NCBI GenBank assembly: GCA_949373095.1
Contig: CASIBY010000009.1
Span: 1-64,000, forward strand
DNA from: Candidatus Poseidoniaceae archaeon
GTDB taxonomy: Archaea > Thermoplasmatota > Poseidoniia > Poseidoniales > Poseidoniaceae
Direction of reading: 5' to 3'
Length of the DNA stretch: 64,000 bases
Part shown: positions 1 to 64,000 of the stretch, one piece after another
How positions within the stretch are numbered: position 1 is the first letter of the stretch
How the letters are laid out: each line of letters starts with the position of its first letter
Translations under genes and position numbers: made by a program
The notes under the pieces: generated by a model
Seen by the model: only the letters and a program-made list of their open reading frames with translations
Told to the model about the DNA's origin: nothing
Databases searched by the model: none

Positions 1-330
1 GATGGTGCTGACGGAAACGACGGTGCTGACGGTACAAATGGAACTGATGGCCAAGATGGTGCTCTGGAAACCCTGGTGCTGACGGTACAAATGGAACTGA
101 TGGCCAAGACGGTGCTCCTGGTAACCCTGGTGCTGACGGTACAAATGGAACTGATGGCGTTGGACGGAAACGATGGTGCTGACGGTACAAATGGAACTGA
201 TGGCCAAGACGGTGCTACGGAAACGATGGTGCTGACGGTACAAATGGAACTGATGGCGTTGACGGAAACGATGGTGCTGACGGGGCTGATGGCACTGACG
301 GAACTGACGGCGCTGATGGAACGAACGGAA
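1..330 (+). repeat. Collagen-like (Gly-x-x) coding repeat
   Basis: Imperfect tandem 9- to 36-bp units built from GGTGCTGACGGTACAAATGG and GATGGCCAAGACGGTGCT. In frame they give D-G-x and N-G-x triplets rich in Asp, Asn, Thr and Ala. Near-identical copies differ by single-base indels, for example gctctggaaacc against gctcctggtaacc, which destroy the frame. Confidence 0.85.
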
Positions 331-521
331 GCGCTTCACCGAATACCATGTTGACCAGTATTTCTTCTCCTGCTGCATCATTGGGATGCACTGCAGGTGG
401 CCGAGTTATGATGCAAGGTCTTGACAATGGAGATGGTGGAGGAACTGCTCAAAACGGTGTTCTTGAATCTGGCGAAGTAGACTACACTACAACCTATTGT
501 AGCAAATATGTGATTTGGCAG

Positions 522-1855
522 GTGGCTGATATCCACAGCGGGACTGGCGGCAGTTACCCCGGAAATACATGGAGATACTCGTCGGTGATACGCTCTACTT
601 CAGTGCGACTGATGGAAGCAGCGGCCACGAACTGTGGGCTCATGATACCTCAAACGCCTCAACTTGGCGGGTGGCTGATATCAACAGCGGACTGGCCACA
701 GTTACCCCGGATATTACATGGCGATCTTCGTCGGTGATACGCTCTACTTCAGTGCGAATGATGGAAGCAGCGGCAACGAACTGTGGGCTCATGATACCTC
801 AAACGCCTCAACTTGGCGGGTGGCTGATATCCACAGCGGAACTGGCAGCAGTAGCCCCGGATATTACATGGCGATACTCGTCGGTGATACGCTCTACTTC
901 AGTGCGTATGATGGAAGCAGCGGCACAGAACTGTGGGCTCATGATACCTCAAACGCCTCAACTTGGCGGGTGGCTGATATCCGCAGCGGGGCTGGCAGCA
1001 GTAGCCCCGGATAATACATGGCGATACTCGTCGGTGATACGCTCTACTTCAGTGCGTATGATGGAAGCAGCGGCACGAACTGTGGGCTCATGATACCTCA
1101 AACGCCTCAACTTGGCGGGTGGCTGATATCCGCAGCGGAACTGGCAGCAGTAACCCCGGATATTACGATGGCGATACTCGTCGGTGATACGCTCTACTTC
1201 AGTGCGAATGATGGAAGCAGCGGCATAGAACTGTGGGCTCATGATACCTCAAACGCCTCAACTTGGCGGGTGGCTGATATCCGCAGCGGAACTGGCAGCA
1301 GTTACCCCGGATAATAGCATGGAGATACTCGTCGGTGATACGCTCTACTTCGAGTGCGTATGATGGAAGCAGCGGCACGAACTGTGGGCTCATGATACCT
1401 CAAACGCCTCAACTTGGCGGGTGGCTGATATCAACAGCGGGAGTGGCGACAGTAACCCCGGACATTACATGGCGATACTTGTCGGTGATACGCTCTACTT
1501 CAGTGCGAATGATGGAAGCAGCGGCTACGAACTGTGGGCTCATGATACCTCAAACGCCTCAACTTGGCGGGTGGCTGATATCAGCAGCGGAACTGGCAGC
1601 AGTAACCCCGGAAATTACATGGCGATCTTAGTCGGTGATACGCTCTACTTCAGTGCGAATGATGGAAGCAGCGGCGACGAACTGTGGGCTCATGATACCT
1701 CAAACGCCTCAACTTGGCGGGTGGCTGATATCTACAGCGGGACTGGCAGCAGTAACCCCGGATAATACATGGCGATACTCGTCGGTGATACGCTCTACTT
1801 CAGTGCGAATGATGGAAGCAGCGGCCAGAACTGTGGGCGATGGATATTGAGCACA
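522..1855 (+). repeat. Nine tandem ~150-bp units
   Basis: GTGGCTGATAT recurs at 522, 671, 820, 970, 1119, 1270, 1421, 1571 and 1721, a period of 150 bp plus or minus 1. Large parts of the unit (CTGTGGGCTCATGATACCTC, GGTGATACGCTCTACTTC) are identical in almost every copy, so the array looks recently duplicated or homogenised. Each unit encodes 50 residues. Copy number could be wrong in a short-read assembly. Confidence 0.9.
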
Positions 1856-1955
1856 GCATCACGTACGACTGAGCAACGATTCTAATCGGAACGGAAACCT
1901 CAGGAGATCAATTGAACTTTCTCAACAAATGTTCATTGAGGATTACCTGTGATTG

Positions 1956-1983
1956 GCAGAGGGCCCCCCTTTGCCAAAGGGGG
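1956..1983. terminator. Two overlapping, mutually exclusive hairpins
   Basis: GCAGAGGG can pair with CCCTTTGC (1956-1974, one mismatch). CCCCCTTT (1965-1972) pairs perfectly with AAAGGGGG (1976-1983) around a GCC loop. The two stems use the same C/T tract, so only one can form at a time. The site lies 84 bp past the stop of the first surface gene. It could be a terminator or attenuator; no long T-run follows. Confidence 0.45.
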
Positions 1984-1989
1984 TTGGCA

Positions 1990-2082
1990 GTCGGTAGCGT
2001 TAGCACCGACCCACTGCAAGCCCTTTGAATTGTCAATACCTGAGCAATGGGTATTCGGATACGCCCTCTGCACCTATCCGAA
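1990..2082. repeat. Two further intergenic inverted repeats
   Basis: GTCGGT (1990-1995) pairs with ACCGAC (2005-2010). TTCGGATA (2054-2061) pairs with TATCCGAA (2075-2082) over a 13-nt loop. Between them, at 2042-2052, is GAGCAATGGGT, a motif seen again near 3340-3358 and 3866-3878. With the hairpins at 1956-1983 this fills the 259-bp gap before the BspA-like gene; no small gene is apparent. Confidence 0.45.
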
Positions 2083-2131
2083 GCGATTATGCCGGGGAAT
2101 GGTTTAATTTCAGGAAGATGAAGGGCTGGCT

Positions 2132-3307
2132 ATGCGAAATGACCAGATTTTTGTATTTCTGCTTGTTGTTTTAATGCCCCTGTCTGGATGTATTGGTGAC
2201 ACGAAAGGCAATCAGATTGAAGCGGAAGGTAATCTGATTAATACGGAAGATTGTCAGACAAATAAGGAAGATAGTCAAATAAATTTCCAGCCTGAAAATC
2301 GAGATGAACTCAATACTGCAATACGTGAGTGGATGTCCGATTCTGATGGCGCAAATTCTACTTATGGAGATATCAGCACCTGGAACACCTCATTGATTAC
2401 CGACATGTCTGTATTATTTAGCTATGGAACCCTTTATCCTAACTCCGAGCGTTTCAATTGTGATATCTCAGATTGGGATGTTTCAGGTGTAACTGATATG
2501 AGTGGTATGTTTTCAGGAAGGGAGCATTTCAACCGCGATATCTCGGATTGGGATGTTTCTAGCGTAACTAATATGAAGCGATATGTTTGGGAGGGCAGGG
2601 AGTTTCAATCAAGACATTTCAGAATGGGATGTTTCAAGTGTAACTGATATGAGTGGTATGTTTGATTATGCGGAGAGTTTCAATCAAGACATTTCAGAGT
2701 TGGGATGTTTCAGGTGTAACTGATATGAATCGCATGTTCTCGAGGGCATGGAGTTTCAATCAAGACATTTCAGAATGGGATGTTTCGAGTGTAACCGATA
2801 TGAGTCATATGTTTTCTTATTATTCGTATGCATCTGGGAGTTTCAATCAAGACATTTCAGAATGGAATGTTTCGAGTGTAACCGATATGAGTCGTATGTT
2901 TAGAGGTGCTGAGAGTTTCAATCAAGACATTTCAGATTGGGATGTTTCAGGTGTTACTGATATGAAGAAGTATGTTTGCTCATGCGGGGAGTTTCAATCA
3001 AGACGTTTCACATTGGGATGTTTCAAGTGTAACTGATACGAGAGAGATGTTTGATCATGCAGGGAGTTTCAATCAAGACATTTCAGATTGGAATGTTTCA
3101 AGTGTAGAGGATATGGAGGGTATGTTTAATCATGCAGAGAGTTTCAATCAAGACATTTCAGATTGGAATGTTTCAAGTGTAGAGAAGATGGAGAATATGT
3201 TTGAAAATGCTAAGGATTTATCTGATAATAATAAATGTGTAATTCATACATCATTCAATTCTAACGATAATTGGGAATATAATTGGGATTCATATTGTAG
3301 TGATTGA
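2132..3307 (+). pseudogene. BspA-like (DUF285) surface lipoprotein, three frameshifts
   Basis: It starts MRNDQIFVFLLVV with lipobox LSGC, so an exported lipoprotein anchored at the Cys. The body is a ladder of about ten 25-residue units of the form [20 protein letters not shown], the DUF285/BspA-like repeat found in bacterial and protist surface proteins, where it mediates binding. It is split over track ORFs 2132-2647, 2653-3036 and 2972-3307. Three one-base insertions (near 2581, 2701 and 2971) account for every break, and together they return the frame to the start. The repaired product would be about 390 residues ending YCSD. Ligand unknown. It is AT-richer than the metabolic genes, which is common for such surface genes. 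Confidence 0.8.
2440..3200 (+). repeat. 75-bp tandem coding repeats (DUF285 units)
   Basis: Units contain GAGTTTCAATCAAGACATTT followed by TCAGATTGGGATGTTTC and AACTGATATGAG, spaced about 75 bp, each coding 25 residues. They are direct coding repeats in one long gene, not a CRISPR array. Confidence 0.85.
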
Positions 3308-3326
3308 GCAAAGGGCCCCCCTTTGC
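3308..3326 (+). terminator. Perfect GC-rich hairpin after the BspA-like gene
   Basis: GCAAAGGG (3308-3315), loop CCC, CCCTTTGC (3319-3326) starts one base after the stop codon. A near copy (GCAAAGGGCCCCCCTCTG) lies at 3369-3386 and a related element at 1956-1974. No long T-run follows. A terminator or mRNA-end structure is the likeliest role. Confidence 0.5.
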
Positions 3327-3339
3327 ACACCCGTCCTTT

Positions 3340-3358
3340 CAATGGGTACCCATTGCTC
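3340..3358. repeat. 16-bp perfect palindrome with GAGCAATGGGT motif
   Basis: CAATGGGTACCCATTG (3340-3355) is its own reverse complement and runs into CTC, giving ACCCATTGCTC. The same half-motif appears at 2042-2052 and 3866-3878, and a weaker CACCCATTG at 38522-38530, each in a gap next to a surface or lipoprotein gene. It could be a regulator site or a shared transcript-end element. Confidence 0.4.
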
Positions 3359-3395
3359 ATACGTCCAAGCAAAGGGCCCCCCTCTGAGTTTCCAT

Positions 3396-3758
3396 TTATT
3401 TCCCATAAGAAATGACAGGATCATCAGGTTCAACTAGCCGTAGTCTGACTTCGTTGAGATTAGTTTCACTCGTCAAAAATTCAGCTTGATCATAGTAGAA
3501 AATATCCCATCTCTTTGGGTTCTTTTTATCCTCTTTTGTCATTTTTCTTTTCCTTCCGTTGCCGCTTTTTCCATAGTAATTTACAATACAGATGTTAATT
3601 GATTGTCTAATACAAGAGCCCTTATTTTTTGTCTCCCCATTTAGCCTCATAGTTTCCATCTTTTCTCTTACGTAATTTTCGACTGCTGAATATGGAACAT
3701 ACTCTCTCAGATTCAGGCTCTTTCCTCGTTCGGCACCCAGTTTCCTTGCTAAAACCAT
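3396..3758 (-). CDS. Hypothetical protein, 120 aa
   Basis: I do not recognise a family. The product is basic in the middle (GKSGNGRKRKMTKEDKK) and acidic at the end, with no signal peptide or membrane segment, and contains NIYYG-like and WDIFYYDQAEF segments that suggest a small folded protein. It lies alone on the minus strand inside the surface-protein island, with its stop 89 bp from the BspA-like gene's stop. The DNA is AT-rich. It starts at ATG 3758 behind GGAAAAGC, and a TATA-like stretch (GTAGTATACC) lies upstream. It may be an accessory or recently acquired gene; spurious coding is possible. Confidence 0.5.
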   Translation of the reverse strand: MVLARKLGAERGKSLNLREYVPYSAVENYVREKMETMRLNGETKNKGSCIRQSINICIVNYYGKSGNGRKRKMTKEDKKNPKRWDIFYYDQAEFLTSETNLNEVRLRLVEPDDPVISYGK

Positions 3759-4049
3759 GCTTTTCCATATTGGTATACTACATTAAACTTTAGCCGCTGG
3801 GAGCAGCAAATCTGCTGGAGCAGCAAAATATCCAAATAGAAATCTCCAATTTAATGTGTCTAACCGAGCACCCATTGCAAAGGTTTTGGTAAATCAAAGG
3901 GATAGCAGTGGGCCGGTACAGACGCTACTCAGCCATGAATATCTCACGTAAGGGTGTACAAAGGGTTCCATCTGTTTTTCCGGACGACATGGGTTTCGAC
4001 TCACAAGAATCCTGCCAAACTACAAATGCTCAACACAATAGGTTCAGCC
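3759..4049. other. 291-bp intergenic region upstream of surface lipoprotein
   Basis: No gene seen. It contains a doubled GGAGCAGCAAA (about 3800 and 3817), the GAGCACCCATTGC motif (3866-3878), and a 15-bp sequence at 3978-3992 repeated after the next gene. The short track ORF at 3908-4171 is a shadow of the lipoprotein start. Confidence 0.5.
3978..3992 (+). repeat. 15-bp direct repeat, left copy
   Basis: TTCCGGACGACATGG is identical to 6301-6315. The two copies bracket the lipoprotein gene, one 58 bp before its start and one 83 bp after its stop. The right copy forms part of a hairpin. It could be a footprint of duplication or a cassette boundary. Confidence 0.6.
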
Positions 4050-6218
4050 ATGCGCAACAACACTCCTCTGTTCTTGGCCTTCTTGATGTTCACCGCAACC
4101 CTTGCTGGTTGCATTGGTGGAGACGAGACTTCAGAATCCGTCGATATCACGCCGTACACCGAACAAATTGATGCAGACAACGTCACCATCAGTAATCTGC
4201 TCACTAACATATCCCAACTGGAATTGGATTATGCTGATTCTCAATCCACTGTTGGACAGCTTCAACAAGATATCGTAAATTTCAGCGGTCTTCTTTCAAC
4301 AGCCAATCAGAACATTGCAAGCATGGAGTCCGAAAAGGCAAGTTTGGAAACTCAACTTGCGAGCGCACAACAAGAACTCAATTCCACGCAAACAGAATTG
4401 CAGACAACCCAAGACGAACTCTATCAGGCCAACAACGAAACCAATCAATCTTCACAAAACAACAATGAATTGCAAGACCAAATTGACAATTTAACAGCAG
4501 AAGTAGCTTCACTACAATCAGACATATCCAATCTGGAATCCACAAATTCTGCCCTTAACGCTTCGCTTAACGAAAACATGTCCACTGTCACTTCTTTACA
4601 AACTCAATTATCCGCAGCCTTCTCCGATTTGTCCGAAGCCAATGCTCAAATTGTTCTTCTCGAATCCAATTGGGCCAATGCAAACGCCACAATTGAAACT
4701 CTTCTGACAGGATGGAGCGGAGCAAATTCAACCATCGCTTCGCTTATCGCAACATCCAGTGCAGTCATATTATCTGATATTGTTGATGTTATTTATTCTC
4801 CAACCTGTCAAGGAATTGCGAAGGAACTGAACCAAGGTTTGGATAATGGTGATGGAAACGGTACTGCTGCAGACGGTCAGTTACATGTTGATGAAATCGA
4901 TTCACTCGCTCTTATTTGTCCTAATCTCATGTTACTCATCAACAGTGGAAGTAGCAGCATTAAGGCCGACGGTCTCACAGCCGTCGGCAACACCCTCTAT
5001 TTCCGAGCCAACGACGGAACCAATGGAGACGAATTGTGGAAGAGCAACGGAACTGCCTCAGGCACGGTGATGGTCAAAGACATCAACAGTGGAAGTAGCA
5101 GCAGTTCTCCCGACTACCTCATAGCCGTTGGCAACACCCTCTATTTCCAAGCCACCGACGGAACCAACGGAACTGAATTGTGGAAGAGCGATGGAACTGC
5201 CTCAGGCACGGTGATGGTCAAGGATATCGTCTCCGGAAGTGGCTATGGTTCCCTCGACGAACTCACAGCCGTTGGCAACGCTCTTTATTTTGAGGCTTAC
5301 GACACAACCTACGGAAAGGCATTGTGGAAGAGCGATGGAACAGCCAATGGCACGGTGATGGTCAAGGACATCTACAGCGGAAGTGATACCTCGAGTCCTC
5401 TCGACCAGCTCACAGCCGTTGGCAACACCCTCTATTTCTCAGGCACCGACGGAACCAACGGATACGAATTGTGGAAGAGCGATGGAACTGCCTCAGGCAC
5501 GGTGATGGTCAAGGATATCCGCAGTGGAAGTAGCCACAGTTATCCCTCTTACCTCACAGCCGTTGGCAACACCGTCTATTTCCAAGCCAGCGACGGAACC
5601 AACGGGACCGAATTTTGGAAGAGCGATGGAACATCCGCTGGCACGGTGATGGTCAAGGATATCTACAGCGGAAGTGGCAGCAGTAATCCCGCCTGGTTCG
5701 CAGCCATTGGCAACACCCTCTATTTCTCAGCCAATGACGGAGCCAACGGAAACGAATTGTGGAAGAGCGACGGAACAGCCTCAGGAACGGTGATGGTCAA
5801 GGACATCTACAGCGGAAGTAGCAGCAGTTCTCCCTTCGAACTCACAGCCGTTGGCAACACCCTCTATTTCTCAGCCAGCGACGGAACCAACGGATACGAA
5901 TTGTGGAAGAGCGATGGAACTGCCTCAGGCACGGTGATGGTCAAGGATATCCACAGTGGAAGTAGCCACAGTAATCCCGCCTGGTTCGCAGCCATTGGCA
6001 ACACCCTCTATTTCCGAGCCAACGACGGTATCAACGGGACCGAATTGTGGAAGAGCGATGGAACATCCTCTGGCACGGCGATGGTCAAGGATATCTACAG
6101 CGGAAGTAGAAGCAGTAATCCCGCCTGGTTCGCAGCCATTGGCAACACTCTCTATTTCTCAACCACCGAAGGATTCGGAACAAACGACATTGACTTGTGG
6201 TTTTATTTACCCAGTTGA
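4050..6218 (+). CDS. Surface lipoprotein: coiled-coil stalk with ELWKSDGT repeat head
   Basis: I start at ATG 4050 (MRNNTPLFLAF) because it gives a clean signal peptide with lipobox LAGC; the track ORF begins 32 codons earlier. Residues about 25-240 are a long Gln/Asn/Ser-rich coiled coil (LQTTQDELYQANNE). Next is a module with QGLDNGDGNGTAADG and a closing Cys, matching the one in the gene at 1-1872. The rest is eight 48-residue units (GNTLYFxAxDGTNGxELW, SDGTASGTVMVKDI) and a final half unit ending DLWFYLPS. Such units are common in bacterial extracellular proteins and probably form a beta-propeller-like head. The likely picture is a lipid-anchored stalk holding a head outside the cell. A hairpin terminator follows. 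Ligand unknown. Confidence 0.85.
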   Translation: MRNNTPLFLAFLMFTATLAGCIGGDETSESVDITPYTEQIDADNVTISNLLTNISQLELDYADSQSTVGQLQQDIVNFSGLLSTANQNIASMESEKASLETQLASAQQELNSTQTELQTTQDELYQANNETNQSSQNNNELQDQIDNLTAEVASLQSDISNLESTNSALNASLNENMSTVTSLQTQLSAAFSDLSEANAQIVLLESNWANANATIETLLTGWSGANSTIASLIATSSAVILSDIVDVIYSPTCQGIAKELNQGLDNGDGNGTAADGQLHVDEIDSLALICPNLMLLINSGSSSIKADGLTAVGNTLYFRANDGTNGDELWKSNGTASGTVMVKDINSGSSSSSPDYLIAVGNTLYFQATDGTNGTELWKSDGTASGTVMVKDIVSGSGYGSLDELTAVGNALYFEAYDTTYGKALWKSDGTANGTVMVKDIYSGSDTSSPLDQLTAVGNTLYFSGTDGTNGYELWKSDGTASGTVMVKDIRSGSSHSYPSYLTAVGNTVYFQASDGTNGTEFWKSDGTSAGTVMVKDIYSGSGSSNPAWFAAIGNTLYFSANDGANGNELWKSDGTASGTVMVKDIYSGSSSSSPFELTAVGNTLYFSASDGTNGYELWKSDGTASGTVMVKDIHSGSSHSNPAWFAAIGNTLYFRANDGINGTELWKSDGTSSGTAMVKDIYSGSRSSNPAWFAAIGNTLYFSTTEGFGTNDIDLWFYLPS
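4978..6190 (+). repeat. Eight and a half 144-bp coding repeats
   Basis: GGCAACACCCTCTATTTC recurs about every 144 bp, with shared GAATTGTGGAAGAGCGATGG and GGCACGGTGATGGTCAA. Unlike the 150-bp array at 522-1855, these units keep frame throughout and are more diverged from each other. Confidence 0.9.
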
Positions 6219-6301
6219 AATCATTTTCCTAAACGCCCATTTCTCATCCAGGCTAGAATTCTGCTGAATACACTGGCTTGCCATTGCTGGGAGATTAACT
6301 T

Positions 6302-6327
6302 CCGGACGACATGGTGTCCGGATTTTA
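6302..6327 (+). terminator. Hairpin terminator after the surface lipoprotein
   Basis: TCCGGAC (6302-6308) pairs perfectly with GTCCGGA (6317-6323) over an 8-nt loop and is followed by TTTT. It lies between two convergent genes. Its left arm is part of the 15-bp repeat (6301-6315) also found at 3978-3992. Confidence 0.6.
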
Positions 6328-6343
6328 CATTTGAGAAGATAAC

Positions 6344-8455
6344 TCAAATCCCGGTGTTGAGCGTCCGTTCGGTCTCCTCTGGGTCGATGAACAAGGCGGT
6401 GAGGATCACGAATGTTTCGAGCACGGCAGCGATGTAGAAGATGGACTGATAGTCGTACTGTGCGGCAAAGATAGGTGCCAACTGGTAGCCGATGATGGCG
6501 GAGAGGTTCATCATCGCCATGTAGCCCGTGAATTGCGTTCCACCCACTTCGGCCCAGGTGACCCGCATCATCAGAGAATAGGCACAGATGGAGACGATGG
6601 CCCAGAGGAAGGTGTGAACAATCCACACCAACATCATGAACCAACCTTCGCCCCACATGGATTCGAGCATGCCCCAAGTTAAGGTTGTCAATGAAGCACT
6701 GAGGGCCGCAAACATCAGCACTGATTTCCCCCCAAAGCGCCGACCAAGTTCGCCACCGGCCATGGCCCCCAACATCGTCACCACAAGGATGATCCCGCCC
6801 TTGGTGGCGTTGAACTCTTCTTGGGTCCAACCCAATTCCTGGAGGAAGAGCAACGGAAGAATGGGAATGAGAATGAAGGCGAGGGAAATGACGAGGCTGA
6901 CCACGATACCGAGTTGGGCTGAACGAACCGAAAAGGCCGTTCGGATGTTGCTCAAAATGACGCTAAAGTCTCGAACTTCCTCACCGCCTTCCTCGGCATC
7001 TTCGACCTTCTCAACAGCGTCACCATCCTCCCACGGGAAGCGCTTCTCACCGGGACGTTCACGCATGAAGAGCGGCACCATCATGATGACCACTAAGATC
7101 GGAATCTGTATCAAAAAGGCGCCGCGGATGCCAACAACACCGATGATGGTGCCGAGCCCTGCGCCCCCGATGATACCACCCAAAGACTTGGCCGTGAACA
7201 TGTAACTGTTGACACGCTCAAATTCGTGAGATTGGAGCACATCAACAGCAAGGGCGTCGGTTGAAACATCTTGCAGGGCCGTGAACACGTTGTAGACAAA
7301 GAACAGCGCGCCGAGGAGTGAGATGTTATTGGTCAAATCGGGAACCATCAGCATGGTCACGAGCAGCGCAACCATGCCCGTTTGGGCGATGAGGATCCAT
7401 GGGCGACGGCGTCCAAGAGCCGGTACTTGGAAGCGGTCAATGATGGGACCCCAAAGGAACTTGAATGACCATGGTAAGGTGCCGAGGGTCAACAGGTAGG
7501 CGAGGTCGCCGGCGTCAGCACCCTCTGCAGCGAGGAAAGTGACCATCGTCACGGTGATGAAGCCCCACGGAACACCTTGAGCCACGTACAAGGCGGAAAG
7601 GGTGATGACGCGAGCACGGTAGCTGTCGACGAGGGTTTCACCGTCGGAGGTGGATTCGCCCTCAACGACCTCGGTTTCAAGTTCACCAAAATCTAGGTCA
7701 AGATGGAATCGGTCGCGCTGCTTGGTGGAGATATAACCGACGAGGAACACAACGGAGAAGATCCATCCTGCAAACAAGAAGACTGGGAGAGAGCCGTCAC
7801 CGACTGCCATACCCGTCAACGCTTCACCATCTTCATCAAGAATAGTGAAGTCCAAAACGAGCAGACTGACCACGGTGGTGACCTCTTCGCCATCGTCGTT
7901 GTGTGAACAGAGGGCACTGTTGAAGGCCTCCGCATCAACAGTTAGAGCCAGATTGTAGGCACCCAAAGCCTCCTCCCCAAAGGCCAACTGATCTTCGATT
8001 TCACTCTTGGTCAATCCTTCGATCACATCGGTGAGAAGGGAAGCGTTGTGCCAAGTTAGGTTCACTTCATGGGACCCGGGATTTTCTCCCGACCCCGAAA
8101 GGGTCCATTCACCCTTGGTAGCGGTTCCTGTAATCGTGTCGGGTGCATTGGCCTCGCCGCCCGTACAAAGCGGACCTCCCGAGGTCTCGTCTTCACCGTA
8201 GGTCAGGGAGAAGAGAACGCCGACAACGTGACCACCAGCCGCTTCGATTGCTTCGACGATGGTTGAGGAATCAAGGCTCCATTCAGCGGTTGATTCGTCT
8301 TGATAATCAGCCGATTTCGTCTCCAATTCAATGGACGTCATGGACGAATCAACAGTGTAGGTGCCGGTCGTTTCTGAGCCACCTCCACCGCCGCCAAGGC
8401 ATCCGGTAACTGGTGCGAGAACGACCAGCATCAACAGAAGATGAACCGGTCGCAT
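6344..8455 (-). CDS. AmpG/PAT-like MFS transporter with N-terminal lipobox ectodomain
   Basis: From ATG 8455 (MRPVHLLLMLVVLAP) the product is 703 residues. The first 19 form a lipoprotein signal with VTGC and a Gly run. Residues about 25-220 are a soluble, probably external domain; one TM helix (FAGWIFSVVFLVGYI) follows, then a 12-helix MFS core. The core carries ALYVAQGVPWGF, LPWSFKFLWGPIIDRF and GRRRPWILIAQ, hallmarks of the AmpG/acetyl-CoA transporter (PAT) branch. The substrate cannot be told from sequence; AmpG itself imports muropeptides, which Archaea lack. A charged loop (DAVEKVEDAEEGGEE) joins the two halves. The track start at GTG 8494 adds 13 residues before the signal and overlaps no clear Shine-Dalgarno. 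The lipobox-plus-MFS fusion is unusual. Confidence 0.8.
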   Translation of the reverse strand: MRPVHLLLMLVVLAPVTGCLGGGGGGSETTGTYTVDSSMTSIELETKSADYQDESTAEWSLDSSTIVEAIEAAGGHVVGVLFSLTYGEDETSGGPLCTGGEANAPDTITGTATKGEWTLSGSGENPGSHEVNLTWHNASLLTDVIEGLTKSEIEDQLAFGEEALGAYNLALTVDAEAFNSALCSHNDDGEEVTTVVSLLVLDFTILDEDGEALTGMAVGDGSLPVFLFAGWIFSVVFLVGYISTKQRDRFHLDLDFGELETEVVEGESTSDGETLVDSYRARVITLSALYVAQGVPWGFITVTMVTFLAAEGADAGDLAYLLTLGTLPWSFKFLWGPIIDRFQVPALGRRRPWILIAQTGMVALLVTMLMVPDLTNNISLLGALFFVYNVFTALQDVSTDALAVDVLQSHEFERVNSYMFTAKSLGGIIGGAGLGTIIGVVGIRGAFLIQIPILVVIMMVPLFMRERPGEKRFPWEDGDAVEKVEDAEEGGEEVRDFSVILSNIRTAFSVRSAQLGIVVSLVISLAFILIPILPLLFLQELGWTQEEFNATKGGIILVVTMLGAMAGGELGRRFGGKSVLMFAALSASLTTLTWGMLESMWGEGWFMMLVWIVHTFLWAIVSICAYSLMMRVTWAEVGGTQFTGYMAMMNLSAIIGYQLAPIFAAQYDYQSIFYIAAVLETFVILTALFIDPEETERTLNTGI

Positions 8456-8500
8456 GGACGAAGGGTGGCCCTGTTCAACTTCAAGATTGTTCACGCCTGT

Positions 8501-8519
8501 TTGAGGCGTTCCGCCTCAA
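8501..8519 (-). terminator. Perfect 8-bp hairpin
   Basis: TTGAGGCG (8501-8508), loop TTC, CGCCTCAA (8512-8519). It lies just upstream of the MFS gene and downstream of the minus-strand gene ending at 8804, so it may end that transcript or sit in the MFS leader. No T-run is evident. Confidence 0.4.
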
Positions 8520-8581
8520 TCCCAAATGCTCATTCCATGCGAACGTAGGCACGCAAGGACGGTTCAGGCACGGCCTCTTAG

Positions 8582-8725
8582 CCATTTGAGCCGATAGTTC
8601 AGCAACCAATGCAACCTGTCCAGCCACAACCCGTGCAACCTGCATACAACCCCGCAGCTCAGCAGCCGAATCAAGTTCAGCCATCAGCAGGCTTGGATCT
8701 TTCTTTCCTTGATGAACTTCTCTGA
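8582..8725 (+). pseudogene. Orphan C-terminal gene fragment, Pro/Gln-rich tail
   Basis: After an in-frame TAG (8579-8581) there are 47 codons to TGA 8725, with no start in a plausible place. They encode QQPMQPVQPQPVQPAYNP and end SAGLDLSFLDELL. A low-complexity P/Q linker ending in a short amphipathic tail is typical of the end of a larger protein, so this looks like the surviving 3' end of a deleted gene. It fills most of the 348-bp gap between the MFS gene and the Tudor/EF-hand gene. The track's minus-strand ORF here (8481-8735) is its shadow. Confidence 0.45.
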
Positions 8726-8803
8726 GTATGGTCAAAGGAATTTATCGCAGTTGGAAACTAAAACTTGCCGTCCATCAATTACCCTTTCATCCAATGTCAA
8801 CTA

Positions 8804-9745
8804 TCAGTCCGAAGTTGAAAGGTTGTTGAAGGGATGATCTTTTGGTCGTTCGCTCCATCCTGTTGGACCGACAATGAAGACGGTATTTTTGGTTTCTACC
8901 CGTGCAGTTGCCCGCTCATCGTAGGTAATGTTGAGGATAGATGAGGAGTTGAGGCGCCCTTCGCCGAGTTTGGGGTGTTCATAGGCATAACCGGAAAGCA
9001 CATTTCCATCAATTGAGGCGTCGTTCATCACAACCTCTTCTTTGCTAACATGGCCGGTTTCGTATTGCTCAGAAGCCACCATGTATTTTGCAAGCGCACG
9101 GTAGTCAATTTCAGAATCCAGTTCAATTCCAAGGTCAACAAATTCGCTCAAAGCATCCGCAATGGGTATGGTTTCATCTCCAATTTCAGTTAGGATTCGA
9201 AGGTACTCACTAGCAAGAATCGTTCCTGTTTCCGTTGTGTCAAAGACTTGGAACGCCTCGATCAACTCTCTTTCAGCCTTGTTATCGTGCTCAATATACG
9301 CTTGAACATCCTCGGAAGACTCGTCGAGCGGCTGGATACGTCCCCTGTTGACATGGTCTTCCACATCCCCGTCATCAAAATGGATGAGGTAAGTCCCATC
9401 GGGGTTGTTCCTAGCAACTTTACCAGCATAGAAGTGACCGTAATTCTTCCAGTTAACAAAGACCCTTGCACCCTTTTCAAGCGTACGTGGCAGTTCAATT
9501 TCTGGAGAGGGCGGTGGGGCTTGCTCAACCACTTGACCGAGCATGCCCATCTGCCGAAGGGCAGTGATGACCGCTTCTGTGACGGCTGAGGGATCATTAT
9601 GGATAGTCGTGTTGCTTATCACGTCCCCAGCAATTACGGAGTCCTGCATATTGAGCTGCTGCGACCTCTGCTTTGGAGGCGCGGGAATCCATTCACTTCC
9701 CGACCACATCCATTTGCCGTCAGGGCTGATCACTGCGTCGTCCAT
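8804..9745 (-). CDS. Cytoplasmic protein with W-rich motif, Tudor-like and EF-hand-like domains
   Basis: ATG 9745 (MDDAVISPDG) is preferred to TTG 9751; length 313. Residues 7-25 hold SPDGKWMWSGSEWIPAPP, a tryptophan-rich segment like those in DUF2510-type proteins. About 95-145 is a Tudor/agenet-like barrel (GARVFVNWKNYGHFYAGKV, GTYLIHFDDGDVEDHV). About 155-225 is an EF-hand-like helical pair (IEAFQVFDTTETGTILASEY), with a first loop poor in calcium ligands. The C-terminus has a beta-rich segment. No signal peptide or TM. Tudor folds bind modified peptides or nucleic acid in eukaryotes; the role here is unknown. It is followed downstream by the hairpin at 8501-8519. Confidence 0.65.
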   Translation of the reverse strand: MDDAVISPDGKWMWSGSEWIPAPPKQRSQQLNMQDSVIAGDVISNTTIHNDPSAVTEAVITALRQMGMLGQVVEQAPPPSPEIELPRTLEKGARVFVNWKNYGHFYAGKVARNNPDGTYLIHFDDGDVEDHVNRGRIQPLDESSEDVQAYIEHDNKAERELIEAFQVFDTTETGTILASEYLRILTEIGDETIPIADALSEFVDLGIELDSEIDYRALAKYMVASEQYETGHVSKEEVVMNDASIDGNVLSGYAYEHPKLGEGRLNSSSILNITYDERATARVETKNTVFIVGPTGWSERPKDHPFNNLSTSD

Positions 9746-9847
9746 AAACAATGGAAGCGAAACAACCTAACCAAATCTTCGGTGTCTAAATTTGTAGAAA
9801 TGGAACGATTCGGAAAATAATTACGCTAAACACAATGGTGTTTCCAA

Positions 9848-10159
9848 TTACTTCTTGAGCTTACGACCAATAAGGAATCCAAGAACGAGACTGCTCCCAA
9901 ATACCCCCATTTCAATGAGACTATCCGCCAAATCCTGAGCTTGTCCAACAATGATTTCTGGCGTTTCCAACAAACCAAAGGTCAATCGGTCCCAGTCGAC
10001 GATGATGATATTTCGGGCCTCAAGCCACTTAAAAAGAACGAATTGGACAACTAAAAACAATTGAATTAACTTCGTGGCGAGTTGAAGAAGAACACCGAGG
10101 AGAACTCCAAGAATAACGCCTTGAAGTATGTTTTCTGCTAGCAATGCACTTATGTCCAT
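9848..10159 (-). CDS. FUN14-family small membrane protein
   Basis: 103 residues from ATG 10159 (MDISALLAENIL); the track adds a TTG start two codons upstream. It has two hydrophobic helices (GVILGVLLGVLLQLATKL and QLFLVVQFVLFKWLEARN), the conserved IIIVDWDRL stretch, and a C-terminal helix FGSSLVLGFLIGRKLKK. This pattern matches archaeal FUN14 proteins, relatives of mitochondrial FUNDC1. The archaeal function is unknown. It stands alone between the Tudor-like gene and the photolyase, all on the minus strand. Confidence 0.75.
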   Translation of the reverse strand: MDISALLAENILQGVILGVLLGVLLQLATKLIQLFLVVQFVLFKWLEARNIIIVDWDRLTFGLLETPEIIVGQAQDLADSLIEMGVFGSSLVLGFLIGRKLKK

Positions 10160-10234
10160 AATCAACTGCCCAACACACAGTCTTAAAATAATTCTTGAAA
10201 GAAAAATGATTTTTATTTCATCTGATGCAGAACA

Positions 10235-12205
10235 TCAAATCAACTTCGTTTGGATAGAGTAAGATGTGGGCTGTTTTGGAACGTTCTTGCGCCACAAATA
10301 CTCGCTAAGGTTCCAGACTGCGGTTTCAATTTCCGAACCATAAGTTCCCTGTTTATTGCCGATGGCATGAGAACCAAGATGACACAATAAAGAGCCATTA
10401 TCATGTTCTGCAACGGCTTGGAGAGAAGAGTTCAACGAAGAAGGGTCAATCGTCACAATACAGTCAATCTGTTGTTGATGTTCGTTCATGATTAGTGAAG
10501 GTGATGTCCCCGGATGTTCGTCTGAAATGTGTACTTCTCCCGTATTCAAAACAGGTATACCGTTAGCCAAGTATGACGCAATTTCTTGAGAAGATGAGGT
10601 CCCAATATGGTCATGAATCGCCGCTAAACGTTCTGCAAGCCACTTGGAGATTCCATCTGCTTGCAGTTCATAATCGGGTGAGTATTGCTCTGGTTGGATG
10701 ATGTAAACATTGAATCCATGGTCGTGTAGGATTCGAGCAATGAGGCATTCCAATACTCCATATCCAGCGACAAGAAATACTCCGTTTGAATTTGCTTGCA
10801 TTCTGTTAACGTGAGACTCATACCGTTCGTAGTCAAGTCGAGAAGAATGTGTGAGAAGGTCTCTCTTACGGACCACACCCATTACTGGCATTGACGGGAA
10901 AAAAGGCCGATCAAATAATCCGTGACACCACTGAACTCCAACAACGGATGAAGGGTCTCGCCCATCAAGGGCATATTTATCGTTCAACTTTTGACTTAAT
11001 TCAAGGGAGGTTTCCAAATTAGAAGTCCACAGCGGTAGAGCCTTTCCCCATGTCATCCGCAAGTTGTTGTGAAGTTCACCATGACGGAACAAAGAACGCT
11101 GACACAGATTCCATAAGTCCGAAGGAGATTTTGCATGTTCTAACTCTTCAGGATGGACTAATACTGCCCGGGGGTCATCCGAGGTACTGCGCCATGATTC
11201 TTTTGCCCAATCGGGCAAATTTGAGGGAGAGTAGGGGTCGCTAGCACTGTAAATATGGTGCCATGCATGTTCCCTAAAAACAAGAAGTTCATCCAAGTAT
11301 TTGTCAGCAGACTTTGTCCCAATTGCGGCCGCTTCCCTTGCGACTCTCATCGGAGAAAGAAAGCCGTAGTGAAACGCATACGAAAGCCGAGAGACACCTG
11401 ATGGGTCTGCAGCATTATTTCTGCGGCGTGCATACCCATTCAGTCCGTTGGAAAGGAAACCCTGCCATTTGCTAAGAGCAACACCTTCCCCACCTCGTTC
11501 CTGCCAGATTGGATGAACCGTAGGGTCGATGTTGCAGTCTCGGAGCAACCGAAAGCGTTCCTTTGGTTCTTTTAATTCGGATTGGACATCAACGGGTTCA
11601 AACGGCAAGGGGCCATTGTAAGAACGTGTTTTCACATCACACACTGGCCAAGCAGCCTGTACTCTTCGCTTTCGCATTTTTTTGGTAGCATTACGGAACT
11701 TGAATGGCCGGTCAACAGATTTTCCATATAGCGGCATAGGTATAACACAATGGCAATCCACATCAATAACCGGACAAAGGGACACCTTAGCAATAGTTCG
11801 GACCCATTTCGTCCACGGAGGAAGCGGGAACATATCGGTGATGATACAACTTGCATGTTCAGAAAAAGAGCGCATTACAGACGGACGATGCCCTTCTCGA
11901 GCCAGGTGGAATGCATAGCGTAAACCGAGTTTTGAACATCTATCGTCCATGTCTACTGCTGCATCAAGAATCATGTTGTGATGGCGCAAGGATGCGAACG
12001 GGTACCTCTCATCAAGTCCGTGATAGATGACCAAAGGAAGGTCATAGGTTGCAGCGATATGCCGACCGACATCGATTGCAGGATTCTCATCTACCCGAAA
12101 CGAAGATTTGAGCCAAACAACGACTGGACCTTGGCCAGTTGGTTGTTCGGTATCATTGAGCCTTCGCACTCGGTCGGCCAAGTGCTCCGGTAAACGGTCT
12201 ATCAT
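10235..12205 (-). CDS. phr: Class II CPD photolyase with extra C-terminal Rossmann-like domain
   Basis: Residues 1 to about 455 are a class II photolyase: an N-terminal alpha/beta antenna domain (VVVWLKSSFRVDENPA) and a FAD-binding helical domain with SYAFHYGFLSPMRVA, HNNLRMTWGKALPLWT and LNDKYALDGRDP. The enzyme would use light and FADH- to split cyclobutane pyrimidine dimers. The usual GLHDRPW segment reads GLFDRPF here. Residues about 460-640 are extra: VAGYGVLECLIARILHDHGF resembles a GxGxxE/G dinucleotide fold of the renalase/amine-oxidase type, but glycines are partly lost, so cofactor binding is doubtful. A TATA box 25 nt before ATG 12205 implies a leaderless transcript. Light-dependent repair fits a sunlit marine life style (inference). 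Confidence 0.85.
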   Translation of the reverse strand: MIDRLPEHLADRVRRLNDTEQPTGQGPVVVWLKSSFRVDENPAIDVGRHIAATYDLPLVIYHGLDERYPFASLRHHNMILDAAVDMDDRCSKLGLRYAFHLAREGHRPSVMRSFSEHASCIITDMFPLPPWTKWVRTIAKVSLCPVIDVDCHCVIPMPLYGKSVDRPFKFRNATKKMRKRRVQAAWPVCDVKTRSYNGPLPFEPVDVQSELKEPKERFRLLRDCNIDPTVHPIWQERGGEGVALSKWQGFLSNGLNGYARRRNNAADPSGVSRLSYAFHYGFLSPMRVAREAAAIGTKSADKYLDELLVFREHAWHHIYSASDPYSPSNLPDWAKESWRSTSDDPRAVLVHPEELEHAKSPSDLWNLCQRSLFRHGELHNNLRMTWGKALPLWTSNLETSLELSQKLNDKYALDGRDPSSVVGVQWCHGLFDRPFFPSMPVMGVVRKRDLLTHSSRLDYERYESHVNRMQANSNGVFLVAGYGVLECLIARILHDHGFNVYIIQPEQYSPDYELQADGISKWLAERLAAIHDHIGTSSSQEIASYLANGIPVLNTGEVHISDEHPGTSPSLIMNEHQQQIDCIVTIDPSSLNSSLQAVAEHDNGSLLCHLGSHAIGNKQGTYGSEIETAVWNLSEYLWRKNVPKQPTSYSIQTKLI

Positions 12206-12225
12206 AGCCTGACGTGCTTTTTATT

Positions 12226-12236
12226 GGATATATACC
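12226..12236 (-). promoter_or_regulatory. TATA box of photolyase gene (leaderless start)
   Basis: On the minus strand this reads GGTATATATCC. Its centre is about 26 nt from ATG 12205, the usual archaeal TATA-to-start distance, so transcription probably begins at the start codon itself. Confidence 0.6.
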
Positions 12237-12313
12237 GGTGTTTTCAAACGCCGTATGTTCATTCCTAAAATTAAGAACTCATAGGCCCCTTTAGGAATGA
12301 CACCAGCAGTGAA

Positions 12314-13981
12314 TCATTCTTCTGGGAATTCATTTTCAAATGCCGTGAGAAACTCATCAATATCGATCACTCCATTTTCATCTGCATCCGATTTGTGGAA
12401 TATGTCGCGGTATTCATCATTTGAATAATGGAAGTCAAGTGCCTTGAGTGCGTTGATGAACTCCGGTACAGTGAGGTGGTTCTTTTGACCGAGGTCTGCA
12501 GCCTTGAACGCAGCAAGACGGAGCTTGTGTTCTGCTTCAGTTGGATTTGAGAACTGCATGCGGAGGCTTTGGAATGGTGTAGTACGGATTTGGCTGTGTT
12601 TTCTTCCGTAGCCATAGTAGGTTATTGTCCCAAGTGCAACAGCGGCTCCTGCACCAATGAATGCTTTACTCCCCATGAGGTAAATCAGAGCAATACCGGC
12701 AACGATACCCCAAATCTGAATCCATGGGTACAAGTGAGATTTGTATTCAGGTTTGTACCATGTTTGTGCTTGAGGAGAGCGTCGAAGTACAATGACACAG
12801 GAATTAATCATCATGAACACCATGATTTTGAAACCAGATGCCAACTTGGCAACATCTTTCACAGGCAAGTACAGTATGGCAAGTAGCATCGCTAATCCAG
12901 TAATGATAATTGGCCAATGTGGAGTTTCATATTTTGCGTTCACCGTTTCGAGAGACTGAGGGAGGAGATTGTCACGCGCCATTGCAAACAAGAAGCGCGA
13001 TGCTGCCAGGATACCAGCGAGTGCCATTGAGATCATTGTTAACACCGCCAATGCTGCTGCAAGCGCACCAACCTTAGAGCCAGCAATGACTTTGACGAAA
13101 TAATAGACTGGGTCTTCGATTGGTTCACCGTTTTGAATGTACCACATGTCGGGGAGCGCAGCCATCATCACAAAGGTCACTACACAGTAGAGAATGGTTG
13201 CAATAAGCAATGAAATCATAATTCCAAGTGGGAGATTACGTCCCGGTTCTTTCACTTCACCACCGATGGCTGCCACTTTTGTGACCCCTGCGTAAGCCAC
13301 AAACACGAATGCTGCAGTTTCTGCAACGGTTGCCAGTGACTGGTCAAAAGCACCGTTCCCACCGTTAATCGGGCGGGAAAAGTCAGTTTGCGGGTCCAAT
13401 AATGCAACGATACAGATAATACCCAAGAGCAACATTGTAACGGCAAGAATTGGTGTTTGTATGGCTTTCACCTTTTTCACACCCAAAATGTTCACAACGG
13501 TGATGAGAATAAGAGCGCCAACCGAAATCCACTGAAGATTATTTTTGGTAAGTTCAAATTCGAAGTAGGTCGTGAGTGCATACATATATGCTGAAAATCC
13601 AATCAAAGCAAAGGACGCTTTGAGGAGGAATGAAGCCCATAAACCAAGTCCGCTGATGGTTCCAAACAAGGGGCCATAGGTTCGTTCAAGGTAAACATAA
13701 GATCCACCACTCGAAGGCATAGCAGAGGCGAGTTCGGATTTAGAGAGCGCACCTGGGAGTACAACTGTTGCCGCAAGTAAGAACGCCAACCAAATACCGG
13801 GACCCATCATTTGGGCGGCAAAAGCAGGCATTACAAAAAGACCCGAACCAAGCATTGAGGACAAGGATATGATGACGATACCGGAAAGTCCAATCGTTCG
13901 TTCAATCGTTTTGGAGATGTCATCCATTACTCCTCGGACATCACCTTGGATGAGTTTACCTGCTGTGCTTTTCAAATCCAT
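12314..13981 (-). CDS. APC-family amino-acid permease with C-terminal EF-hands
   Basis: 555 residues. TM1 region SLSSMLGSGLFVMPAFAA is the APC substrate/ion-binding motif (GSGLF), followed by GGSYVYLERTYGP and about 12 TM helices to residue ~480. Family members import or exchange amino acids; the substrate is not identifiable. After TM12 there is a cytoplasmic tail with paired EF-hand helices: AADLGQKNHLTVPEFINAL (degenerate loop) and DADENGVIDIDEF, a canonical calcium-binding loop with Asp at positions 1 and 3, Asn at 5 and Glu at 12. This suggests calcium gating (inference). Its ATG follows directly on the TAA of a truncated paralogue (TTAAATG), so it may be translated by coupling to that remnant. 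Confidence 0.85.
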   Translation of the reverse strand: MDLKSTAGKLIQGDVRGVMDDISKTIERTIGLSGIVIISLSSMLGSGLFVMPAFAAQMMGPGIWLAFLLAATVVLPGALSKSELASAMPSSGGSYVYLERTYGPLFGTISGLGLWASFLLKASFALIGFSAYMYALTTYFEFELTKNNLQWISVGALILITVVNILGVKKVKAIQTPILAVTMLLLGIICIVALLDPQTDFSRPINGGNGAFDQSLATVAETAAFVFVAYAGVTKVAAIGGEVKEPGRNLPLGIMISLLIATILYCVVTFVMMAALPDMWYIQNGEPIEDPVYYFVKVIAGSKVGALAAALAVLTMISMALAGILAASRFLFAMARDNLLPQSLETVNAKYETPHWPIIITGLAMLLAILYLPVKDVAKLASGFKIMVFMMINSCVIVLRRSPQAQTWYKPEYKSHLYPWIQIWGIVAGIALIYLMGSKAFIGAGAAVALGTITYYGYGRKHSQIRTTPFQSLRMQFSNPTEAEHKLRLAAFKAADLGQKNHLTVPEFINALKALDFHYSNDEYRDIFHKSDADENGVIDIDEFLTAFENEFPEE

Positions 13982-14287
13982 TTAATCACCGGAAAAGTAC
14001 CAGTATTCTACTAATATTGGTGGGTAAACCGCCGTATCATATAGATTTGTGGCGGCAAGAAAGTATGCGGAAAAGCCAATCAAAGCAAATGCTGATTTGA
14101 GTAGAAATGAAGCCCATAGGCCCAAACCACTTAGTGTTCCAACCATCGGTCCGTAGGTTCGCTTCAAAAACACATACGAGCCACCGCTAGTAGGCATTCC
14201 TGATGCCAATTCGGACTTTGATAACGCCCCAGGAATGACAACAGAGGCGGCGCCTGATATTATGGTCTCAACAATATTTTTAGCCAT
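13982..14287 (-). pseudogene. Truncated APC permease paralogue
   Basis: 101 codons starting MAKNIVETII behind a strong GGGGGAG site. Residues 17-80 (IPGALSKSELASGMPTSGGS, LSGLGLWASFLLKSAFALIG) closely match residues ~74-140 of the downstream permease. TM1-2 are missing, and the reading ends after TM4 with a changed tail (EYWYFSGD). It is too short to be a transporter. It probably arose by tandem duplication and internal deletion. Because its ribosome site is intact and its stop abuts the next ATG, it could still act as a leader for the functional permease. Confidence 0.7.
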
Positions 14288-14453
14288 TCCACTCCCCCGA
14301 TATCCGACACAAAAAAACTGAGTAACGTGTGTTAAAAACTAATACAATATATTCTATTGCCTCATATGTGAAAACATTGGTCCGGATTCCGGTAATTCGT
14401 GCTTCGCCACAGATGCCTAACGTTTTGCAAGAAAGGTTAGGATGAAAATACCA

Positions 14454-15221
14454 TCAATACCTTACCTTCTTTCGGGTAATGGTTCTCCAAATTCGCTGAA
14501 GGGGGTCGTAATAGCGATCCACAACGCGCTCTTTGAGTTGAATGATGGCATCATCTGTGATTTGAATGCCAGCCGGACATACTTCAGTACAGCAACGGGT
14601 GATGTTGCAATACTCAATGCCAAATTCCTTTTTGATTTCTGGAATTCTGTCTTCTGTGTCAAGTGGATGCATCTCATATTGAGCCAAACGGACAAGGTTG
14701 CGGGGTCCTGCGAACCCGTCAAACAATGCATGGTCTCGCAAAACGTGACATGTATTCACACAAAGGAAGCATTCAATGCATTCTCGGAATTGTTGGACAC
14801 GGTCTGCTTCCATTTGATTGAATTCCCAGTTCATCTCATCTGGCCCGTTGATCGGCTTGATACGCTGAGCAACTTCGTAGTTCCAACTCACATCGGTAAC
14901 CAAGTCTTTGACGTGAGGAAAGGCTTTCATTGGGCGCACTTCGATGGGTTGTCCTTCTGGAGTTTCGGCAACAACATCGCTCATTCGCGTCATGCACATT
15001 AAGCGGGGTCGACCGTTAATTTCAGCCGAACATGAGCCACATTTCCCAGCCTTGCAGTTCCAGCGAACAGATAGATCTGGTTCCTGTTCGTGCTGAATTC
15101 GGTGAAGGCAATCAAGAACAACCATTCCTTCGTCGAGTTCAACACTGTACGATTCAAGACTTGCTTCTTCACCTTCGCCTCGTAGAATATTGAACGCTTG
15201 CTTCTTTCCTTTGAGTGACAT
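14454..15221 (-). CDS. sdhB: Succinate dehydrogenase iron-sulfur subunit
   Basis: 255 residues. It passes electrons from SdhA flavin to the membrane quinone site. CKAGKCGSC plus a further Cys (RLMCMTR) bind the 2Fe-2S centre, CIECFLCVNTC the 4Fe-4S centre, and CNITRCCTEVCP the 3Fe-4S centre. I start at ATG 15221 because AGGAGGTG lies 7 nt upstream; the track's GTG one codon earlier is not needed. The start overlaps the sdhA stop as TGATG, so translation is coupled. It is the last gene of sdhC-sdhA-sdhB. Confidence 0.95.
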   Translation of the reverse strand: MSLKGKKQAFNILRGEGEEASLESYSVELDEGMVVLDCLHRIQHEQEPDLSVRWNCKAGKCGSCSAEINGRPRLMCMTRMSDVVAETPEGQPIEVRPMKAFPHVKDLVTDVSWNYEVAQRIKPINGPDEMNWEFNQMEADRVQQFRECIECFLCVNTCHVLRDHALFDGFAGPRNLVRLAQYEMHPLDTEDRIPEIKKEFGIEYCNITRCCTEVCPAGIQITDDAIIQLKERVVDRYYDPLQRIWRTITRKKVRY

Positions 15222-17077
15222 CACTTTTCACCTCCTGCTTCGGCGGCTCTCTCAGCAATCATTGCTTTGACCTCGTTGAGGGCCTCCTCAAGGTCGTCGC
15301 GTATGGCTTCAACCGGTTCCTGCCGAATCTTCATTTCGCCGTCTTCCATCCAAATGATGTTGAGGGTTTTGCCCCAATAATCATCTTCTGGGGTCGGGAA
15401 ATCATCTCTTGTGTGACCGCCACGGCTTTCTTCCCGAGTCACTGCAGCAAGTGTAGCTGCGTGGGAAACATCAACCATATTGATCAGATCAAGGGCTTGG
15501 TGCCAGCCAGAATTGTACTTGCGTGAAGTTCCGGAGGAACAGGCCATTGCTCGTGCTTTGTAGGAATTCAAATCATCAAGTGCTTCCTCAAGTTCAGCCT
15601 TCGTACGAATAATGCCAACCTTAGATTGCATCATATCACGCATTTCGTCGTAAATCGCGCCTGGGTTTTCTCCACCTTCTCGCATGAGAGGGGCGAGCAT
15701 GTCGTCAATAGCGTTACCAACTTGTTCGTCATCAATAGTCGGTTGCGCCAAATCTTTGGCTCGCTTTGCAGCGAATTCACCTGCGCGCTTCCCAAACACG
15801 ATGAGGTCTGAAAGTGAGTTACCACCGAGACGGTTTGCGCCGTGAAGTCCAGAGGCGACTTCTCCACAGGCAAAGAGTCCAGAAACGGTAGTTTCTTGAG
15901 TTTCAGCATTTACAAGAACTCCACCCATGACATAGTGTGCGGTTGGTCCGACTTCCATAGGTTCCTTTGAGATGTCAACACCGGCAAGTTCCTTGAACTG
16001 ATGATGCATGCTCGGTAGTTTCTTCAAAATGGCTTCTTCGCCACGGTGAGAAATATCGAGGAATGCACCGCCGTGGGGTGAGCCACGCCCTGCTTTGACT
16101 TCAGAATTGATGGCCTTTGCAACAACGTCACGGGTGAGGAGTTCTGGTGGTCGGCGAACGGTAGCAAGTTTTCCACTCACGACTTCTTCAACCCACTGGT
16201 CCGACTCTTCGATGGTGGCAGCATGGTCGCCTGCAAACATTTCAGGAACGTAATCAAACATGAATCGGTTTCCTTCAGAATTGGTCAAGCGTCCACCTTC
16301 CCCCCGAACCCCTTCAGTTACGAGAATACCTCGTACGGAGGGCGGCCAAACCATGCCGGTTGGGTGAAATTGAACGAATTCCATGTCTCGTAGTTCTGCG
16401 CCAGCCCAAAGAGCGAGAGCATGCCCGTCTCCGGTGTATTCCCATGAGCCAGAACATACCGACCAGCAACGGGTGATACCACCAGTAGCCAAAACAACAG
16501 ATTTGCCTGAGAACGCATGAACGTCCCCGTCCACACGATTATAGGCAACGCATCCAGTGACGCGGTCTCCTTCCTTGAGCAGGGTTCGGACGGTGTATTC
16601 CATGAAGATGTCAATCCCTTCGTGAATACCTCGCTCTTGGAGCGTACGAATCAATTCGAGACCAGTTGCATCGCCAACGTGGGCGAGACGAGGGAAGGTG
16701 TGTCCACCAAAGTTACGTTGATTGATCAAATTGTTGGGTGTTCGGTCGAAAACAGCGCCCCATTGCTCTAGTTCCCTAACTCGGTCAGGGGCTTCTTTAG
16801 CATGGAATTCAGCCATTCGCCAGTTAGCAAGCCACTTACTTCCTTTCATGGTGTCGTGGAAGTGGACCTTCCACCCATCTCGTGGGTCGGCGTTTTGGAG
16901 TGCAGCCGCACATCCGCCTTCGGCCATAACCGTGTGGGCTTTACCGAGAAGGGATTTGGTGATGATAGCAGTTTTTGCTCCGCTTCGGGCTGCCTCGATA
17001 GCAGCTCTCAGTCCAGCGCCTCCGGCGCCAATGACAATAACATCGTATTCGTGGTTGGTTATTTGTTCAGTCATCAT
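15221..17077 (-). CDS. sdhA: Succinate dehydrogenase flavoprotein subunit
   Basis: 618 residues. It oxidises succinate to fumarate with covalent FAD, in the TCA cycle and respiratory chain. VIVIGAGGAGLRAAIEAA is the FAD-binding fold; the His of AHTVMAEGG is the expected flavin attachment site; the capping domain carries HPTGMVWPPSVRG and EGVRGEGG; the C-terminal helical domain is complete. The start is one of two adjacent ATGs (17077 or 17074) behind TGAGGTGAG, which overlaps the sdhC stop codon. Direction succinate to fumarate is inferred from the aerobic marine setting. Confidence 0.95.
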   Translation of the reverse strand: MMTEQITNHEYDVIVIGAGGAGLRAAIEAARSGAKTAIITKSLLGKAHTVMAEGGCAAALQNADPRDGWKVHFHDTMKGSKWLANWRMAEFHAKEAPDRVRELEQWGAVFDRTPNNLINQRNFGGHTFPRLAHVGDATGLELIRTLQERGIHEGIDIFMEYTVRTLLKEGDRVTGCVAYNRVDGDVHAFSGKSVVLATGGITRCWSVCSGSWEYTGDGHALALWAGAELRDMEFVQFHPTGMVWPPSVRGILVTEGVRGEGGRLTNSEGNRFMFDYVPEMFAGDHAATIEESDQWVEEVVSGKLATVRRPPELLTRDVVAKAINSEVKAGRGSPHGGAFLDISHRGEEAILKKLPSMHHQFKELAGVDISKEPMEVGPTAHYVMGGVLVNAETQETTVSGLFACGEVASGLHGANRLGGNSLSDLIVFGKRAGEFAAKRAKDLAQPTIDDEQVGNAIDDMLAPLMREGGENPGAIYDEMRDMMQSKVGIIRTKAELEEALDDLNSYKARAMACSSGTSRKYNSGWHQALDLINMVDVSHAATLAAVTREESRGGHTRDDFPTPEDDYWGKTLNIIWMEDGEMKIRQEPVEAIRDDLEEALNEVKAMIAERAAEAGGEK

Positions 17078-17083
17078 CTCACC

Positions 17084-17899
17084 TCAAATTACAAACAATG
17101 CAACGTCGCTAACGTAGCCTTCACAAACTGCTAGGACCCAAAGGTCCCCAAGGAAAACGAAGGTCAGGGATGTCCAAAACCAAAACCCGTGGGAGCGATT
17201 AAAGATACTGATTTTTCCGAAGAGTTTACCTCGGAGTTGACTCAATCCTGTTGTCCAACGGTCTAGCATTCCACCGGCTAGATGGCGCAATGCGTGACAA
17301 GAAGTGACATACATAGTAAGCAAGAATGCCTCAATACCCATTACAAGGGTTCCAAAAGAAAGACCAATACCGTCTTCAAAGGTCATGGCGTGAGTTACAT
17401 CCCACCACTTGATGATAAGAATCACCATGGCGGCATAAAGGAAATACCTGTGCAGGTTGTTGAAGATGAATAAGCGCTTTTCGCCCTGATAGCCGAGTTT
17501 TTTATTGATATCAGGTTCGTCAACCCAACAAGCAACTGGGCTTGCGAAAAAGGTACGATAGTATACTCGGCGCATGTAGTAACATGTCCCCCGGAAACCA
17601 AATGGAATCCAAAGAATCAACACCGCAGCGTTAACCCAAGTCGGATGGTCCCATGAAGATAGACCAAACAAGTCCCATTCCAACACGTTGGGTGAAAAGA
17701 TGGGCGACATTACCGTGTGCTTGGCGTCTAATCCGTAGGAAATTGTTCCTTCTGTCGTGTAGATGAACAGACGCCAGAAGGTATAGATCATAGCCGCAGT
17801 CAAGCCAATACCCATGGTAAGCGGTTGACTCCACCAGTTGTCTATTCGGTTCGTTCGACCCAAGCCATTGATGACTGGGAGTTTGATGCCGTCGCCCAT
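17084..17899 (-). CDS. sdhC: Succinate dehydrogenase membrane anchor (single-subunit type)
   Basis: 271 residues, about five TM helices. It holds SdhAB at the membrane and provides the quinone site. FRGTCYYMRRVYYRTFFASP followed by CWVDEP resembles the long cytochrome-b-like anchors of some Actinobacteria. Candidate haem-ligand histidines lie in NNLHRYFLYAAM and SCHALRHLAGG. There is no separate SdhD. It is the first gene of the operon; the ATG follows GAGGGTG. Confidence 0.85.
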   Translation of the reverse strand: MGDGIKLPVINGLGRTNRIDNWWSQPLTMGIGLTAAMIYTFWRLFIYTTEGTISYGLDAKHTVMSPIFSPNVLEWDLFGLSSWDHPTWVNAAVLILWIPFGFRGTCYYMRRVYYRTFFASPVACWVDEPDINKKLGYQGEKRLFIFNNLHRYFLYAAMVILIIKWWDVTHAMTFEDGIGLSFGTLVMGIEAFLLTMYVTSCHALRHLAGGMLDRWTTGLSQLRGKLFGKISIFNRSHGFWFWTSLTFVFLGDLWVLAVCEGYVSDVALFVI

Positions 17900-17994
17900 G
17901 GTTACACCCTCATTTCCCCTAAGGGAACATGCTACCCAATGCCGCAGGGTCTTTGAGGTTCACCATTGGACCACAGAGATTTTGAAGGTGAATA

Positions 17995-19623
17995 TCAAGC
18001 CAATTGAGTCCAGTCAACATCAGCTTCCGCCATCTCAACTTCTTCAACGTCCATCTGTGCAAGTTGGAGTTTTCCAGACAATTCGTCGTTGACCGCATGC
18101 CAGTAGGAATATGCTTCAATAACCCAAATTCCGGATTCCCTGGTTCCGTTTCCTGAGCCTTTCACTCCACCGAACGGAAGGTGAGCTTCAGCGCCTGTGG
18201 TGGAGTTATTGATTCCAGTCATCCCAGCCTTGATACCGGTCTTGTATCGGTATGCTTCCAAACGGTCATTGGTGTAGATTGCGGAAGACAAACCGTAGGG
18301 GCTTGCATTCGCCAGGTGAAGGGCATGGTCGAAATCGTCGGCTTTGCAAATGGTAACTGCGGGTCCGAAGACTTCCTCATGGAAGCACTTCATGTCTTCA
18401 GTGACTTCGGTGAAGACGTGGGGCCACATGAACACACCATCTTCTGCAGTTCCGAGGAAATTTGCAGGTTGGTTATCGCTGGTAATGCGGCCCTTACCGA
18501 ACATATGGTTAGCGCCTGAGGCCTTGCACATTTCTACTCCTATTAGGAAGTCCTTGGCATATTTTTCAGACAACATTGGCCCGTACAATACGCCCTCGTG
18601 TGCAAGAGAGTCACCAATGGTTGTGGACTCAACTTTAGCCATGAACTTGGTCATGAATTCGTCGTAGATGTCCTTGTGGAGAATCAAGTTGCCGAGCGAA
18701 GTGCAGCGTTGACCTGCAGTCCCGAAGGCACCCCAGTATGCTCCTTCAACAGCATTGTCTAGGTTAGCACTTGGCATAACAACAAGTGGATTCTTACCAC
18801 CAAGTTCAAGCGAACACGAGACGAGGTTGCGGCCACATACTTCCCCGATCATCTTACCGACTTCGGTAGAACCTGTGAAGGAAATTTTGTTGACCCGGCC
18901 TTCATCTACTGCATCAACAAGATATTGTCCAGCGCCGCTTCCTTTGCCGTGAACCAGGTTGATAACTCCGTTTGGAACTCCTGCCTCATGCATGATACGA
19001 GCAAGGGCAAAGGAGAGGAGAGGTGCATCTTGTGGGCTCTTCCATACACATGTATTTCCGCACATGATAGCTGGAATCATCTTCCAGAAAGGAACCGCTG
19101 CAGGGAAGTTGCAGGCGTTGATAATACCGCAGACTCCAAGAGGGCGGCGGTAAGTAAACAATTCTTTGTCCGGCAATTCTGAGTTGACAGTTTGTCCGTA
19201 CAAGCGTCGGCCTTCAGATTGGAAAAATAGACAGGTATCAATGGCTTCTTGAACTGAGCCAGCGGATTCTTTCAGAGTCTTGCCGATTTCCCGGGTTTCA
19301 AGTGCGACGATGGCATCTTTGTGCTCCATCAACAGTCGGCCCATGTTTCCAATAATCTGGCCACGAGTGGGAGCGGGAGTAGCTGCCCATCCAGGGAACG
19401 CAGCGTGTGCAGCATCAAGGGCAGAGTGGACATCCTCGCGGGTCGAGAGAGGAAATTCCCCAAGGGTATCGTTGAGGATGGCTGGATTGATGGACGTAAA
19501 AGAGGAACCATCGCTCGCCAGTAACAACTGACCGTTGATGATGTTGTATCCCTTAACGCTAGGCTTACCGTTAGGGTTGTTTGAGGTCAAAAATTCGAGG
19601 CCGGTTTCTAGGACGTGAACCAT
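17995..19623 (-). CDS. NAD(P)-dependent aldehyde dehydrogenase
   Basis: Start moved from the track's 19710 to ATG 19623 (MVHVLETGLEF), since the 29 upstream residues are basic and unlike the family; length 542. All ALDH hallmarks are present: NACNFPAAVPFWKM, the cofactor loop FTGSTEVGKMIGE, general base Glu in LELGGKNP, nucleophile Cys in GTAGQRCTS, and EEVFGPAVTI. It oxidises an aldehyde to the acid. The sequence around the Cys leans toward the ALDH7-like (aminoadipate-semialdehyde) branch, but the substrate is uncertain. An acidic tail (DVEEVEMAEADVD) extends beyond the family end. A TATA box lies about 55 nt upstream. It ends 95 bp before sdhC begins, on the same strand. Confidence 0.85.
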   Translation of the reverse strand: MVHVLETGLEFLTSNNPNGKPSVKGYNIINGQLLLASDGSSFTSINPAILNDTLGEFPLSTREDVHSALDAAHAAFPGWAATPAPTRGQIIGNMGRLLMEHKDAIVALETREIGKTLKESAGSVQEAIDTCLFFQSEGRRLYGQTVNSELPDKELFTYRRPLGVCGIINACNFPAAVPFWKMIPAIMCGNTCVWKSPQDAPLLSFALARIMHEAGVPNGVINLVHGKGSGAGQYLVDAVDEGRVNKISFTGSTEVGKMIGEVCGRNLVSCSLELGGKNPLVVMPSANLDNAVEGAYWGAFGTAGQRCTSLGNLILHKDIYDEFMTKFMAKVESTTIGDSLAHEGVLYGPMLSEKYAKDFLIGVEMCKASGANHMFGKGRITSDNQPANFLGTAEDGVFMWPHVFTEVTEDMKCFHEEVFGPAVTICKADDFDHALHLANASPYGLSSAIYTNDRLEAYRYKTGIKAGMTGINNSTTGAEAHLPFGGVKGSGNGTRESGIWVIEAYSYWHAVNDELSGKLQLAQMDVEEVEMAEADVDWTQLA

Positions 19624-19675
19624 GAGCAAAGCGAACAACACTCGTCTCTTGAATGTGATGGAACGAAAGACATGG

Positions 19676-19688
19676 TCAATATAAGGCG
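19676..19688 (-). promoter_or_regulatory. TATA-like element for aldehyde dehydrogenase
   Basis: On the minus strand it reads CGCCTTATATTGA, centred about 58 nt before ATG 19623. That predicts a leader of some 30 nt. Confidence 0.4.
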
Positions 19689-19752
19689 TGCATTTAAGTG
19701 AGTCCTGCACTTTTGCACTTTGTAAACTGACCTGAATGGCGTGGTGGAGTCT

Positions 19753-19760
19753 TCATATAC
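19753..19760 (+). promoter_or_regulatory. TATA-like element for cdc48
   Basis: TCATATAC lies about 43 nt before ATG 19799. Transcription about 25 nt downstream would give a short leader carrying the GAGGAGCG ribosome site. Confidence 0.35.
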
Positions 19761-19798
19761 CGTCGTATGCCAATAGGAAATGTTGAGGAGCGAGTGTT

Positions 19799-22027
19799 AT
19801 GTCTGACAAAGAGGAATCTGTTTCATTGCGAGTATCAAAAGCCATACCGTCAGACGTAGGACATGGGCGTGCCCGCATATCTGCCGACATGGGGTTGGAC
19901 TTGAAGCCCGGTGACATCGTCGAAATCAGCGGCGATAACCGCTCAACGGCTGCCATTTATTGGCGAAGTCGTCCCGAAGATGCAAAGATGGACATTATTC
20001 GTGTAGACGGAATCATCCGCAAGAATGCTGGAGTCAGTCTCGGCGACCGAGTTACCGTGACGAAAGTTGAAGCAAAAGATTGCACTAAACTCACCATTTC
20101 CCCGGTAATGGCCAACAAACAGAAAGTAAAGTTTGGCCCAGGCATTGAAGGATTTGCACGCAGGGGCCTTGCAAAGCGCCCAGTTGTGGCCGGAGACCGA
20201 ATCTTCATCCCAGGAATGACATTGTTTGCCGAGGCACTACCGTTTGCTGTCGTGCAGACAACCCCCAAAGGTATTGTCAAAGTTACAACTGACACAGAAA
20301 TTGTCATCAAGGACGAAGCCGTTGCTGAGGAAGACGTTGGCCAATCTGAAGGAATCACCTACGAAGACGTTGGCGGAATTGGACAGCAGTTGCTCAAAGT
20401 TCGGGAAATGATAGAATTACCACTTAAGCATCCTGAGTTGTTCCGAAGACTCGGTATTGACCCACCAAAGGGTGTGCTGCTTCACGGACCACCTGGAACT
20501 GGAAAAACAATGATTGCAAAGGCTGTTGCAACCGAAGTCAACGCCCACTTCAAGAGTATTAACGGCCCTGAAATCATCTCCAAGTACTATGGTGAATCCG
20601 AAAAACAATTGCGAGAAATTTTTGATGAAGCATCAGACAACGCTCCAGCAATTATATTCATTGATGAAATTGATTCAATTTGTCCAAAGCGGGAAGATGT
20701 TTCTGGAGAAGTTGAGCGACGTGTTGTTGCTCAAATGCTCACTCTAATGGATGGAATGCAGGGCCGTGAAAATGTCGTGGTTATCGGTGCAACCAATCGG
20801 CGTGATGCCCTTGACCCAGCACTCCGTCGGCCAGGTCGTTTCGACAGGGAAATCGAAATCGGTGTCCCTGACCGTGATGGCCGAAGTGAAATTATGGATG
20901 TCCATACGCGACAAATGCCGATTGCAGAGGATTTTGACATCTCATGGGTACTTGACAACACCTACGGATTTGTAGGCGCTGATCTGGCTGCCCTTGTTCG
21001 TGAAGCAGCAATGCGTGCTCTACGAAGATACCTTCCAGAAATGGACTTGGAAGAGGAAACCATCCCTCCAGAAGTCCTCGAAAAAATGGAAGTCTGCATG
21101 GATGACTTCAAAGAAGCTATCCGTGACATTGAACCCTCTGCTCTAAGAGAAATTTATGTTGAAGTTCCTGAAGTTTCATGGGAAGAGGTCGGAGGACTCA
21201 ATGAAGTCAAAGACCGCCTCAAGGAATCGGTAGAATGGCCACTCACTAAACCTGAACTGTTTGAGCACTTTGGAATCAAGCCACCACGAGGAATCGTACT
21301 CTTTGGCGCCCCAGGTACTGGAAAAACCCTGCTTGCAAAGGCCATTGCGAACGAAGCTCAGGCTAATTTCATCAGTATCAAGGGTCCAGAACTCATCTCG
21401 AAGTGGGTCGGAGAATCTGAACGAGCAATTCGGGAGATTTTCAAGAAGGCTAAGCAATCAGCCCCCTCCATCATCTTCCTTGATGAGTTCGAATCCATCG
21501 CATCCATGAGAAGCGGCGGTTCAGCTTCAGAGGGCAGCGATGTATCAAACCGAGTCGTGAACCAACTTCTTGCGAGCATGGATGGCGTAGAGTCACTTGA
21601 CGGCGTTATCATCGTTGCCGCAACCAACCGCCCAGAAATGATTGACCCTGCACTTTTGCGAAGTGGTCGCTTTGAGCGAGTTCTGCACGTACCTCCGCCA
21701 GACGCCGGCGCTCGAGAAGTCATCTTCAACATCCACAGTGAAGGAATGCCGTTGAGCAAATTCTCTTTCAAGGATATTCTCACAGGCATGGATGGATTTA
21801 CGGGAGCAGACATTGAGGCAGTATGCCGAGAAGCTGCACTCATCTGTATGCGTGCCGGTAAGAAGCGTGTCACTAAGTCCCACTTTGAGGATGCTATCTC
21901 TCGAGTACGACCAACTGTCACTCCGGACATGCTGGATTACTACCAGAAGATGGAAAGCCGTTTGACGTCTGGATTGAGCAATATCAAGCGAAATCGTGAC
22001 TTCAGCCGTGGCATGGAAACCATGTGA
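19799..22027 (+). CDS. cdc48: CDC48/VAT-type AAA+ ATPase (unfoldase)
   Basis: 742 residues: N-terminal double-psi barrel and CDC48_2 domain (about 1-185), then two AAA+ rings. D1 has Walker A GPPGTGKT (~229) and Walker [12 protein letters not shown]2 has GAPGTGKT (~502) and [12 protein letters not shown]. Arg fingers ([24 protein letters not shown]) are present. The hexamer extracts and unfolds proteins, feeding the proteasome in Archaea. The C-terminus ends with FSRGMETM rather than a clear HbYX motif. ATG 19799 follows GAGGAGCG. It is divergent from the aldehyde dehydrogenase and 68 bp ahead of a PRC-barrel gene. Confidence 0.95.
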
Positions 22028-22095
22028 TTTGGCCTCACCATACCGACGCATTCATTTGGCCTCGCTGAAACGGATTGACCACAGAGGTAGATGAG

Positions 22096-22335
22096 ATGGC
22101 GATCTTCGGCAGGGAAGTTATAGGACGTCTGGTCGCTGACCGCACGGGAACCGACCTCGGTAGTTTGACGGACATCCACTTTGACCTCAAAACAGGAGCT
22201 ATTAGCGAACTCATCGTCACTGTTGAAGCAACTGTAAGTGCAGCAGCACTTCCCTTTGAGAGCCGTGAAAACATCGTTATAATTCCCGTAGACGCTGTCT
22301 CTAGAATAGCAACAAAAATTCATCTGAACCGTTGA
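22096..22335 (+). CDS. PRC-barrel domain protein
   Basis: 79 residues starting MAIFGREVIG at ATG 22096, which follows GAGGTAGATGAG; the track's TTG 22075 lacks a ribosome site. The chain is a PRC-barrel: VIGRLVADRTGTDLGSLTDI, then LIVTVEA, then ENIVIIPVDAVSRIA. Single-domain archaeal PRC-barrel proteins are thought to be small adaptors; some act in RNA processing or, as CdpB-type proteins, in cell division. Which applies here cannot be told. It is probably co-transcribed with cdc48. Confidence 0.8.
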   Translation: MAIFGREVIGRLVADRTGTDLGSLTDIHFDLKTGAISELIVTVEATVSAAALPFESRENIVIIPVDAVSRIATKIHLNR

Positions 22336-22414
22336 AACACCCTAGTTTATTGTAACACATTGGATGAGCATTTTATGTTCTTGTTTGGACAACCTTCTAA
22401 AGATAGGTGAAACC

Positions 22415-22444
22415 GTGGAAGAGTGGGTAGTTTCTCCCAAGTGA
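22415..22444 (+). CDS. Possible 9-codon leader ORF
   Basis: GTG GAA GAG TGG then five more codons and TGA. AGGTGA lies 4 nt before the GTG. The TGA overlaps the DUF4350 ATG at 22444 (TGATG), the same junction used by sdhA-sdhB and pyrB-pyrI. It may couple ribosomes onto the next gene; it could also be chance. Confidence 0.3.
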   Translation: MEEWVVSPK

Positions 22445-24063
22445 TGTCTATGGTCGGCCTGCCTGCTAATTTTAACGCCAGAAGGATTGCCCTTCAAGCG
22501 TCATTTTGGCTTGTTATGCTTATCCTACTAATGACAATCCTGCTCAATTTCATCAACCTGAGCGCCACAAACCAACTCTCGGCTTACGATGATGATTGGA
22601 ACGATATGTCTGCGTTCAGACAGGATATCAAAGACATGGGGATTCAAACTAACTCACTCGTGAGTAGTCCGTTGCTCCTCGGCGACATCGAAGACCCCCG
22701 TAACACAACCTACATCCTTGCCGGTGTAGAGCGAGATACACTCACTCTTCCACAATTTGATGAGGACGGTTTCATCACCATTGCATCGGGCAGTGGATAC
22801 TCGCCCTCAGAGATCAACGCCATCGTTGAATTTGTCGAGGCCGGTGGAACGGCGCTTGTCTTGGAGGATTATGGCTACGGAAGTTCTGTTGCAGAGGCGT
22901 TCGGAGTGAGGTTCATGGGCGAGCAGGTATACGATACCAACTACGTCGCAGAACTTGATTTCAATTACATTTGGATGTGCGTTCAGGAGAACCCATGTGG
23001 CATGAACGGTACTAAGATTGACCCGAGCACCCTGTCATCTCACGAGCGCTGGGCCAATGTCGGTGAACAAGGGGAACACCCTTGCTCACTCTTGGATGGA
23101 GAAAGCATGACCGAGGCTGAAGCTGGCCTTTGTACTCAACATTGGAACAGTGGCGTCATTGAATACAACGGCACCTATCAGATGCTACTCAACAATGTCA
23201 CGGGACTTGAGAAAATCCCAGGCGTTCGGGGCCCGCTAAGTGAAGTTGCAGTTCGTGCTATGACCAGCAACGGGGCAACCGTGGACGTTAACGGAGATGG
23301 CGATATACAATTTGGAAGCGAAATAACACCGGCAACACCAGACCGGTGGGGCCAATTCAATCTCACTATCGAAGCATGTGCACGAACCAGTTGCGACCCA
23401 TCCGATGGTGGAAGAATTGTCTTCATGGCTGACGGGTCTGCACTCATTAACGCTATGTACGATTACGAAGGCTTCAACGAAGGAAAATACGGTGAAACCG
23501 CAACGCTCATGCCCGCAAATGACAATCGCAAGTGGGCCATGGATTTCATCGCTGAAGCCTTGATGAGTCAACTGGAAGGCGAAGAAGGTGAACCTGCTGA
23601 GAACGCAATGGTCATTTTTGATGAATCACGACACCCCCAAAGTGCCCTTGCGGCTGATTCTTACAACACGGTTTACTTCCTCCTTGTCTACTTCACTGGA
23701 GAAGGTCTAGCCATGCTCCTTCTTTTCCTCATTCTGTTCGTAGCCTTTGAAGCAGTTCTCATCAAGAAACGTGACCCAGAGCCATGGCGCCACGTATTCA
23801 GCATCATCTACTACGGATTTGGTGATGCCAATAGATATGCTTACTATTCCAAAGTGGAGAAGATTCGCCAAGTGTTCCTTTCTAAGGTTCGAAACCAAAA
23901 CGGACTGAATCGTGAAGAATTCCAAGGTATGCAAGCCAATGAACTCGTTTCAATGATAAGCGACCCTGTTCTTGCCAAATTTGCGGTTGAATCAAACAAC
24001 CGATACACGCTTGAACAGACGGTCGCTCTGGTCAAACGGATTAAGGCGTGGGGACGTCAGTGA
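22444..24063 (+). CDS. DUF4350-type membrane protein
   Basis: 539 residues from ATG 22444 (MSMVGLPANF); the track uses GTG 22423. A TM helix near the N-terminus (SFWLVMLILLMTILLNFI) precedes an external domain of about 350 residues with a DUF4350/GATase-like pattern (AIVEFVEAGGTALVLEDYG). It holds several Cys pairs (CVQENPC, CARTSC) likely to form disulfides. A second TM (LAMLLLFLILFVAFEAVL) leads to a cytoplasmic helical tail. DUF4350 proteins usually sit beside DUF58 and MoxR-type ATPases. Here DUF58 follows by 10 bp, and no MoxR is in the window. Role unknown; membrane-protein assembly or stress has been suggested for such clusters. Confidence 0.7.
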   Translation: MSMVGLPANFNARRIALQASFWLVMLILLMTILLNFINLSATNQLSAYDDDWNDMSAFRQDIKDMGIQTNSLVSSPLLLGDIEDPRNTTYILAGVERDTLTLPQFDEDGFITIASGSGYSPSEINAIVEFVEAGGTALVLEDYGYGSSVAEAFGVRFMGEQVYDTNYVAELDFNYIWMCVQENPCGMNGTKIDPSTLSSHERWANVGEQGEHPCSLLDGESMTEAEAGLCTQHWNSGVIEYNGTYQMLLNNVTGLEKIPGVRGPLSEVAVRAMTSNGATVDVNGDGDIQFGSEITPATPDRWGQFNLTIEACARTSCDPSDGGRIVFMADGSALINAMYDYEGFNEGKYGETATLMPANDNRKWAMDFIAEALMSQLEGEEGEPAENAMVIFDESRHPQSALAADSYNTVYFLLVYFTGEGLAMLLLFLILFVAFEAVLIKKRDPEPWRHVFSIIYYGFGDANRYAYYSKVEKIRQVFLSKVRNQNGLNREEFQGMQANELVSMISDPVLAKFAVESNNRYTLEQTVALVKRIKAWGRQ

Positions 24064-24073
24064 GGTGAGATGA

Positions 24074-25327
24074 ATGTGGACACGTAAGGCTGCTTTCACC
24101 TTCACTGGAGGAATTGCTCTTGTGTTGATTGGAATGATGATTTCCAATCAGCAAATGATGATACTTGGCCTCAGTTTGGTGGCCTTCATCGTGGTTAATT
24201 CATGGATTTCTGGTCATGGTGACGTTGAAGTTCAGCGAACACTCTCCGCTGATAACCTGTACAAAGGAGATGATTTGTATGTTGAACTCCTTATTACGAA
24301 CCGTAGCAACAGGAAAACCCAGATGCTGGACATCTACGATAACATCCCTCACGAGATGAAGTTGCGAAGTGGATTGAATCAGATGCAACTGAACCTCAAA
24401 CCTGGCGAGTCCGCTCGTATTCGCTATGTGCTCCGTTGCCCGTTAAGAGGACACTACTCTCTAGGACCTGTATCACTACGTGCCCGAAACACATTCAATC
24501 TAGGTGTTGAAGACATGTATGTTGACCATCACAGTGACATTGTTATCTTCCCGCAAATCAAGGACATTGAAGAAGCATTCTTGCGAAGCCGCACACCCAA
24601 GATGTACACTGGGGCGACAACTCTACGAACACCAGGGCAAGGGTCTGAATTTTATTCTCTACGAGAGTATGTCCCTGGAGACCCGTTCAAGAACATCAAT
24701 TGGAAAGCATTTGCCCGAACTGGTGAACTGATGGTGAACGAAAAATGCCGAGATGCGGTAACCGACCTCTATCTCATTCTTGACAGCCGAGACCTCGCCC
24801 GCATTGGGACCGTCCTCAAAAATCCCCTCGAGATGGGAACCGTGTCCGCAGCAAGTCTAGCAGCCTTCTTTTTGAAACGCCGAGATTCAGTCGCTCTTGC
24901 AATTTATGATGAAAAATTGTCATATCTTCCACCAGACACCGGTGACAAACAGTACTTCAAGATTCTAAGTGCACTGGCGGGAGTAACACCGAAGGGAACT
25001 ATGCCGCTTCAGGCGGTAACAAACTCGCTCAGTGGAAGATTTAGTCGGGGAAGTCCAGTGTTCGTCATCTCCTCATGCGAAGGCGACGGTACTGTGCCCG
25101 CCGCTGTTCGCGACTTGGTTGGTCGAGGGCACGAAGTAACTGTCTTGTCTCCATCTAGCGTAGACTTTGAACGTCTCGTGAGCAGGATTCCACGTATGTC
25201 GTACGAAGTCCTGAAACTAGAACGACAGAACCGACTCACAACGCTCGCAGGTTCGGGAGCACAAGTCATCGATTGGATGCCCGACATGGATCTGTCACAG
25301 GCATTAATGCAGGTAAAGGGGTACTGA
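24074..25327 (+). CDS. DUF58 domain protein
   Basis: 417 residues. Two N-terminal TM helices (GGIALVLIGMMIS, LGLSLVAFIVVNSWI), a beta-rich segment, then the DUF58 domain with its signature REYVPGDPFKNINWKAFART and a VWA-like fold (LYLILDSRDLARIG, PVFVISSCEGDG). The DxSxS-type metal site is only partly kept (LDSRD). DUF58 proteins are presumed partners of MoxR AAA+ ATPases. ATG 24074 follows GAGGTGAG by 4 nt. It lies between the DUF4350 gene and a multi-pass membrane protein with almost no spacing, so one transcript. Confidence 0.85.
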   Translation: MWTRKAAFTFTGGIALVLIGMMISNQQMMILGLSLVAFIVVNSWISGHGDVEVQRTLSADNLYKGDDLYVELLITNRSNRKTQMLDIYDNIPHEMKLRSGLNQMQLNLKPGESARIRYVLRCPLRGHYSLGPVSLRARNTFNLGVEDMYVDHHSDIVIFPQIKDIEEAFLRSRTPKMYTGATTLRTPGQGSEFYSLREYVPGDPFKNINWKAFARTGELMVNEKCRDAVTDLYLILDSRDLARIGTVLKNPLEMGTVSAASLAAFFLKRRDSVALAIYDEKLSYLPPDTGDKQYFKILSALAGVTPKGTMPLQAVTNSLSGRFSRGSPVFVISSCEGDGTVPAAVRDLVGRGHEVTVLSPSSVDFERLVSRIPRMSYEVLKLERQNRLTTLAGSGAQVIDWMPDMDLSQALMQVKGY

Positions 25328-25329
25328 AG

Positions 25330-26547
25330 ATGGCAGGTGAAGTAGGTCTCCAGTCAGATGTTCTTATGGAAGGCACCGCTCGTCCAAGAACACTTCATCT
25401 GAAAAATTTGAGGCGTCAATGGCAGATCCTTTGCCTCCAAATCGTTGCAACAATTGCCCTCATCACCATGTATGTCCAAGTGGTCCAAACTTACGTCGTA
25501 GGATCCATAGACCATACCATCCTGTTTGACTCCATTGAATTACTGATATCAGACCAGCTCCCTCTGGGTGACTGGTTAACAGGAGAAGGAAGAGAGGGTC
25601 TTTCGAGATTCTTTGTTCCAATGGTCATGGGACTTGGCTTAGGCGGAATCATGGCCTTCATTGCATTCCAAAGTCCCAAGGTTCAGCAGAGAATCAAATT
25701 AGGATTCATCGTTGGCCTGATTGTTCTTCTCGTTGGACGCCTTCTTCTTTCTTGGTTTGCTGGAATGCTGTTTGAATTCAACCTGCGACTACCTGACGAA
25801 GGTGAATTAGAAACCCTTCAGTGGCCTCTCCTCATGATTTTGTCACTCATCATCCTCTTCATCTATCTCTTACCCGTTATCATGGGTACTCGAGGCATAT
25901 GGGGTCTATCACGCCGTTCAATCGCTTGGGCAATCGGTTTCACACTCCTTTTCCTAGGAATTCATGCCATTCTCACCTTCCCGCTTATCAAAGGACAACT
26001 TGGGTCCTATGGTGGAGTTCTAGCCACGCTTGAGAGTCAAACATCAGACCCTACAATCGGACTCTTTGGTCTGAATTTGGTTACAAAGGAACAGTTCGAC
26101 CTCATCCTCATAGCAGTACTCATCATGGTGTTCCAAGAAGCGAGTTACGGCGTAATCCGGAACCTTGAGTATGCATTCCGCCTTCCTGAATCGTGCAAGC
26201 GCGACCCAGAATATGTGCGCCAAATGGATAACGTACTCAACACTCACTTGCGCCATACATTCTTTTTCTTAGGCTTGACAGGACTAGCGACGATGGTCGC
26301 ATTAGGTTTCCACAAAGTTCTCCTCACCATCGTTTCAGATACGACAGGCAGTCAGTGGGCAGGACAGGTTTCAGAATCCATTGAATTAACTCTTACCTAC
26401 GGATTAGTCATCTCCGCTTTGCTGTTCCTTAGCATCATGTCTGTGCTGAGGTTCTTTATCCCATGGCAGCGAGTCATAGGGCTGATACAGTCACGGGGAG
26501 TGAAGGATGATACGAAGCCCGCAACTAAGGACTTCACACAACTTTGA
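25330..26547 (+). CDS. Multi-pass membrane protein of DUF58 operon
   Basis: 405 residues from ATG 25330 (MAGEVGLQSD), two bases after the DUF58 stop; the track start lies inside DUF58. I count seven to eight TM helices, for example ILCLQIVATIALITMYVQVV, LGFIVGLIVLLVGRLLLSW and WAIGFTLLFLGIHAILTF. I recognise no family. The order DUF4350-DUF58-this gene suggests a membrane complex. Its TGA abuts the stop of the convergent gene (TGATCA). Confidence 0.75.
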   Translation: MAGEVGLQSDVLMEGTARPRTLHLKNLRRQWQILCLQIVATIALITMYVQVVQTYVVGSIDHTILFDSIELLISDQLPLGDWLTGEGREGLSRFFVPMVMGLGLGGIMAFIAFQSPKVQQRIKLGFIVGLIVLLVGRLLLSWFAGMLFEFNLRLPDEGELETLQWPLLMILSLIILFIYLLPVIMGTRGIWGLSRRSIAWAIGFTLLFLGIHAILTFPLIKGQLGSYGGVLATLESQTSDPTIGLFGLNLVTKEQFDLILIAVLIMVFQEASYGVIRNLEYAFRLPESCKRDPEYVRQMDNVLNTHLRHTFFFLGLTGLATMVALGFHKVLLTIVSDTTGSQWAGQVSESIELTLTYGLVISALLFLSIMSVLRFFIPWQRVIGLIQSRGVKDDTKPATKDFTQL

Positions 26548-26787
26548 TCATTGATTGGACTGAATCAATCGCCCAATCATCTCACTTGTTGCCAGTAAAA
26601 GCAATGGGAAGGCGATAAAGCCAATCGTAAATCCAATCCAATTCGTGTTGAACTGGTCGCTAATGCTGCCACCATAAACGCTGGTTATGACAACGACTGC
26701 AACCAGCATGAATCGTTCAAGAAACAGGGGGTATGGTCGACCTTTCGCTTCTTCCCGCCCTAGGAGAGTTGTCGGTTCACTTGACAA
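26548..26787 (-). CDS. Small membrane protein, last gene of Roadblock operon
   Basis: 79 residues. I place the start at TTG 26787 because TGAGGTG, formed by the upstream gene's stop, lies 6 nt before it; the track start (26829) overlaps the giant gene. Two TM helices: FMLVAVVVITSVYGGS and IGFTIGFIAFPLLLLATSEM. No family recognised. The spacing (10 bp) links it to the coiled-coil Roadblock protein, so it may be a membrane anchor for it (inference). Confidence 0.6.
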   Translation of the reverse strand: MSSEPTTLLGREEAKGRPYPLFLERFMLVAVVVITSVYGGSISDQFNTNWIGFTIGFIAFPLLLLATSEMIGRLIQSNQ

Positions 26788-26797
26788 CTTTAGCACC

Positions 26798-29700
26798 TCA
26801 GAAATCAATATTTGAAAGGCGTGATTCAAGGTCGGCTAAAGCAGAATCAGAAGGAGAACTTGTAGCGGTTGGCGTCGTATCTCTATGACCCCATTCAGCA
26901 TCGATACGCGCTAATTCAGCCTCGAGTTGGGCTCGTTCGTCATCAAGGTCAAGTTTAGTTGGCTGTGTCGTACCTTGCGCAATGGTAGCTGCTGGTAGTG
27001 AGTCGCTTGGTGCGGGTAAATCTGACCAACCATCGGTATCGGTAGTCGAGAGTTCCGCCTGACCCAAATCGATGTCTTCTTCATGAAGCAAAGATGGCTC
27101 AAGGTCAACTAGCATGTCTTCATCAACTGGAAGACGTTGACTTGATGGGATGGATTCTCTCTCGAATGGAAGAAGACCGTCCCGTTGGAATTCCCAAAGC
27201 ATACCTCTTGGAATACCATCGGTAAGCCCGGAGGCATCAAGTTGAGTAATGAGTTCTTCCAGAACACGGGCTGTTTCCTCCAATCCAATGGCTTCACCAG
27301 CATCTCGTTGATCTGCTTCAAGGTAAATGTCATCCAAAGCAACCTGAATCAATTTACGAGTGCCTTGGGCGAGACTTGGAAGCGCTTCAGGACGTTGACA
27401 GTTGGTCATCAAAGCGTGTACTTCATGACTTGGCGCCCCCAGGCGTTCAATTTGCTCAAGAACATTCCTAATTCTGCGTAGCATGGTGATGGAACGGTCG
27501 TAATCTTCTAGCAGATGTTCCAAATCCAAAACAACGTGGTTGACGGTTTCTCCGAGTTGATGTTCCAATCGTTGTTGAACAGACCAGCGGGCGAGTCCTC
27601 GAACCGCCCCTGCTGTTTGTGGAACCTGACGCTCGAGTAACGTCATAACCTCAGATGAAAGAAGATGACGGGGGGTGGCAGCGACATGGTCAACGGTTGA
27701 TTGAATGACCTGAAGTGCACGCTCAACGGCACGGTCGAGCATGGTCACTGAGTAACCGAGTTCACGAGCATGTTCAAGACGTTCAAGCACAGGGCCCAGA
27801 CCTTCGAAGGTGTTGTTGTCGTCAAGAAGAGCTTGTGCAAGGGGCTCTTCTGCAAGACGGGCTCGTAGGCGTTCAGCTTCCTGGATATCTGCAAGGGCTT
27901 CTTCATGCGCTTGAGAAAGAGTAGTTGCCTTTTCAACAAGAGACGAAAGTTCTGCTTCTGCGTGCCCGCGACGGGCGCCCATGTCTCCAAGTTCACGGAG
28001 AAGTGTTCGGCGTTCATCCATTAATTCTCGGAGTTCAGCCTGAACGTTTGAACGGCGGGACTCATCCTCTGCACGACGAAGGCGGTCTTCTTCCATGCGA
28101 GTCTTTGACATGGATTCCTCAGTTTTGATAGCTTCTAATTCGAGTTGATGCACGTGAACTTGTTCCTGGAGCGTGAGCACATCTGATTGGCTTCTTGCAT
28201 GACGCTCTCTCGTCGTACTGACTTGCTCTGTGAGTACACGCAAGCGACGCTCTTCGTCCTCGCTTTGTTGCCGTATTGTATTCAGGCGCTTACTACCCTC
28301 TGTCAAATTAGCCTGAAGTTCGGCTTCCTTGAGCGCAAGTGTTTCTATCATTTCTTGAAGTTCACTACTCGCTTCTGCGTCACCCAAAGCTTTCGCCAAT
28401 TCTGCAGCACGCTCGCTGACTTGATATTCAAGTTCATTCACCCGGCGTACGAGACGTTCAGCACGGTGTTCTGCATCTTCCGATTGGTTACGAGATTCTG
28501 CAAGATCAACTTGCAAACTGTTGAGGCGAGCATGTGCCTCCTCAAGGGCAACGGTATGCTCTTGGCGTGTTTCGCTTGCCTCACGAGCAACAATCTGGGC
28601 GGCTGTTTTCTTCGTTTCCAATTCCTTATTCTTACCTTCAAGGAGGGCTTTAGCCTTAGTCATTTCATCCAGAGATTGCTGAGCAGACTCGAGTTTTCGG
28701 CGTAAGCCAGCGTCAACAGCAGCAACTGCTTCCCCTTGCATTACTGGTAGACCATCTCCCACTTCCATGCCTGCGGTTGAAAAATTGACCTTCCCTCGTT
28801 GAAATCGTAATTCTTCCAAACCTGCTTCAAAACCAAGCATTTCCTCCAAAGAGGCCCTAATTGATGCCTGCCGAGCCTCTGAACGGGTTCGTACGGTTGA
28901 TAACTGGTCGCAGAAAGATTTGAGCTTGAACGTTTCAAAGGAGCCTGAATTCGAAGAGACAACCGTGCCAGCTGGAAAACGAATTAATTGCAACTTTCGC
29001 TTTGGTTCAGTAAGCATTGTCATGGCAGCGCTTTCGTCATCTGCGTTTGGAGCCCAAAGAGCCACAGGAACTCCCCGTGAAAGAATGAGTGAGACGGACT
29101 TTGAGGAAGCTCCGGATTGAATGTGGCCGGTGACCTCCTCGTCCATGCCCGCTTTGAGCAGAGAAAGGATGGCATCAGGGCCACCTCGCCCTTCGCGAAG
29201 AGGGAATCCATCGGGCAGACTTGTGCCGTGCTCTCCAATCGATGCAACATCTCCCTCAAGGATGAGTGATGCAGAAGAGAGGAGACGGGCATGGTTTGCT
29301 TCCCGTTCGGTCCAAATTGCAAGAGCAATTTCTCCACTTTGTGCCAGGAGCAGTGCACCATCCGAAGTGTGCAGGGTCCAATGACCCGAAGGCCCCAATC
29401 CCAATCCTAGATTGATATCTTCTACACGGATATCAGAGAGAATGCTGTGAATCTGAGACGAGAGAGACTCAGCTTCTCGCGGGAGGTCCCCTGCTTCATC
29501 AATGAGCATACCTGAATCAATAGCGATGGCTCCCCGTACGGTTTCATCTTCAACGAGGTGGTTCAGAACTTTGGACAAGTCTCGTGCGAGGAGACGCTCG
29601 ACGAAATTCGTCATTGAGCGAAGTCCTTGCCGGTCTGCTTGATGAACAAACGCTTCTGGGACGAGCTCCGCCACATCACCAAGTCCGGCGATGGTGTATT

Positions 29701-29971
29701 CTGTAGCAGTGAACCTTACTTTCTGTTCGGATTCTAGTGCGAGCAGAGCCTGCTGAGCCTCATCACCGGCAAGCAAATCTCGCTTCTGAGTGTATTTACT
29801 TCCTTCAGCCAACCATCCAACAATACGTCCTGCTCGAACAAGACGATGGCCCGCTGGAGTTTTTCGTCGCCCCACCCATGTTGAGATCACACCATGAGCG
29901 AAGGGTTGCAGCGTTCCAGCGGTCAAATCTATGTCTTCATCGACTGGAGTTCCAAAGGGCATTTCAAACAT
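26798..29971 (-). CDS. Giant coiled-coil protein with Roadblock/LC7-like region
   Basis: 1057 residues, no signal peptide. Residues 1-110 form a globular domain I do not recognise. About 120-240 (GAIAIDSGMLIDEAGDLP, LHTSDGALLLAQSGEIAL) has the fold pattern of a Roadblock/LC7 domain, like the separate gene upstream. About 255-380 is another globular part. About 420-720 is a long coiled coil (AEHRAERLVRRVNELEYQV). About 740-930 is all-helical, and 950-1057 is acidic and disordered with LDLDDERAQLEAELARIDAE. The overall shape recalls SMC-like or golgin-like tethers, but there is no ATPase motif. ATG 29971 follows GGTGA; the Roadblock gene ends 10 bp upstream. A scaffold or polarity role is a guess. 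Confidence 0.7.
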   Translation of the reverse strand: MFEMPFGTPVDEDIDLTAGTLQPFAHGVISTWVGRRKTPAGHRLVRAGRIVGWLAEGSKYTQKRDLLAGDEAQQALLALESEQKVRFTATEYTIAGLGDVAELVPEAFVHQADRQGLRSMTNFVERLLARDLSKVLNHLVEDETVRGAIAIDSGMLIDEAGDLPREAESLSSQIHSILSDIRVEDINLGLGLGPSGHWTLHTSDGALLLAQSGEIALAIWTEREANHARLLSSASLILEGDVASIGEHGTSLPDGFPLREGRGGPDAILSLLKAGMDEEVTGHIQSGASSKSVSLILSRGVPVALWAPNADDESAAMTMLTEPKRKLQLIRFPAGTVVSSNSGSFETFKLKSFCDQLSTVRTRSEARQASIRASLEEMLGFEAGLEELRFQRGKVNFSTAGMEVGDGLPVMQGEAVAAVDAGLRRKLESAQQSLDEMTKAKALLEGKNKELETKKTAAQIVAREASETRQEHTVALEEAHARLNSLQVDLAESRNQSEDAEHRAERLVRRVNELEYQVSERAAELAKALGDAEASSELQEMIETLALKEAELQANLTEGSKRLNTIRQQSEDEERRLRVLTEQVSTTRERHARSQSDVLTLQEQVHVHQLELEAIKTEESMSKTRMEEDRLRRAEDESRRSNVQAELRELMDERRTLLRELGDMGARRGHAEAELSSLVEKATTLSQAHEEALADIQEAERLRARLAEEPLAQALLDDNNTFEGLGPVLERLEHARELGYSVTMLDRAVERALQVIQSTVDHVAATPRHLLSSEVMTLLERQVPQTAGAVRGLARWSVQQRLEHQLGETVNHVVLDLEHLLEDYDRSITMLRRIRNVLEQIERLGAPSHEVHALMTNCQRPEALPSLAQGTRKLIQVALDDIYLEADQRDAGEAIGLEETARVLEELITQLDASGLTDGIPRGMLWEFQRDGLLPFERESIPSSQRLPVDEDMLVDLEPSLLHEEDIDLGQAELSTTDTDGWSDLPAPSDSLPAATIAQGTTQPTKLDLDDERAQLEAELARIDAEWGHRDTTPTATSSPSDSALADLESRLSNIDF

Positions 29972-29981
29972 GTTAGTTCAC

Positions 29982-30323
29982 CTACATTTCAGGGGTTGTT
30001 GCAAGAGACTTGCGATTGAGGTCAACGCTGTGCCTCCACCTCGCAAGTTTTCCGCCTTTTCCGTGCAGCATCAGAATGCGGTACGGTGTGACGATGTCGA
30101 TCATGGTCCGGGTATCACTCTCTTCCCAAATCTCGTAAAGTTCACCGAGGCCAAGGTTTTGAGTTGCTTCCAGAGCGGTTGATGTCATTAAGACCGTGCG
30201 TTCAACGTCCGGAAATGACCCCGATTGTCCAATACTTGCCATGAGACGTCCTCGGTCATCAATCATCAGAGCTTGTTCGACACCGTTTTGGGTCGTCAAA
30301 GCGGATAATAGCCGTTGTAGCAT
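29982..30323 (-). CDS. Roadblock/LC7 domain protein
   Basis: 113 residues, a single domain: VEQALMIDDRGRLMASIGQS is the first strand-turn-strand, a central helix (RTVLMTSTALEATQNLG) follows, then IDIVTPYRILMLHGKGGKLA. Roadblock proteins such as MglB and dynein light chain LC7 dimerise and often regulate small Ras-like GTPases. No GTPase is in this window. ATG 30323 follows GAGGTTGAG. It is first in an operon with the coiled-coil protein and a small membrane protein, transcribed from a divergent region that contains two palindromes. Confidence 0.8.
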   Translation of the reverse strand: MLQRLLSALTTQNGVEQALMIDDRGRLMASIGQSGSFPDVERTVLMTSTALEATQNLGLGELYEIWEESDTRTMIDIVTPYRILMLHGKGGKLARWRHSVDLNRKSLATTPEM

Positions 30324-30655
30324 GGTCGCTCAACCTCAGTGACACCGCTGTAGCCTTCAAGAAGTTTTGCGCTCAAGAAGGGTTTTCTGTTGATTTGAGG
30401 ACCCTATTGGAATTTCCAACTGGAAAATATATTTCAAGCGCTAGGAAGCAAGGCGGTGTACCTTGATTCGGAAATATTGAGGCCCAAAGCAATCTAAACA
30501 GCCTCACCACACTCGGCTCCACGGCACCTCATCACCGATAAATTTTTAAATATAAAAATCAAATTTCCAATTGGAAAATTAAAGCAAATCTCTGCTTAGG
30601 CATTCTCAATAACGAAGCAGTTGATTTGAAACACTCCAGCCACGCCCCACCGGTT
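30324..30655. promoter_or_regulatory. Divergent regulatory region between Roadblock operon and tRNA thiolase
   Basis: 332 bp without a gene. It holds two related palindromes: TTTCCAACTGGAAA (30413-30426) and the perfect TTTCCAATTGGAAA (30564-30577), 151 bp apart. An A/T block TTTTTAAATATAAAAAT at 30543-30559 lies just before the second and is a good TATA box for the rightward gene. Dimeric-repressor operators are a reasonable reading, with the right-hand one just downstream of the TATA box. Confidence 0.5.
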
Positions 30656-31669
30656 ATGGCCGAGGCTGCACCTGAGGGACCATTTCAAATCCCTACGTGT
30701 GATTCATGCAACAATCCTGCTGTTGTTGAACAAGCGTACTCAGGGCGTATTCTGTGCGGAAAACACCTCGCAAAATCAGTTCGGAAGAAAATTGGAAAGG
30801 AGCTCCGAATGCAACTTCCATTGAAGCGGGGCGAACATACAACCATTCTGGTGGCAGTCTCTGGCGGAAAGGATTCCGCTGTTTTGCTTCACTCTCTGGT
30901 TGATTTACTAGGAGAACGCAGAGATGTAACCATCGTTGCTGGCACCGTTGATGAGGGAATAGAAGGATACCGACCCCCATCTATTGTGTGTGCGAAAGAC
31001 CTCTGTGACCAGTTAGAAATCCGGCATGAAACCGTATCATACCCAGAACTTTCGTTTATTGAAATGGATGAAGTAGTCCGCAGGCTGCCAATGGCTATGA
31101 AGAAAGACAACAATGCACCAAGAATGCCATGTGCGTACTGCGGGGTATTCCGAAGGCAAGGAATCAACCACCTAGCAGAACGAATCGGTGCAGATTACAT
31201 CGCTTTGGGGCATAATTTGGACGATATGGCGCAAACTGTGCTAATGAATGTATCAAACGGCGACATGGAGCGCACACTCAGGCTTGCACCACACACTACG
31301 AACCGAGTGGATGGCTTGGCACCACGAATTGTCCCCTTACGTTGGGTCCCTGAACAGGAAATTCACCTCTATGCAACCCACAAAAACCTCCCCATTCATC
31401 ATGAAGAATGCCCGAACGCAAAAGGTGCACTCCGGTGGCGGCATCGGGAATTGGTTGCAACGATGGAGGCCGATGTGCCCGGCACTCGACACGGTCTCGT
31501 TCGGATGGCCGACCAAGTCAAAGCACTACGAGACCAGGTTGTTGAACTGGGCGGTGGATCAACTCGACCTGCTCCCCCTCACCCTTGTGAACGGTGTGGA
31601 AGCATGACGTCAGGCTTGCAATGCAAAGCCTGCGACATGCGAGACTTATTATCGATTGATGACGAGTGA
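30656..31669 (+). CDS. tRNA 2-thiolation protein, Ncs6/TtuA family
   Basis: 337 residues from ATG 30656 (MAEAAPEGPFQ); TTG 30626 is the track alternative. An N-terminal zinc finger (CDSCNNPA and CGKH), the PP-loop SGGKDS that adenylates the uridine, the central CAYCG (catalytic or Fe-S Cys), GHNLDDMAQT, and a C-terminal zinc ribbon (CERCG, CKACD) follow the TtuA/Ncs6 order. It replaces oxygen with sulfur in tRNA, either U34 (Ncs6) or U54 (TtuA); sequence alone does not settle which. Its TGA abuts the pyrI stop in a shared TGATCA. Confidence 0.9.
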   Translation: MAEAAPEGPFQIPTCDSCNNPAVVEQAYSGRILCGKHLAKSVRKKIGKELRMQLPLKRGEHTTILVAVSGGKDSAVLLHSLVDLLGERRDVTIVAGTVDEGIEGYRPPSIVCAKDLCDQLEIRHETVSYPELSFIEMDEVVRRLPMAMKKDNNAPRMPCAYCGVFRRQGINHLAERIGADYIALGHNLDDMAQTVLMNVSNGDMERTLRLAPHTTNRVDGLAPRIVPLRWVPEQEIHLYATHKNLPIHHEECPNAKGALRWRHRELVATMEADVPGTRHGLVRMADQVKALRDQVVELGGGSTRPAPPHPCERCGSMTSGLQCKACDMRDLLSIDDE

Positions 31670-32146
31670 TCACAGCAAATTGCTGATCAACTTCTCTAAG
31701 TCTTGAGGTCGTCCACAATAGTGACATCGCAAAACAAGAGGCTCTCTCCCCATGACACGCAAGCGGTGAGCTAACGGTTCACGTTGATTGGTGGTAATGC
31801 AGTTTGAGAATGTACAACGGACAACATTCGTAACTTCTTCCCCAATTTGAATGGTCATCTTTTCAGCGACGCTATAAGCACGAATGATGGCCACATGGGC
31901 CTCTGGAGCAACAAGAGCAAGACGATTGAGTTCATCTTGAGTCAATTCACGGTCTTCAACCTTGATGATGTCCTTTGTCCCCATCTTCTTAGAGGGTACA
32001 TTCATGACCATAGATACCGGCACTGATGTTGTCTTATTCATGTTAAGCATCTCAAGCACACGCATTGCCTGCCCGGATGGGATGTGGTCAATAACGGTCC
32101 CATTTCGGATTGCAGTTACACGTCGCATGTTGTGTTCCTGGGACAT
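31670..32146 (-). CDS. pyrI: Aspartate carbamoyltransferase regulatory subunit
   Basis: 158 residues from ATG 32146 (MSQEHNMRRV), which overlaps the pyrB stop as TGATG behind GGAGGTGAG. The N-terminal allosteric domain (IRNGTVIDHIPSGQAMRVL) binds nucleotides; the C-terminal zinc domain has CTFSNC and CHYC. It links catalytic trimers into the ATCase holoenzyme and gives CTP/ATP control over the first committed step of pyrimidine synthesis. Confidence 0.95.
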   Translation of the reverse strand: MSQEHNMRRVTAIRNGTVIDHIPSGQAMRVLEMLNMNKTTSVPVSMVMNVPSKKMGTKDIIKVEDRELTQDELNRLALVAPEAHVAIIRAYSVAEKMTIQIGEEVTNVVRCTFSNCITTNQREPLAHRLRVMGREPLVLRCHYCGRPQDLEKLISNLL

Positions 32147-33096
32147 CACAACTCACCTCCAGCTGGAGAAATGTCTTCAGGAACCTTAACGCCGAGTAAG
32201 CGGCACAAAAGAGCCATCCTTGCTACAACTCCGTTGAATGCTTGTTGGAAATACCGGGCATGCCGAGTTTTATCCACAGATGGATGAATTTCATCAACCC
32301 TTGGAAGTGGATGCATGATGATCATGCCTTCTTTGGTACCTTCCAAATTGGAAGCGTGTAATTTGTACGCTCCAGCGACTCTGTTGTACTCATCTTCATC
32401 AGCGAAACGCTCTTTTTGAATTCGTGTCATGTAAACCACATCTGCCTCTGCTAACGATGAAAGAAGGTCCTCGGTCTCAACTACATTAGCCCCGTGAGCT
32501 GTCAAATCCTCAACGATTTCAGCAGGCATTCTGAGTAGTTTTGGACTTGCAAAAATCAATTCACATCCAAAGCGAGTCAGGGCATGACTCAATGAGTGTA
32601 CGGTTCTGCCATATCGTAAGTCTCCTGCAAGAATCACTTTCAAACCGTCGAGGCGCCCATGAGCTTGTTTGATGGTAAACAAATCAAGCATGGTTTGAGT
32701 TGGGTGGTGGCCTGCTCCATCTCCACCGTTCAGAATGGGGACTCTAGCTGCATCTTGAGCATACTGAGCCGCCCCTTGACGAGGATGGCGCATGGCGATG
32801 ATATCGGTATAGCCGTCCACCATCTGAATTGTGTCAAAAAGAGTCTCTCCCTTCACGACTGATGATGTTTTGACATCACCAAGGTTGACCACATCTCCGC
32901 CCAAACGCTTCATTGCTGTTTCAAAGGACATTCGCGTTCGTGTACTTGGTTCAAAGAACAGATTTCCAAGTATTTTCCCTTGAAGCAACGGCAGATAAAT
33001 CTTACCTTCTGCAACTGGGAGTAGGCGTTCTGCGTCTTCTAGAATGCTCTGAATTTCGTCATTGGATAAATCATCCATCGTTATTAGACCGGCCAT
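32146..33096 (-). CDS. pyrB: Aspartate carbamoyltransferase catalytic subunit
   Basis: 316 residues from ATG 33096 (MAGLITMDDLS), chosen because GAGGGAG lies 5 nt upstream and the length then fits the family (about 305-310); the track start adds 30 residues. FEPSTRTRMSFE is the carbamoyl-phosphate site, GDGAGHHPTQTMLDL and LAGDLRYGRTVHSL are conserved, and MHPLPRVDEI closes the aspartate site. It makes N-carbamoyl-aspartate. Co-transcribed with pyrI. Confidence 0.95.
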   Translation of the reverse strand: MAGLITMDDLSNDEIQSILEDAERLLPVAEGKIYLPLLQGKILGNLFFEPSTRTRMSFETAMKRLGGDVVNLGDVKTSSVVKGETLFDTIQMVDGYTDIIAMRHPRQGAAQYAQDAARVPILNGGDGAGHHPTQTMLDLFTIKQAHGRLDGLKVILAGDLRYGRTVHSLSHALTRFGCELIFASPKLLRMPAEIVEDLTAHGANVVETEDLLSSLAEADVVYMTRIQKERFADEDEYNRVAGAYKLHASNLEGTKEGMIIMHPLPRVDEIHPSVDKTRHARYFQQAFNGVVARMALLCRLLGVKVPEDISPAGGEL

Positions 33097-33227
33097 ATTA
33101 CTCCCTCGCTTTTCTGCAACGGGTGCAAGACACCCATGAACATTGCCGACATCAACGATGAGAGCTCGAGGGTAATTTCCGGCCAACAGAGCGGAGTGGT
33201 TATGGGTAAAACTGCTGTCGGAACCTC

Positions 33228-34989
33228 ATGGTCACTTGGGCTGATGTAGATTCTGCTATTGAGTCCGAGCGTCAGCGAAGGGCCAAACGCGTTGATACGG
33301 TAACTATGGTTGCCGCACTTCTAATTCTTCTTTGTGCAATCTGGCTTGCTTGGCCGACATTATCTAGCTTGTTTAGCAATAAAGGAGTTGTACTTGCTGG
33401 ATTTGGGGCACCAATGCTTCTGTTGTTTTGGGGAATAATACTGCAAGACTTGGCGTTGGATGACCCTGCCGCACGAAGCCGGATTGGTGCATCAACAACG
33501 ATAGCCTGGCCAGTCCTCATGGTGATTGGAGCGCTCGGCTTGGAAACTGATTTGAACGGACGCCTTGTTGGGAGTATCCTTGTCATGTCCGTTGGATGGT
33601 TCTGCCGGGGTCAATCCAGAACGCTCCTAAGAGGTGGTTTTGATGTCCTTCGCTTCCGTTCGATCCTCACCGGCATCGGATGCGCCTCCGCCACAACTCT
33701 GCTCTTTTCACAATCTACAGATTACACAGAGGTTATCTCTTTCATAGCCCCACTCATCGTTCTTCTATCAGTTGTTGATACAGTTTATGCTTGGATGGTC
33801 GGAGACGACCAGAAAGTACTACGTAAAGCGTTCAAGAAGCGCCTAGATGAATTAGAACTACGCCTCTTAGAACTCAAATCCCAAGGAGCTGCTGTTGACC
33901 AGGCTGCAAGTCTTCTTACCACTGCCCGAGAAGAAGGACATTTGGACCCGAAATACGGCATGAGACTTTTGGATGAGGGTGAAGAAGATATGGAACGGTC
34001 GCTATCTCTTGCAGATGATGTGGAAATCATTCGTAATGATGCATTAGACGCCGTGAACCAGGCATCGGACATCGCCCCAACTGCAAAACGTCCACAAAAA
34101 GCGTTTGACATGGGAGAGCGGGAAGTCCAACTTGGTTCTCTACGAGAGGGTGAACTTCTTTTCCGTGAAGCCAAAAAGAGGGCTTCTGAGATTATTGAAT
34201 GGTGGGGGCAAGCCGAACAAGCGATCATCGAAGCTTCTCGCCTTCTTGACGGGAAAAAGGGTGACGGAATCAAGCGATTGCACGAGATGTTGAGTGAAGC
34301 CAAAGAATTCCTTGCTTCTGAAAAACCGCATGAAGCGTTCGAATATGCCTCAGTAATCCCCACGCAATTACTTGCAGATGGAGACGCTCAAGAACGCGCC
34401 CTCGTATCCCTCAAAGAAGCCAATCGTCAACTCAAGCAGGCTGACGGCCTGGATACTTCTGAACTGGAAGAGCGGCTCAAACAAGCCGATGAAGCCGTAG
34501 ACCTAGGCCATGCCAGTCAAGCGATTGGGTTAGCAGACGGAGTTGTTCGCACCATAGAGAAAGAACGAGCGGCAATGGATGATGTCCTTCGGGCTCTCAA
34601 ACAACGCAAAAAGCTCGTTCAGCGATTCGAAGGTCGAGATGATGAAAAATCATGGGCAAAGGCCCTGGAAGAAATTGATCAGGCAGCACAAGCCAAATCA
34701 TGGTCGCATGCTGGCATGCTGCTTGAACGCATGACTGCTGGATTGGATAAGGAAGGAAAGGACAGTGATGATGCATTGGAACTGTATGACTTTGTCATTG
34801 ATGAATGGCGAACCTTGCGGAATCAATGTGATGCATCTCAAATCACCATTGAAGACGAAGACCGAAGGGAATGTGAACGAGCCATTGCCCTCGCTGAGGA
34901 AATGTTAGGAGTCAGTCGTATCGAGGACTGTTTGAACCATTTATCAGAAGCAGATGCTAGCAATGGAACGCCTGCGAAGAAGAATTTGA
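33228..34989 (+). CDS. Membrane protein with long helical-repeat cytoplasmic domain (frameshift near 34962)
   Basis: No family recognised. About five TM helices in the first 190 residues (VTMVAALLILLCAIWLAWP, GVVLAGFGAPMLLLFWGII, VISFIAPLIVLLSVVD) are followed by about 390 residues of charged helices (KRLDELELRLLELKSQGAA, LKEANRQLKQADGLDTSELE), possibly TPR-like or coiled-coil. The track ORF runs to 35135, into the opposite-strand gene. Dropping one A at 34962-34963 gives MERLRRRI then TGA at 34987-34989, a sensible end that removes the overlap. I therefore annotate to 34989. It is divergent from pyrB. Confidence 0.7.
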
Positions 34990-35028
34990 GCCTTTTATCT
35001 GTTCACACAAAGCCAGTTTGCATTTTAT

Positions 35029-38000
35029 CTACGACTGCCACTTTTGCCAGTCTTGATTTATGTAAGCAGTTCGATACCACCAGACGCCACTCCCTTCGGG
35101 AGATTCATACCACTCAAAACCGTCATCTTTCATGATTCCTGCGGCATTGATTGAGGGTTTTGAAACAGATACTGGTTGATGCGATTGGAGAGTAGGTTCA
35201 CTCGCTACAGAGGGTTCAGAGAATTCGCTCATAGCGATTTTTTCTTCGAGTAGTTTGCCTCGGTCTTCTGAATCTACAGCACCCGCTAATCCAAAGTAAC
35301 TATCGTTGTGTGCAATACGATACAATTCCTGTGGTGAGGCGATGAGCAAGTCGTCAATGAGCGTGAACAACTTTTCCCGCGTATCTTTCTTGATTTCGTT
35401 ATTTGTGTAACGCCCGGTGAGGTCTGCCTTCAACAGGTTGAGTTCCTCCACCAGCTCCTTTGAATCATCATAATATGCTTGAACCAAAGATTGGAGGTAG
35501 GTCAATTCGTTTTCTTCTTCTTTACTGAGTTTAGAATTATTGCGAAGAACTTGAACCCAGCGGAACGCATCGGGAAGAACTGCGGCAGCAGCATTCGATT
35601 GTAGCAGAGTAAATACAGCGAGTAGAATAGCCCCTATTCCCACTGAAGTTGTCACAGGGCTAGTATCTCCTGAAAAGAATTCTTCGAAAATTGAAGCCGA
35701 AACTTCATCATTCTCTTCTTCAATTACTTCACATCCAAAAGCGTCCACTTGGCTATTGGGTGCAGTTCCTGGACAATTATCATTCATGTCAAGAACTCCA
35801 TCTTGATCGGTATCAACGGAAATATCAGTTTGATTTGCTTCATCAGTACTATTTGTTTGCCCAGTTTCGTTTGTCTCAACTGGTTCAAACACATCTGCGA
35901 AACCGTCCCCATCGTCATCTAAACAACCAAAGAATCCATCAGCAGTAGAATTCCCCATTATTTCAGGACAATAATCTGGGGGTGTTTGCCTCCTCAACGA
36001 ATGAGCCTGGCGAAGAAGACGCCCGGGTTGAATTCCAGGAAGTATTGGCCCAATTATCCCCATAGCCATCCCCATCTGTATCAGACCATTGTGTGCTTTC
36101 AAGAGGAAATGCGTCACGGTTGTCTCCGACTCCGTCCCCGTCCGAATCTTGATTCTCATTGGCATCCAAAGGAAAGAGGTCCCAACTGTTTGGAACGCCG
36201 TCGTTATCGTCGTCCCCGTTCCAAAGAATCATTGAAAAATTGAGATAATAATCAGTGCGATGGCTTGCAATCTTACTGGGGCATGTCGTCTGCTGTTCAG
36301 GACTCCACAACTCTTCTGCCCCTTCACAACCGTGAGGCACTCCAGTAACATGTACTGTAAAGTTGACGAGCGGGCTAACTTCGTCGATGTACCCTCCGGT
36401 GAAAAACTCCTCGGGGATGACGTCCATAATCTGCTCTCCAGCGATGCTGATGGTTTGTGATTCTCCGCCGTAGAATGAGTATGCCAATCCTCCAGTAGAA
36501 GGTAAGACGTCCGGTGACGACTCCAAAGAAACCATGGTGAGTCCCTCGGAGGCGATGGCGTTCACGGAGAGTGAGAGATTGTTTGCAAAAATATGGTGCG
36601 GGTGAATCTTTCCGCCCTCCGATGATGTAGTGACCTCTACCTTACTGGCCTCGGAGTTGTCAGGAATTTGATTACCGTCCAAATCCTCCCACTCGTTTGC
36701 ATTTAAAGGATACAAATCTGTGTTATCACCTACGCCATCACCATCACTGTCTTGGGTCTCATTGGCATCGTTCGGGAAGGCATCACCATTGTTGCCAACA
36801 CCGTCTCCGTCAGCATCCCTCCATTCCAAAACATCATTCGGGAATGTGTCCCCTGAATCGCTGTAACCATCGCCATCTGCATCTGGACATCCGTTTAGAT
36901 CTTGGGTGGATGTACCAGCCACCTCTAGACAGTCGTCATTGGCGTTGAGAACACCATCGGAGTCGAGGTCATTCTGGTCTATGAAGCGGAATGTAGAAGA
37001 TAATTGTTGTTGATTATCCTCTTTGTCCCAAAGAGTTAGGATAACAGTGCCGGCGGAAGAAGCAGAAGGCGTTGTCACTTGAATTGTTGAATCATTAACG
37101 ACCGTCCCCGTCACTGAACCGTATTGGCCAAATTGAACGGTGATTTCCATCGGTCTTGGACTCAGGCCAGTCGATTTTGTAGCGTACTTCAAGGTTTTAC
37201 TTGTTGCGTCATTAAAAGGAACGTGCATAACCCCGCTTTCATCGATGATAATTGAATTTCCCCCGCCAACATCGGCCCCACTCGCCATTGTGCTGACGGC
37301 CCAACTGGTGGTGACCGGATCGATTGTTGCGTATTTTAGATTCTGACCGGACCAGGTGTGATAGACAATATGAGGCTGATCGGCTAGGTCAATCGCGATT
37401 GAGGGATCTCGCCCAGTGTTCCCCGATGAATCAACAACAGTGGTTGTCCATTGTCCATTTGGAACCCCCGTCGAGTACCGTAAATCCTCATCTTTACCAT
37501 CATAGTGGGCGATATGAAGTTGACCTTGCCCATCCATGGCCATCGAAGACATGTAACCTGGATACATTTCACTTGGGGTACTTCCGGTATTTACGGTGTA
37601 GTCATCCCACTGGCCACTTTTGTCGGTGGCGATTTTTAATTTCGAGCTATCGCGGTCTTGGTAGGCGATGTAGATGTCATCGTTCTCGTCGATGACAATC
37701 GCAGACTCACATCCACGGTTGCTCCCAACATCAATACCTTGGGTCGACCAACCTGTTCCATCATGTGAGGCAATGCGGAGACCGCCACCGCACTGGTGAC
37801 TTCCTTCGGCAGCGTAGGAAATGTGTGGGTTATTGTTTGAATCAACAGCGATGCCAATCGGGCCAAACAGAGCGTTTGAAGAGACTTCTTCGCTGGTCCA
37901 GTTTGTTCCATCATAGTGCATGTACACAAGCCTTTCAGCCCATTGAGTGTATGTAGTATAGGCCGCGTGAAGGTGGTCGTTACCATCAATCACCATGTGA

Positions 38001-38427
38001 ACATCCCAGCAATACGTTTGTCCACAATCTTTGATTTTCAAGGTGCTCCAAGATGTTCCGTCATGAACGCTGTGCCGGATTTTGAAATTTACATCACCGA
38101 TATGGACGACATGGATGTGACCGCTTGAGTCCATGGCGACGGCATTCCATCGACCGGCTTCATCGCTGTAGTCCATGGTCGACTTCGACCCATTGGTGGT
38201 TGATTCCATCGTCTGTTATGTTGGAAAAGGCCAGGTCGGAAAAGCCGCTTCCACTGATCGTGATCTCTTCGCCCCCTGGAGGTCCAGCTTGAGTTGGGTG
38301 AAATTGTTGATTGTATTGGGCTTGAAAACTGTAAATTATCCCCGGAATCTTCGAGGATAGGAGTTTGCATCGTTGCTGGTGAAATAAAAACAATCAACAA
38401 TGCTGCAACTACGAACCAACTGCGCAT
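35029..38427 (-). CDS. Large surface protein: TIG, propeller-like repeats, type 3 thrombospondin repeats, C-terminal TM (three frameshifts)
   Basis: Start ATG 38427 with signal peptide MRSWFVVAALLIVFISP. Frame breaks near 38293 (extra A), 38215 and 35978-35982 (extra G on the plus strand) split it over track ORFs 38089-38427, 38160-38393, 35963-38209 and 35029-36165. Repaired, it is about 1,130 residues: an IPT/TIG start (AGPPGGEEITISGSGFSD), about seven propeller-like units (DSSGHIHVVHIGD), a second TIG-like segment, thrombospondin type 3 calcium repeats (DADGDGVGNNGDAFPNDANE), more such repeats, one TM (VGIGAILLAVFTLLQS), and a cytoplasmic tail ending in WYESPEGSGVWWYR. It is a calcium-binding, membrane-anchored cell-surface protein by architecture. 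Confidence 0.75.
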
Positions 38428-38574
38428 ATTTTGTTGTATTTGCTTTTCTTACAAATATGCTTTGTATCAAAACTGTTATTTCTAATTTATACTGCTCTAA
38501 AACGAAGATTTTCTCGCTGGGCACCCATTGAAAAACCACTCTAAGAACTAAATCATTACAACACATGAACCTAA

Positions 38575-39033
38575 ATGAGTTCACTTCCACGGCGGTTTAT
38601 GGGCAGAGATTGGTTCGTATTGATGCTCATGCTATCTTTCTCATTGATGTCCTCTGGGTGTATCAGCGAACAGCAAAAATTCTACTATTCCTTTGAGGAT
38701 TCCAGTGACTTAGAAAATTCTGAATCATCATCTGATATTCTATTTAGGATCACACTTGATGAGAAAGGGGGTTCTGACATGGACTTTTCCGAACTTAAGA
38801 TTACTATCACACGTGATAGCATCTCCCATGTCTGCTCCACAACCACTACGGACGGAGACTGCCGGGTAATCCAGTCATTCGGTAAAGATAATTCATCATG
38901 GGAAATTGGAGAGACCTTGAATGTGAACGAAAACGGTGTGGACATATGTTCGCAAAGTTGCATCATAACCTTCACGATAAGTGGTCCTGAAGGTGCGAAA
39001 ATTGTTGGCCCAACGATACTCAATACGACATGA
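38575..39033 (+). CDS. Small surface lipoprotein, 152 aa
   Basis: Signal MGRDWFVLMLMLSFSLMSSGC: basic n-region, hydrophobic core, lipobox SSGC. ATG 38599 (the M of MGRDW) is an alternative start. The mature part has a beta-rich pattern and two close Cys pairs (CSTTTTDGDC, CSQSC). It resembles the soluble part of archaeal pilin-like proteins only loosely. It is divergent from the large surface protein, sharing a 147-bp A/T-rich gap that contains CACCCATTG. Confidence 0.65.
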   Translation: MSSLPRRFMGRDWFVLMLMLSFSLMSSGCISEQQKFYYSFEDSSDLENSESSSDILFRITLDEKGGSDMDFSELKITITRDSISHVCSTTTTDGDCRVIQSFGKDNSSWEIGETLNVNENGVDICSQSCIITFTISGPEGAKIVGPTILNTT

Positions 39034-39083
39034 ATTATCTCAAGATGATCCGAAATCGTCTCTGAATCAATAAAAAACAGTCC

Positions 39084-39091
39084 TTTATATG
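39084..39091 (+). promoter_or_regulatory. TATA box of DUF2892 gene
   Basis: TTTATATG, 34 nt before the ATG at 39125. A start about 25 nt downstream would leave a short leader with GAGG at 39113-39116. Confidence 0.6.
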
Positions 39092-39124
39092 TAATATCCG
39101 CAGATGGTAGTTTGAGGAAAAAAC

Positions 39125-39313
39125 ATGAATCTCGGAATAAATGATCGTCTTATTCGTCTCTTTGCTGGTTTCGGGATGGTCACCGTTGAGCACCTATCAG
39201 GTATTGATTGGGACATCATACTCCTCGCATTGGGTACCTGGGGTATCCTTACTTCGGCAATGGGATTTTGCCCCTTCTACAAATTGCTTGGGCACTCTTC
39301 ATGCCCTATTTGA
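39125..39313 (+). CDS. DUF2892 small membrane protein
   Basis: 62 residues: NLGINDRLIRLFAGFGMV, two TM helices, and the closing FCPFYKLLGHSSCPI. This is the pattern of DUF2892 (YgaP-like inner-membrane) proteins, where CPxYxLLG is conserved; in bacteria they are often fused to rhodanese domains. No rhodanese is adjacent here. It has its own TATA box and GAGG ribosome site. Confidence 0.8.
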   Translation: MNLGINDRLIRLFAGFGMVTVEHLSGIDWDIILLALGTWGILTSAMGFCPFYKLLGHSSCPI

Positions 39314-39341
39314 ACGGTAGACATTGTCATCTCAACTGACT

Positions 39342-41882
39342 TCAGGAGAGAGAGAGGAGTCCCTTACTGTCTGCAGAATCCAAATCAAAGTTACCAGGCA
39401 GTCCTAAATCTACAGGCATTCCACCGATTGTCACGAGAATACCTGACAGGTGAGTGTAAAGGGCTAGCGGAAGTTCCTCCGGCAAATCATTATGAGGAGA
39501 TTTCCTGCTCTTTTGTAATTGTTCTAATCCTTTCTCACTTGCCAGCCCAACCCAACCATTAGCCGACCAAGCGTGTTGGCGTAATAGCTCAGATTCTAAG
39601 ACTGGAGCAGGTGCAACGGTGTGCTTTGGCCAGGTAATTCTCCAATCGCTCCCTAATTCAAAGAGCCATTCAATCTTGGTCTGCTCAGATGATGGCATGG
39701 TGGTATGACCTAACGCTGCATACTGAATAATAATTGAACGCACGTGGGGATTACGCGGATGCTCTTTTGCGATTCGTTCTGCGAGATCCACAGCAGTCAT
39801 CACTCGACCAACATCGTAATTTAGAAGGCTTTGAGTTATTCTACCGTGTACCCAATCAATGTCATGCGCGACTTCTATGGCCTCCTCAAGCAGATTAAGG
39901 GCATATTCACTCTTGCCTACCAATCGCATGCGAGCAATTTCAGAGAGGAACACTCTGCGGTCAATTGCGGTCATGACCTTCTTTGGACGTGGCGTTGAGA
40001 CTTCGGCAGCCCCGTACTGGCGCAACATTTCGATGTTTTTCTTTGTCAAAGGGTCGATACCAAGCATAGACTTGGTCTGGCTGTCCAAAGTTCCTTTACC
40101 GTTTAGAACGGTTGAAACCCACTTTAAGCGGACTGCTTCAATGTCATCATTGGGTAGAAGGTCAAGGCGAGGACGGGCTTCCCTCATGTCACGCTGAGCG
40201 AGGCTCGCTGCACAGAGAACCATCCTTGAGAGTTGAGCATCTCTCCCACCCTTGAGTGCGAGAAGATCAATTGCTATTTCTTCAGCCTCGTCCCACCGAC
40301 CCAAGGCAGCAAACAAAATCATGGTTGCTTTGGTTTTGCGAACCATGTCTAACCCAACGAGTGTGGCTTCCTTAGTTTCGGATAGTGATTCATACCTCTT
40401 TAGAGCAGTGTCCCAGTCTTCCGCTGCAATGAGTTCGTTAACAGAGCGTTGTTTGACATAGATCATATCGCTCATCCCTCGTAGACGGGTGCGGTCTTCA
40501 TCCATTGAAGCGTCGAATGAGATATCGTAGAGTTCCCCTGATCTGCGCAGAGAGATACTCCATACCGCCAGGAACGCAACCTGCCCGCCTGAAGCGAGCA
40601 TCCACGTCAATTCTTCCAGCATGTCCTTTTCTAATACTGAGCAAACGCTGGACTCCCAAGTACCACATGCAGCACCTTGTGGAAGAAAACTAGAATCCCA
40701 AAATGTGATCATGGCAAGGGCTAACAACAACATGGATTGGCCTGCAAAACCGGTGAAGCAAAAATTGAGAACACTAGCTTGCTGTACGGGTTCTGCTCGG
40801 AGCAGTCTGCTATCTGCAAGGCGAATCCCACCGACACCTGAAACATCTTGAATATCAAGGAAGAGAATTCGTGCTACTTCATAGACAAACAAGAATCCTA
40901 CGGCAGCAACGTTCAGCAAAAGGAACAGCAAAAGAGATGTCACAATTGGGACGCGAATACCGGCTTGGGGAATATGGGAAAAGAGTTCAATAAGACCAAA
41001 ACCAAGCAACCCTCCTTCTTCCATGTAGGTAGACTGAAGGCGGTATTCAGGAAGGTTGAGGACACGGTCTGAATGAGTAAACATTGTTGGGTCATACAAT
41101 AGAACCAGCAAAGAAAGAAGAGTATTAATCGCTACAAAGGGCATCGCTACCAAGTTCAAATGAACCACTTGAGCGATAAATTGTTGACGTGCATTCGGCA
41201 AATGGTTATGGAATGGAGAGGATTTGCCTTTGGAAATTTGACGAGAAGATTGTTTCAAGGCATGCCATGAGGACCCAAGGATGCGCCCGTAAGCGAGAAT
41301 TGCAGGACTGAATGCGACGAGTGCTGCAATGCTGATTTGATGGGTCTGTGAGACTGCTCGGCTTTTGAGAACCAGGCCTACTGCAATAGCAAGGAGAAGC
41401 CAGGAGATGGTGAGAGCTACATATCCTGCATTTCGTGCACGAGTGTTGTTTTGCATAGTCGCCCGAACAGTACCCAACGGGCGAATGACTTGTGCACCTA
41501 ACGAAGTTCCACTTGAGATTACGGCAGGTAGGGCGATGAGCATCAAAGCAAGGGCAACAGAGGGAGCATGGAAGCCTTCAGATAGCTCCATTCGGACCGC
41601 TATGAATTCGAACAAGAAAAGTAGGCTACCCGTGAGAGCCATTAGATACGATAGGACACCAAAACGCATACCACGAAGAGAAAGAAGATGTTTTACATCA
41701 TCAATGGATTCGGTGACCTGATGAACTTCATACCGCTTTTCTCCAGTTTTGAAGGCAACCTGTAGCCCTTTGAGTTGCCGCGGAACGACACGGTCCCAAA
41801 ATAGCCAAGCCGTTAGGAATGCGAGAAATAATGAGGGAATCATACTCAATGAAAATCCTTGAATAATTTCCAGATTAGTCAT
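39342..41882 (-). CDS. Multi-pass membrane protein with C-terminal helical-repeat domain, 846 aa
   Basis: No family recognised. About nine TM helices lie in residues 1-480 (SLFLAFLTAWLFW, SYLMALTGSLLFLFEFIAV, SLLLFLLLNVAAVGFLFVY). Residues about 480-760 are all-helical with TPR-like spacing (AAEDWDTALKRYESL, GRWDEAEEIAIDLLALKG). It begins 11 bp after the thrS stop behind GAGGAAAAGGAA, so it is co-transcribed with thrS. The shape, membrane bundle plus TPR-like arm, is like the unrelated gene at 33228. Confidence 0.75.
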   Translation of the reverse strand: MTNLEIIQGFSLSMIPSLFLAFLTAWLFWDRVVPRQLKGLQVAFKTGEKRYEVHQVTESIDDVKHLLSLRGMRFGVLSYLMALTGSLLFLFEFIAVRMELSEGFHAPSVALALMLIALPAVISSGTSLGAQVIRPLGTVRATMQNNTRARNAGYVALTISWLLLAIAVGLVLKSRAVSQTHQISIAALVAFSPAILAYGRILGSSWHALKQSSRQISKGKSSPFHNHLPNARQQFIAQVVHLNLVAMPFVAINTLLSLLVLLYDPTMFTHSDRVLNLPEYRLQSTYMEEGGLLGFGLIELFSHIPQAGIRVPIVTSLLLFLLLNVAAVGFLFVYEVARILFLDIQDVSGVGGIRLADSRLLRAEPVQQASVLNFCFTGFAGQSMLLLALAMITFWDSSFLPQGAACGTWESSVCSVLEKDMLEELTWMLASGGQVAFLAVWSISLRRSGELYDISFDASMDEDRTRLRGMSDMIYVKQRSVNELIAAEDWDTALKRYESLSETKEATLVGLDMVRKTKATMILFAALGRWDEAEEIAIDLLALKGGRDAQLSRMVLCAASLAQRDMREARPRLDLLPNDDIEAVRLKWVSTVLNGKGTLDSQTKSMLGIDPLTKKNIEMLRQYGAAEVSTPRPKKVMTAIDRRVFLSEIARMRLVGKSEYALNLLEEAIEVAHDIDWVHGRITQSLLNYDVGRVMTAVDLAERIAKEHPRNPHVRSIIIQYAALGHTTMPSSEQTKIEWLFELGSDWRITWPKHTVAPAPVLESELLRQHAWSANGWVGLASEKGLEQLQKSRKSPHNDLPEELPLALYTHLSGILVTIGGMPVDLGLPGNFDLDSADSKGLLSLS

Positions 41883-41892
41883 TTCCTTTTCC

Positions 41893-43914
41893 TCATTCAG
41901 TTGGTGCTACAAGCGAGGGTTGGCTCGTCTTTTCATCAATTTCTCGACGAAGAAGTTGAATAAAATCATCAAGAGGTAAATCGGCCACTTGGTCGCCATT
42001 TCTTGCTCTTAAGCTAACCGTATTAGCCTCCATCTCACCGTCTCCGAGAATCACCATATAGGCGGGCTGAAGTTTCCGATAAGTCTTGATTTTCTTTTTG
42101 ATGTGAGCATCTGTTGCATCCACTTCAACGCGAATATCATGCTCCCTTAAGGCATGAGCAACCTTTGTGGCATAGGCTTCATGTCGCTCTCCGAGGGTTA
42201 TGATATGACATTGAGTTGGTGTGAGCCAAGTTGGGAACTTACCTGCAAAGTGTTCAATGAGAACCCCACAAAACCGTTCCATGGAACCGAACGGTGCTCT
42301 GTGAATCATGACTGGACGGTGATGTTCCCCGTCACTACCCATGTAAGTCAAATCAAAACGCTCAGGCAAATTATAGTCAACCTGAACAGTACCAAGTTGC
42401 CATTCTCTCCCGATAACATCCTTGACTACGAAATCAATTTTAGGTCCGTAAAACGCTGCCTCACCTTCTTCTTCAGCCCAGGGTACGCCGAGTGAGGCTG
42501 CAGCCGCACGGCATGCTTCTTCGGCCTTGTCCCAACGAGCTGGGTCTCCAACGTATTTGTCGGAATCAGGGTCGCGGAGGCCAACACGAACACGATAATC
42601 TGTCATGCCAAGTTTGTCGAAGATGATTTGAACCAATTCAATGCAACCGAGAACTTCCTCAGCAATCTGATCTTCTGTCACAAACAAATGTGCATCATCC
42701 TGTGTAAATCCACGGACACGGGTCATGCCAGAAATTTCTCCTGATTGTTCCCAGCGATAAACAGTGCCAAATTCCGCCAAACGAAGTGGAAGATTTCTGT
42801 AGGAGCGTGATTGGCTTGCATAAATTTTGATGTGGTGAGGGCAATTCATAGGTTTCAGCATATACCCTTCAATTTCACCAGTTTTCATGAGGTTCGATAA
42901 TTCGCCACATGTGCATCCCTCATCGGCTAATTTATTCATCAAATCTCGTTCAACAAGAGGGGGGTATTGTGACTCCTGGTAGTATGGAAAGTGACCTGAT
43001 GTGCGGTAGAGGTCAAGTTTTCCGATATGTGGAGTAAAGACCTGCTTGTAGCCTTGACGTCGCAGATGGTAAGAAATGAAATCTTGCAGTTCTTGCCGAA
43101 TGACGGCTCCCCTTGGCGTCCACAAAATCAAACCTTGACCGACTTCCTCGTCAATATGGAACAGCTGTAGGTCCTTGCCAAGTTTGCGATGATCTCGCTT
43201 TTTGGCTTCTTCCATGCGGTGCAATGTTTCCCTCAGGGCATCTTTTGTAGGTTCAACTAAACCATAAATTCGGACGAGTTGTTCTCTATCTTGGTCGCCA
43301 CGCCAGTAAGCAGGAGAAACCGATGTGAGTTTGGTGAACATCAATCGGGAGGTATTCGGAACATGCGGCCCAAGGCAGAGATCGTACCATTCACCTTGCT
43401 TGTAAATGGTTGAACCGTCCCCATCTTCCAATTTATCATCGATGATTTCAATTTTGTAAGGATTGTCAATGAAGTGTTCACGCAGGTCTTCTTCCGATAA
43501 TTCTACACGTTCAACCGTGAAGTTACGTCGAGCCAATTCCTTCATTTTCTTTTCAATCGTCTTTAGGTCACTTTCTGCAATAGGGTCCATTGCAAAATCA
43601 TAGTAGAACCCTCGGTCAATCGCAGGGCCAATGGTTGGCAGTGCGCCCGGGTAAAGTTCCATGACCGCTTGAGCAAGAAGGTGGGCAGCAGAGTGCCGAA
43701 GGATGTGAATGCCTTCATCAGAATCAGAGCGGATTCCTTCTACGGAACAATTCTCATCCAGTACATAAGACATATCGTACTCAGCACCGTTCACTTTTGC
43801 AGCAAGGCAACCGTGTTTCTTGCCCATTGCATCGGTGATGACTTCTGCGCAGGTAATCCCTGCGGCGTATTCGTTCACCGTTCCATCCGGCAAAGTGACA
43901 TGAATCATGCTCAT
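41893..43914 (-). CDS. thrS: Threonyl-tRNA synthetase (bacterial-type)
   Basis: 673 residues from ATG 43914 (MSMIHVTLPDG), preceded by GGAGG; the track start is 6 codons earlier. Order: TGS domain, N2 editing domain (HSAAHLLAQAV and CLGPHVP, the two zinc/editing motifs), class II catalytic core with MNCPHHIKIYAS and TRVRGFTQDDAH, then the anticodon-binding domain. It charges tRNA-Thr and clears mis-charged Ser. Most Archaea instead have a D-aminoacyl-deacylase-like editing domain, so this form points to lateral transfer from bacteria. Confidence 0.95.
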   Translation of the reverse strand: MSMIHVTLPDGTVNEYAAGITCAEVITDAMGKKHGCLAAKVNGAEYDMSYVLDENCSVEGIRSDSDEGIHILRHSAAHLLAQAVMELYPGALPTIGPAIDRGFYYDFAMDPIAESDLKTIEKKMKELARRNFTVERVELSEEDLREHFIDNPYKIEIIDDKLEDGDGSTIYKQGEWYDLCLGPHVPNTSRLMFTKLTSVSPAYWRGDQDREQLVRIYGLVEPTKDALRETLHRMEEAKKRDHRKLGKDLQLFHIDEEVGQGLILWTPRGAVIRQELQDFISYHLRRQGYKQVFTPHIGKLDLYRTSGHFPYYQESQYPPLVERDLMNKLADEGCTCGELSNLMKTGEIEGYMLKPMNCPHHIKIYASQSRSYRNLPLRLAEFGTVYRWEQSGEISGMTRVRGFTQDDAHLFVTEDQIAEEVLGCIELVQIIFDKLGMTDYRVRVGLRDPDSDKYVGDPARWDKAEEACRAAAASLGVPWAEEEGEAAFYGPKIDFVVKDVIGREWQLGTVQVDYNLPERFDLTYMGSDGEHHRPVMIHRAPFGSMERFCGVLIEHFAGKFPTWLTPTQCHIITLGERHEAYATKVAHALREHDIRVEVDATDAHIKKKIKTYRKLQPAYMVILGDGEMEANTVSLRARNGDQVADLPLDDFIQLLRREIDEKTSQPSLVAPTE

Positions 43915-44002
43915 CAATGGTTCCTCCGACAACCCCTATGGGGTTGCACCCTCGCTATGAATCCCGCGCATTGCTTTGACGCCCTTTGGGCGAATCATCG
44001 TT

Positions 44003-44314
44003 TTACCATTCGACGTCAAAATCATCTCCAAGTTGTGATGTTGGAGTCTTCAGAATTTCTTGCTTTATTTCGGGTGACTCTTCCGCCTTTGTGGCGGTTT
44101 CAGTCAAAGGCGCCGTCACGACAAACGATTCGCGATCTTCCTTAGCTTGGATTTTCTTACCGTATTCAATGGGCTTTGATACCAACGATTCTTCGCTTTC
44201 ATCGGGCTCAAAAGTGGGCACGGTTACAATGTTTTCTTCGCCAATTTTCATTTCAGAGAATCCCTCTGAAAGGACGTCGTCAAGGTTGGGTCCTCCTTTG
44301 GCAGGGCGTTTCAT
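44003..44314 (-). CDS. Small acidic hypothetical protein, 103 aa
   Basis: Start moved to ATG 44314 (MKRPAKGGPNLDDVLSEGF), which has GGGGGTAAC just upstream; the track ORF begins 25 codons earlier. The protein is hydrophilic, acidic and probably largely disordered (PDESEESLVSKPIEYG), with no TM. It may share a transcript with thrS, 88 bp downstream. I know no family. Confidence 0.6.
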   Translation of the reverse strand: MKRPAKGGPNLDDVLSEGFSEMKIGEENIVTVPTFEPDESEESLVSKPIEYGKKIQAKEDRESFVVTAPLTETATKAEESPEIKQEILKTPTSQLGDDFDVEW

Positions 44315-44421
44315 GTTACCCCCTTTTGTATTCAGTGTAATCAATGCTCGGGTCATTAACCGGATAAAATGCGAGATTGGAGGAAGCACGGCTATTTGAG
44401 GGACGGGTTTTAGGGGCTACT

Positions 44422-45604
44422 ATGCGCATCGGCATCGTAGTCAACCCGGATGCAGGCCTCGGCGGTCGTTTAGGCTTCAAAGGCAGTGATGGGCGAGCCG
44501 AAGAGGCCAGAGCCGCTGGAGCTGAAGACCGTGCAGGACCTAGGATGCAATTGTGTTTGGAACATCTCGACCAATTGCTATCATCCTCGCTCAATCGGAC
44601 AAAAACAACCATGACTCTAGTGGGATTAAGCGGACGAATGGGTGATTCATGGTATTATGCAGAATCGGTATCAACTTATGCAGAGTGCATTGGAGTTACT
44701 CCTGAAGAGACAAATCAGCAAGATACGATGGACCTGGTTCAGCGATTGATTGATGCAAATGTCGATGCTATTCTCTATGCTGGAGGAGACGGCACAACCA
44801 GGGACATCGTCACAATTCTTGAGCAGCAAGGCGAACAGGCACAAAAAATCCCCCTCATTGGCGTCCCTGGAGGCGTGAAAATGCACTCAGGGTGCTTTGC
44901 GACAACACCTAAGGCAGCAGCCGAGGTTACCCTAGCCTTCGCTATGGGAGACTTGAGGACTGCAATTACAGAAGTAATGGATCTTGATGAGGAAATTTAC
45001 CAGGAGGGTGTTTGGAAGGTTCGTATGTATGGGGAAGCCTGGACACCCTCATCGCCCCGCTTTATGCAGGGTGCAAAAGAACAAGTCGAAAGGGCAAGTG
45101 AAGAAGACACCATAGAAGGGCTCGCTCATCATGTTCAAGTTCTGCTTGAAGACGAACCCGACCTCATGGTCATATGGGGGTAGCGGCGGGACACTACGCC
45201 GAATGGGTGAACATGTCAAGCAAGAACTCACGCTTCTCGGAATTGACATTTTCCATGGAGATACCCTTCACAGTGACTTGAATGAATCTGAACTACTCAA
45301 ACTCATCTCAGCACACAAAGGAACTGACGGAGAGGCAAAGCCGCTTCTCTTGCTTCTTTCACCCATGGGTGGACAAGGATTCCTTATCGGACGGGGTAAT
45401 CTCCAACTCTCCCCTGATGTATTGAGGATGGTGGGTCATGACAACATCCTCGGCGTAGCCACTCCATCGAAATTGATTGGGCTTGATGCTGTTCGAATTG
45501 ACACGGGCGATTCAACCTTGGATGATGCCTTTCAGAACAAGCGTTTCATCAAAATCCTTCAAGGATTTAGGACTACTCGGCTCATCCGTGTCGCAGAAAT
45601 GTAA
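44422..45604 (+). CDS. ATP- or polyphosphate-NAD kinase, COG3199 (frameshift at 45176-45180)
   Basis: From ATG 44422 (MRIGIVVNPDAGLGG). GGDGTTRDIV is the nucleotide-binding diglycine motif, GVPGGVKMHSGCF the family signature, followed by a C-terminal domain with SPMGGQGFLIGRGN. It makes NADP from NAD. The track has two ORFs, 44377-45183 and 45131-45604. They join cleanly if the GGGGG at 45176-45180 is GGGG: the product then reads MVIWGSGGTLRRM across the break. This gene should be essential, so the break is almost certainly a sequencing or assembly indel. The sirtuin lies 75 bp downstream. Confidence 0.85.
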
Positions 45605-45679
45605 GTTCATGAAGGGCACCTCAAAATCTTGGAATCAATTTCCGAGAGAGTTAATATCTTCTAAGTAGGTGGTTATATC

Positions 45680-46393
45680 ATGAATCAACTAAGAATTGTT
45701 GTTCTCACAGGCGCTGGTATTTCGGCTGAATCGGGTGTCCGAACGTTCCGAGACAACGGTGGACTGTGGGAAGAGCATCGTGTTGAGGATGTGGCAACCC
45801 CCCAAGCATGGGCGATTGACCCTGCAATGGTTTGGAGGTTTTACCAAGCACGGAGACGACAGTTGCAAGAAGTGGAGCCAAATGATGCCCACCATGCCCT
45901 TACGCATCTCCAGAATAATCTAAAGCAGTTTACCCTCATCACGCAGAATGTCGATGACTTACACGAAAGAAGTGGGAGTAGAGAGGTCTTACACATGCAC
46001 GGTGAACTCAAGACGTTGCGGTGCGAGATTAGCCACCGCTCCGAAGTTCGGATGAAACCATCAGATCTGACCGATGATGTCGCTCTTTGCTCATGCTGCG
46101 CACAACCATCAGGTATGCGCCCAGATATTGTTTGGTTTGGAGAGATGCCCATGCACATGAAGGAAATTATGAATGCGGTTGATGCATGTGATGTTTTCAT
46201 TGTGGTTGGAAGTTCAGGGCATGTCTATCCTGCTGCTGGCCTTGTTGACCAGGCTAACAACGCTGGTGCGCATACGATTCTGGTGAATCTTGAGGCACCT
46301 GCAAATGCCGCAGCATTCAATGAAGTTCATCTCGGGCCTGCAGGAGAATTGCTGCCCGAACTTGTATCCAAGTTACTCAAAACTAACGATTGA
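45680..46393 (+). CDS. cobB: Sir2-family NAD-dependent protein deacylase
   Basis: 237 residues. GAGISAESGVRTFRDNGG is the NAD site, TQNVDDLHERSG and HMHGEL carry the catalytic Asn/Asp/His, and GSSGHVYPAAGL closes the pocket. FYQARRRQL has the Tyr-x-x-Arg pair of class III (SIRT5-like) enzymes that remove succinyl or malonyl groups. The zinc site is odd: CSCC supplies one Cys pair, but the other has only one Cys (RCEISH), with a His nearby. AGGTGG precedes ATG 45680. It directly follows the NAD kinase. Confidence 0.9.
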   Translation: MNQLRIVVLTGAGISAESGVRTFRDNGGLWEEHRVEDVATPQAWAIDPAMVWRFYQARRRQLQEVEPNDAHHALTHLQNNLKQFTLITQNVDDLHERSGSREVLHMHGELKTLRCEISHRSEVRMKPSDLTDDVALCSCCAQPSGMRPDIVWFGEMPMHMKEIMNAVDACDVFIVVGSSGHVYPAAGLVDQANNAGAHTILVNLEAPANAAAFNEVHLGPAGELLPELVSKLLKTND

Positions 46394-46397
46394 AGCT

Positions 46398-48035
46398 TCA
46401 AGACCGTTTTGCTGCGGCTTGGAGTAGTCCTAGGAATGGCGGACTAGGGCGATGAGGTCGGGATTTGAATTCAGGGTGATATTGAACACCGACGTAATAT
46501 GGATGCTCAGCGAGTTCGAATATCTCACATCGTTGGCCAGATTCGTCCTTACCAACGAAGACCAAACCTGCTGATTCAATACGTTCAATCAAGTCTGGAT
46601 TGACCTCATAACGATGTCGATGTCGTTCAACAACTGCATCGCCAGGCCCATAGAGGTCCCGAATAGCGCACTTCTCGACCTGCCAGAGCGTTGGACGGCT
46701 TCCTAACCTCATGGTCCCACCAAGATGTGTTTTGGAAATCTCGGGCATGAACACGACCGCTGCATGCTCGGGGTTGTCTTCAAACTCCGTTGAGTTCGCT
46801 CCTTCCATTCCAAGGACGTTACGGCAGAATTCAATGGTTGCAACCTGTAGACCAAGGCAAATTCCAAGATAGGGGACCTTGTTGGTTCGAGCGTGGTGTG
46901 CAGCGAGAATTTTCCCTTCCACTCCTCGGTCACCAAAGCCACCGGGAACAAGAATTCCGTGAGCACCCTTCAACAAATTCCAAGCGATGCTGTGCTCCTC
47001 TGAGGATTCTTTGGCCCATGAGGACTCAAGATGGCTCGCCTCTATCCAATCGATAACCAATTTACGGTTAACGGCCATGGATGCGTGTTGTAGACTTTTG
47101 ATTACGGAAAGATAAGCATCAGAAAGGTCGGTGTACTTCCCGACCATTGCAATGTGTACTTCTTCGGAAAGCGTATCGACATGATGAGCCATTTCGCTCC
47201 ATTCCTTCAGCAGGTTGGTGTTCTTACAATCAACGCCAAGGATCTCACAAAGTCCCTGCTCTTGTAACATAAGAGGTACGTGGTAGATGTTAGGGACATC
47301 ATGTGTAGACATGACAGCTTCGGGCTTCACATGACAGAAGGCAGCAAGTTTGTTTCGAGTTTCATCATTCAATGGTTGTGAAGAACGACAAACGAGAATA
47401 TCAGGAGTGATTCCAAGCCCACGCAATTCCTTAACCGTGTGTTGTGTTGGTTTTGTCTTTTGTTCACCAACAGGACCGAGAACGGGAACCAGCGAAACAT
47501 GAACGAAACTAACATTTTCTCTTCCAACTCGGAATTGGAATTGACGTAGAGCCTCAACGTATGGGGCCGATTCAATGTCACCAACGGTTCCGCCAAGTTC
47601 GATAATGCAAGCGTCAGGCACTTCCCCACTACCGTCTGCAGGACGCATTGCAACATCCTCAATCCAGTCTTGCACAGCATCCGTCACATGAGGAATAACT
47701 TGGACGGTTTTGCCCAAGTAGTCACCACGACGTTCAGCCTCAATTACCTTCGAATAAATTTTTCCAGTTGTGAGGTTGTTGTCCTTTGAGAGATTAATGT
47801 CAAGGAAACGTTCGTAATTTCCAAGGTCCAAGTCCACTTCTCCACCGTCATCGAGAACGAAAACTTCCCCGTGTTCAAAGGGAGACATGGTGCCAGCATC
47901 GCTGTTTAGATAGGGGTCAATCTTGATGGAAGTGACCTTGAGGCCAGCGCTTTTGAGAAGAACACCGATGCTGCTTGCGGTAACGCCCTTTCCTAATCCA
48001 GAAAGCACACCTCCGCTAACAACTACGTATTTCAT
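46398..48035 (-). CDS. pyrG: CTP synthase
   Basis: 545 residues. The N-terminal synthase domain starts [17 protein letters not shown] (P-loop) with [20 protein letters not shown]; the C-terminal class I glutamine amidotransferase has the nucleophile in YLGICLGLQ and His-Glu in YHPEF. It makes CTP from UTP and glutamine, the end of the pathway begun by PyrB/PyrI. It is convergent with the sirtuin, 4 bp apart, with no obvious terminator between. Confidence 0.97.
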
Positions 48036-48185
48036 GCACCATCAACGGGCTTTTAGGCCGTCGCGCCTCCCTAATCAACATACCTCAACATCAGCGTTGT
48101 TTTGCAATCTCAGCGAACGATTGTGGAAAACCGTTTGAGCGAAGGATGAAAAGGTGTCCGATGTGAACAGAAACGAGGGCGAGCC

Positions 48186-49241
48186 ATGAATCATCTACCC
48201 GATACCATGGCTGCTTGGACGAAAACCCAAGATGAGGTGGGGGGATTTACCCTCGAAGAGCATCCTGTGCCTGTTCCGAGCCCAGGAGAAGTCCTGGTGA
48301 AGACCCAATCAACCTCAGTTTGTGGAACTGACCTCCACATATGGAAATGGGATGAATGGAGTCGGAACAACGTCCCCCTTGGAACCGTAACCGGCCATGA
48401 AACGAGTGGGATTGTTGTCGCATTAGGAGAAGGCGTCAAAACCCATGCAATCGGGGACAATGTAGCCATTGAGTGTCATCTTGCCTGTTGGAATTGCCCA
48501 CGTTGTGATGAAGGGAATGCTCACATTTGTGAAAACGGTTCGATTTTTGGAGTTCATGGAAACGGCGCATTTGCACCATATTTCACCGTTCCATCAGTCA
48601 ATGCACGTCATGTCCCCACTGGACTAGACCCTGGCCATGCATCCATCCAGGACCCATTGGGCAACGCAATTCACACTCTCACAGGAGGGCCCATTGAAGG
48701 TGCAACCGTTGCGGTTCACGGCCTCGGACCAATAGGGCTCTTTGCAGTGAATGCCGCCAAAGCCATGGGAGCGGCCATGGTGATTGGGATTGATTGGGAC
48801 AACCAATACCGAATGAATCTCGCAAGAGAATTAGGAGCTGATTTAGTGCTCGGTAAGGACGATGATGTTGTGAAGAGGATTCTTGAAGCCACCGATGGTC
48901 GAGGCGTTGACAACTCATGCGAGTTCTCAGGCTCGCCTGCTGCTCTATCCAATGCTATTCATTCAACAAGGATGGGTGGTTACGTAAACATCCTCTCAGT
49001 TTATGGTCAATCAATGACAGAGATTCCGATGAATGAAGTAGTATTCCGCTACCTTCATTTGAAAGGAATCAACGGCAGGAAAATGTGGTCAACATGGGAC
49101 AAAATGCACGCTCTTTTGGAACAAGGCAGCATTGACATAGACCGAATCCTCACGCATAGAATGCCTGTTTCCGAATTTAAGGAAGGAATCGCATTGGCCC
49201 TTTCTGGGGAATGCGGTAAAGTTGTTTTAGACTTTGATTAA
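48186..49241 (+). CDS. tdh: L-threonine 3-dehydrogenase
   Basis: 351 residues, medium-chain zinc dehydrogenase. CGTDLHIWKWDEW holds the catalytic zinc Cys, GHETSGIV the His-Glu, CWNCPRCDEGNAHIC the structural zinc site, and GLGPIGLFAVNAAKAMGA the NAD fold. GINGRKMWSTW is characteristic of threonine dehydrogenase. It makes 2-amino-3-ketobutyrate from threonine. The start follows GAGGGCGA. Its TAA overlaps the convergent HMG-CoA synthase stop by two bases. Confidence 0.9.
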   Translation: MNHLPDTMAAWTKTQDEVGGFTLEEHPVPVPSPGEVLVKTQSTSVCGTDLHIWKWDEWSRNNVPLGTVTGHETSGIVVALGEGVKTHAIGDNVAIECHLACWNCPRCDEGNAHICENGSIFGVHGNGAFAPYFTVPSVNARHVPTGLDPGHASIQDPLGNAIHTLTGGPIEGATVAVHGLGPIGLFAVNAAKAMGAAMVIGIDWDNQYRMNLARELGADLVLGKDDDVVKRILEATDGRGVDNSCEFSGSPAALSNAIHSTRMGGYVNILSVYGQSMTEIPMNEVVFRYLHLKGINGRKMWSTWDKMHALLEQGSIDIDRILTHRMPVSEFKEGIALALSGECGKVVLDFD

Positions 49242-50809
49242 GCCCCAATCCATCGGTACCTTCGGGCGCCCTCATCGACACCTTCGTCACCAATTTCAAC
49301 CAGAGCAAATTCACCTTGAGGTTCAACAACGCTGTTATCTTGAACCCCTTTGTGGAGTTTTTCATAGGTCGTATGATCAATCGCAATTCTGCCAGCAAGT
49401 CGCTCAAAGAGATGCCAGCGAGAAACAACTTCTCTCCATCTCGGGCTCACCGTACCGCTGAAGACCTTGGCTTTAGCACCCGAGCCGTAACCGCACAAAC
49501 CGAATTTGGTATCGTCCAGGTTACTGTTATCCTCCAAGTCGGATTCGAAGGTTGACATCAAAGCAAGGAAAATTGAACCTGTATACTGGTTTCCGATCAA
49601 GCTACTCGCACGCTGACCTTTCTCAATCCGGCTCGCATGGAATTTAATGTATTCTGGAGTTTTTGAAATTGCCCGACGATATGCATCCATGTCTTGCTCC
49701 CATTTTTCAACGAGGCTTTCGTTGTCTGAGGGAGGTAATTCGGGCATAGGTCCAATGTTCTCTGCGACATTGACCCACATCTCGCTGTCTTGACGGTCAT
49801 GACGGAAGACATCAGGGAACATTCGCTTTGCTTGGAATGCATAAGGAAGATGCATGATAATTCGTGACCATTGTTCGGTGAGTTTTTCGTCCTTCACAGG
49901 GTCAAATATTCCCTGGCGAGCAGCTTTTTTGGTGTAGTCGTGGAAAGCTTGGCGAACTGCTGTCTGGTAGCACCGATTGGAAAATTGGCCATCAAAAATG
50001 GGTTCGTCACGATGAACGCTTACGGACTCCTCACCGTGGGCAAAGATACCAAGTTTTCTCACAGTGGATTCTGGAAGATGACGAATCATGCGTTCGATAA
50101 GCCCTTTCTTCACCGATTGGCCCGTTTCTTGAGCCAATTCAAGCACGTTTGTAATCACTGACCGAATGGTAACCTTTCGGCGTGGCTTGAAAAAGTCGTG
50201 AACAGGAGTGGTTGAAACTCCTATGCAATCCGGAATTTCCAGTAAGCGAGGGTTCCTTCGAATCAATAGGGCACCACCTCCAGCACCTTGCGTGTACTCA
50301 CCTGAGGACTCCAAAGCATACTTTGCATTGTCAGAGAAGATAACCACGCCCAATCGTTCATCGGTTTCATTTGAGCGAGCCACCCAGTCAAGTGTGGTGT
50401 GCATTGCATCAACTGCTCCAATACATGCAAACGTCATATCAACAACATCACAGGTTTGAAAACAGTCTTTTCCAAAGCGTTCTGAGTAGCGTTGTGTCAG
50501 CATATCGAGAATGTATGTTGCGGTTGGTTTCGCTCCGTCAAGGGCGGATTCAGTCCCGAGATACATTCGGCCAATATCTCTGGGATTAATCCCGTTACGG
50601 TCGATCAATTGCATTACAGCCATCGCCCCCATTGTCGCTGTATCTTCGTGCGCATCGGGTATGGCCATGGCCTCAAGTCCGAGCCCCTTACTCAATTTGC
50701 CGTAGTCGGCACCTCGTAAAGTTGCGAAATCCTTCATATCCATGTAAAGGCGAGGAAAGTGAATGGCAATGTCATCAATGCCAACCGGTGGTTCACTGCT
50801 GTGTTCCAT
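49238..50809 (-). CDS. Hydroxymethylglutaryl-CoA synthase
   Basis: 523 residues, thiolase-superfamily fold. MYLGTESALDGAKP carries the catalytic Glu, MTFACIGAVDAM the acyl-Cys, and HLPYAFQAKRMF the His; GYGSGAKAKVF closes the site. It condenses acetyl-CoA and acetoacetyl-CoA to HMG-CoA, the entry to mevalonate and archaeal isoprenoid lipids. It is longer than the roughly 350-residue form of many Archaea and looks closer to the long bacterial/eukaryotic type. 66 bp separate it from the thermosome gene on the same strand. Confidence 0.9.
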   Translation of the reverse strand: MEHSSEPPVGIDDIAIHFPRLYMDMKDFATLRGADYGKLSKGLGLEAMAIPDAHEDTATMGAMAVMQLIDRNGINPRDIGRMYLGTESALDGAKPTATYILDMLTQRYSERFGKDCFQTCDVVDMTFACIGAVDAMHTTLDWVARSNETDERLGVVIFSDNAKYALESSGEYTQGAGGGALLIRRNPRLLEIPDCIGVSTTPVHDFFKPRRKVTIRSVITNVLELAQETGQSVKKGLIERMIRHLPESTVRKLGIFAHGEESVSVHRDEPIFDGQFSNRCYQTAVRQAFHDYTKKAARQGIFDPVKDEKLTEQWSRIIMHLPYAFQAKRMFPDVFRHDRQDSEMWVNVAENIGPMPELPPSDNESLVEKWEQDMDAYRRAISKTPEYIKFHASRIEKGQRASSLIGNQYTGSIFLALMSTFESDLEDNSNLDDTKFGLCGYGSGAKAKVFSGTVSPRWREVVSRWHLFERLAGRIAIDHTTYEKLHKGVQDNSVVEPQGEFALVEIGDEGVDEGARRYRWIGA

Positions 50810-50875
50810 GAGCTTTCGGTTTTCAGTAGGCTATTTGAAAGGGTGGACTGTAAAAATAAACAAATGCTCTATTTT

Positions 50876-52468
50876 TCATTCCCCGTCCAAACCGTCTGGG
50901 ATGGTTGGATCTTGTTTTGCCCAAAGAACATCGTCGATGCGAAGAACGGAGAGCGCCGCTTCTGTTGCTCCAGCAAGGACCTGGCGAGTGATGCGTAGGG
51001 GTTCAACAACTCCTTTCTCTTTCATATTTGCAGGTCCACGAGCAATGACGTCCAAGCCGATACAATGAGCCTCTTCTGAGGTTGAAGTGCTTTGTTCCGC
51101 AACGACACGAAGCAAGGTATCGAGAGGGTCCAAACCTGCATTCTCGGCAAGAACTCGGGGGATGACTTCCAAGGCATCAGCAAAGGCTTCAACCGCAAGC
51201 TGTTCCCGGCCTGGGATGGTTTCAGCATGACGTCGGAGGAAACGTGCAAGGGCAATTTGCGTTGCTCCTCCACCAGGTAAGAGTTCAGGCTCTTCAAGTA
51301 GTTGGCAGGCAACACCCAAGGCGTCTGCAAAGCAGCGTTCTACTTCACCAACTGCTTCGTTAGTTGAGCCTTTTGCAATGAAGGTTGCACCCCCTTCTTC
51401 AGTGTCAACAATCCAGTGCATTACTCCGTCCCACCGCTCGTTTCGACTCTCGATAAAAACTCCCAAGTCGCTCTTTTGCAAACCTTTGATATTGTAACCT
51501 AGGACAGCACCTGTTCCACGAGCAAGCAGGTCCAAATCTGAACGAGACACTCTACGATATGCTTGAATTCCTGCGTGACTCAATGCTTGATGCATATCGT
51601 CGTCAATTCCTTCTTTGCAGGCGAGTAGGGTCACCCCGAGTTCAACGAGAAGGTCAACTTGGGCATCCAGAATCTCCTTTTCCTTGGCTCTAAACGATTC
51701 AAGTACACCGGGTCCACTCACTTTTAAGTTGACATCGCTCATCATGTTTCGACGTTCTAGACCACCATCAACGAGGGCAACCTTTCCTGCCTTGAGCAAT
51801 TTTGGCATGCTATCTATTGCTCTCTTTTTCGCCAAAACCAAACCAGTGACGAGATGAGAATCGGTCATACTGCCCCCAGTTTGAGTGAGGACTTTCACAC
51901 GAGTTGGGTCTGCAATCACACCGTCTGAACCGATTGCAACAATTGCTTTAGCGGCCTCAATGGCTAAGCCTGCAAGATGGAACTGCATGGCTTCGTGAAT
52001 TTTTCCTGCAAGCGAGGTTACAGCAGCTTGGTGTTGCATGACTTCGTTCGCCTGCAGAGTTAATGAAGGAAAGTGACCCCGACAGGCTTCTTCTGCAAAC
52101 CGATAACCACGTGCAATAGCCGAGGGATGTACTCCTTGTAGGACAAGTTCCCATGCATTTTGAAGCAGTTCTGCTGAAAAGAGAACGGCACTTGTTGTAC
52201 CGTCCCGAGCGATGCGGTCTTGCGTTGTTGAAGCGTTGATGAGCATCTTTGCAACCGGATGTTCAACCTTAGCTGATTCAAGGACTGTCACACCGTCGTT
52301 GGTGACCATCGTACGGCCTTCGTCGTCAATAAGGAGCTTATCTTGCCCTCGGGGACCTAACGTGGTACGTACTGCACCTGCAAGAGCCAGGGCAGCCGTG
52401 ATGTTGTTCCTAAGGGCTTCACGGCCAGTAGTGCGAGTCGTTTCCTGAAGGATAGGAACTTCGCTCAT
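50876..52468 (-). CDS. thsA: Thermosome (group II chaperonin) subunit
   Basis: 530 residues from ATG 52468 (MSEVPILQETT), preceded by GGCAGGTGG; the track start adds 6 residues. LGPRGQDKLLIDD and TNDGVTVL bind nucleotide; the usual GDGTT reads RDGTT here, keeping the catalytic Asp. NAGLDPLDTL and GGGATQIALARFL are conserved. The double ring folds proteins with a built-in lid. The C-terminus lacks the usual Gly/Met tail. It follows dnaK on the same strand, 60 bp apart, forming a chaperone cluster. Confidence 0.93.
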   Translation of the reverse strand: MSEVPILQETTRTTGREALRNNITAALALAGAVRTTLGPRGQDKLLIDDEGRTMVTNDGVTVLESAKVEHPVAKMLINASTTQDRIARDGTTSAVLFSAELLQNAWELVLQGVHPSAIARGYRFAEEACRGHFPSLTLQANEVMQHQAAVTSLAGKIHEAMQFHLAGLAIEAAKAIVAIGSDGVIADPTRVKVLTQTGGSMTDSHLVTGLVLAKKRAIDSMPKLLKAGKVALVDGGLERRNMMSDVNLKVSGPGVLESFRAKEKEILDAQVDLLVELGVTLLACKEGIDDDMHQALSHAGIQAYRRVSRSDLDLLARGTGAVLGYNIKGLQKSDLGVFIESRNERWDGVMHWIVDTEEGGATFIAKGSTNEAVGEVERCFADALGVACQLLEEPELLPGGGATQIALARFLRRHAETIPGREQLAVEAFADALEVIPRVLAENAGLDPLDTLLRVVAEQSTSTSEEAHCIGLDVIARGPANMKEKGVVEPLRITRQVLAGATEAALSVLRIDDVLWAKQDPTIPDGLDGE

Positions 52469-52527
52469 GCACTGGCCACCTGCCACTTACCCATAAGCCA
52501 AACGCATGAAGCGTAGAGCAGTTGAGT

Positions 52528-54411
52528 TCAGTCTTCGTCTTCAACGACTTCAAAGTCAGCGTCAACAACATCGTCATCAACGCTGATGTCTCCGTCCTCG
52601 CCGCTCTCTTGTTGGGCCATCTCTGCTGCTGCTGCCTCGTAAAGTTTCGTTGAAACTGCATGCATGGCTTCTTCAATTTCTTTGACCTTAGCTTGAATTG
52701 CTGCGTCGTCCATTGCATCGATGTCAATCGGTTTACCGTCATCATCTTGAACCATAGTTTCCAACTCATCCAAGTGAGCCTTCACAGGGTCGATTTCACT
52801 GTCATCCAATTTGTCAGCGGACTCGTCAAGGGTACGACGTGTTTGATATACGACTTGGTCGGCCATATTACGCAACTCGACCTTACCCTTTCGGCGTTGA
52901 TCCTCTTCAGCAAACTTCTCTGCTTCAGCAATTTTACCCTGGATTTCATCTTCGGTCAGCGAGGTTGCAGATTCAATCTTGATGGACTGTTCTTTGCCTG
53001 TCCCCATGTCCTTTGCACTGACGTTGACAATTCCGTTTGCGTCAATGTCGAAGGTGACTTCAATCTGAGGGATACCCCGAGGTGCAGGTGGAATTCCAAC
53101 CAGTTGGAACTGGCCAAGCGTAACGTTGTCTTTAGCGAACTCGCGCTCACCCTGCAACACATGGATTTCAACCGCTGGTTGGTTGTCCGAGGCAGTGGAA
53201 TAGATTTCAGAGCGTCGGGATGGGATGGTTGTGTTTCGTTCAATCATGGTTGTCATGACGCCACCAAGGGTTTCAATTCCCAAGGTAAGAGGCGTGACGT
53301 CAAGTAGAAGAATATCTGAAACACCTTCATCTCCGGCAATAATACCTGCTTGAAGTGCAGCACCAAGAGCAACTGCTTCATCAGGGTTAATTCCCTTGTA
53401 AGGAGGCTTTCCTGCTTCCTTTTCTACAGCCTCTTGGACCGCAGGAACTCGAGTTGAACCACCAACAAGAATTACCTTGTCAACGTCACCTTTCTTAATG
53501 CCAGCATCTTTCATTGCTTGACGAGTAGGGACCATGGTTTTCTCAACAAGTTTTGCAATGAGATCTTCAAATTTAGCACGACTCATTGACATATCCATGT
53601 GGACGGGTTGACCGTCAGCCATGGAGATGAAAGGAAGATTGATTTGGGTTTGTTGTGTTCCTGAGAGTTCAATTTTAGCCTTCTCAGCAGCTTCCTTCAA
53701 TCGGGACATAGCTTGCTTATCCTTTGACAAATCAATACCGGTTTCTTTCTTGAATTCAGCAACCATCCAATCGATGATTTTCTCATCAAAGTCATCTCCA
53801 CCAAGTTTGTTATTTCCAGCAGTGGCTTTGACTTCTATCTGAGGTTGACCGTCAACTTCGTAAATTTCAAGGATGGATACGTCGAACGTACCTCCACCTA
53901 GGTCGTAGACGAGGATGGTTTGGTCCTGGGTCTTGTCAACACCGTATGCTAATGCAGCTGCAGTTGGTTCGTTGATGATACGAAGAACCTCGAGTCCTGC
54001 GATTCGGCCAGCATCTTTGGTGGCTTTTCGTTGTGCGTCGGTAAAGTATGCAGGGCAAGTTATGACCGCTTGAGTGACTTCGTGTCCAAGGTATGCCTCT
54101 GCTTCCGCCTTGAGCTTTTGGAGAATGAAAGCTGAAACCTCTTGAGGAGTGTATTCTGTCCCATCAATCTCAGTCTTCCAGGAGGTACCCATGTGTCGCT
54201 TCACTGAAATCATAGTTCGGTCGGTGTTGGTTACAGCCTGTCGCTTTGCAGTTACACCGATGAGACGTTCTCCACCGTCTTTGGCAAAAGCCACAACGGA
54301 AGGAGTTGTTCTGGCGCCTTCTGCATTCGGAATAACAACCGGTTCTCCGTTTTCGATTGTTGCCACACAGCTGTTTGTTGTTCCTAGGTCAATTCCAATT
54401 ACTTTACTCAT
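52528..54411 (-). CDS. dnaK: Hsp70 chaperone DnaK
   Basis: 627 residues: ATPase domain ([43 protein letters not shown]), linker [13 protein letters not shown], substrate domain and helical lid, ending in an acidic tail ([13 protein letters not shown]). It is bacterial-type, as in other mesophilic Archaea that acquired it. It binds unfolded peptides in an ATP cycle. The usual GrpE and DnaJ genes are not adjacent; instead an Hsp20-like gene lies 19 bp upstream. ATG 54411 follows GGAAGTG. Confidence 0.97.
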
Positions 54412-54430
54412 AATGTTTCACTTCCTTTTT

Positions 54431-55135
54431 TCAAAAGATGGGGATCCCACCGTCATCCTCGTCGTCATCATCGCTGTTGTCTCCAACGTCAATGTTGACT
54501 TCGCTTACAGTGGGAATATCGTCGTCACTTACAGATGACTCAAGGGCTTTTCCTTGGGGAGTTAATTTGAGTGTGATGTCGAGAATACCGTTGTTTAACG
54601 TCCAATCTACGACGTCATCACACGGATGCGGCAACTGAACCAAAGCCAAAGGAGCAGGTTGAGTCGTGCGCATGATTTCAATTTGAGAACCATCTTTGAT
54701 GAGCTCAATTTCTAATTGCTCGGTTTCAATGTCCCCTTTGAGGGTGAAATCAATAGTTACAGACATATTCCATCCGTCAAGATAAATATCTTCGGTAGGG
54801 AGTTTGAGGGTCTCTTCATTACTTTCAAGAGCACTTGGGTCAAGTTCAACCGGCGCAGCAGGAGATGCGTCCACCCGAACATCAACGCCGAAATTCTTCA
54901 GCATGTCTTCAAGAGAGCCTCCAGATGAGAACAGTTTGGCAATATCCGACATGTCGAGATTGAAGTTTGCATCTCCTTTGGCTAGCTGTTCTGGGTCCAA
55001 ACCGAGCGCTCCGACTTGGTCACGAATTTGGTTCAAAAGGCCACGCAGTTGGTCTCGCTTGAAGGGAATCCCCATGCTTGAAAGCATCTCTTCAAGTTTG
55101 TTTAGCAAGTCCTCTTCCCACTTGTCGTCCGCCAT
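54431..55135 (-). CDS. Hsp20/alpha-crystallin-like protein upstream of dnaK
   Basis: 234 residues. N-terminal helices (WEEDLLNKLEEMLSSMG), then residues about 120-200 with an Hsp20-like beta-sandwich pattern: GWNMSVTIDFTLKG, LALVQLPHPCDDVVDW and NNGILDITLKL, the last like the closing NGVLxIxLPK strand. The C-terminus is acidic and ends GGIPIF, an IxI/V-type tail typical of small heat-shock proteins. It shares a transcript with dnaK. It is not GrpE: the long paired helices and C-terminal beta domain of GrpE are missing. A holdase handing clients to DnaK is a reasonable inference. Confidence 0.65.
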   Translation of the reverse strand: MADDKWEEDLLNKLEEMLSSMGIPFKRDQLRGLLNQIRDQVGALGLDPEQLAKGDANFNLDMSDIAKLFSSGGSLEDMLKNFGVDVRVDASPAAPVELDPSALESNEETLKLPTEDIYLDGWNMSVTIDFTLKGDIETEQLEIELIKDGSQIEIMRTTQPAPLALVQLPHPCDDVVDWTLNNGILDITLKLTPQGKALESSVSDDDIPTVSEVNIDVGDNSDDDDEDDGGIPIF

Positions 55136-55185
55136 TCACTTCACCACTACTTAACCATCGGTTGTATAGTGTCCACCATGGCACT

Positions 55186-55196
55186 CCATATAAATC
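55186..55196 (-). promoter_or_regulatory. TATA box of the Hsp20-like/dnaK operon
   Basis: On the minus strand: GATTTATATGG, centred about 56 nt before ATG 55135, with GGTGA just before the ATG. A leader of about 28 nt is predicted. Confidence 0.55.
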
Positions 55197-55278
55197 TAAT
55201 GAAGTTCAAACCTTTCAAAAAAGCAAGGCTCAGCCTCATTACTAAGAAATTTAGAGCCTTTTTTTAGCGTGCCTTAGC

Positions 55279-55285
55279 AAAAAAA
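55279..55285 (-). terminator. Poly-T terminator after pepA
   Basis: On the minus strand a run of seven T begins 3 nt after the pepA stop (TGA AG TTTTTTT). Two more T-runs follow before the next promoter. Poly-T is the usual archaeal stop signal. Confidence 0.55.
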
Positions 55286-55287
55286 CT

Positions 55288-56781
55288 TCATTCGCCGGTA
55301 ATGAATTTCACAAGTGTGCGAACATGAACTCCAGTGGCCCCGTGATTGACCATTTTGTTGGTCTTGGCACCCCAGTAGGTTCCTGCAATGTCCATGTGAG
55401 CCCATGGAATATCTTCTGCATCATCGCCTTCGCCACGCTGAGGAACGAATTGCTTGAGGAATGCAGCAGCAGTGTTTGCACCTCCATAGCGTCCTGCTCC
55501 AAGGTTACGAGTATCAGCGATCTTTGAGTTTGTCATCTCCTTTTCAAACGCAGGGAGAAGGGGCATTGGCCAAGCCAGTTCACCAACTTCCTTGCTGGTT
55601 TCATGGATCCGAGTACGGAAATCATCATCGTTTGACCAGAGACCTGTTGCTTCGTGACCAAGTGCAACGACGCATGCTCCTGTGAGGGTTGCAAAGTCGA
55701 TGATATATTCTGCATCAAAGTCAGTTCCTGCCTTCCAAAGCCCGTCTGCAAGAACAAGACGTCCTTCAGCATCGGTGTTGAGAATTTCAATGGTTTTACC
55801 CGAGAGCGTCTTGATGACGTCCCCTGGGCGCTGAGCATTTGCTGCTGGCATGTTCTCAGCCATACATGTGATGCCTACGACCTTCTTGTCGTAGGCAATG
55901 GCTGCGAGAGCTTGCATGGTACCAAACACCGTTGCGGAACCGCCCATATCGTACTTCATCTCATCCATGTTTGCACCAGGCTTGAGAGATATACCTCCGG
56001 TGTCAAATGTGATCCCCTTTCCAACCAATATTGGGTGTCGTCCTTTCTGGTCACCGTTGAGTGTGAAGATGACCATGCACGGTTTTCGGGATGAACCCAT
56101 ACCAACTGCGACAAGTCCACCCATTCCATGGCGCTTTGCAGTTTCGTAATCAATGACTTCAACCTTGACATTGTCGTATTCATCAGCCCACTTCTCAGCC
56201 ATCTCAGCGAAGGCCATAGGGTACATGTCGTTTGGAGGACAGTTTCCTAAGTCTCGCGAAAGATGTACGCCAGACACAACTGCCCTTGCTCGGTCAATAG
56301 CAAGAGAGAGGGTGGATGCAACGCTTTCGTTACAGTTAATTCGAGCAGTCAATGGAGTTTTTTCGTCATCTTCGTCGGTTTTCTTGTAAAGGTCATACTT
56401 GTAATCCCTCATCATCATTCCTTCAGAGAAGGCGATGATTTCATCAACATCCGATGTATGAAACACGACGGTTAATTCCGAATCGTGGGACTTTTTGTGC
56501 TGTGCAACAACGGTTGCACCTGCATCTCGGTAGGTTTGAGTTGTGCTCTTTTCTTCCTTTCCAAGTCCAACGAGAATCGCTTTTCCGCCTTCTGTACCGT
56601 ACAACGACATGATGCTGTTTGCTTTCCCTTTGAAATCTCCTTCACTCAACACTCGGTTGATTTGGCTCTTGAGGGCTGCTGGGACGCCTTCTGCGTTATC
56701 CGTAATCGTTTGTGCGCCCTCAAAAAGAGGAAGTACAAGGGTGCCGTTGATGTTGTTTCCTGAACTCACTGTTACTTGCAT
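55288..56781 (-). CDS. pepA: Leucyl aminopeptidase (M17)
   Basis: 497 residues from ATG 56781 (MQVTVSSGNN), with GGTGA 5 nt upstream. The N-terminal macrodomain-like part is followed by the two-metal catalytic domain: GKGITFDTGGISLKPG (Lys/Asp ligands) and NTDAEGRLVLADGL (Asp/Glu ligands and catalytic Arg). It trims N-terminal residues from peptides in the cytoplasm, as a hexamer. It fits peptide scavenging together with the exported carboxypeptidase next to it. Confidence 0.95.
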   Translation of the reverse strand: MQVTVSSGNNINGTLVLPLFEGAQTITDNAEGVPAALKSQINRVLSEGDFKGKANSIMSLYGTEGGKAILVGLGKEEKSTTQTYRDAGATVVAQHKKSHDSELTVVFHTSDVDEIIAFSEGMMMRDYKYDLYKKTDEDDEKTPLTARINCNESVASTLSLAIDRARAVVSGVHLSRDLGNCPPNDMYPMAFAEMAEKWADEYDNVKVEVIDYETAKRHGMGGLVAVGMGSSRKPCMVIFTLNGDQKGRHPILVGKGITFDTGGISLKPGANMDEMKYDMGGSATVFGTMQALAAIAYDKKVVGITCMAENMPAANAQRPGDVIKTLSGKTIEILNTDAEGRLVLADGLWKAGTDFDAEYIIDFATLTGACVVALGHEATGLWSNDDDFRTRIHETSKEVGELAWPMPLLPAFEKEMTNSKIADTRNLGAGRYGGANTAAAFLKQFVPQRGEGDDAEDIPWAHMDIAGTYWGAKTNKMVNHGATGVHVRTLVKFITGE

Positions 56782-56890
56782 GGTGTTCACCTAAAACTCC
56801 GACTCTCTTTTCCCTCTTGAAACCTCGTCCTGAATTCAATGAAGATTCCGTCATGAGAAGGGCCTGTCACTCGTGAAAAAAGAGAGTCAA

Positions 56891-58261
56891 TCAACTGATT
56901 TCTCTAGTTTCTGTTTTCTTCTGGGGTTCCAGAGGCCGTTGATGGAGTACATTCGCCACGGCAATGAATCCGACAATTATGCTGAGCGGGTGGAAGATAC
57001 CGTATCCAATCAGGAAAGAGCCTTCGTCCTCTTCCGGCAAAAGAATTGAATTCGGACTAACCGTTTCATTTACCCATTGGGATGATTCAATTATCCGCTT
57101 CTGATAATTGAGGTTCCACATTCCCTCATCGGAAAAATCAATTCCACCAACATCAAAGGTTTCTACGCTGGCATTGGTTGCGTTTACGCTGAATAATGGA
57201 GATGCCCATAGCATATCTCCGTTCTTGTCGAGATACTGCAGGCTTGCGTTATTGGTAGTAGCGTAGCCGTGATTTTGAACATCAAGCGTCAATTGATTGT
57301 CCGATACCTCAATGCTTTGAATATCCAAGCGGGCTCTCCAATACCATACGTTCGAGATCAAGTATTCCATAACATCCAGTTCTTCCCCGAGCCGACTGGA
57401 AAGTTGTTCCACAGTGCCAAGGAGCCATTGTTCATCATCTGTTTCAAAGGTGAATGTAGGGAATCCCATGATACCATAACCGTAGTCCCTGCTGGTGCCG
57501 GAATTTGGATACAATCCCTGATTTGCATTCCGAAGTGGAATCTCAGAGGTATTTGTATTGACATCCTCCCGGATGTGATGAAATAATTCCCAATCGATGG
57601 GTTGGTCTGGAATGTAACCCCACGGATAGAGCATAATCCACACACCGGTGTGCATGGTAACATAGAGGTCCGCATCAGGGACAACAGTGTTCATGTAAAT
57701 CGAGTTAGCAAGTGTCTCCGCTTCGCTAAACGGGCCGCTTCCAGGTTGTGTTTCGTCCTGCTCGTTCCAATGGTGGTCATAGTTACGGTTGAGGTCGACT
57801 TGATTGACATTCCAACGTGTGTCCAAATCATTACCGTCAGCGTTGAGCATGATGAGAATATGCAATTCAGTATTGGTAAGGACTCTCATGACTTCTTGGT
57901 CACCTTCTACCCAGCCTTCGATGTAGTGTTCAGCTGTCAAAAAGGCTAATTCGGTCCCGAGATGTTCATTCCCATGATGGCCGCCGTCGATGTAGACGAC
58001 TTCTTTCGGAGTTCCGTCAAGTTTGGTTTCGTTGCTCCAGTCAGAAATTCGGACGACCCAGAGGTTTTTGCCCAATTCGGTTTGACCAGCAATGGTCAGA
58101 TCAACGATTTCAGGATAGTCATCGGCCCATGCATTCACGTCAACGGTTAGCGTTGCATAGGAGTGATACCAATGCTCTTGGACGAGGTCAGGCTGTTGTG
58201 CTGATGCTAACGGAACAAGACTTCCCGCGAGCAAAAGGACGCATAGACCCAACACTCGCAT
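56891..58261 (-). CDS. Exported M14 zinc carboxypeptidase
   Basis: 456 residues. Signal peptide MRVLGLCVLLLAGSLVPLASA. Zinc ligands in GGHHGNEH and a later His (YVTMHTG); DLNRNYDHHW carries the substrate-binding Asn-Arg; Glu in FTFETDDEQW is the general base. After the peptidase come a beta-sandwich domain and one C-terminal TM (IFHPLSIIVGFIAVANVL), so the enzyme is held outside the membrane. It removes C-terminal residues from peptides, consistent with a protein-degrading heterotroph. Confidence 0.92.
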   Translation of the reverse strand: MRVLGLCVLLLAGSLVPLASAQQPDLVQEHWYHSYATLTVDVNAWADDYPEIVDLTIAGQTELGKNLWVVRISDWSNETKLDGTPKEVVYIDGGHHGNEHLGTELAFLTAEHYIEGWVEGDQEVMRVLTNTELHILIMLNADGNDLDTRWNVNQVDLNRNYDHHWNEQDETQPGSGPFSEAETLANSIYMNTVVPDADLYVTMHTGVWIMLYPWGYIPDQPIDWELFHHIREDVNTNTSEIPLRNANQGLYPNSGTSRDYGYGIMGFPTFTFETDDEQWLLGTVEQLSSRLGEELDVMEYLISNVWYWRARLDIQSIEVSDNQLTLDVQNHGYATTNNASLQYLDKNGDMLWASPLFSVNATNASVETFDVGGIDFSDEGMWNLNYQKRIIESSQWVNETVSPNSILLPEEDEGSFLIGYGIFHPLSIIVGFIAVANVLHQRPLEPQKKTETREIS

Positions 58262-58304
58262 GACTTTCCCTCGGCGCGGTCATTGATGAAGTTAACCAAA
58301 ATTA

Positions 58305-58721
58305 TCAATCGGATGTGAAGGCGTTGGGGTTGGTAATTCTCTCTGCCTCACGTGTCCAAATACTCGGCCCGTCAGTGCTGTAAATGTCAGCAAATGGATC
58401 AATGTCTTCTTCCTGTAGGTTTCGTTGCATGTAGGCCTCTACACGTTCACGGAGGTCGGGTTTGAACTTCCAGTAGTGAATCCTCCATTCGCGACCGTCC
58501 CACAGGGTTGTCTCTTCGGATTCGGTAGTGAGCAAGTCATAATCTTGGAACATGTAAAACAGGTTGCGGTCCGTGGGCTCAAGGGCATTGTCAATGATAC
58601 GATTGTAGAATCCAAAGAAGCCGAGAGCATGTTCTGCCATACCTTGGGCAACCTCTGTGTCCATATCCAAATCGATATGTTGTTGAATTGCTTTCGTTAA
58701 TTCTGGTAATGTCATTCCCAT
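58305..58721 (-). CDS. DUF6015-like protein, 138 aa
   Basis: A soluble, acidic, mostly helical protein with LGFFGFYNRIIDNALEP, DRNLFYMFQDYDLLTTESEE and WRIHYWKFK. This matches my recollection of DUF6015, a small archaeal family of unknown function (Thermoplasmata and relatives), but I cannot check it. It starts behind GGGGTGA and is divergent from speB. Function unknown. Confidence 0.7.
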   Translation of the reverse strand: MGMTLPELTKAIQQHIDLDMDTEVAQGMAEHALGFFGFYNRIIDNALEPTDRNLFYMFQDYDLLTTESEETTLWDGREWRIHYWKFKPDLRERVEAYMQRNLQEEDIDPFADIYSTDGPSIWTREAERITNPNAFTSD

Positions 58722-58854
58722 ATATTCACCCCGCCGAGGAGCCTTAAGCGGCCCACAAACTACTCCCCGTTGCTATTTAATATTGTACTCCGACCCATAT
58801 TAAATGTTCTACTCAGATTCATGAAAACAGAATTTTCTAAGCCGAATCCATTGG

Positions 58855-59922
58855 GTGAGTGTGTATCGGCAACATCATGAAGGTGTCGTTTCCCCCTCCG
58901 GTTCAATGGATGAGTTCTTTGTGGAGGGGCAATTCCTTGGTTTACCTCCAACCGAAGGGAATGCGGATGTGGTTATTCTGCCGCTGGCATTTGAACTTAC
59001 CACTTCGTATGGAACCGGCACCGCAGAAGGGCCGTTAGCGTGTATAGAAGCAAGCGGCCAAGTAGAATTGTACGATCCTCTGCTTTCCGCTGATTTACCC
59101 GCAGGAGTCACCATTCGTACTGAAAATGCATGGCAGGGTACTGCTGGAGATTTGATGGGCCAGTTAGACGAATTGGTCGACCATGCAAAACCATGGTACT
59201 CGGGGCACCAATTTCCGCTGTTTTTAGGCGGAGAACACGGCATTTTACCCCCTATCATTCAAGCTGCAAGACATCATCCATTGGTGAATGGGGACCTAAG
59301 CAAACTAACCATCGTTCAAATCGACGCTCATGCCGACCTCCGGGAATCGCTTGATGACGAACCTTTTTCCCATGCATGTGCGGCCTCTCGCAGCCTAGAC
59401 CTTGGCGTCGGCGCACTATTACAGGCCGGAATTCGGGCCTGCTCCCGTCAAGAAATCGCCCTCATCAATTCCGACGACCGCATCACGACCTTTTTTGCCA
59501 AAGACACTCAACATCCTCACTCAGGTGCCTCATCTTGGAACCAATGGCTCGAATCTTTAAACACCATTTCAGGACCCGTTCACCTGACTCTGGATATTGA
59601 TGGGCTGGATGGCGCACTGGTTCCTGCAACGGGAACGCCGGTACCTGGTGGATTGTCGTTCTGGCAAGTCATCGAGACGATTGAAGCAGTTTTTGCCGCG
59701 CCAAACGCAACCATCATCAGTGCAGACGTCAACGAAATCGTTGCTCAAGAGGACACTCCCCTAACCCAATTTACCGCAGCCTGTTTGGCTACCAAAGCGG
59801 TTGCATGCCATATCCTAGCACGGCAAGAAGGACGTTGGAGACCATCCAATGCAGAGCGTCAAGAGCATCCTAAATCTACTTTTTTCAAGGAATGGAGCAA
59901 AACCACTCCCTCATCAAATTGA
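58855..59922 (+). CDS. speB: Agmatinase (ureohydrolase)
   Basis: 355 residues. Manganese ligands are in GGEHG, DAHADLRE and LDIDGLD; PATGTPVPGGL is the conserved substrate loop. It converts agmatine to putrescine and urea. The start is uncertain: GTG 58855 (MSVYRQ), GTG 58861 or ATG 58909 are possible. A C-terminal extension after about residue 325 is specific. It lies directly ahead of speD and dys, so putrescine is made for spermidine and hypusine. Confidence 0.9.
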   Translation: MSVYRQHHEGVVSPSGSMDEFFVEGQFLGLPPTEGNADVVILPLAFELTTSYGTGTAEGPLACIEASGQVELYDPLLSADLPAGVTIRTENAWQGTAGDLMGQLDELVDHAKPWYSGHQFPLFLGGEHGILPPIIQAARHHPLVNGDLSKLTIVQIDAHADLRESLDDEPFSHACAASRSLDLGVGALLQAGIRACSRQEIALINSDDRITTFFAKDTQHPHSGASSWNQWLESLNTISGPVHLTLDIDGLDGALVPATGTPVPGGLSFWQVIETIEAVFAAPNATIISADVNEIVAQEDTPLTQFTAACLATKAVACHILARQEGRWRPSNAERQEHPKSTFFKEWSKTTPSSN

Positions 59923-59958
59923 AGAACGGAAGGCCTGAGCACGCACAAGGTGGGAATG

Positions 59959-60345
59959 ATGGAAGAGCACAATTTCCATGGCACCCATGTCTTTCTCGAC
60001 TACACGGGCTATGCATATGATGAGCAGGAACAAGGAAAATGGATGCTCAATCTGTTACAAGACGCTGTTAAGAAAGCCAACGCAAGAGAAGTTCACGCTC
60101 ATGTTGCTCCATTTGACGGAAGCGTATCTCCCCTCGGGTTTGCAGCAGTTGTACTCATTGACGAAAGCCATGTGACTGCGCACTGTTACTCTGACCGTGG
60201 TTGGCTAGCCATTGATTGTTTCACCTGTGGTGAAAGTGACCCGAATGTCATGGCTGATTACATTCATGAGCGATTGGCTGAAGCCATGCCCGAGCTTGAA
60301 CTCATGCAGCGAAATGAAGTTCGCCGATTTTTACACGGAGATTGA
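59959..60345 (+). CDS. speD: S-adenosylmethionine decarboxylase-like protein
   Basis: 128 residues from ATG 59959 (MEEHNFHGTHVFLDY), 4 nt after AGGTGGG. DESHVTAHCYSDRGW holds the Ser at which the chain cleaves itself to form the pyruvoyl group, and IDCFTCG the proton-donor Cys. It supplies decarboxylated SAM as the aminopropyl donor for spermidine. Some close SpeD homologues decarboxylate arginine instead, which would feed SpeB; sequence alone does not decide. It ends 4 bp before dys. Confidence 0.88.
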   Translation: MEEHNFHGTHVFLDYTGYAYDEQEQGKWMLNLLQDAVKKANAREVHAHVAPFDGSVSPLGFAAVVLIDESHVTAHCYSDRGWLAIDCFTCGESDPNVMADYIHERLAEAMPELELMQRNEVRRFLHGD

Positions 60346-60349
60346 TATC

Positions 60350-61306
60350 ATGTCCATCCGAGCCTTTGTTGACGAGCATTTTCACCATTTCAACGCCGGG
60401 GTTGTACAACGAACATCTCATTCTTTAACCCAGTTCTTGCATCAAGGCGGGAGTATGTTTCTTACGCTAGCTGGTGCCATGAGTACGGCAGAAATTGGAC
60501 GTAGTCTTGCTCAGATGATCCGCCAAGGGCATGTTACTGCGATCTCATGCACCGGGGCTAATCTAGAGGAAGACGTCTTCCATCTCGTTGCACGCTCACA
60601 CTACGAACGCATTGACAACATCGACAATTTGAATCCCGAAGATGAAGTGGACCTTCTCAAGCGGCATTTAAATCGTGTCACAGACACATGTATTCCGGAA
60701 GAACAAGCGATCCGTAACATCGAGCAGCATGTCCTCGCCCTTTGGAAGGAAGCAAGCCAAAAGGGGGCATCTCGCCTTCCGCATGAATTCCTCTATGAGC
60801 TGCTCAAAAGCGGTTGCCTGGAAGAAGTATACGACGCAGACCCAAGCCATTCTTGGCTGTTGGCTGCTGCTGAGGTGAACTTACCGCTGTTCGTACCAGG
60901 ATGGGAGGATTCGACGCTTGGGAACATTTTTGCAGCGCGGTGCACTGAAGGAATCGTCAAACCCTCAGCCGTAAAAGGTGGTATTGAGTACATGACTGAG
61001 TTAATCGAGTTTTACCGCTCCACAACAACACCGCTGGCCTTCCTACAGGTTGGCGGAGGAATTGCTGGAGACTTCCCCATTTGTGTGGTACCACTCTTGA
61101 ACCAAGATTTAGGAGAAGCTGTTCCACTCTGGTCATGGTTTGCACAAATTACCGACGCATCGCCCTCCTACGGGGGCTATTCTGGCGCCCCTCCAAATGA
61201 GAAGATTACTTGGGGTAAACTCGGTCCTGAAACACCTCGCTTCAATATTAAGAGCGATGCTACAATTGTCCTACCCTTAATTTTCGGATATATCTTGGAC
61301 CTTTGA
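60350..61306 (+). CDS. dys: Deoxyhypusine synthase
   Basis: 318 residues from ATG 60350 (MSIRAFVDEHF), with CACGGAG upstream; the track start lies inside speD. SMFLTLAGAMSTAEIGRS, ISCTGANLEEDVFH, VPGWEDSTLGN and the active-site Lys in EKITWGKLGPE are present. It transfers the aminobutyl group of spermidine to a Lys of translation factor aIF5A. Clustering with speB and speD makes a compact polyamine-to-hypusine pathway. Confidence 0.92.
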   Translation: MSIRAFVDEHFHHFNAGVVQRTSHSLTQFLHQGGSMFLTLAGAMSTAEIGRSLAQMIRQGHVTAISCTGANLEEDVFHLVARSHYERIDNIDNLNPEDEVDLLKRHLNRVTDTCIPEEQAIRNIEQHVLALWKEASQKGASRLPHEFLYELLKSGCLEEVYDADPSHSWLLAAAEVNLPLFVPGWEDSTLGNIFAARCTEGIVKPSAVKGGIEYMTELIEFYRSTTTPLAFLQVGGGIAGDFPICVVPLLNQDLGEAVPLWSWFAQITDASPSYGGYSGAPPNEKITWGKLGPETPRFNIKSDATIVLPLIFGYILDL

Positions 61307-61356
61307 CTAAACAAAGCCCCCAAAGTTTTGAAGAGGAGCAGCACTCCGTTTTAACC

Positions 61357-64000
61357 ATGAACCGAAACCGCCGCGGCCTTAGTTTTGGTATGTTGCTTCT
61401 ATTTTTATTCTCGTCAGTGCCCATTCAGGCACAGGTTCCAATGGCTCCTTCGGCCACCATAACAACCAACTGGATGGAAGATGGAACTGGAGCGAACCAC
61501 CATGCTTACATGTTGACATTTTCAGATAACGGTTCATATGACTTCCAGTTTGATATCGAACATGAGCGGAACGGCTCTCTTCTTGAGACCAGTTGGTCAC
61601 TTGAGTGGGGGTATGAAGACGACCATCGAACGGCTTTGGTCGACCTGAACACATCCGTGGAATGGGCAGATAACATTGGTTTGAAAGTGACCATCACCGA
61701 GCACAACGGCCAGACACTACCTCAATCAATTGTGGTAGAACGCCAATTTGAGGTTGGTGTATGGAATCAACCAATGGACGACCACGAAATCATGCTGTCT
61801 ACAACTTGGGGTCTCGATCAAGCCTATCAAAACGATGAGGGCGAACAACGCTTCATGCTCACCTTTGATGGACAAGGTTGGCAGGAACGCTCTGGCCAGC
61901 AACTTGAATCATGGGAACTAGGCAACGGGACGTTCAGAACGTTGGAGTCGGCCGACGGAACCCAGACCGACCTTGACCTCGTCTTCACCCAGTTGTGGAA
62001 AAATGAAACCGTTGTTGGAGGCATATTGACCCACCAACTTTTCGATGCTCAAGGATACGGCAAACTGAACATTACAAGCAACGACGATGGGACGGTTACA
62101 CAAGTTCGTGCAAACGTTTCTCAGGCACATCTCAACCGATCCCTGACGATGGGAGTAGTTGAGGAAATCTTGTCTGTGGAAGCCACAGGCTCTCTCGACA
62201 TCATGGAGGAAGACGATGAAAATTCATCGCTGGACATCAATGGTGAACTATCCGTTTTCTTCTTTGAATATCACGATGTTGATGGAATTCGGGTCTTACA
62301 ACATAACCAGTTGGAAGCAATGGCTGATTTTGTGCTGATTGACGAAGGCACCCGCATGGATGTCTCCTTGGACGGATTCGTCCAGGTTGAGCGATGGGAA
62401 GACGGTATTCGTGTCCTTCAACAAGAAGAGTTGTGGGGTTCCGGCACATTCGGGTTTGACGATGCTGAAGAAAACTCAACTCTCATTGTCAACGGAACTA
62501 TTCTTGAAATCCGCTCAAAGGTGGTTAACGGAACAACCATGACCGATAACCTCCACGTTGATGGAACGCTTTCGGGTGATGTCCAAGGAACATTTGGTAT
62601 CGTCCGGGGCATAGAAGAAACCGGAGAACAAGCCAACGCAAGTGGACAAATATTCCCTGTGAATGTCATCCATCAGGACTCATGGTTCAACATCACAGGC
62701 GTCAACGGTGGAAATTTCTTCGATGGTGCTGGAATTGGAGCGACACATAACGAGACTTGGGATTACCAAGTCGTCCACTCTGATTGGGACAATAAGACCG
62801 TCCGTTTTGTCTGGAGAGAGACTGGTCCTGACCCTTCAGAAGGGGATGAACGGCCTGAACGTAGCCCTCAACAGGTCAATGCTACCGCTCCCGTTGCTGA
62901 AAGTGGACTTGGTAACTTGACGGTTGGGAGAGAGACTGGCTTCATGCCGATTCCATTACAGCCTAACGATGTGTTACGCTTGAACGGCCAAGAAGGGTTG
63001 CCTATGATTCTAACAGCAGGGTCTACCAGAATTGATGTTCGAGACGGGCACAATCTGACCGTCATTGACTGGACTGGAGTTTACGGCGATGATGGGTCGT
63101 TGGGGACTGCCGAAGGTGCTCTTGTTTCCTCTGGCCCCTTGCAAGGTTTAGTCTCAAGCGTTTCTCGGTCTCTCGCCATTCCTTTTGGAGACTCAGGTGA
63201 AGAGGCGTTCATGAACGAAACGCAGTATCTCGAACGGGTATTATCTCCTGAAATCGTCAGTGCAGATGACAACACCCCACCTAGTATTGGCACGCTGGAA
63301 CTTCGGGAAGGTCTGGTTTTAGGAGAGGGTGGAAGCACTGCCCACATTGAAGTCCCTGTACCAGATGCTGAGTGGAATGTGCTTTCCGTTCGTGTTGACC
63401 TAACACCCCTCGGAGGCAGCATGATTGAACTGAATGACCGTGGATTGAACGGGGATTCAAACATTGGAGACGATGTTTTCACCACCTCATTCAACGTTCC
63501 TGGATTGGAAACTGGATTGTATGATGTCAACATCACTGCAGAAGACAGTTTTGGAGCAGTTAGCCAAGCTACTGGACAAATCATGGTCGTCAATCAAGCA
63601 CCTCGAATTACACAAGTCGAAATTGCACCTTCAAGTCTTGAACGAGGACAGTCAATTGTGATCAACGTTCAGGCGTATGACGGACATGGAGTCACCTCAA
63701 TGCAGTTGGACCTCAGGGGATACGGGGGGGAATTGACTCAACTTGCGCTCTCAGGAACTACTGATTCTGGAAGTTGGGCTGGAATGTTTGTTATGCCTGA
63801 TGGGATGACTCCTGGAGAGCAATCCCTCCTCCTCCTAACAAATGACACGCTGGGAGCAACCGGTCAACACCGTGTCTGGACTCCAGTTGATGGGTCTGTA
63901 GGCCATCCTGTGTTCGGTCCACACTATATCCAATCAGCCTCTTCTGTGCCCATTATCGTGACCATTCAGAACGACCGTCCAATAATCACGACTCAGTCCG
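61357..64000 (+). CDS. Large surface protein, N-terminal part (runs off window)
   Basis: Open from ATG 61357 to the last base, at least 881 codons without a stop, hence absent from the ORF track. Signal peptide RRGLSFGMLLLFLFSSVPIQA. The mature chain is acidic and rich in N-x-S/T sites (NGTIL, NETW, NGTTM), with repeated beta segments (FDDAEENSTLIVNGT) in the first 430 residues. Then come Ig/cadherin-like segments after about residue 640 (RITQVEIAPSSLERGQSIV; YDVNITAEDSFGAVS). It is probably a cell-surface or S-layer-associated glycoprotein. The frame is intact, unlike the earlier surface genes. Confidence 0.8.
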   Translation, partial: MNRNRRGLSFGMLLLFLFSSVPIQAQVPMAPSATITTNWMEDGTGANHHAYMLTFSDNGSYDFQFDIEHERNGSLLETSWSLEWGYEDDHRTALVDLNTSVEWADNIGLKVTITEHNGQTLPQSIVVERQFEVGVWNQPMDDHEIMLSTTWGLDQAYQNDEGEQRFMLTFDGQGWQERSGQQLESWELGNGTFRTLESADGTQTDLDLVFTQLWKNETVVGGILTHQLFDAQGYGKLNITSNDDGTVTQVRANVSQAHLNRSLTMGVVEEILSVEATGSLDIMEEDDENSSLDINGELSVFFFEYHDVDGIRVLQHNQLEAMADFVLIDEGTRMDVSLDGFVQVERWEDGIRVLQQEELWGSGTFGFDDAEENSTLIVNGTILEIRSKVVNGTTMTDNLHVDGTLSGDVQGTFGIVRGIEETGEQANASGQIFPVNVIHQDSWFNITGVNGGNFFDGAGIGATHNETWDYQVVHSDWDNKTVRFVWRETGPDPSEGDERPERSPQQVNATAPVAESGLGNLTVGRETGFMPIPLQPNDVLRLNGQEGLPMILTAGSTRIDVRDGHNLTVIDWTGVYGDDGSLGTAEGALVSSGPLQGLVSSVSRSLAIPFGDSGEEAFMNETQYLERVLSPEIVSADDNTPPSIGTLELREGLVLGEGGSTAHIEVPVPDAEWNVLSVRVDLTPLGGSMIELNDRGLNGDSNIGDDVFTTSFNVPGLETGLYDVNITAEDSFGAVSQATGQIMVVNQAPRITQVEIAPSSLERGQSIVINVQAYDGHGVTSMQLDLRGYGGELTQLALSGTTDSGSWAGMFVMPDGMTPGEQSLLLLTNDTLGATGQHRVWTPVDGSVGHPVFGPHYIQSASSVPIIVTIQNDRPIITTQS

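Follow-up and report, generated by a model that had tools for sequence, protein, structure and literature searches.

Overwriting has been described for proteorhodopsin in the Poseidoniales, an order reported in the same study to be without amino-acid biosynthesis genes and dependent on external amino acids (PMC6461757). The joining of an amino-acid transporter and an EF-hand regulatory domain on one chain is known from the mitochondrial aspartate/glutamate carriers AGC1 and AGC2 (SLC25A12/13; PMC4250520). Calcium-binding domains have been reported in Poseidoniales-specific protein modules, in a paper that holds nothing further on EF-hand-tailed permeases (PMC9258230), and the open-licence literature that we searched contained no description of EF-hand-tailed permeases in archaea. 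The locus described here lies in a 64,000-nucleotide stretch of a Poseidoniaceae genome (the window); coordinates are those of the window, and every feature given by window position lies on its reverse strand. The named relatives retrieved from GTDB are Ca. Poseidonia and other Poseidoniaceae, which places the window in Marine Group II. We consider it highly probable that the locus holds an APC permease with an EF-hand tail found across the order and that the resident version (A) was overwritten by a version from another genus (B) with a stub left as the scar; the tail plausibly binds Ca2+ to tune transport.

Permease B and its EF-hand tail

Permease B is intact and 555 amino acids long (12314-13981). 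The first-pass annotation read it as an APC permease ending in a canonical calcium loop, and profile searches bear this out for both parts of the protein (AA_permease_2, E=3e-45; EF-hand_7, 35.7 bits against a cut-off of 30). AA_permease and AA_permease_2 score 155 and 133 bits against cut-offs of 27 and 24.6, which places the protein in the APC superfamily; the profile searches put the APC core at residues 31-437. The AlphaFold2 model (mean pLDDT, 79) displays a 12-helix core of the LeuT type (residues 31-466; 12584-13891) followed by two helix-loop-helix units, and its best matches in the PDB are APC transporters. The top Foldseek match is a bacterial CAT homologue (PDB 6f34/5oqt; TM 0.85 over the target), which is also the nearest solved relative by sequence (E=2e-35). 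None of the NCBIfam equivalog cut-offs is reached; the best score, to the amino acid transporter subfamily TIGR00909 (2A0306), is 212.8 bits against a curated cut-off of 556.8. Permease B is predicted to be an amino-acid transporter.

The EF-hand pair occupies residues 490-548 (12338-12514), and its EF-hand_7 match (E=1e-8, above the cut-off) puts the calcium loop far beyond chance. The modeled helices span residues 480-495/505-514 and 521-531/541-551, with short strands in the pair, and a PDB sequence search with the tail returned calmodulin chains. We called a loop canonical when it carried D at position 1, D/N/S at positions 3 and 5, G at position 6, and E at position 12. The second loop (DADENGVIDIDEF; residues 532-544; 12350-12388) is fully canonical in the window permease, as it is in 38 of the 41 homologues that have a tail; Asp1, Asp/Asn/Ser3, and Gly6 are present in all 41 and Glu12 in 39. 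The first loop is degenerate throughout and canonical in none of the 41.

The EF-hand fusion, which the first-pass annotation had proposed to look for in relatives, is present in both families of the Poseidoniales (Marine Group II). The permease profile was matched in 244 of the 293 genomes of the class, and most of the matches listed extend through the tail. Several lineages have lost it (L017, L022, L024, and L045 to L050), with a stop after about residue 470. Recoding of that stop was considered for tail-less homologues with an internal TGA, but nothing resembling an EF-hand is encoded beyond it, and the losses are genuine. Among the matches listed from other Thermoplasmatota, no related permease with an EF-hand tail was seen; these proteins end near profile position 460-486. 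Three of the four inspected Thermoplasmatota permeases (L161, L163, and L164) carry a PTS EIIA-2-like domain instead of EF-hands.

In the usual APC topology the C-terminal tail is cytoplasmic, and the EF-hand tail most likely lies on that side of the membrane. Control of transport by calcium through the tail is plausible and would be the natural reading of a genuine, conserved EF-hand fusion, while the repeated loss of the tail implies that such control is inessential for transport. It is conceivable, if doubtful, that the tail is instead a structural or Mg2+-bound domain and no calcium switch. The degenerate first loop of all 41 tailed homologues and the repeated losses point in that direction; the second loop, with its near-invariant positions 1, 3, 6, and 12, has a Ca2+-selective pattern that argues against it.

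EF-hands were also seen on other proteins. A Na+/H+ exchanger (L052:1177-2631, reverse strand; genome G030) has a C-terminal EF-hand region resembling the permease tail. A proton-translocating antiporter or complex-I-type subunit on contig C4 of this genome (L154:2-1609, reverse strand; the same as L169) has an EF-hand pair within the chain, and a ZnuA-type metal-binding protein on contig C17 (L155:418-3054, reverse strand) has several canonical EF-hand loops. In the window, a 315-aa protein (8804-9751) combines a Tudor-like domain (Tudor_3 and 53-BP1_Tudor above cut-off) with a weak EF-hand; this archaeal Tudor-like protein is 94% conserved in L077. A broader and tentative proposal is that Marine Group II archaea may gate amino-acid uptake directly with cytosolic calcium via the calmodulin-like permease tail and that the same logic may extend to the EF-hand transporters L052 and L154. 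If so, these two and the permease would constitute an archaeal calcium-regulated transport program.

The sdhB-photolyase locus and the stub

Four close relatives (L004 to L007) carry an intact A gene between SdhB and a photolyase-like gene. Both neighbors are vertically inherited in the window: SdhB (14454-15224) is 98.8-99.2% identical to relatives in amino acids, and the photolyase-like protein (10235-12205) is 90% identical to that of L077 over its full length. On the SDH side, the flanking DNA of the window and that of L077 share 91.8% nucleotide identity. A FUN14-family membrane protein (9848-10165) adjoins the photolyase-like gene.

Here, the place of A is taken by permease B and, directly upstream, a 101-codon open reading frame, the stub (13982-14287). 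The first-pass annotation described it as the remnant of a permease paralogue with a strong ribosome site and a TAA that touches the permease ATG. The last two features are as described: the 16S tail of this genome (ATCACCTCC) pairs with GGGGGAGTGG ahead of the stub, and the junction of the two frames reads TTAAATG. The remnant itself is a truncated second permease (AA_permease_2, 32.1 bits, above cut-off) except for its 3' quarter; the last ~23 codons hold no permease sequence and correspond to the noncoding 5' flank of B read in frame (13982-14054). It is not the permease's own truncated copy, as had been supposed, with 86.7% amino-acid identity to the resident type-A permease of relatives (L004) versus 75% to the adjacent permease B (over B residues 70-141; 72% over 188 nt in nucleotides).

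The A-derived part runs from the start codon to about codon 78 (14055-14287) and is 89% identical in nucleotides to L077/L075. It tracks A up to about 14045-14054, minus an in-frame internal deletion of 177 bp (59 codons) whose scar (14248-14252) is placed by the overlap of two BLASTN pieces against L077. The upstream region of A is retained together with its TATA-like element (14346-14353, aligned across L004 to L007 and the window), its ribosome site, and its start. The dS of the stub to A (0.35) is like that of SdhA to the L075 genome (0.38), which indicates that the stub was inherited vertically. Its dN/dS relative to A is about 0.15, below 1; among changes unique to the stub, 4 of 9 are nonsynonymous versus 0 of 12 in two intact A genes, small numbers in both cases.

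Elsewhere, B-like EF-hand debris (ALKALGVEYSNDEFRSIFH...) lies behind an intact A gene (L070:6832-6954, the same as G001:C12:42388-42522), and L069 has a similar noncoding residue behind A. These probably record an earlier, separate import of B at the same locus. One single-contig genome (CM001443.1, G073; L171 and L124) encodes A-like and B-like EF-hand permeases at separate loci.

Origin of permease B in another genus

In a scan of GTDB, B turned up in L061 to L068 with identities of 83-97%; there it is surrounded by panB-MEMO/RidA on one side and an Ig-like protein on the other, an arrangement (panB-MEMO/RidA-permease-Ig-like) that is the native permease slot family-wide. L061, L062, and L063 come from genomes G080, G124, and G182, members of another genus of the family (g16). 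The window permease is 97% identical in amino acids to that of L061, and together with 73 nt upstream it matches L061 at 94.0% over 1742 bp, to the stop codon, with the match ending at both junctions. SdhA is only 77% identical in nucleotides to that of the same genome, and MEMO/RidA 72%. This disparity between B with its flank and SdhA shows that B overwrote A by recombination across genera: a resident gene has been replaced at the same locus by the copy of another lineage. Synonymous divergence tells the same story, with a dS of 0.23 between B and L061, 2.86 between SdhA and the genome of L063 (same donor group), and 0.38-0.80 between SdhA genes inside the group that shares the SDH locus. 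The phylogenetic tree groups the window permease with the native copies of L061 to L065, with moderate support at that fork, and the donor would be closely related to L061/L062.

The ~70 nt before B in L061 to L065 are collinear with the final stretch of the stub (CCACAAAYCTATATGAT...GGTGATTAAATG) and bring a TATA-like element (TATATGAT) and a Shine-Dalgarno motif, GGTGAT, that also pairs with the 16S tail of this genome (-8.0 kcal/mol). None of these five native loci has a permease fragment before B. The codon before the B start varies among them, being TAA in L062 and L063, TGA in L064 and L065, and not a stop in L061.

The 5' junction (14045-14054) is a microhomology of about 10 nt (CGCCACAAAT), the only overlap between the BLASTN pieces that match L077 and L061/L062. 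At the 3' junction (12314-12324), B-like sequence gives way to resident-like sequence at GAAGA.TGA in an alignment of the window, L061 to L063, L077, and L075. Both junctions are readable because the stub of the displaced A persists. In this genome, no permease, intact or decayed, was found in the native slot next to MEMO/RidA, which suggests that A had relocated to the SDH locus in the subgroup of the window before B arrived. The assembly is metagenome-like (1.87 Mb, 26 contigs, 82% complete), and a second permease copy may reside elsewhere in the genome.

Alternative readings of the stub

The first-pass annotation suggested that the remnant now serves as a translation leader and tied this to its conservation in close relatives. 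Ribosomes loaded at the stub site would stop at the TAA and reinitiate at the permease ATG, a scheme to which the strong Shine-Dalgarno, the 101-codon open frame, the TAA directly before the ATG, and the retained promoter of A lend some appeal. The stub is absent, however, from every one of the 29 further genomes searched within the genus, an absence that the annotation itself had named as refuting, and from the region upstream of B at its native locus; no other genome searched has it. TTAAATG and GGTGAT preexist in L062/L063 with no gene running into them, and the TAAATG, the GGTGAT, and the TATA-like box of the window came with the flank of B. A stop ahead of B is not conserved among the native loci, B has a ribosome site and a promoter-like element of its own, and the stub has gathered nonsynonymous changes. 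We regard an established leader as improbable and favor the scar, although the stub may have been co-opted as a leader recently, since its frame is still open, its strong ribosome site is kept, and its dN/dS is low.

A tandem duplication whose upstream copy then decayed is very unlikely. Two homologous copies do stand side by side, and the debris behind A in L070 and L069 shows that the two versions shared the sdhB-photolyase locus elsewhere; but the stub is nearer to the A of other species than to its neighbor, an old duplicate would have diverged much further from L061 than permease B has, and the match to L061 includes noncoding flank and ends sharply. Similarity and dS together contradict the tandem duplicate. 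Reciprocal loss from an ancestral A-B tandem, a candidate prompted by B-like debris behind A in L007/L070, was rejected for this genome because B is too young (0.23 versus 0.38-0.80 for SdhA). An assembly chimera of two co-occurring marine archaea would suit a fragmented, incomplete metagenome-like assembly but has very little probability, since the same species resumes on both sides (SdhB, 99%, and the photolyase-like protein, 90%, to L077), B differs by 3% from each of the known donors, and misjoining leaves the 177-bp deletion inside the stub unexplained.

A model of the replacement and comparison with known systems

On this reading, an APC amino-acid transporter with an EF-hand tail occurs throughout the order, and the window permease is its version at this locus. 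We infer, as the simplest account, that a single import of B replaced A at the sdhB-photolyase locus. The donor would belong to a different genus of this family, and B would have come with a core promoter and a ribosome site that were its own. One crossover would have fallen at the ~10-nt microhomology inside A and the other in the tail end that A and B have in common. Of A, the scar would keep the promoter, the ribosome site, and the opening ~78 codons, with 59 codons deleted inside; by chance, its 101-codon frame would continue into the flank of B until the TAA. Permease B should be expressed chiefly from the promoter and Shine-Dalgarno that it brought along. Its tail would be cytoplasmic, with the second loop most likely binding one divalent ion (Ca2+) and tuning transport. 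A search of IMG/VR for a viral vehicle returned no relative and no junction.

The significance is twofold. A conserved calmodulin-like loop on an amino-acid permease of abundant surface-ocean archaea makes calcium control of archaeal transport directly testable. The scar, known from one genome, is a readable record of overwriting between genera, in which both crossovers, the promoter that came with B, and what is left of A can be placed to within about 10 nt.

Among solved structures, the closest relative of permease B is GkApcT, the bacterial CAT homologue (PDB 5oqt and 6f34), which shares the APC superfamily and about 25% identity but is without an EF-hand tail. The Thermoplasmatota permeases L161, L163, and L164 share a related core and have a cytoplasmic-type domain at the same C-terminal place, which is a regulatory-type PTS domain rather than EF-hands. 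AGC1 and AGC2 are similar in design, but their transporter belongs to the unrelated SLC25 family, their eight EF-hands are N-terminal, and they are proteins of eukaryotic mitochondria. In the overwriting of proteorhodopsin in Ca. Poseidoniales, as here, a copy gained by horizontal transfer takes over from the single resident one at the same genomic position (PMC6461757). The present case is in the same order and supports the idea proposed there, but the gene is a permease, a stub of the displaced gene persists, and the incoming gene carried a core promoter with it.

Follow-up and report, generated by a model that had tools for sequence, protein, structure and literature searches.

The window, a 64,000-nucleotide stretch of a Poseidoniales genome (1.87 Mb, 82% complete), carries on its minus strand a compact operon of three genes. 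It runs from a stand-alone Roadblock/LC7 protein, hereafter RB1, through a large coiled-coil protein to a small protein with two transmembrane (TM) helices:

30413–30426, minus strand: leader box TTTCCAGTTGGAAA
30354–30369, minus strand: leader box CAAAACTTCTTGAAGG, a single occurrence in the window
30324–30430, minus strand: conserved leader/promoter of the operon, from aligned upstream regions
29982–30323, minus strand: RB1, stand-alone Roadblock/LC7 protein, 113 aa, from Pfam matches over orthologues and a PDB profile match
26798–29971, minus strand: large protein, 1057 aa, an open frame with orthologues
26548–26787, minus strand: two-TM protein, 79 aa, start TTG 26787, with a conserved stretch before the TM helices and presence in 48 of 49 loci

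Gaps of 10 nt separate RB1 from the large gene and, again, the large gene from the TM gene, and each gene is preceded by a putative Shine–Dalgarno site (GAGG for RB1, GGTGA for the large gene and GGTG for the TM gene), in agreement with a preliminary description of this DNA as three close-packed genes with 10-bp gaps and a ribosome site each. The longest frame of the TM gene opens at TTG 26829; its start is most likely TTG 26787, because its relatives start 1–12 nt past the stop of the large gene. The preliminary description had carried the unit to 30655, which is too far: RB1 starts at 30323, positions 30324–30655 are a divergent promoter region, and the limit drawn there falls about 30 nt within the neighbouring TtuA-like frame.

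Across Poseidoniales, the motifs AGTTGG and CTTGAA are invariant in 16 aligned upstream regions, with the AGTTGG box about 100 nt and the CTTGAA box about 40 nt upstream of RB1 (30354–30426, minus strand). Between the two boxes many genera, not clearly including that of the window, have a G–C hairpin of varying sequence. A palindrome of the same kind as in the operon leader, TTTCCAATTGGAAA, lies at 30564–30577 upstream of the divergent TtuA-like gene, and TTTCCANNTGGAAA occurs twice in the window, where shuffling predicts 0.01 sites. No Rfam match points to a structured RNA in the operon region. A defence system was considered and rejected, the three window proteins having no PADLOC match.

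The window copy of RB1 matches the Pfam Roadblock model at E 0.0055 and 16.9 bits, below the cut-off of 23; across the family, 10 of 16 members match, the best at E 9e-8, and the orthologue in genome G069 exceeds the cut-off. Searched against the PDB, the profile built from this family matches solved Roadblock proteins, 7f8m at E 9e-10 and 7yh1 at E 4e-7. These matches place RB1, by sequence, in the Roadblock/LC7 superfamily and uphold the earlier view of the first gene as a lone Roadblock domain. Roadblock domains generally pair. The likeness between RB1 and the Roadblock domain inside the large protein is distant and not significant by hhalign, so sequence does not imply that the two form a heterodimer.

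The large protein can be divided into six regions:

29642–29971, minus strand: residues 1–110, N-terminal domain, from AlphaFold2 (AF2), with low confidence here
29252–29590, minus strand: residues 128–240, Roadblock domain, from a profile, Pfam in orthologues, AF2, Foldseek and hhalign
28892–29209, minus strand: residues 255–360, third N-terminal domain, from AF2 with pLDDT mostly 80–92
27848–28738, minus strand: residues 412–708, coiled coil, from AF2 helices and heptad pattern
27137–27841, minus strand: residues 711–945, helical domain, from conservation
26801–27136, minus strand: residues 946–1057, acidic tail, from charge count, low pLDDT and a conserved end

The window copy of the large protein has no Pfam Roadblock match; in orthologues from several genera the Pfam model matches this same region, and a profile of residues 118–262 finds 3leq at E 7e-5. 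Our AF2 model of residues 1–400 (mean pLDDT 64.6) predicts for residues 132–237 the Roadblock order, helix-strand-strand-helix-strand-strand-strand-helix, with pLDDT of about 76–84 in the first half of the domain and lower values in the second. A Foldseek search with this model returns 94 matches at E <= 0.001, the best at E 3e-6, and the best 50 of the 94 are all Roadblock, MglB, LAMTOR or dynein-type chains. Because profile, orthologue Pfam matches, predicted topology and Foldseek concur, the central claim of the preliminary description is confirmed: sequence and model alike assign residues ~130–240 a Roadblock fold, in the region (residues 120–240) where its absence would have told against that description.

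Small alpha–beta domains are predicted on both sides of this Roadblock. Residues 1–110 comprise strands within 26–56, a helix at 69–80 and a strand at 85–89 in the AF2 model, with no Pfam match and no convincing PDB match; residues 255–360 comprise a helix, three strands, a helix and a strand, with neither a Pfam nor a PDB sequence match. By eye, we took both to have a PATAN-like layout. A PATAN/DUF4388 assignment was rejected, as no family member matched PF14332 at E <= 1 and the two regions did not match each other by hhalign.

The coiled coil of about 300 residues noted earlier is borne out by two long helices in the full-length AF2 model (412–526 and 534–708), with heptad spacing over most of its length; if continuous, it would measure about 43 nm. 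The full-length model is of low confidence (mean pLDDT 58.8), the AF2 alignments are shallow (28–30 sequences), and Foldseek with this model gives no match at E <= 0.001. A coil of this kind could belong to a chromosome protein of SMC/Rad50 type, and indeed NCBIfam SMC and Rad50 models match it at E 2e-6 to 2e-5, while SMC coil fragments appear low in the Foldseek list. However, the model matches lie far below the cut-offs and extend from the coil into the helical region behind it, neither a Walker A nor an ABC signature motif is present in the large protein, its N-terminus is a Roadblock domain rather than a head domain, and its operon includes a membrane protein. With the ATPase head missing, SMC/Rad50 identity is largely refuted, and we regard this reading as most improbable.

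The best-conserved part of the large protein across Poseidoniales is neither the Roadblock nor most of the coil, but the coil end together with the helical domain (about residues 640–955, 72% mean column identity), which the preliminary description had missed. The helical domain has no convincing relative in the PDB; its best match, to FliS, is weak (E 0.014), and a FliS-like identity was rejected on that account. The domain was not found outside Poseidoniales among the 293 Thermoplasmatota genomes sampled, and the large protein as a whole likewise had no homologue in the non-Poseidoniales part of that sample. The conservation peak at ~640–945 points to a strongly constrained partner, which we infer this region may contact. 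Behind it, the tail is acidic as first described (27 D/E against 6 K/R in residues 946–1057) and predicted to be mostly disordered, with low pLDDT over most of its length and a conserved last helix. In a single-chromosome MG-II genome (CM001443.1; locus L086, 8001–11173), the large gene is frameshifted near residue 945, at the tail start, through sequencing error or in reality.

The third gene was correctly recognized at the outset as encoding a two-TM protein, since two TM helices are predicted in most orthologues. Ahead of the first helix, most orthologues conserve a stretch of the form TLLGRxExxGxxYPxxLER.

An orthologue of the large gene is present in 88 of the 146 Poseidoniales genomes surveyed, with an uneven distribution over the two families: 72 of 73 genomes in the first and 16 of 73 in the second. 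Single absences mean little because the surveyed genomes are drafts, and the sole first-family genome without the gene is probably an incomplete bin. Among 50 loci examined, an open-reading-frame test finds RB1 directly upstream of the large gene in 48 of the 49 with room for it, and phmmer matches RB1 at the exception. Downstream of the large gene, the TM gene is present in 48 of 49 loci, the exception having unread bases. Order and spacing of the triad are thus kept in essentially every complete locus checked, in both families; the preliminary description would have been undercut had the genes parted in relatives, and they have stayed together. That the three genes travel together supports a joint function. 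The flanking gene order is likewise conserved across Poseidoniales, which counts against the weight of the triad order. At 19799–26547 lie genes for a Cdc48-type ATPase, an 86-aa PRC-barrel protein, DUF4350 and DUF58 proteins and a 424-aa membrane protein, in an order that is constant across Poseidoniales whether or not the operon is present.

The three genes are inherited together. Nine genomes that lack the large gene have TtuA directly next to the gene for the 424-aa membrane protein, with all three operon genes cleanly absent. In a tree built from five neighbouring proteins, these nine triad-less genomes form one derived clade within the second family (SH-aLRT 100), and a single loss is therefore the simplest account of the absence.

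Roadblock proteins have mainly been studied as helpers of small GTPases, and their usual partner is a Ras-type GTPase. The preliminary description had noted no GTPase in the window, and our search extends this: with one family model, PF00025 (Arf family), none of 27 Poseidoniales genomes, including one single-contig, 96%-complete genome, has a match above the cut-off. Two weak sub-threshold matches were seen, and 13 of 14 control genomes match. The lack of an Arf/Ras-type GTPase in this search would leave a Roadblock hub either purely structural or read by another NTPase.

This result bears directly on the idea that the operon organizes a cell pole or the archaellum or adhesion apparatus, much as an MglA/MglB polarity module does. 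The internal Roadblock does fall near MglB in the Foldseek search, and operon and archaellin occur together in nearly the whole first family. However, no MglA-type GTPase, the partner such a module calls for, was found in the 27 genomes searched with PF00025 or in the neighbourhood. The second family shows both kinds of mismatch: the operon is present and archaellin unmatched in genera g16 and g21, and archaellin is matched and the operon missing in g13 and g20. We consider a polarity organizer of this kind quite unlikely, and the polarity role first suggested is not supported, as archaellin presence does not track the operon in the second family. A link to the archaellum was rejected on the discordance between PF01917 archaellin and operon in these four genera; PF04659 has no match anywhere in Poseidoniales and is uninformative on this point. 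The archaellum has been reported for every genus of the first family and half of those in the second, and argued to serve adhesion in these archaea (Rinke and others, PMC6461757); the operon does not follow that distribution genus by genus.

Elsewhere in the genome lies a second stand-alone Roadblock, RB2 (genome G000, contig C5:63939–64253; locus L175, 7901–8254), related both to RB1 (hhalign 97%) and to the internal Roadblock of the large protein (hhalign 94.5%). Its presence and absence coincide with those of the large gene in the 146 genomes, save for scattered draft-genome gaps; in the second family, leaving out one spurious frame, RB2 accompanies the large gene in 16 of 16 genomes and occurs in 0 of the ~57 that lack it. 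Where RB2 is missing, nothing occupies its slot, and the coiled-coil gene and the DUF7121 gene on either side are retained. The surrounding array (coil1, coil2, DUF7121) is conserved around the slot also in genomes without RB2 (L175, L177, L184–L192).

Adjoining RB2 in several genera, wherever both were read (L177, 9852–10541; L178, 4194–4892; L180, 7457–8137), is a gene for a KaiC-like ATPase, whose orthologues occur in 28 genomes, all of which have the large gene and which include 15 of the 16 second-family genomes with it. Together with the distribution of RB2, this could indicate a signalling hub built around the ATPase: the Roadblocks at the operon and at the RB2 locus would regulate it or sense it, and the large protein would relay the signal. 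Against this, the operon is kept in the genus of the window and in most of its family although the ATPase is missing there, and no direct link joins the RB2 locus to the operon. Moreover, the absences of operon and RB2 fall on one branch and therefore reflect a common fate once, not repeated linkage; this one event could be general gene loss. We accordingly rejected the co-occurrence as strong linkage, the tree showing one shared loss, and think such a signalling hub rather unlikely. Unlikely, too, in our estimate is a GTPase-free hub at the membrane made up of RB1, RB2 and the Roadblock-bearing coiled-coil giant, with the KaiC-like ATPase as its nucleotide switch.

The reading that we favour, at what we judge to be an even chance, is that the operon encodes a membrane-tethered Roadblock scaffold. 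From what is known of the Roadblock family, RB1 would pair with the internal Roadblock of the large protein, and family knowledge and gene order suggest that the TM protein would bind this hub at the membrane through its conserved cytoplasmic stretch. The coil would dimerize and hold the conserved helical domain off the membrane, where that domain may bind its strongly constrained partner; in this detail the scaffold reading is open to challenge, as the coil might instead assemble into higher oligomers or double back on itself. The hub might be purely structural or be read by an NTPase other than a GTPase, for which the KaiC-like ATPase beside RB2 would be the best candidate in the lineages that have it.

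Poseidoniales are among the most abundant surface-ocean archaea, and their cell biology is barely known. The operon is a candidate cytoplasmic scaffold in these archaea and, as a Roadblock operon conserved across an order in which the PF00025 search of 27 genomes found no such GTPase, offers a concrete case for orphan Roadblock function.

Among known systems, the eukaryotic Ragulator/LAMTOR complex offers a likeness in that its Roadblock domains are held at a membrane via a separate small anchor, as we infer here, and the internal Roadblock has Foldseek matches to LAMTOR chains. Ragulator has Rag GTPases, whereas none was found for the Poseidoniales operon (PF00025, 27 genomes); its anchor is a lipidated wrapper, whereas the putative anchor here is a two-TM protein; and, unlike in Ragulator, a large coiled-coil protein carries one of the Roadblocks as a built-in domain. 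The resemblance is one of layout only. With the SMC/Rad50 coiled-coil ATPases the large protein shares a long coil but not the ATPase head. For RB1 and RB2, the nearest sequences with solved structures are Asgard Roadblock proteins (7f8m, 7yh1 and 9jue), and to our knowledge neither a fused coil nor a TM partner has been reported for these Asgard proteins. Asgard archaea carry small GTPases (PMC10933270). MglB and MglC of bacterial polarity systems, and the conservon protein CvnB5, share the Roadblock fold, with matches to MglB and MglC of M. xanthus and to CvnB5; the Poseidoniales differ in having no MglA-type GTPase nearby or in the 27 genomes searched with PF00025. Orphan MglB homologues were known by 2014, none of them characterized at that time (PMC4316618). 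A class of orphan, GTPase-less Roadblock/MglB proteins is therefore already known, and what is new here is the architecture of the large protein and the operon that encodes it.
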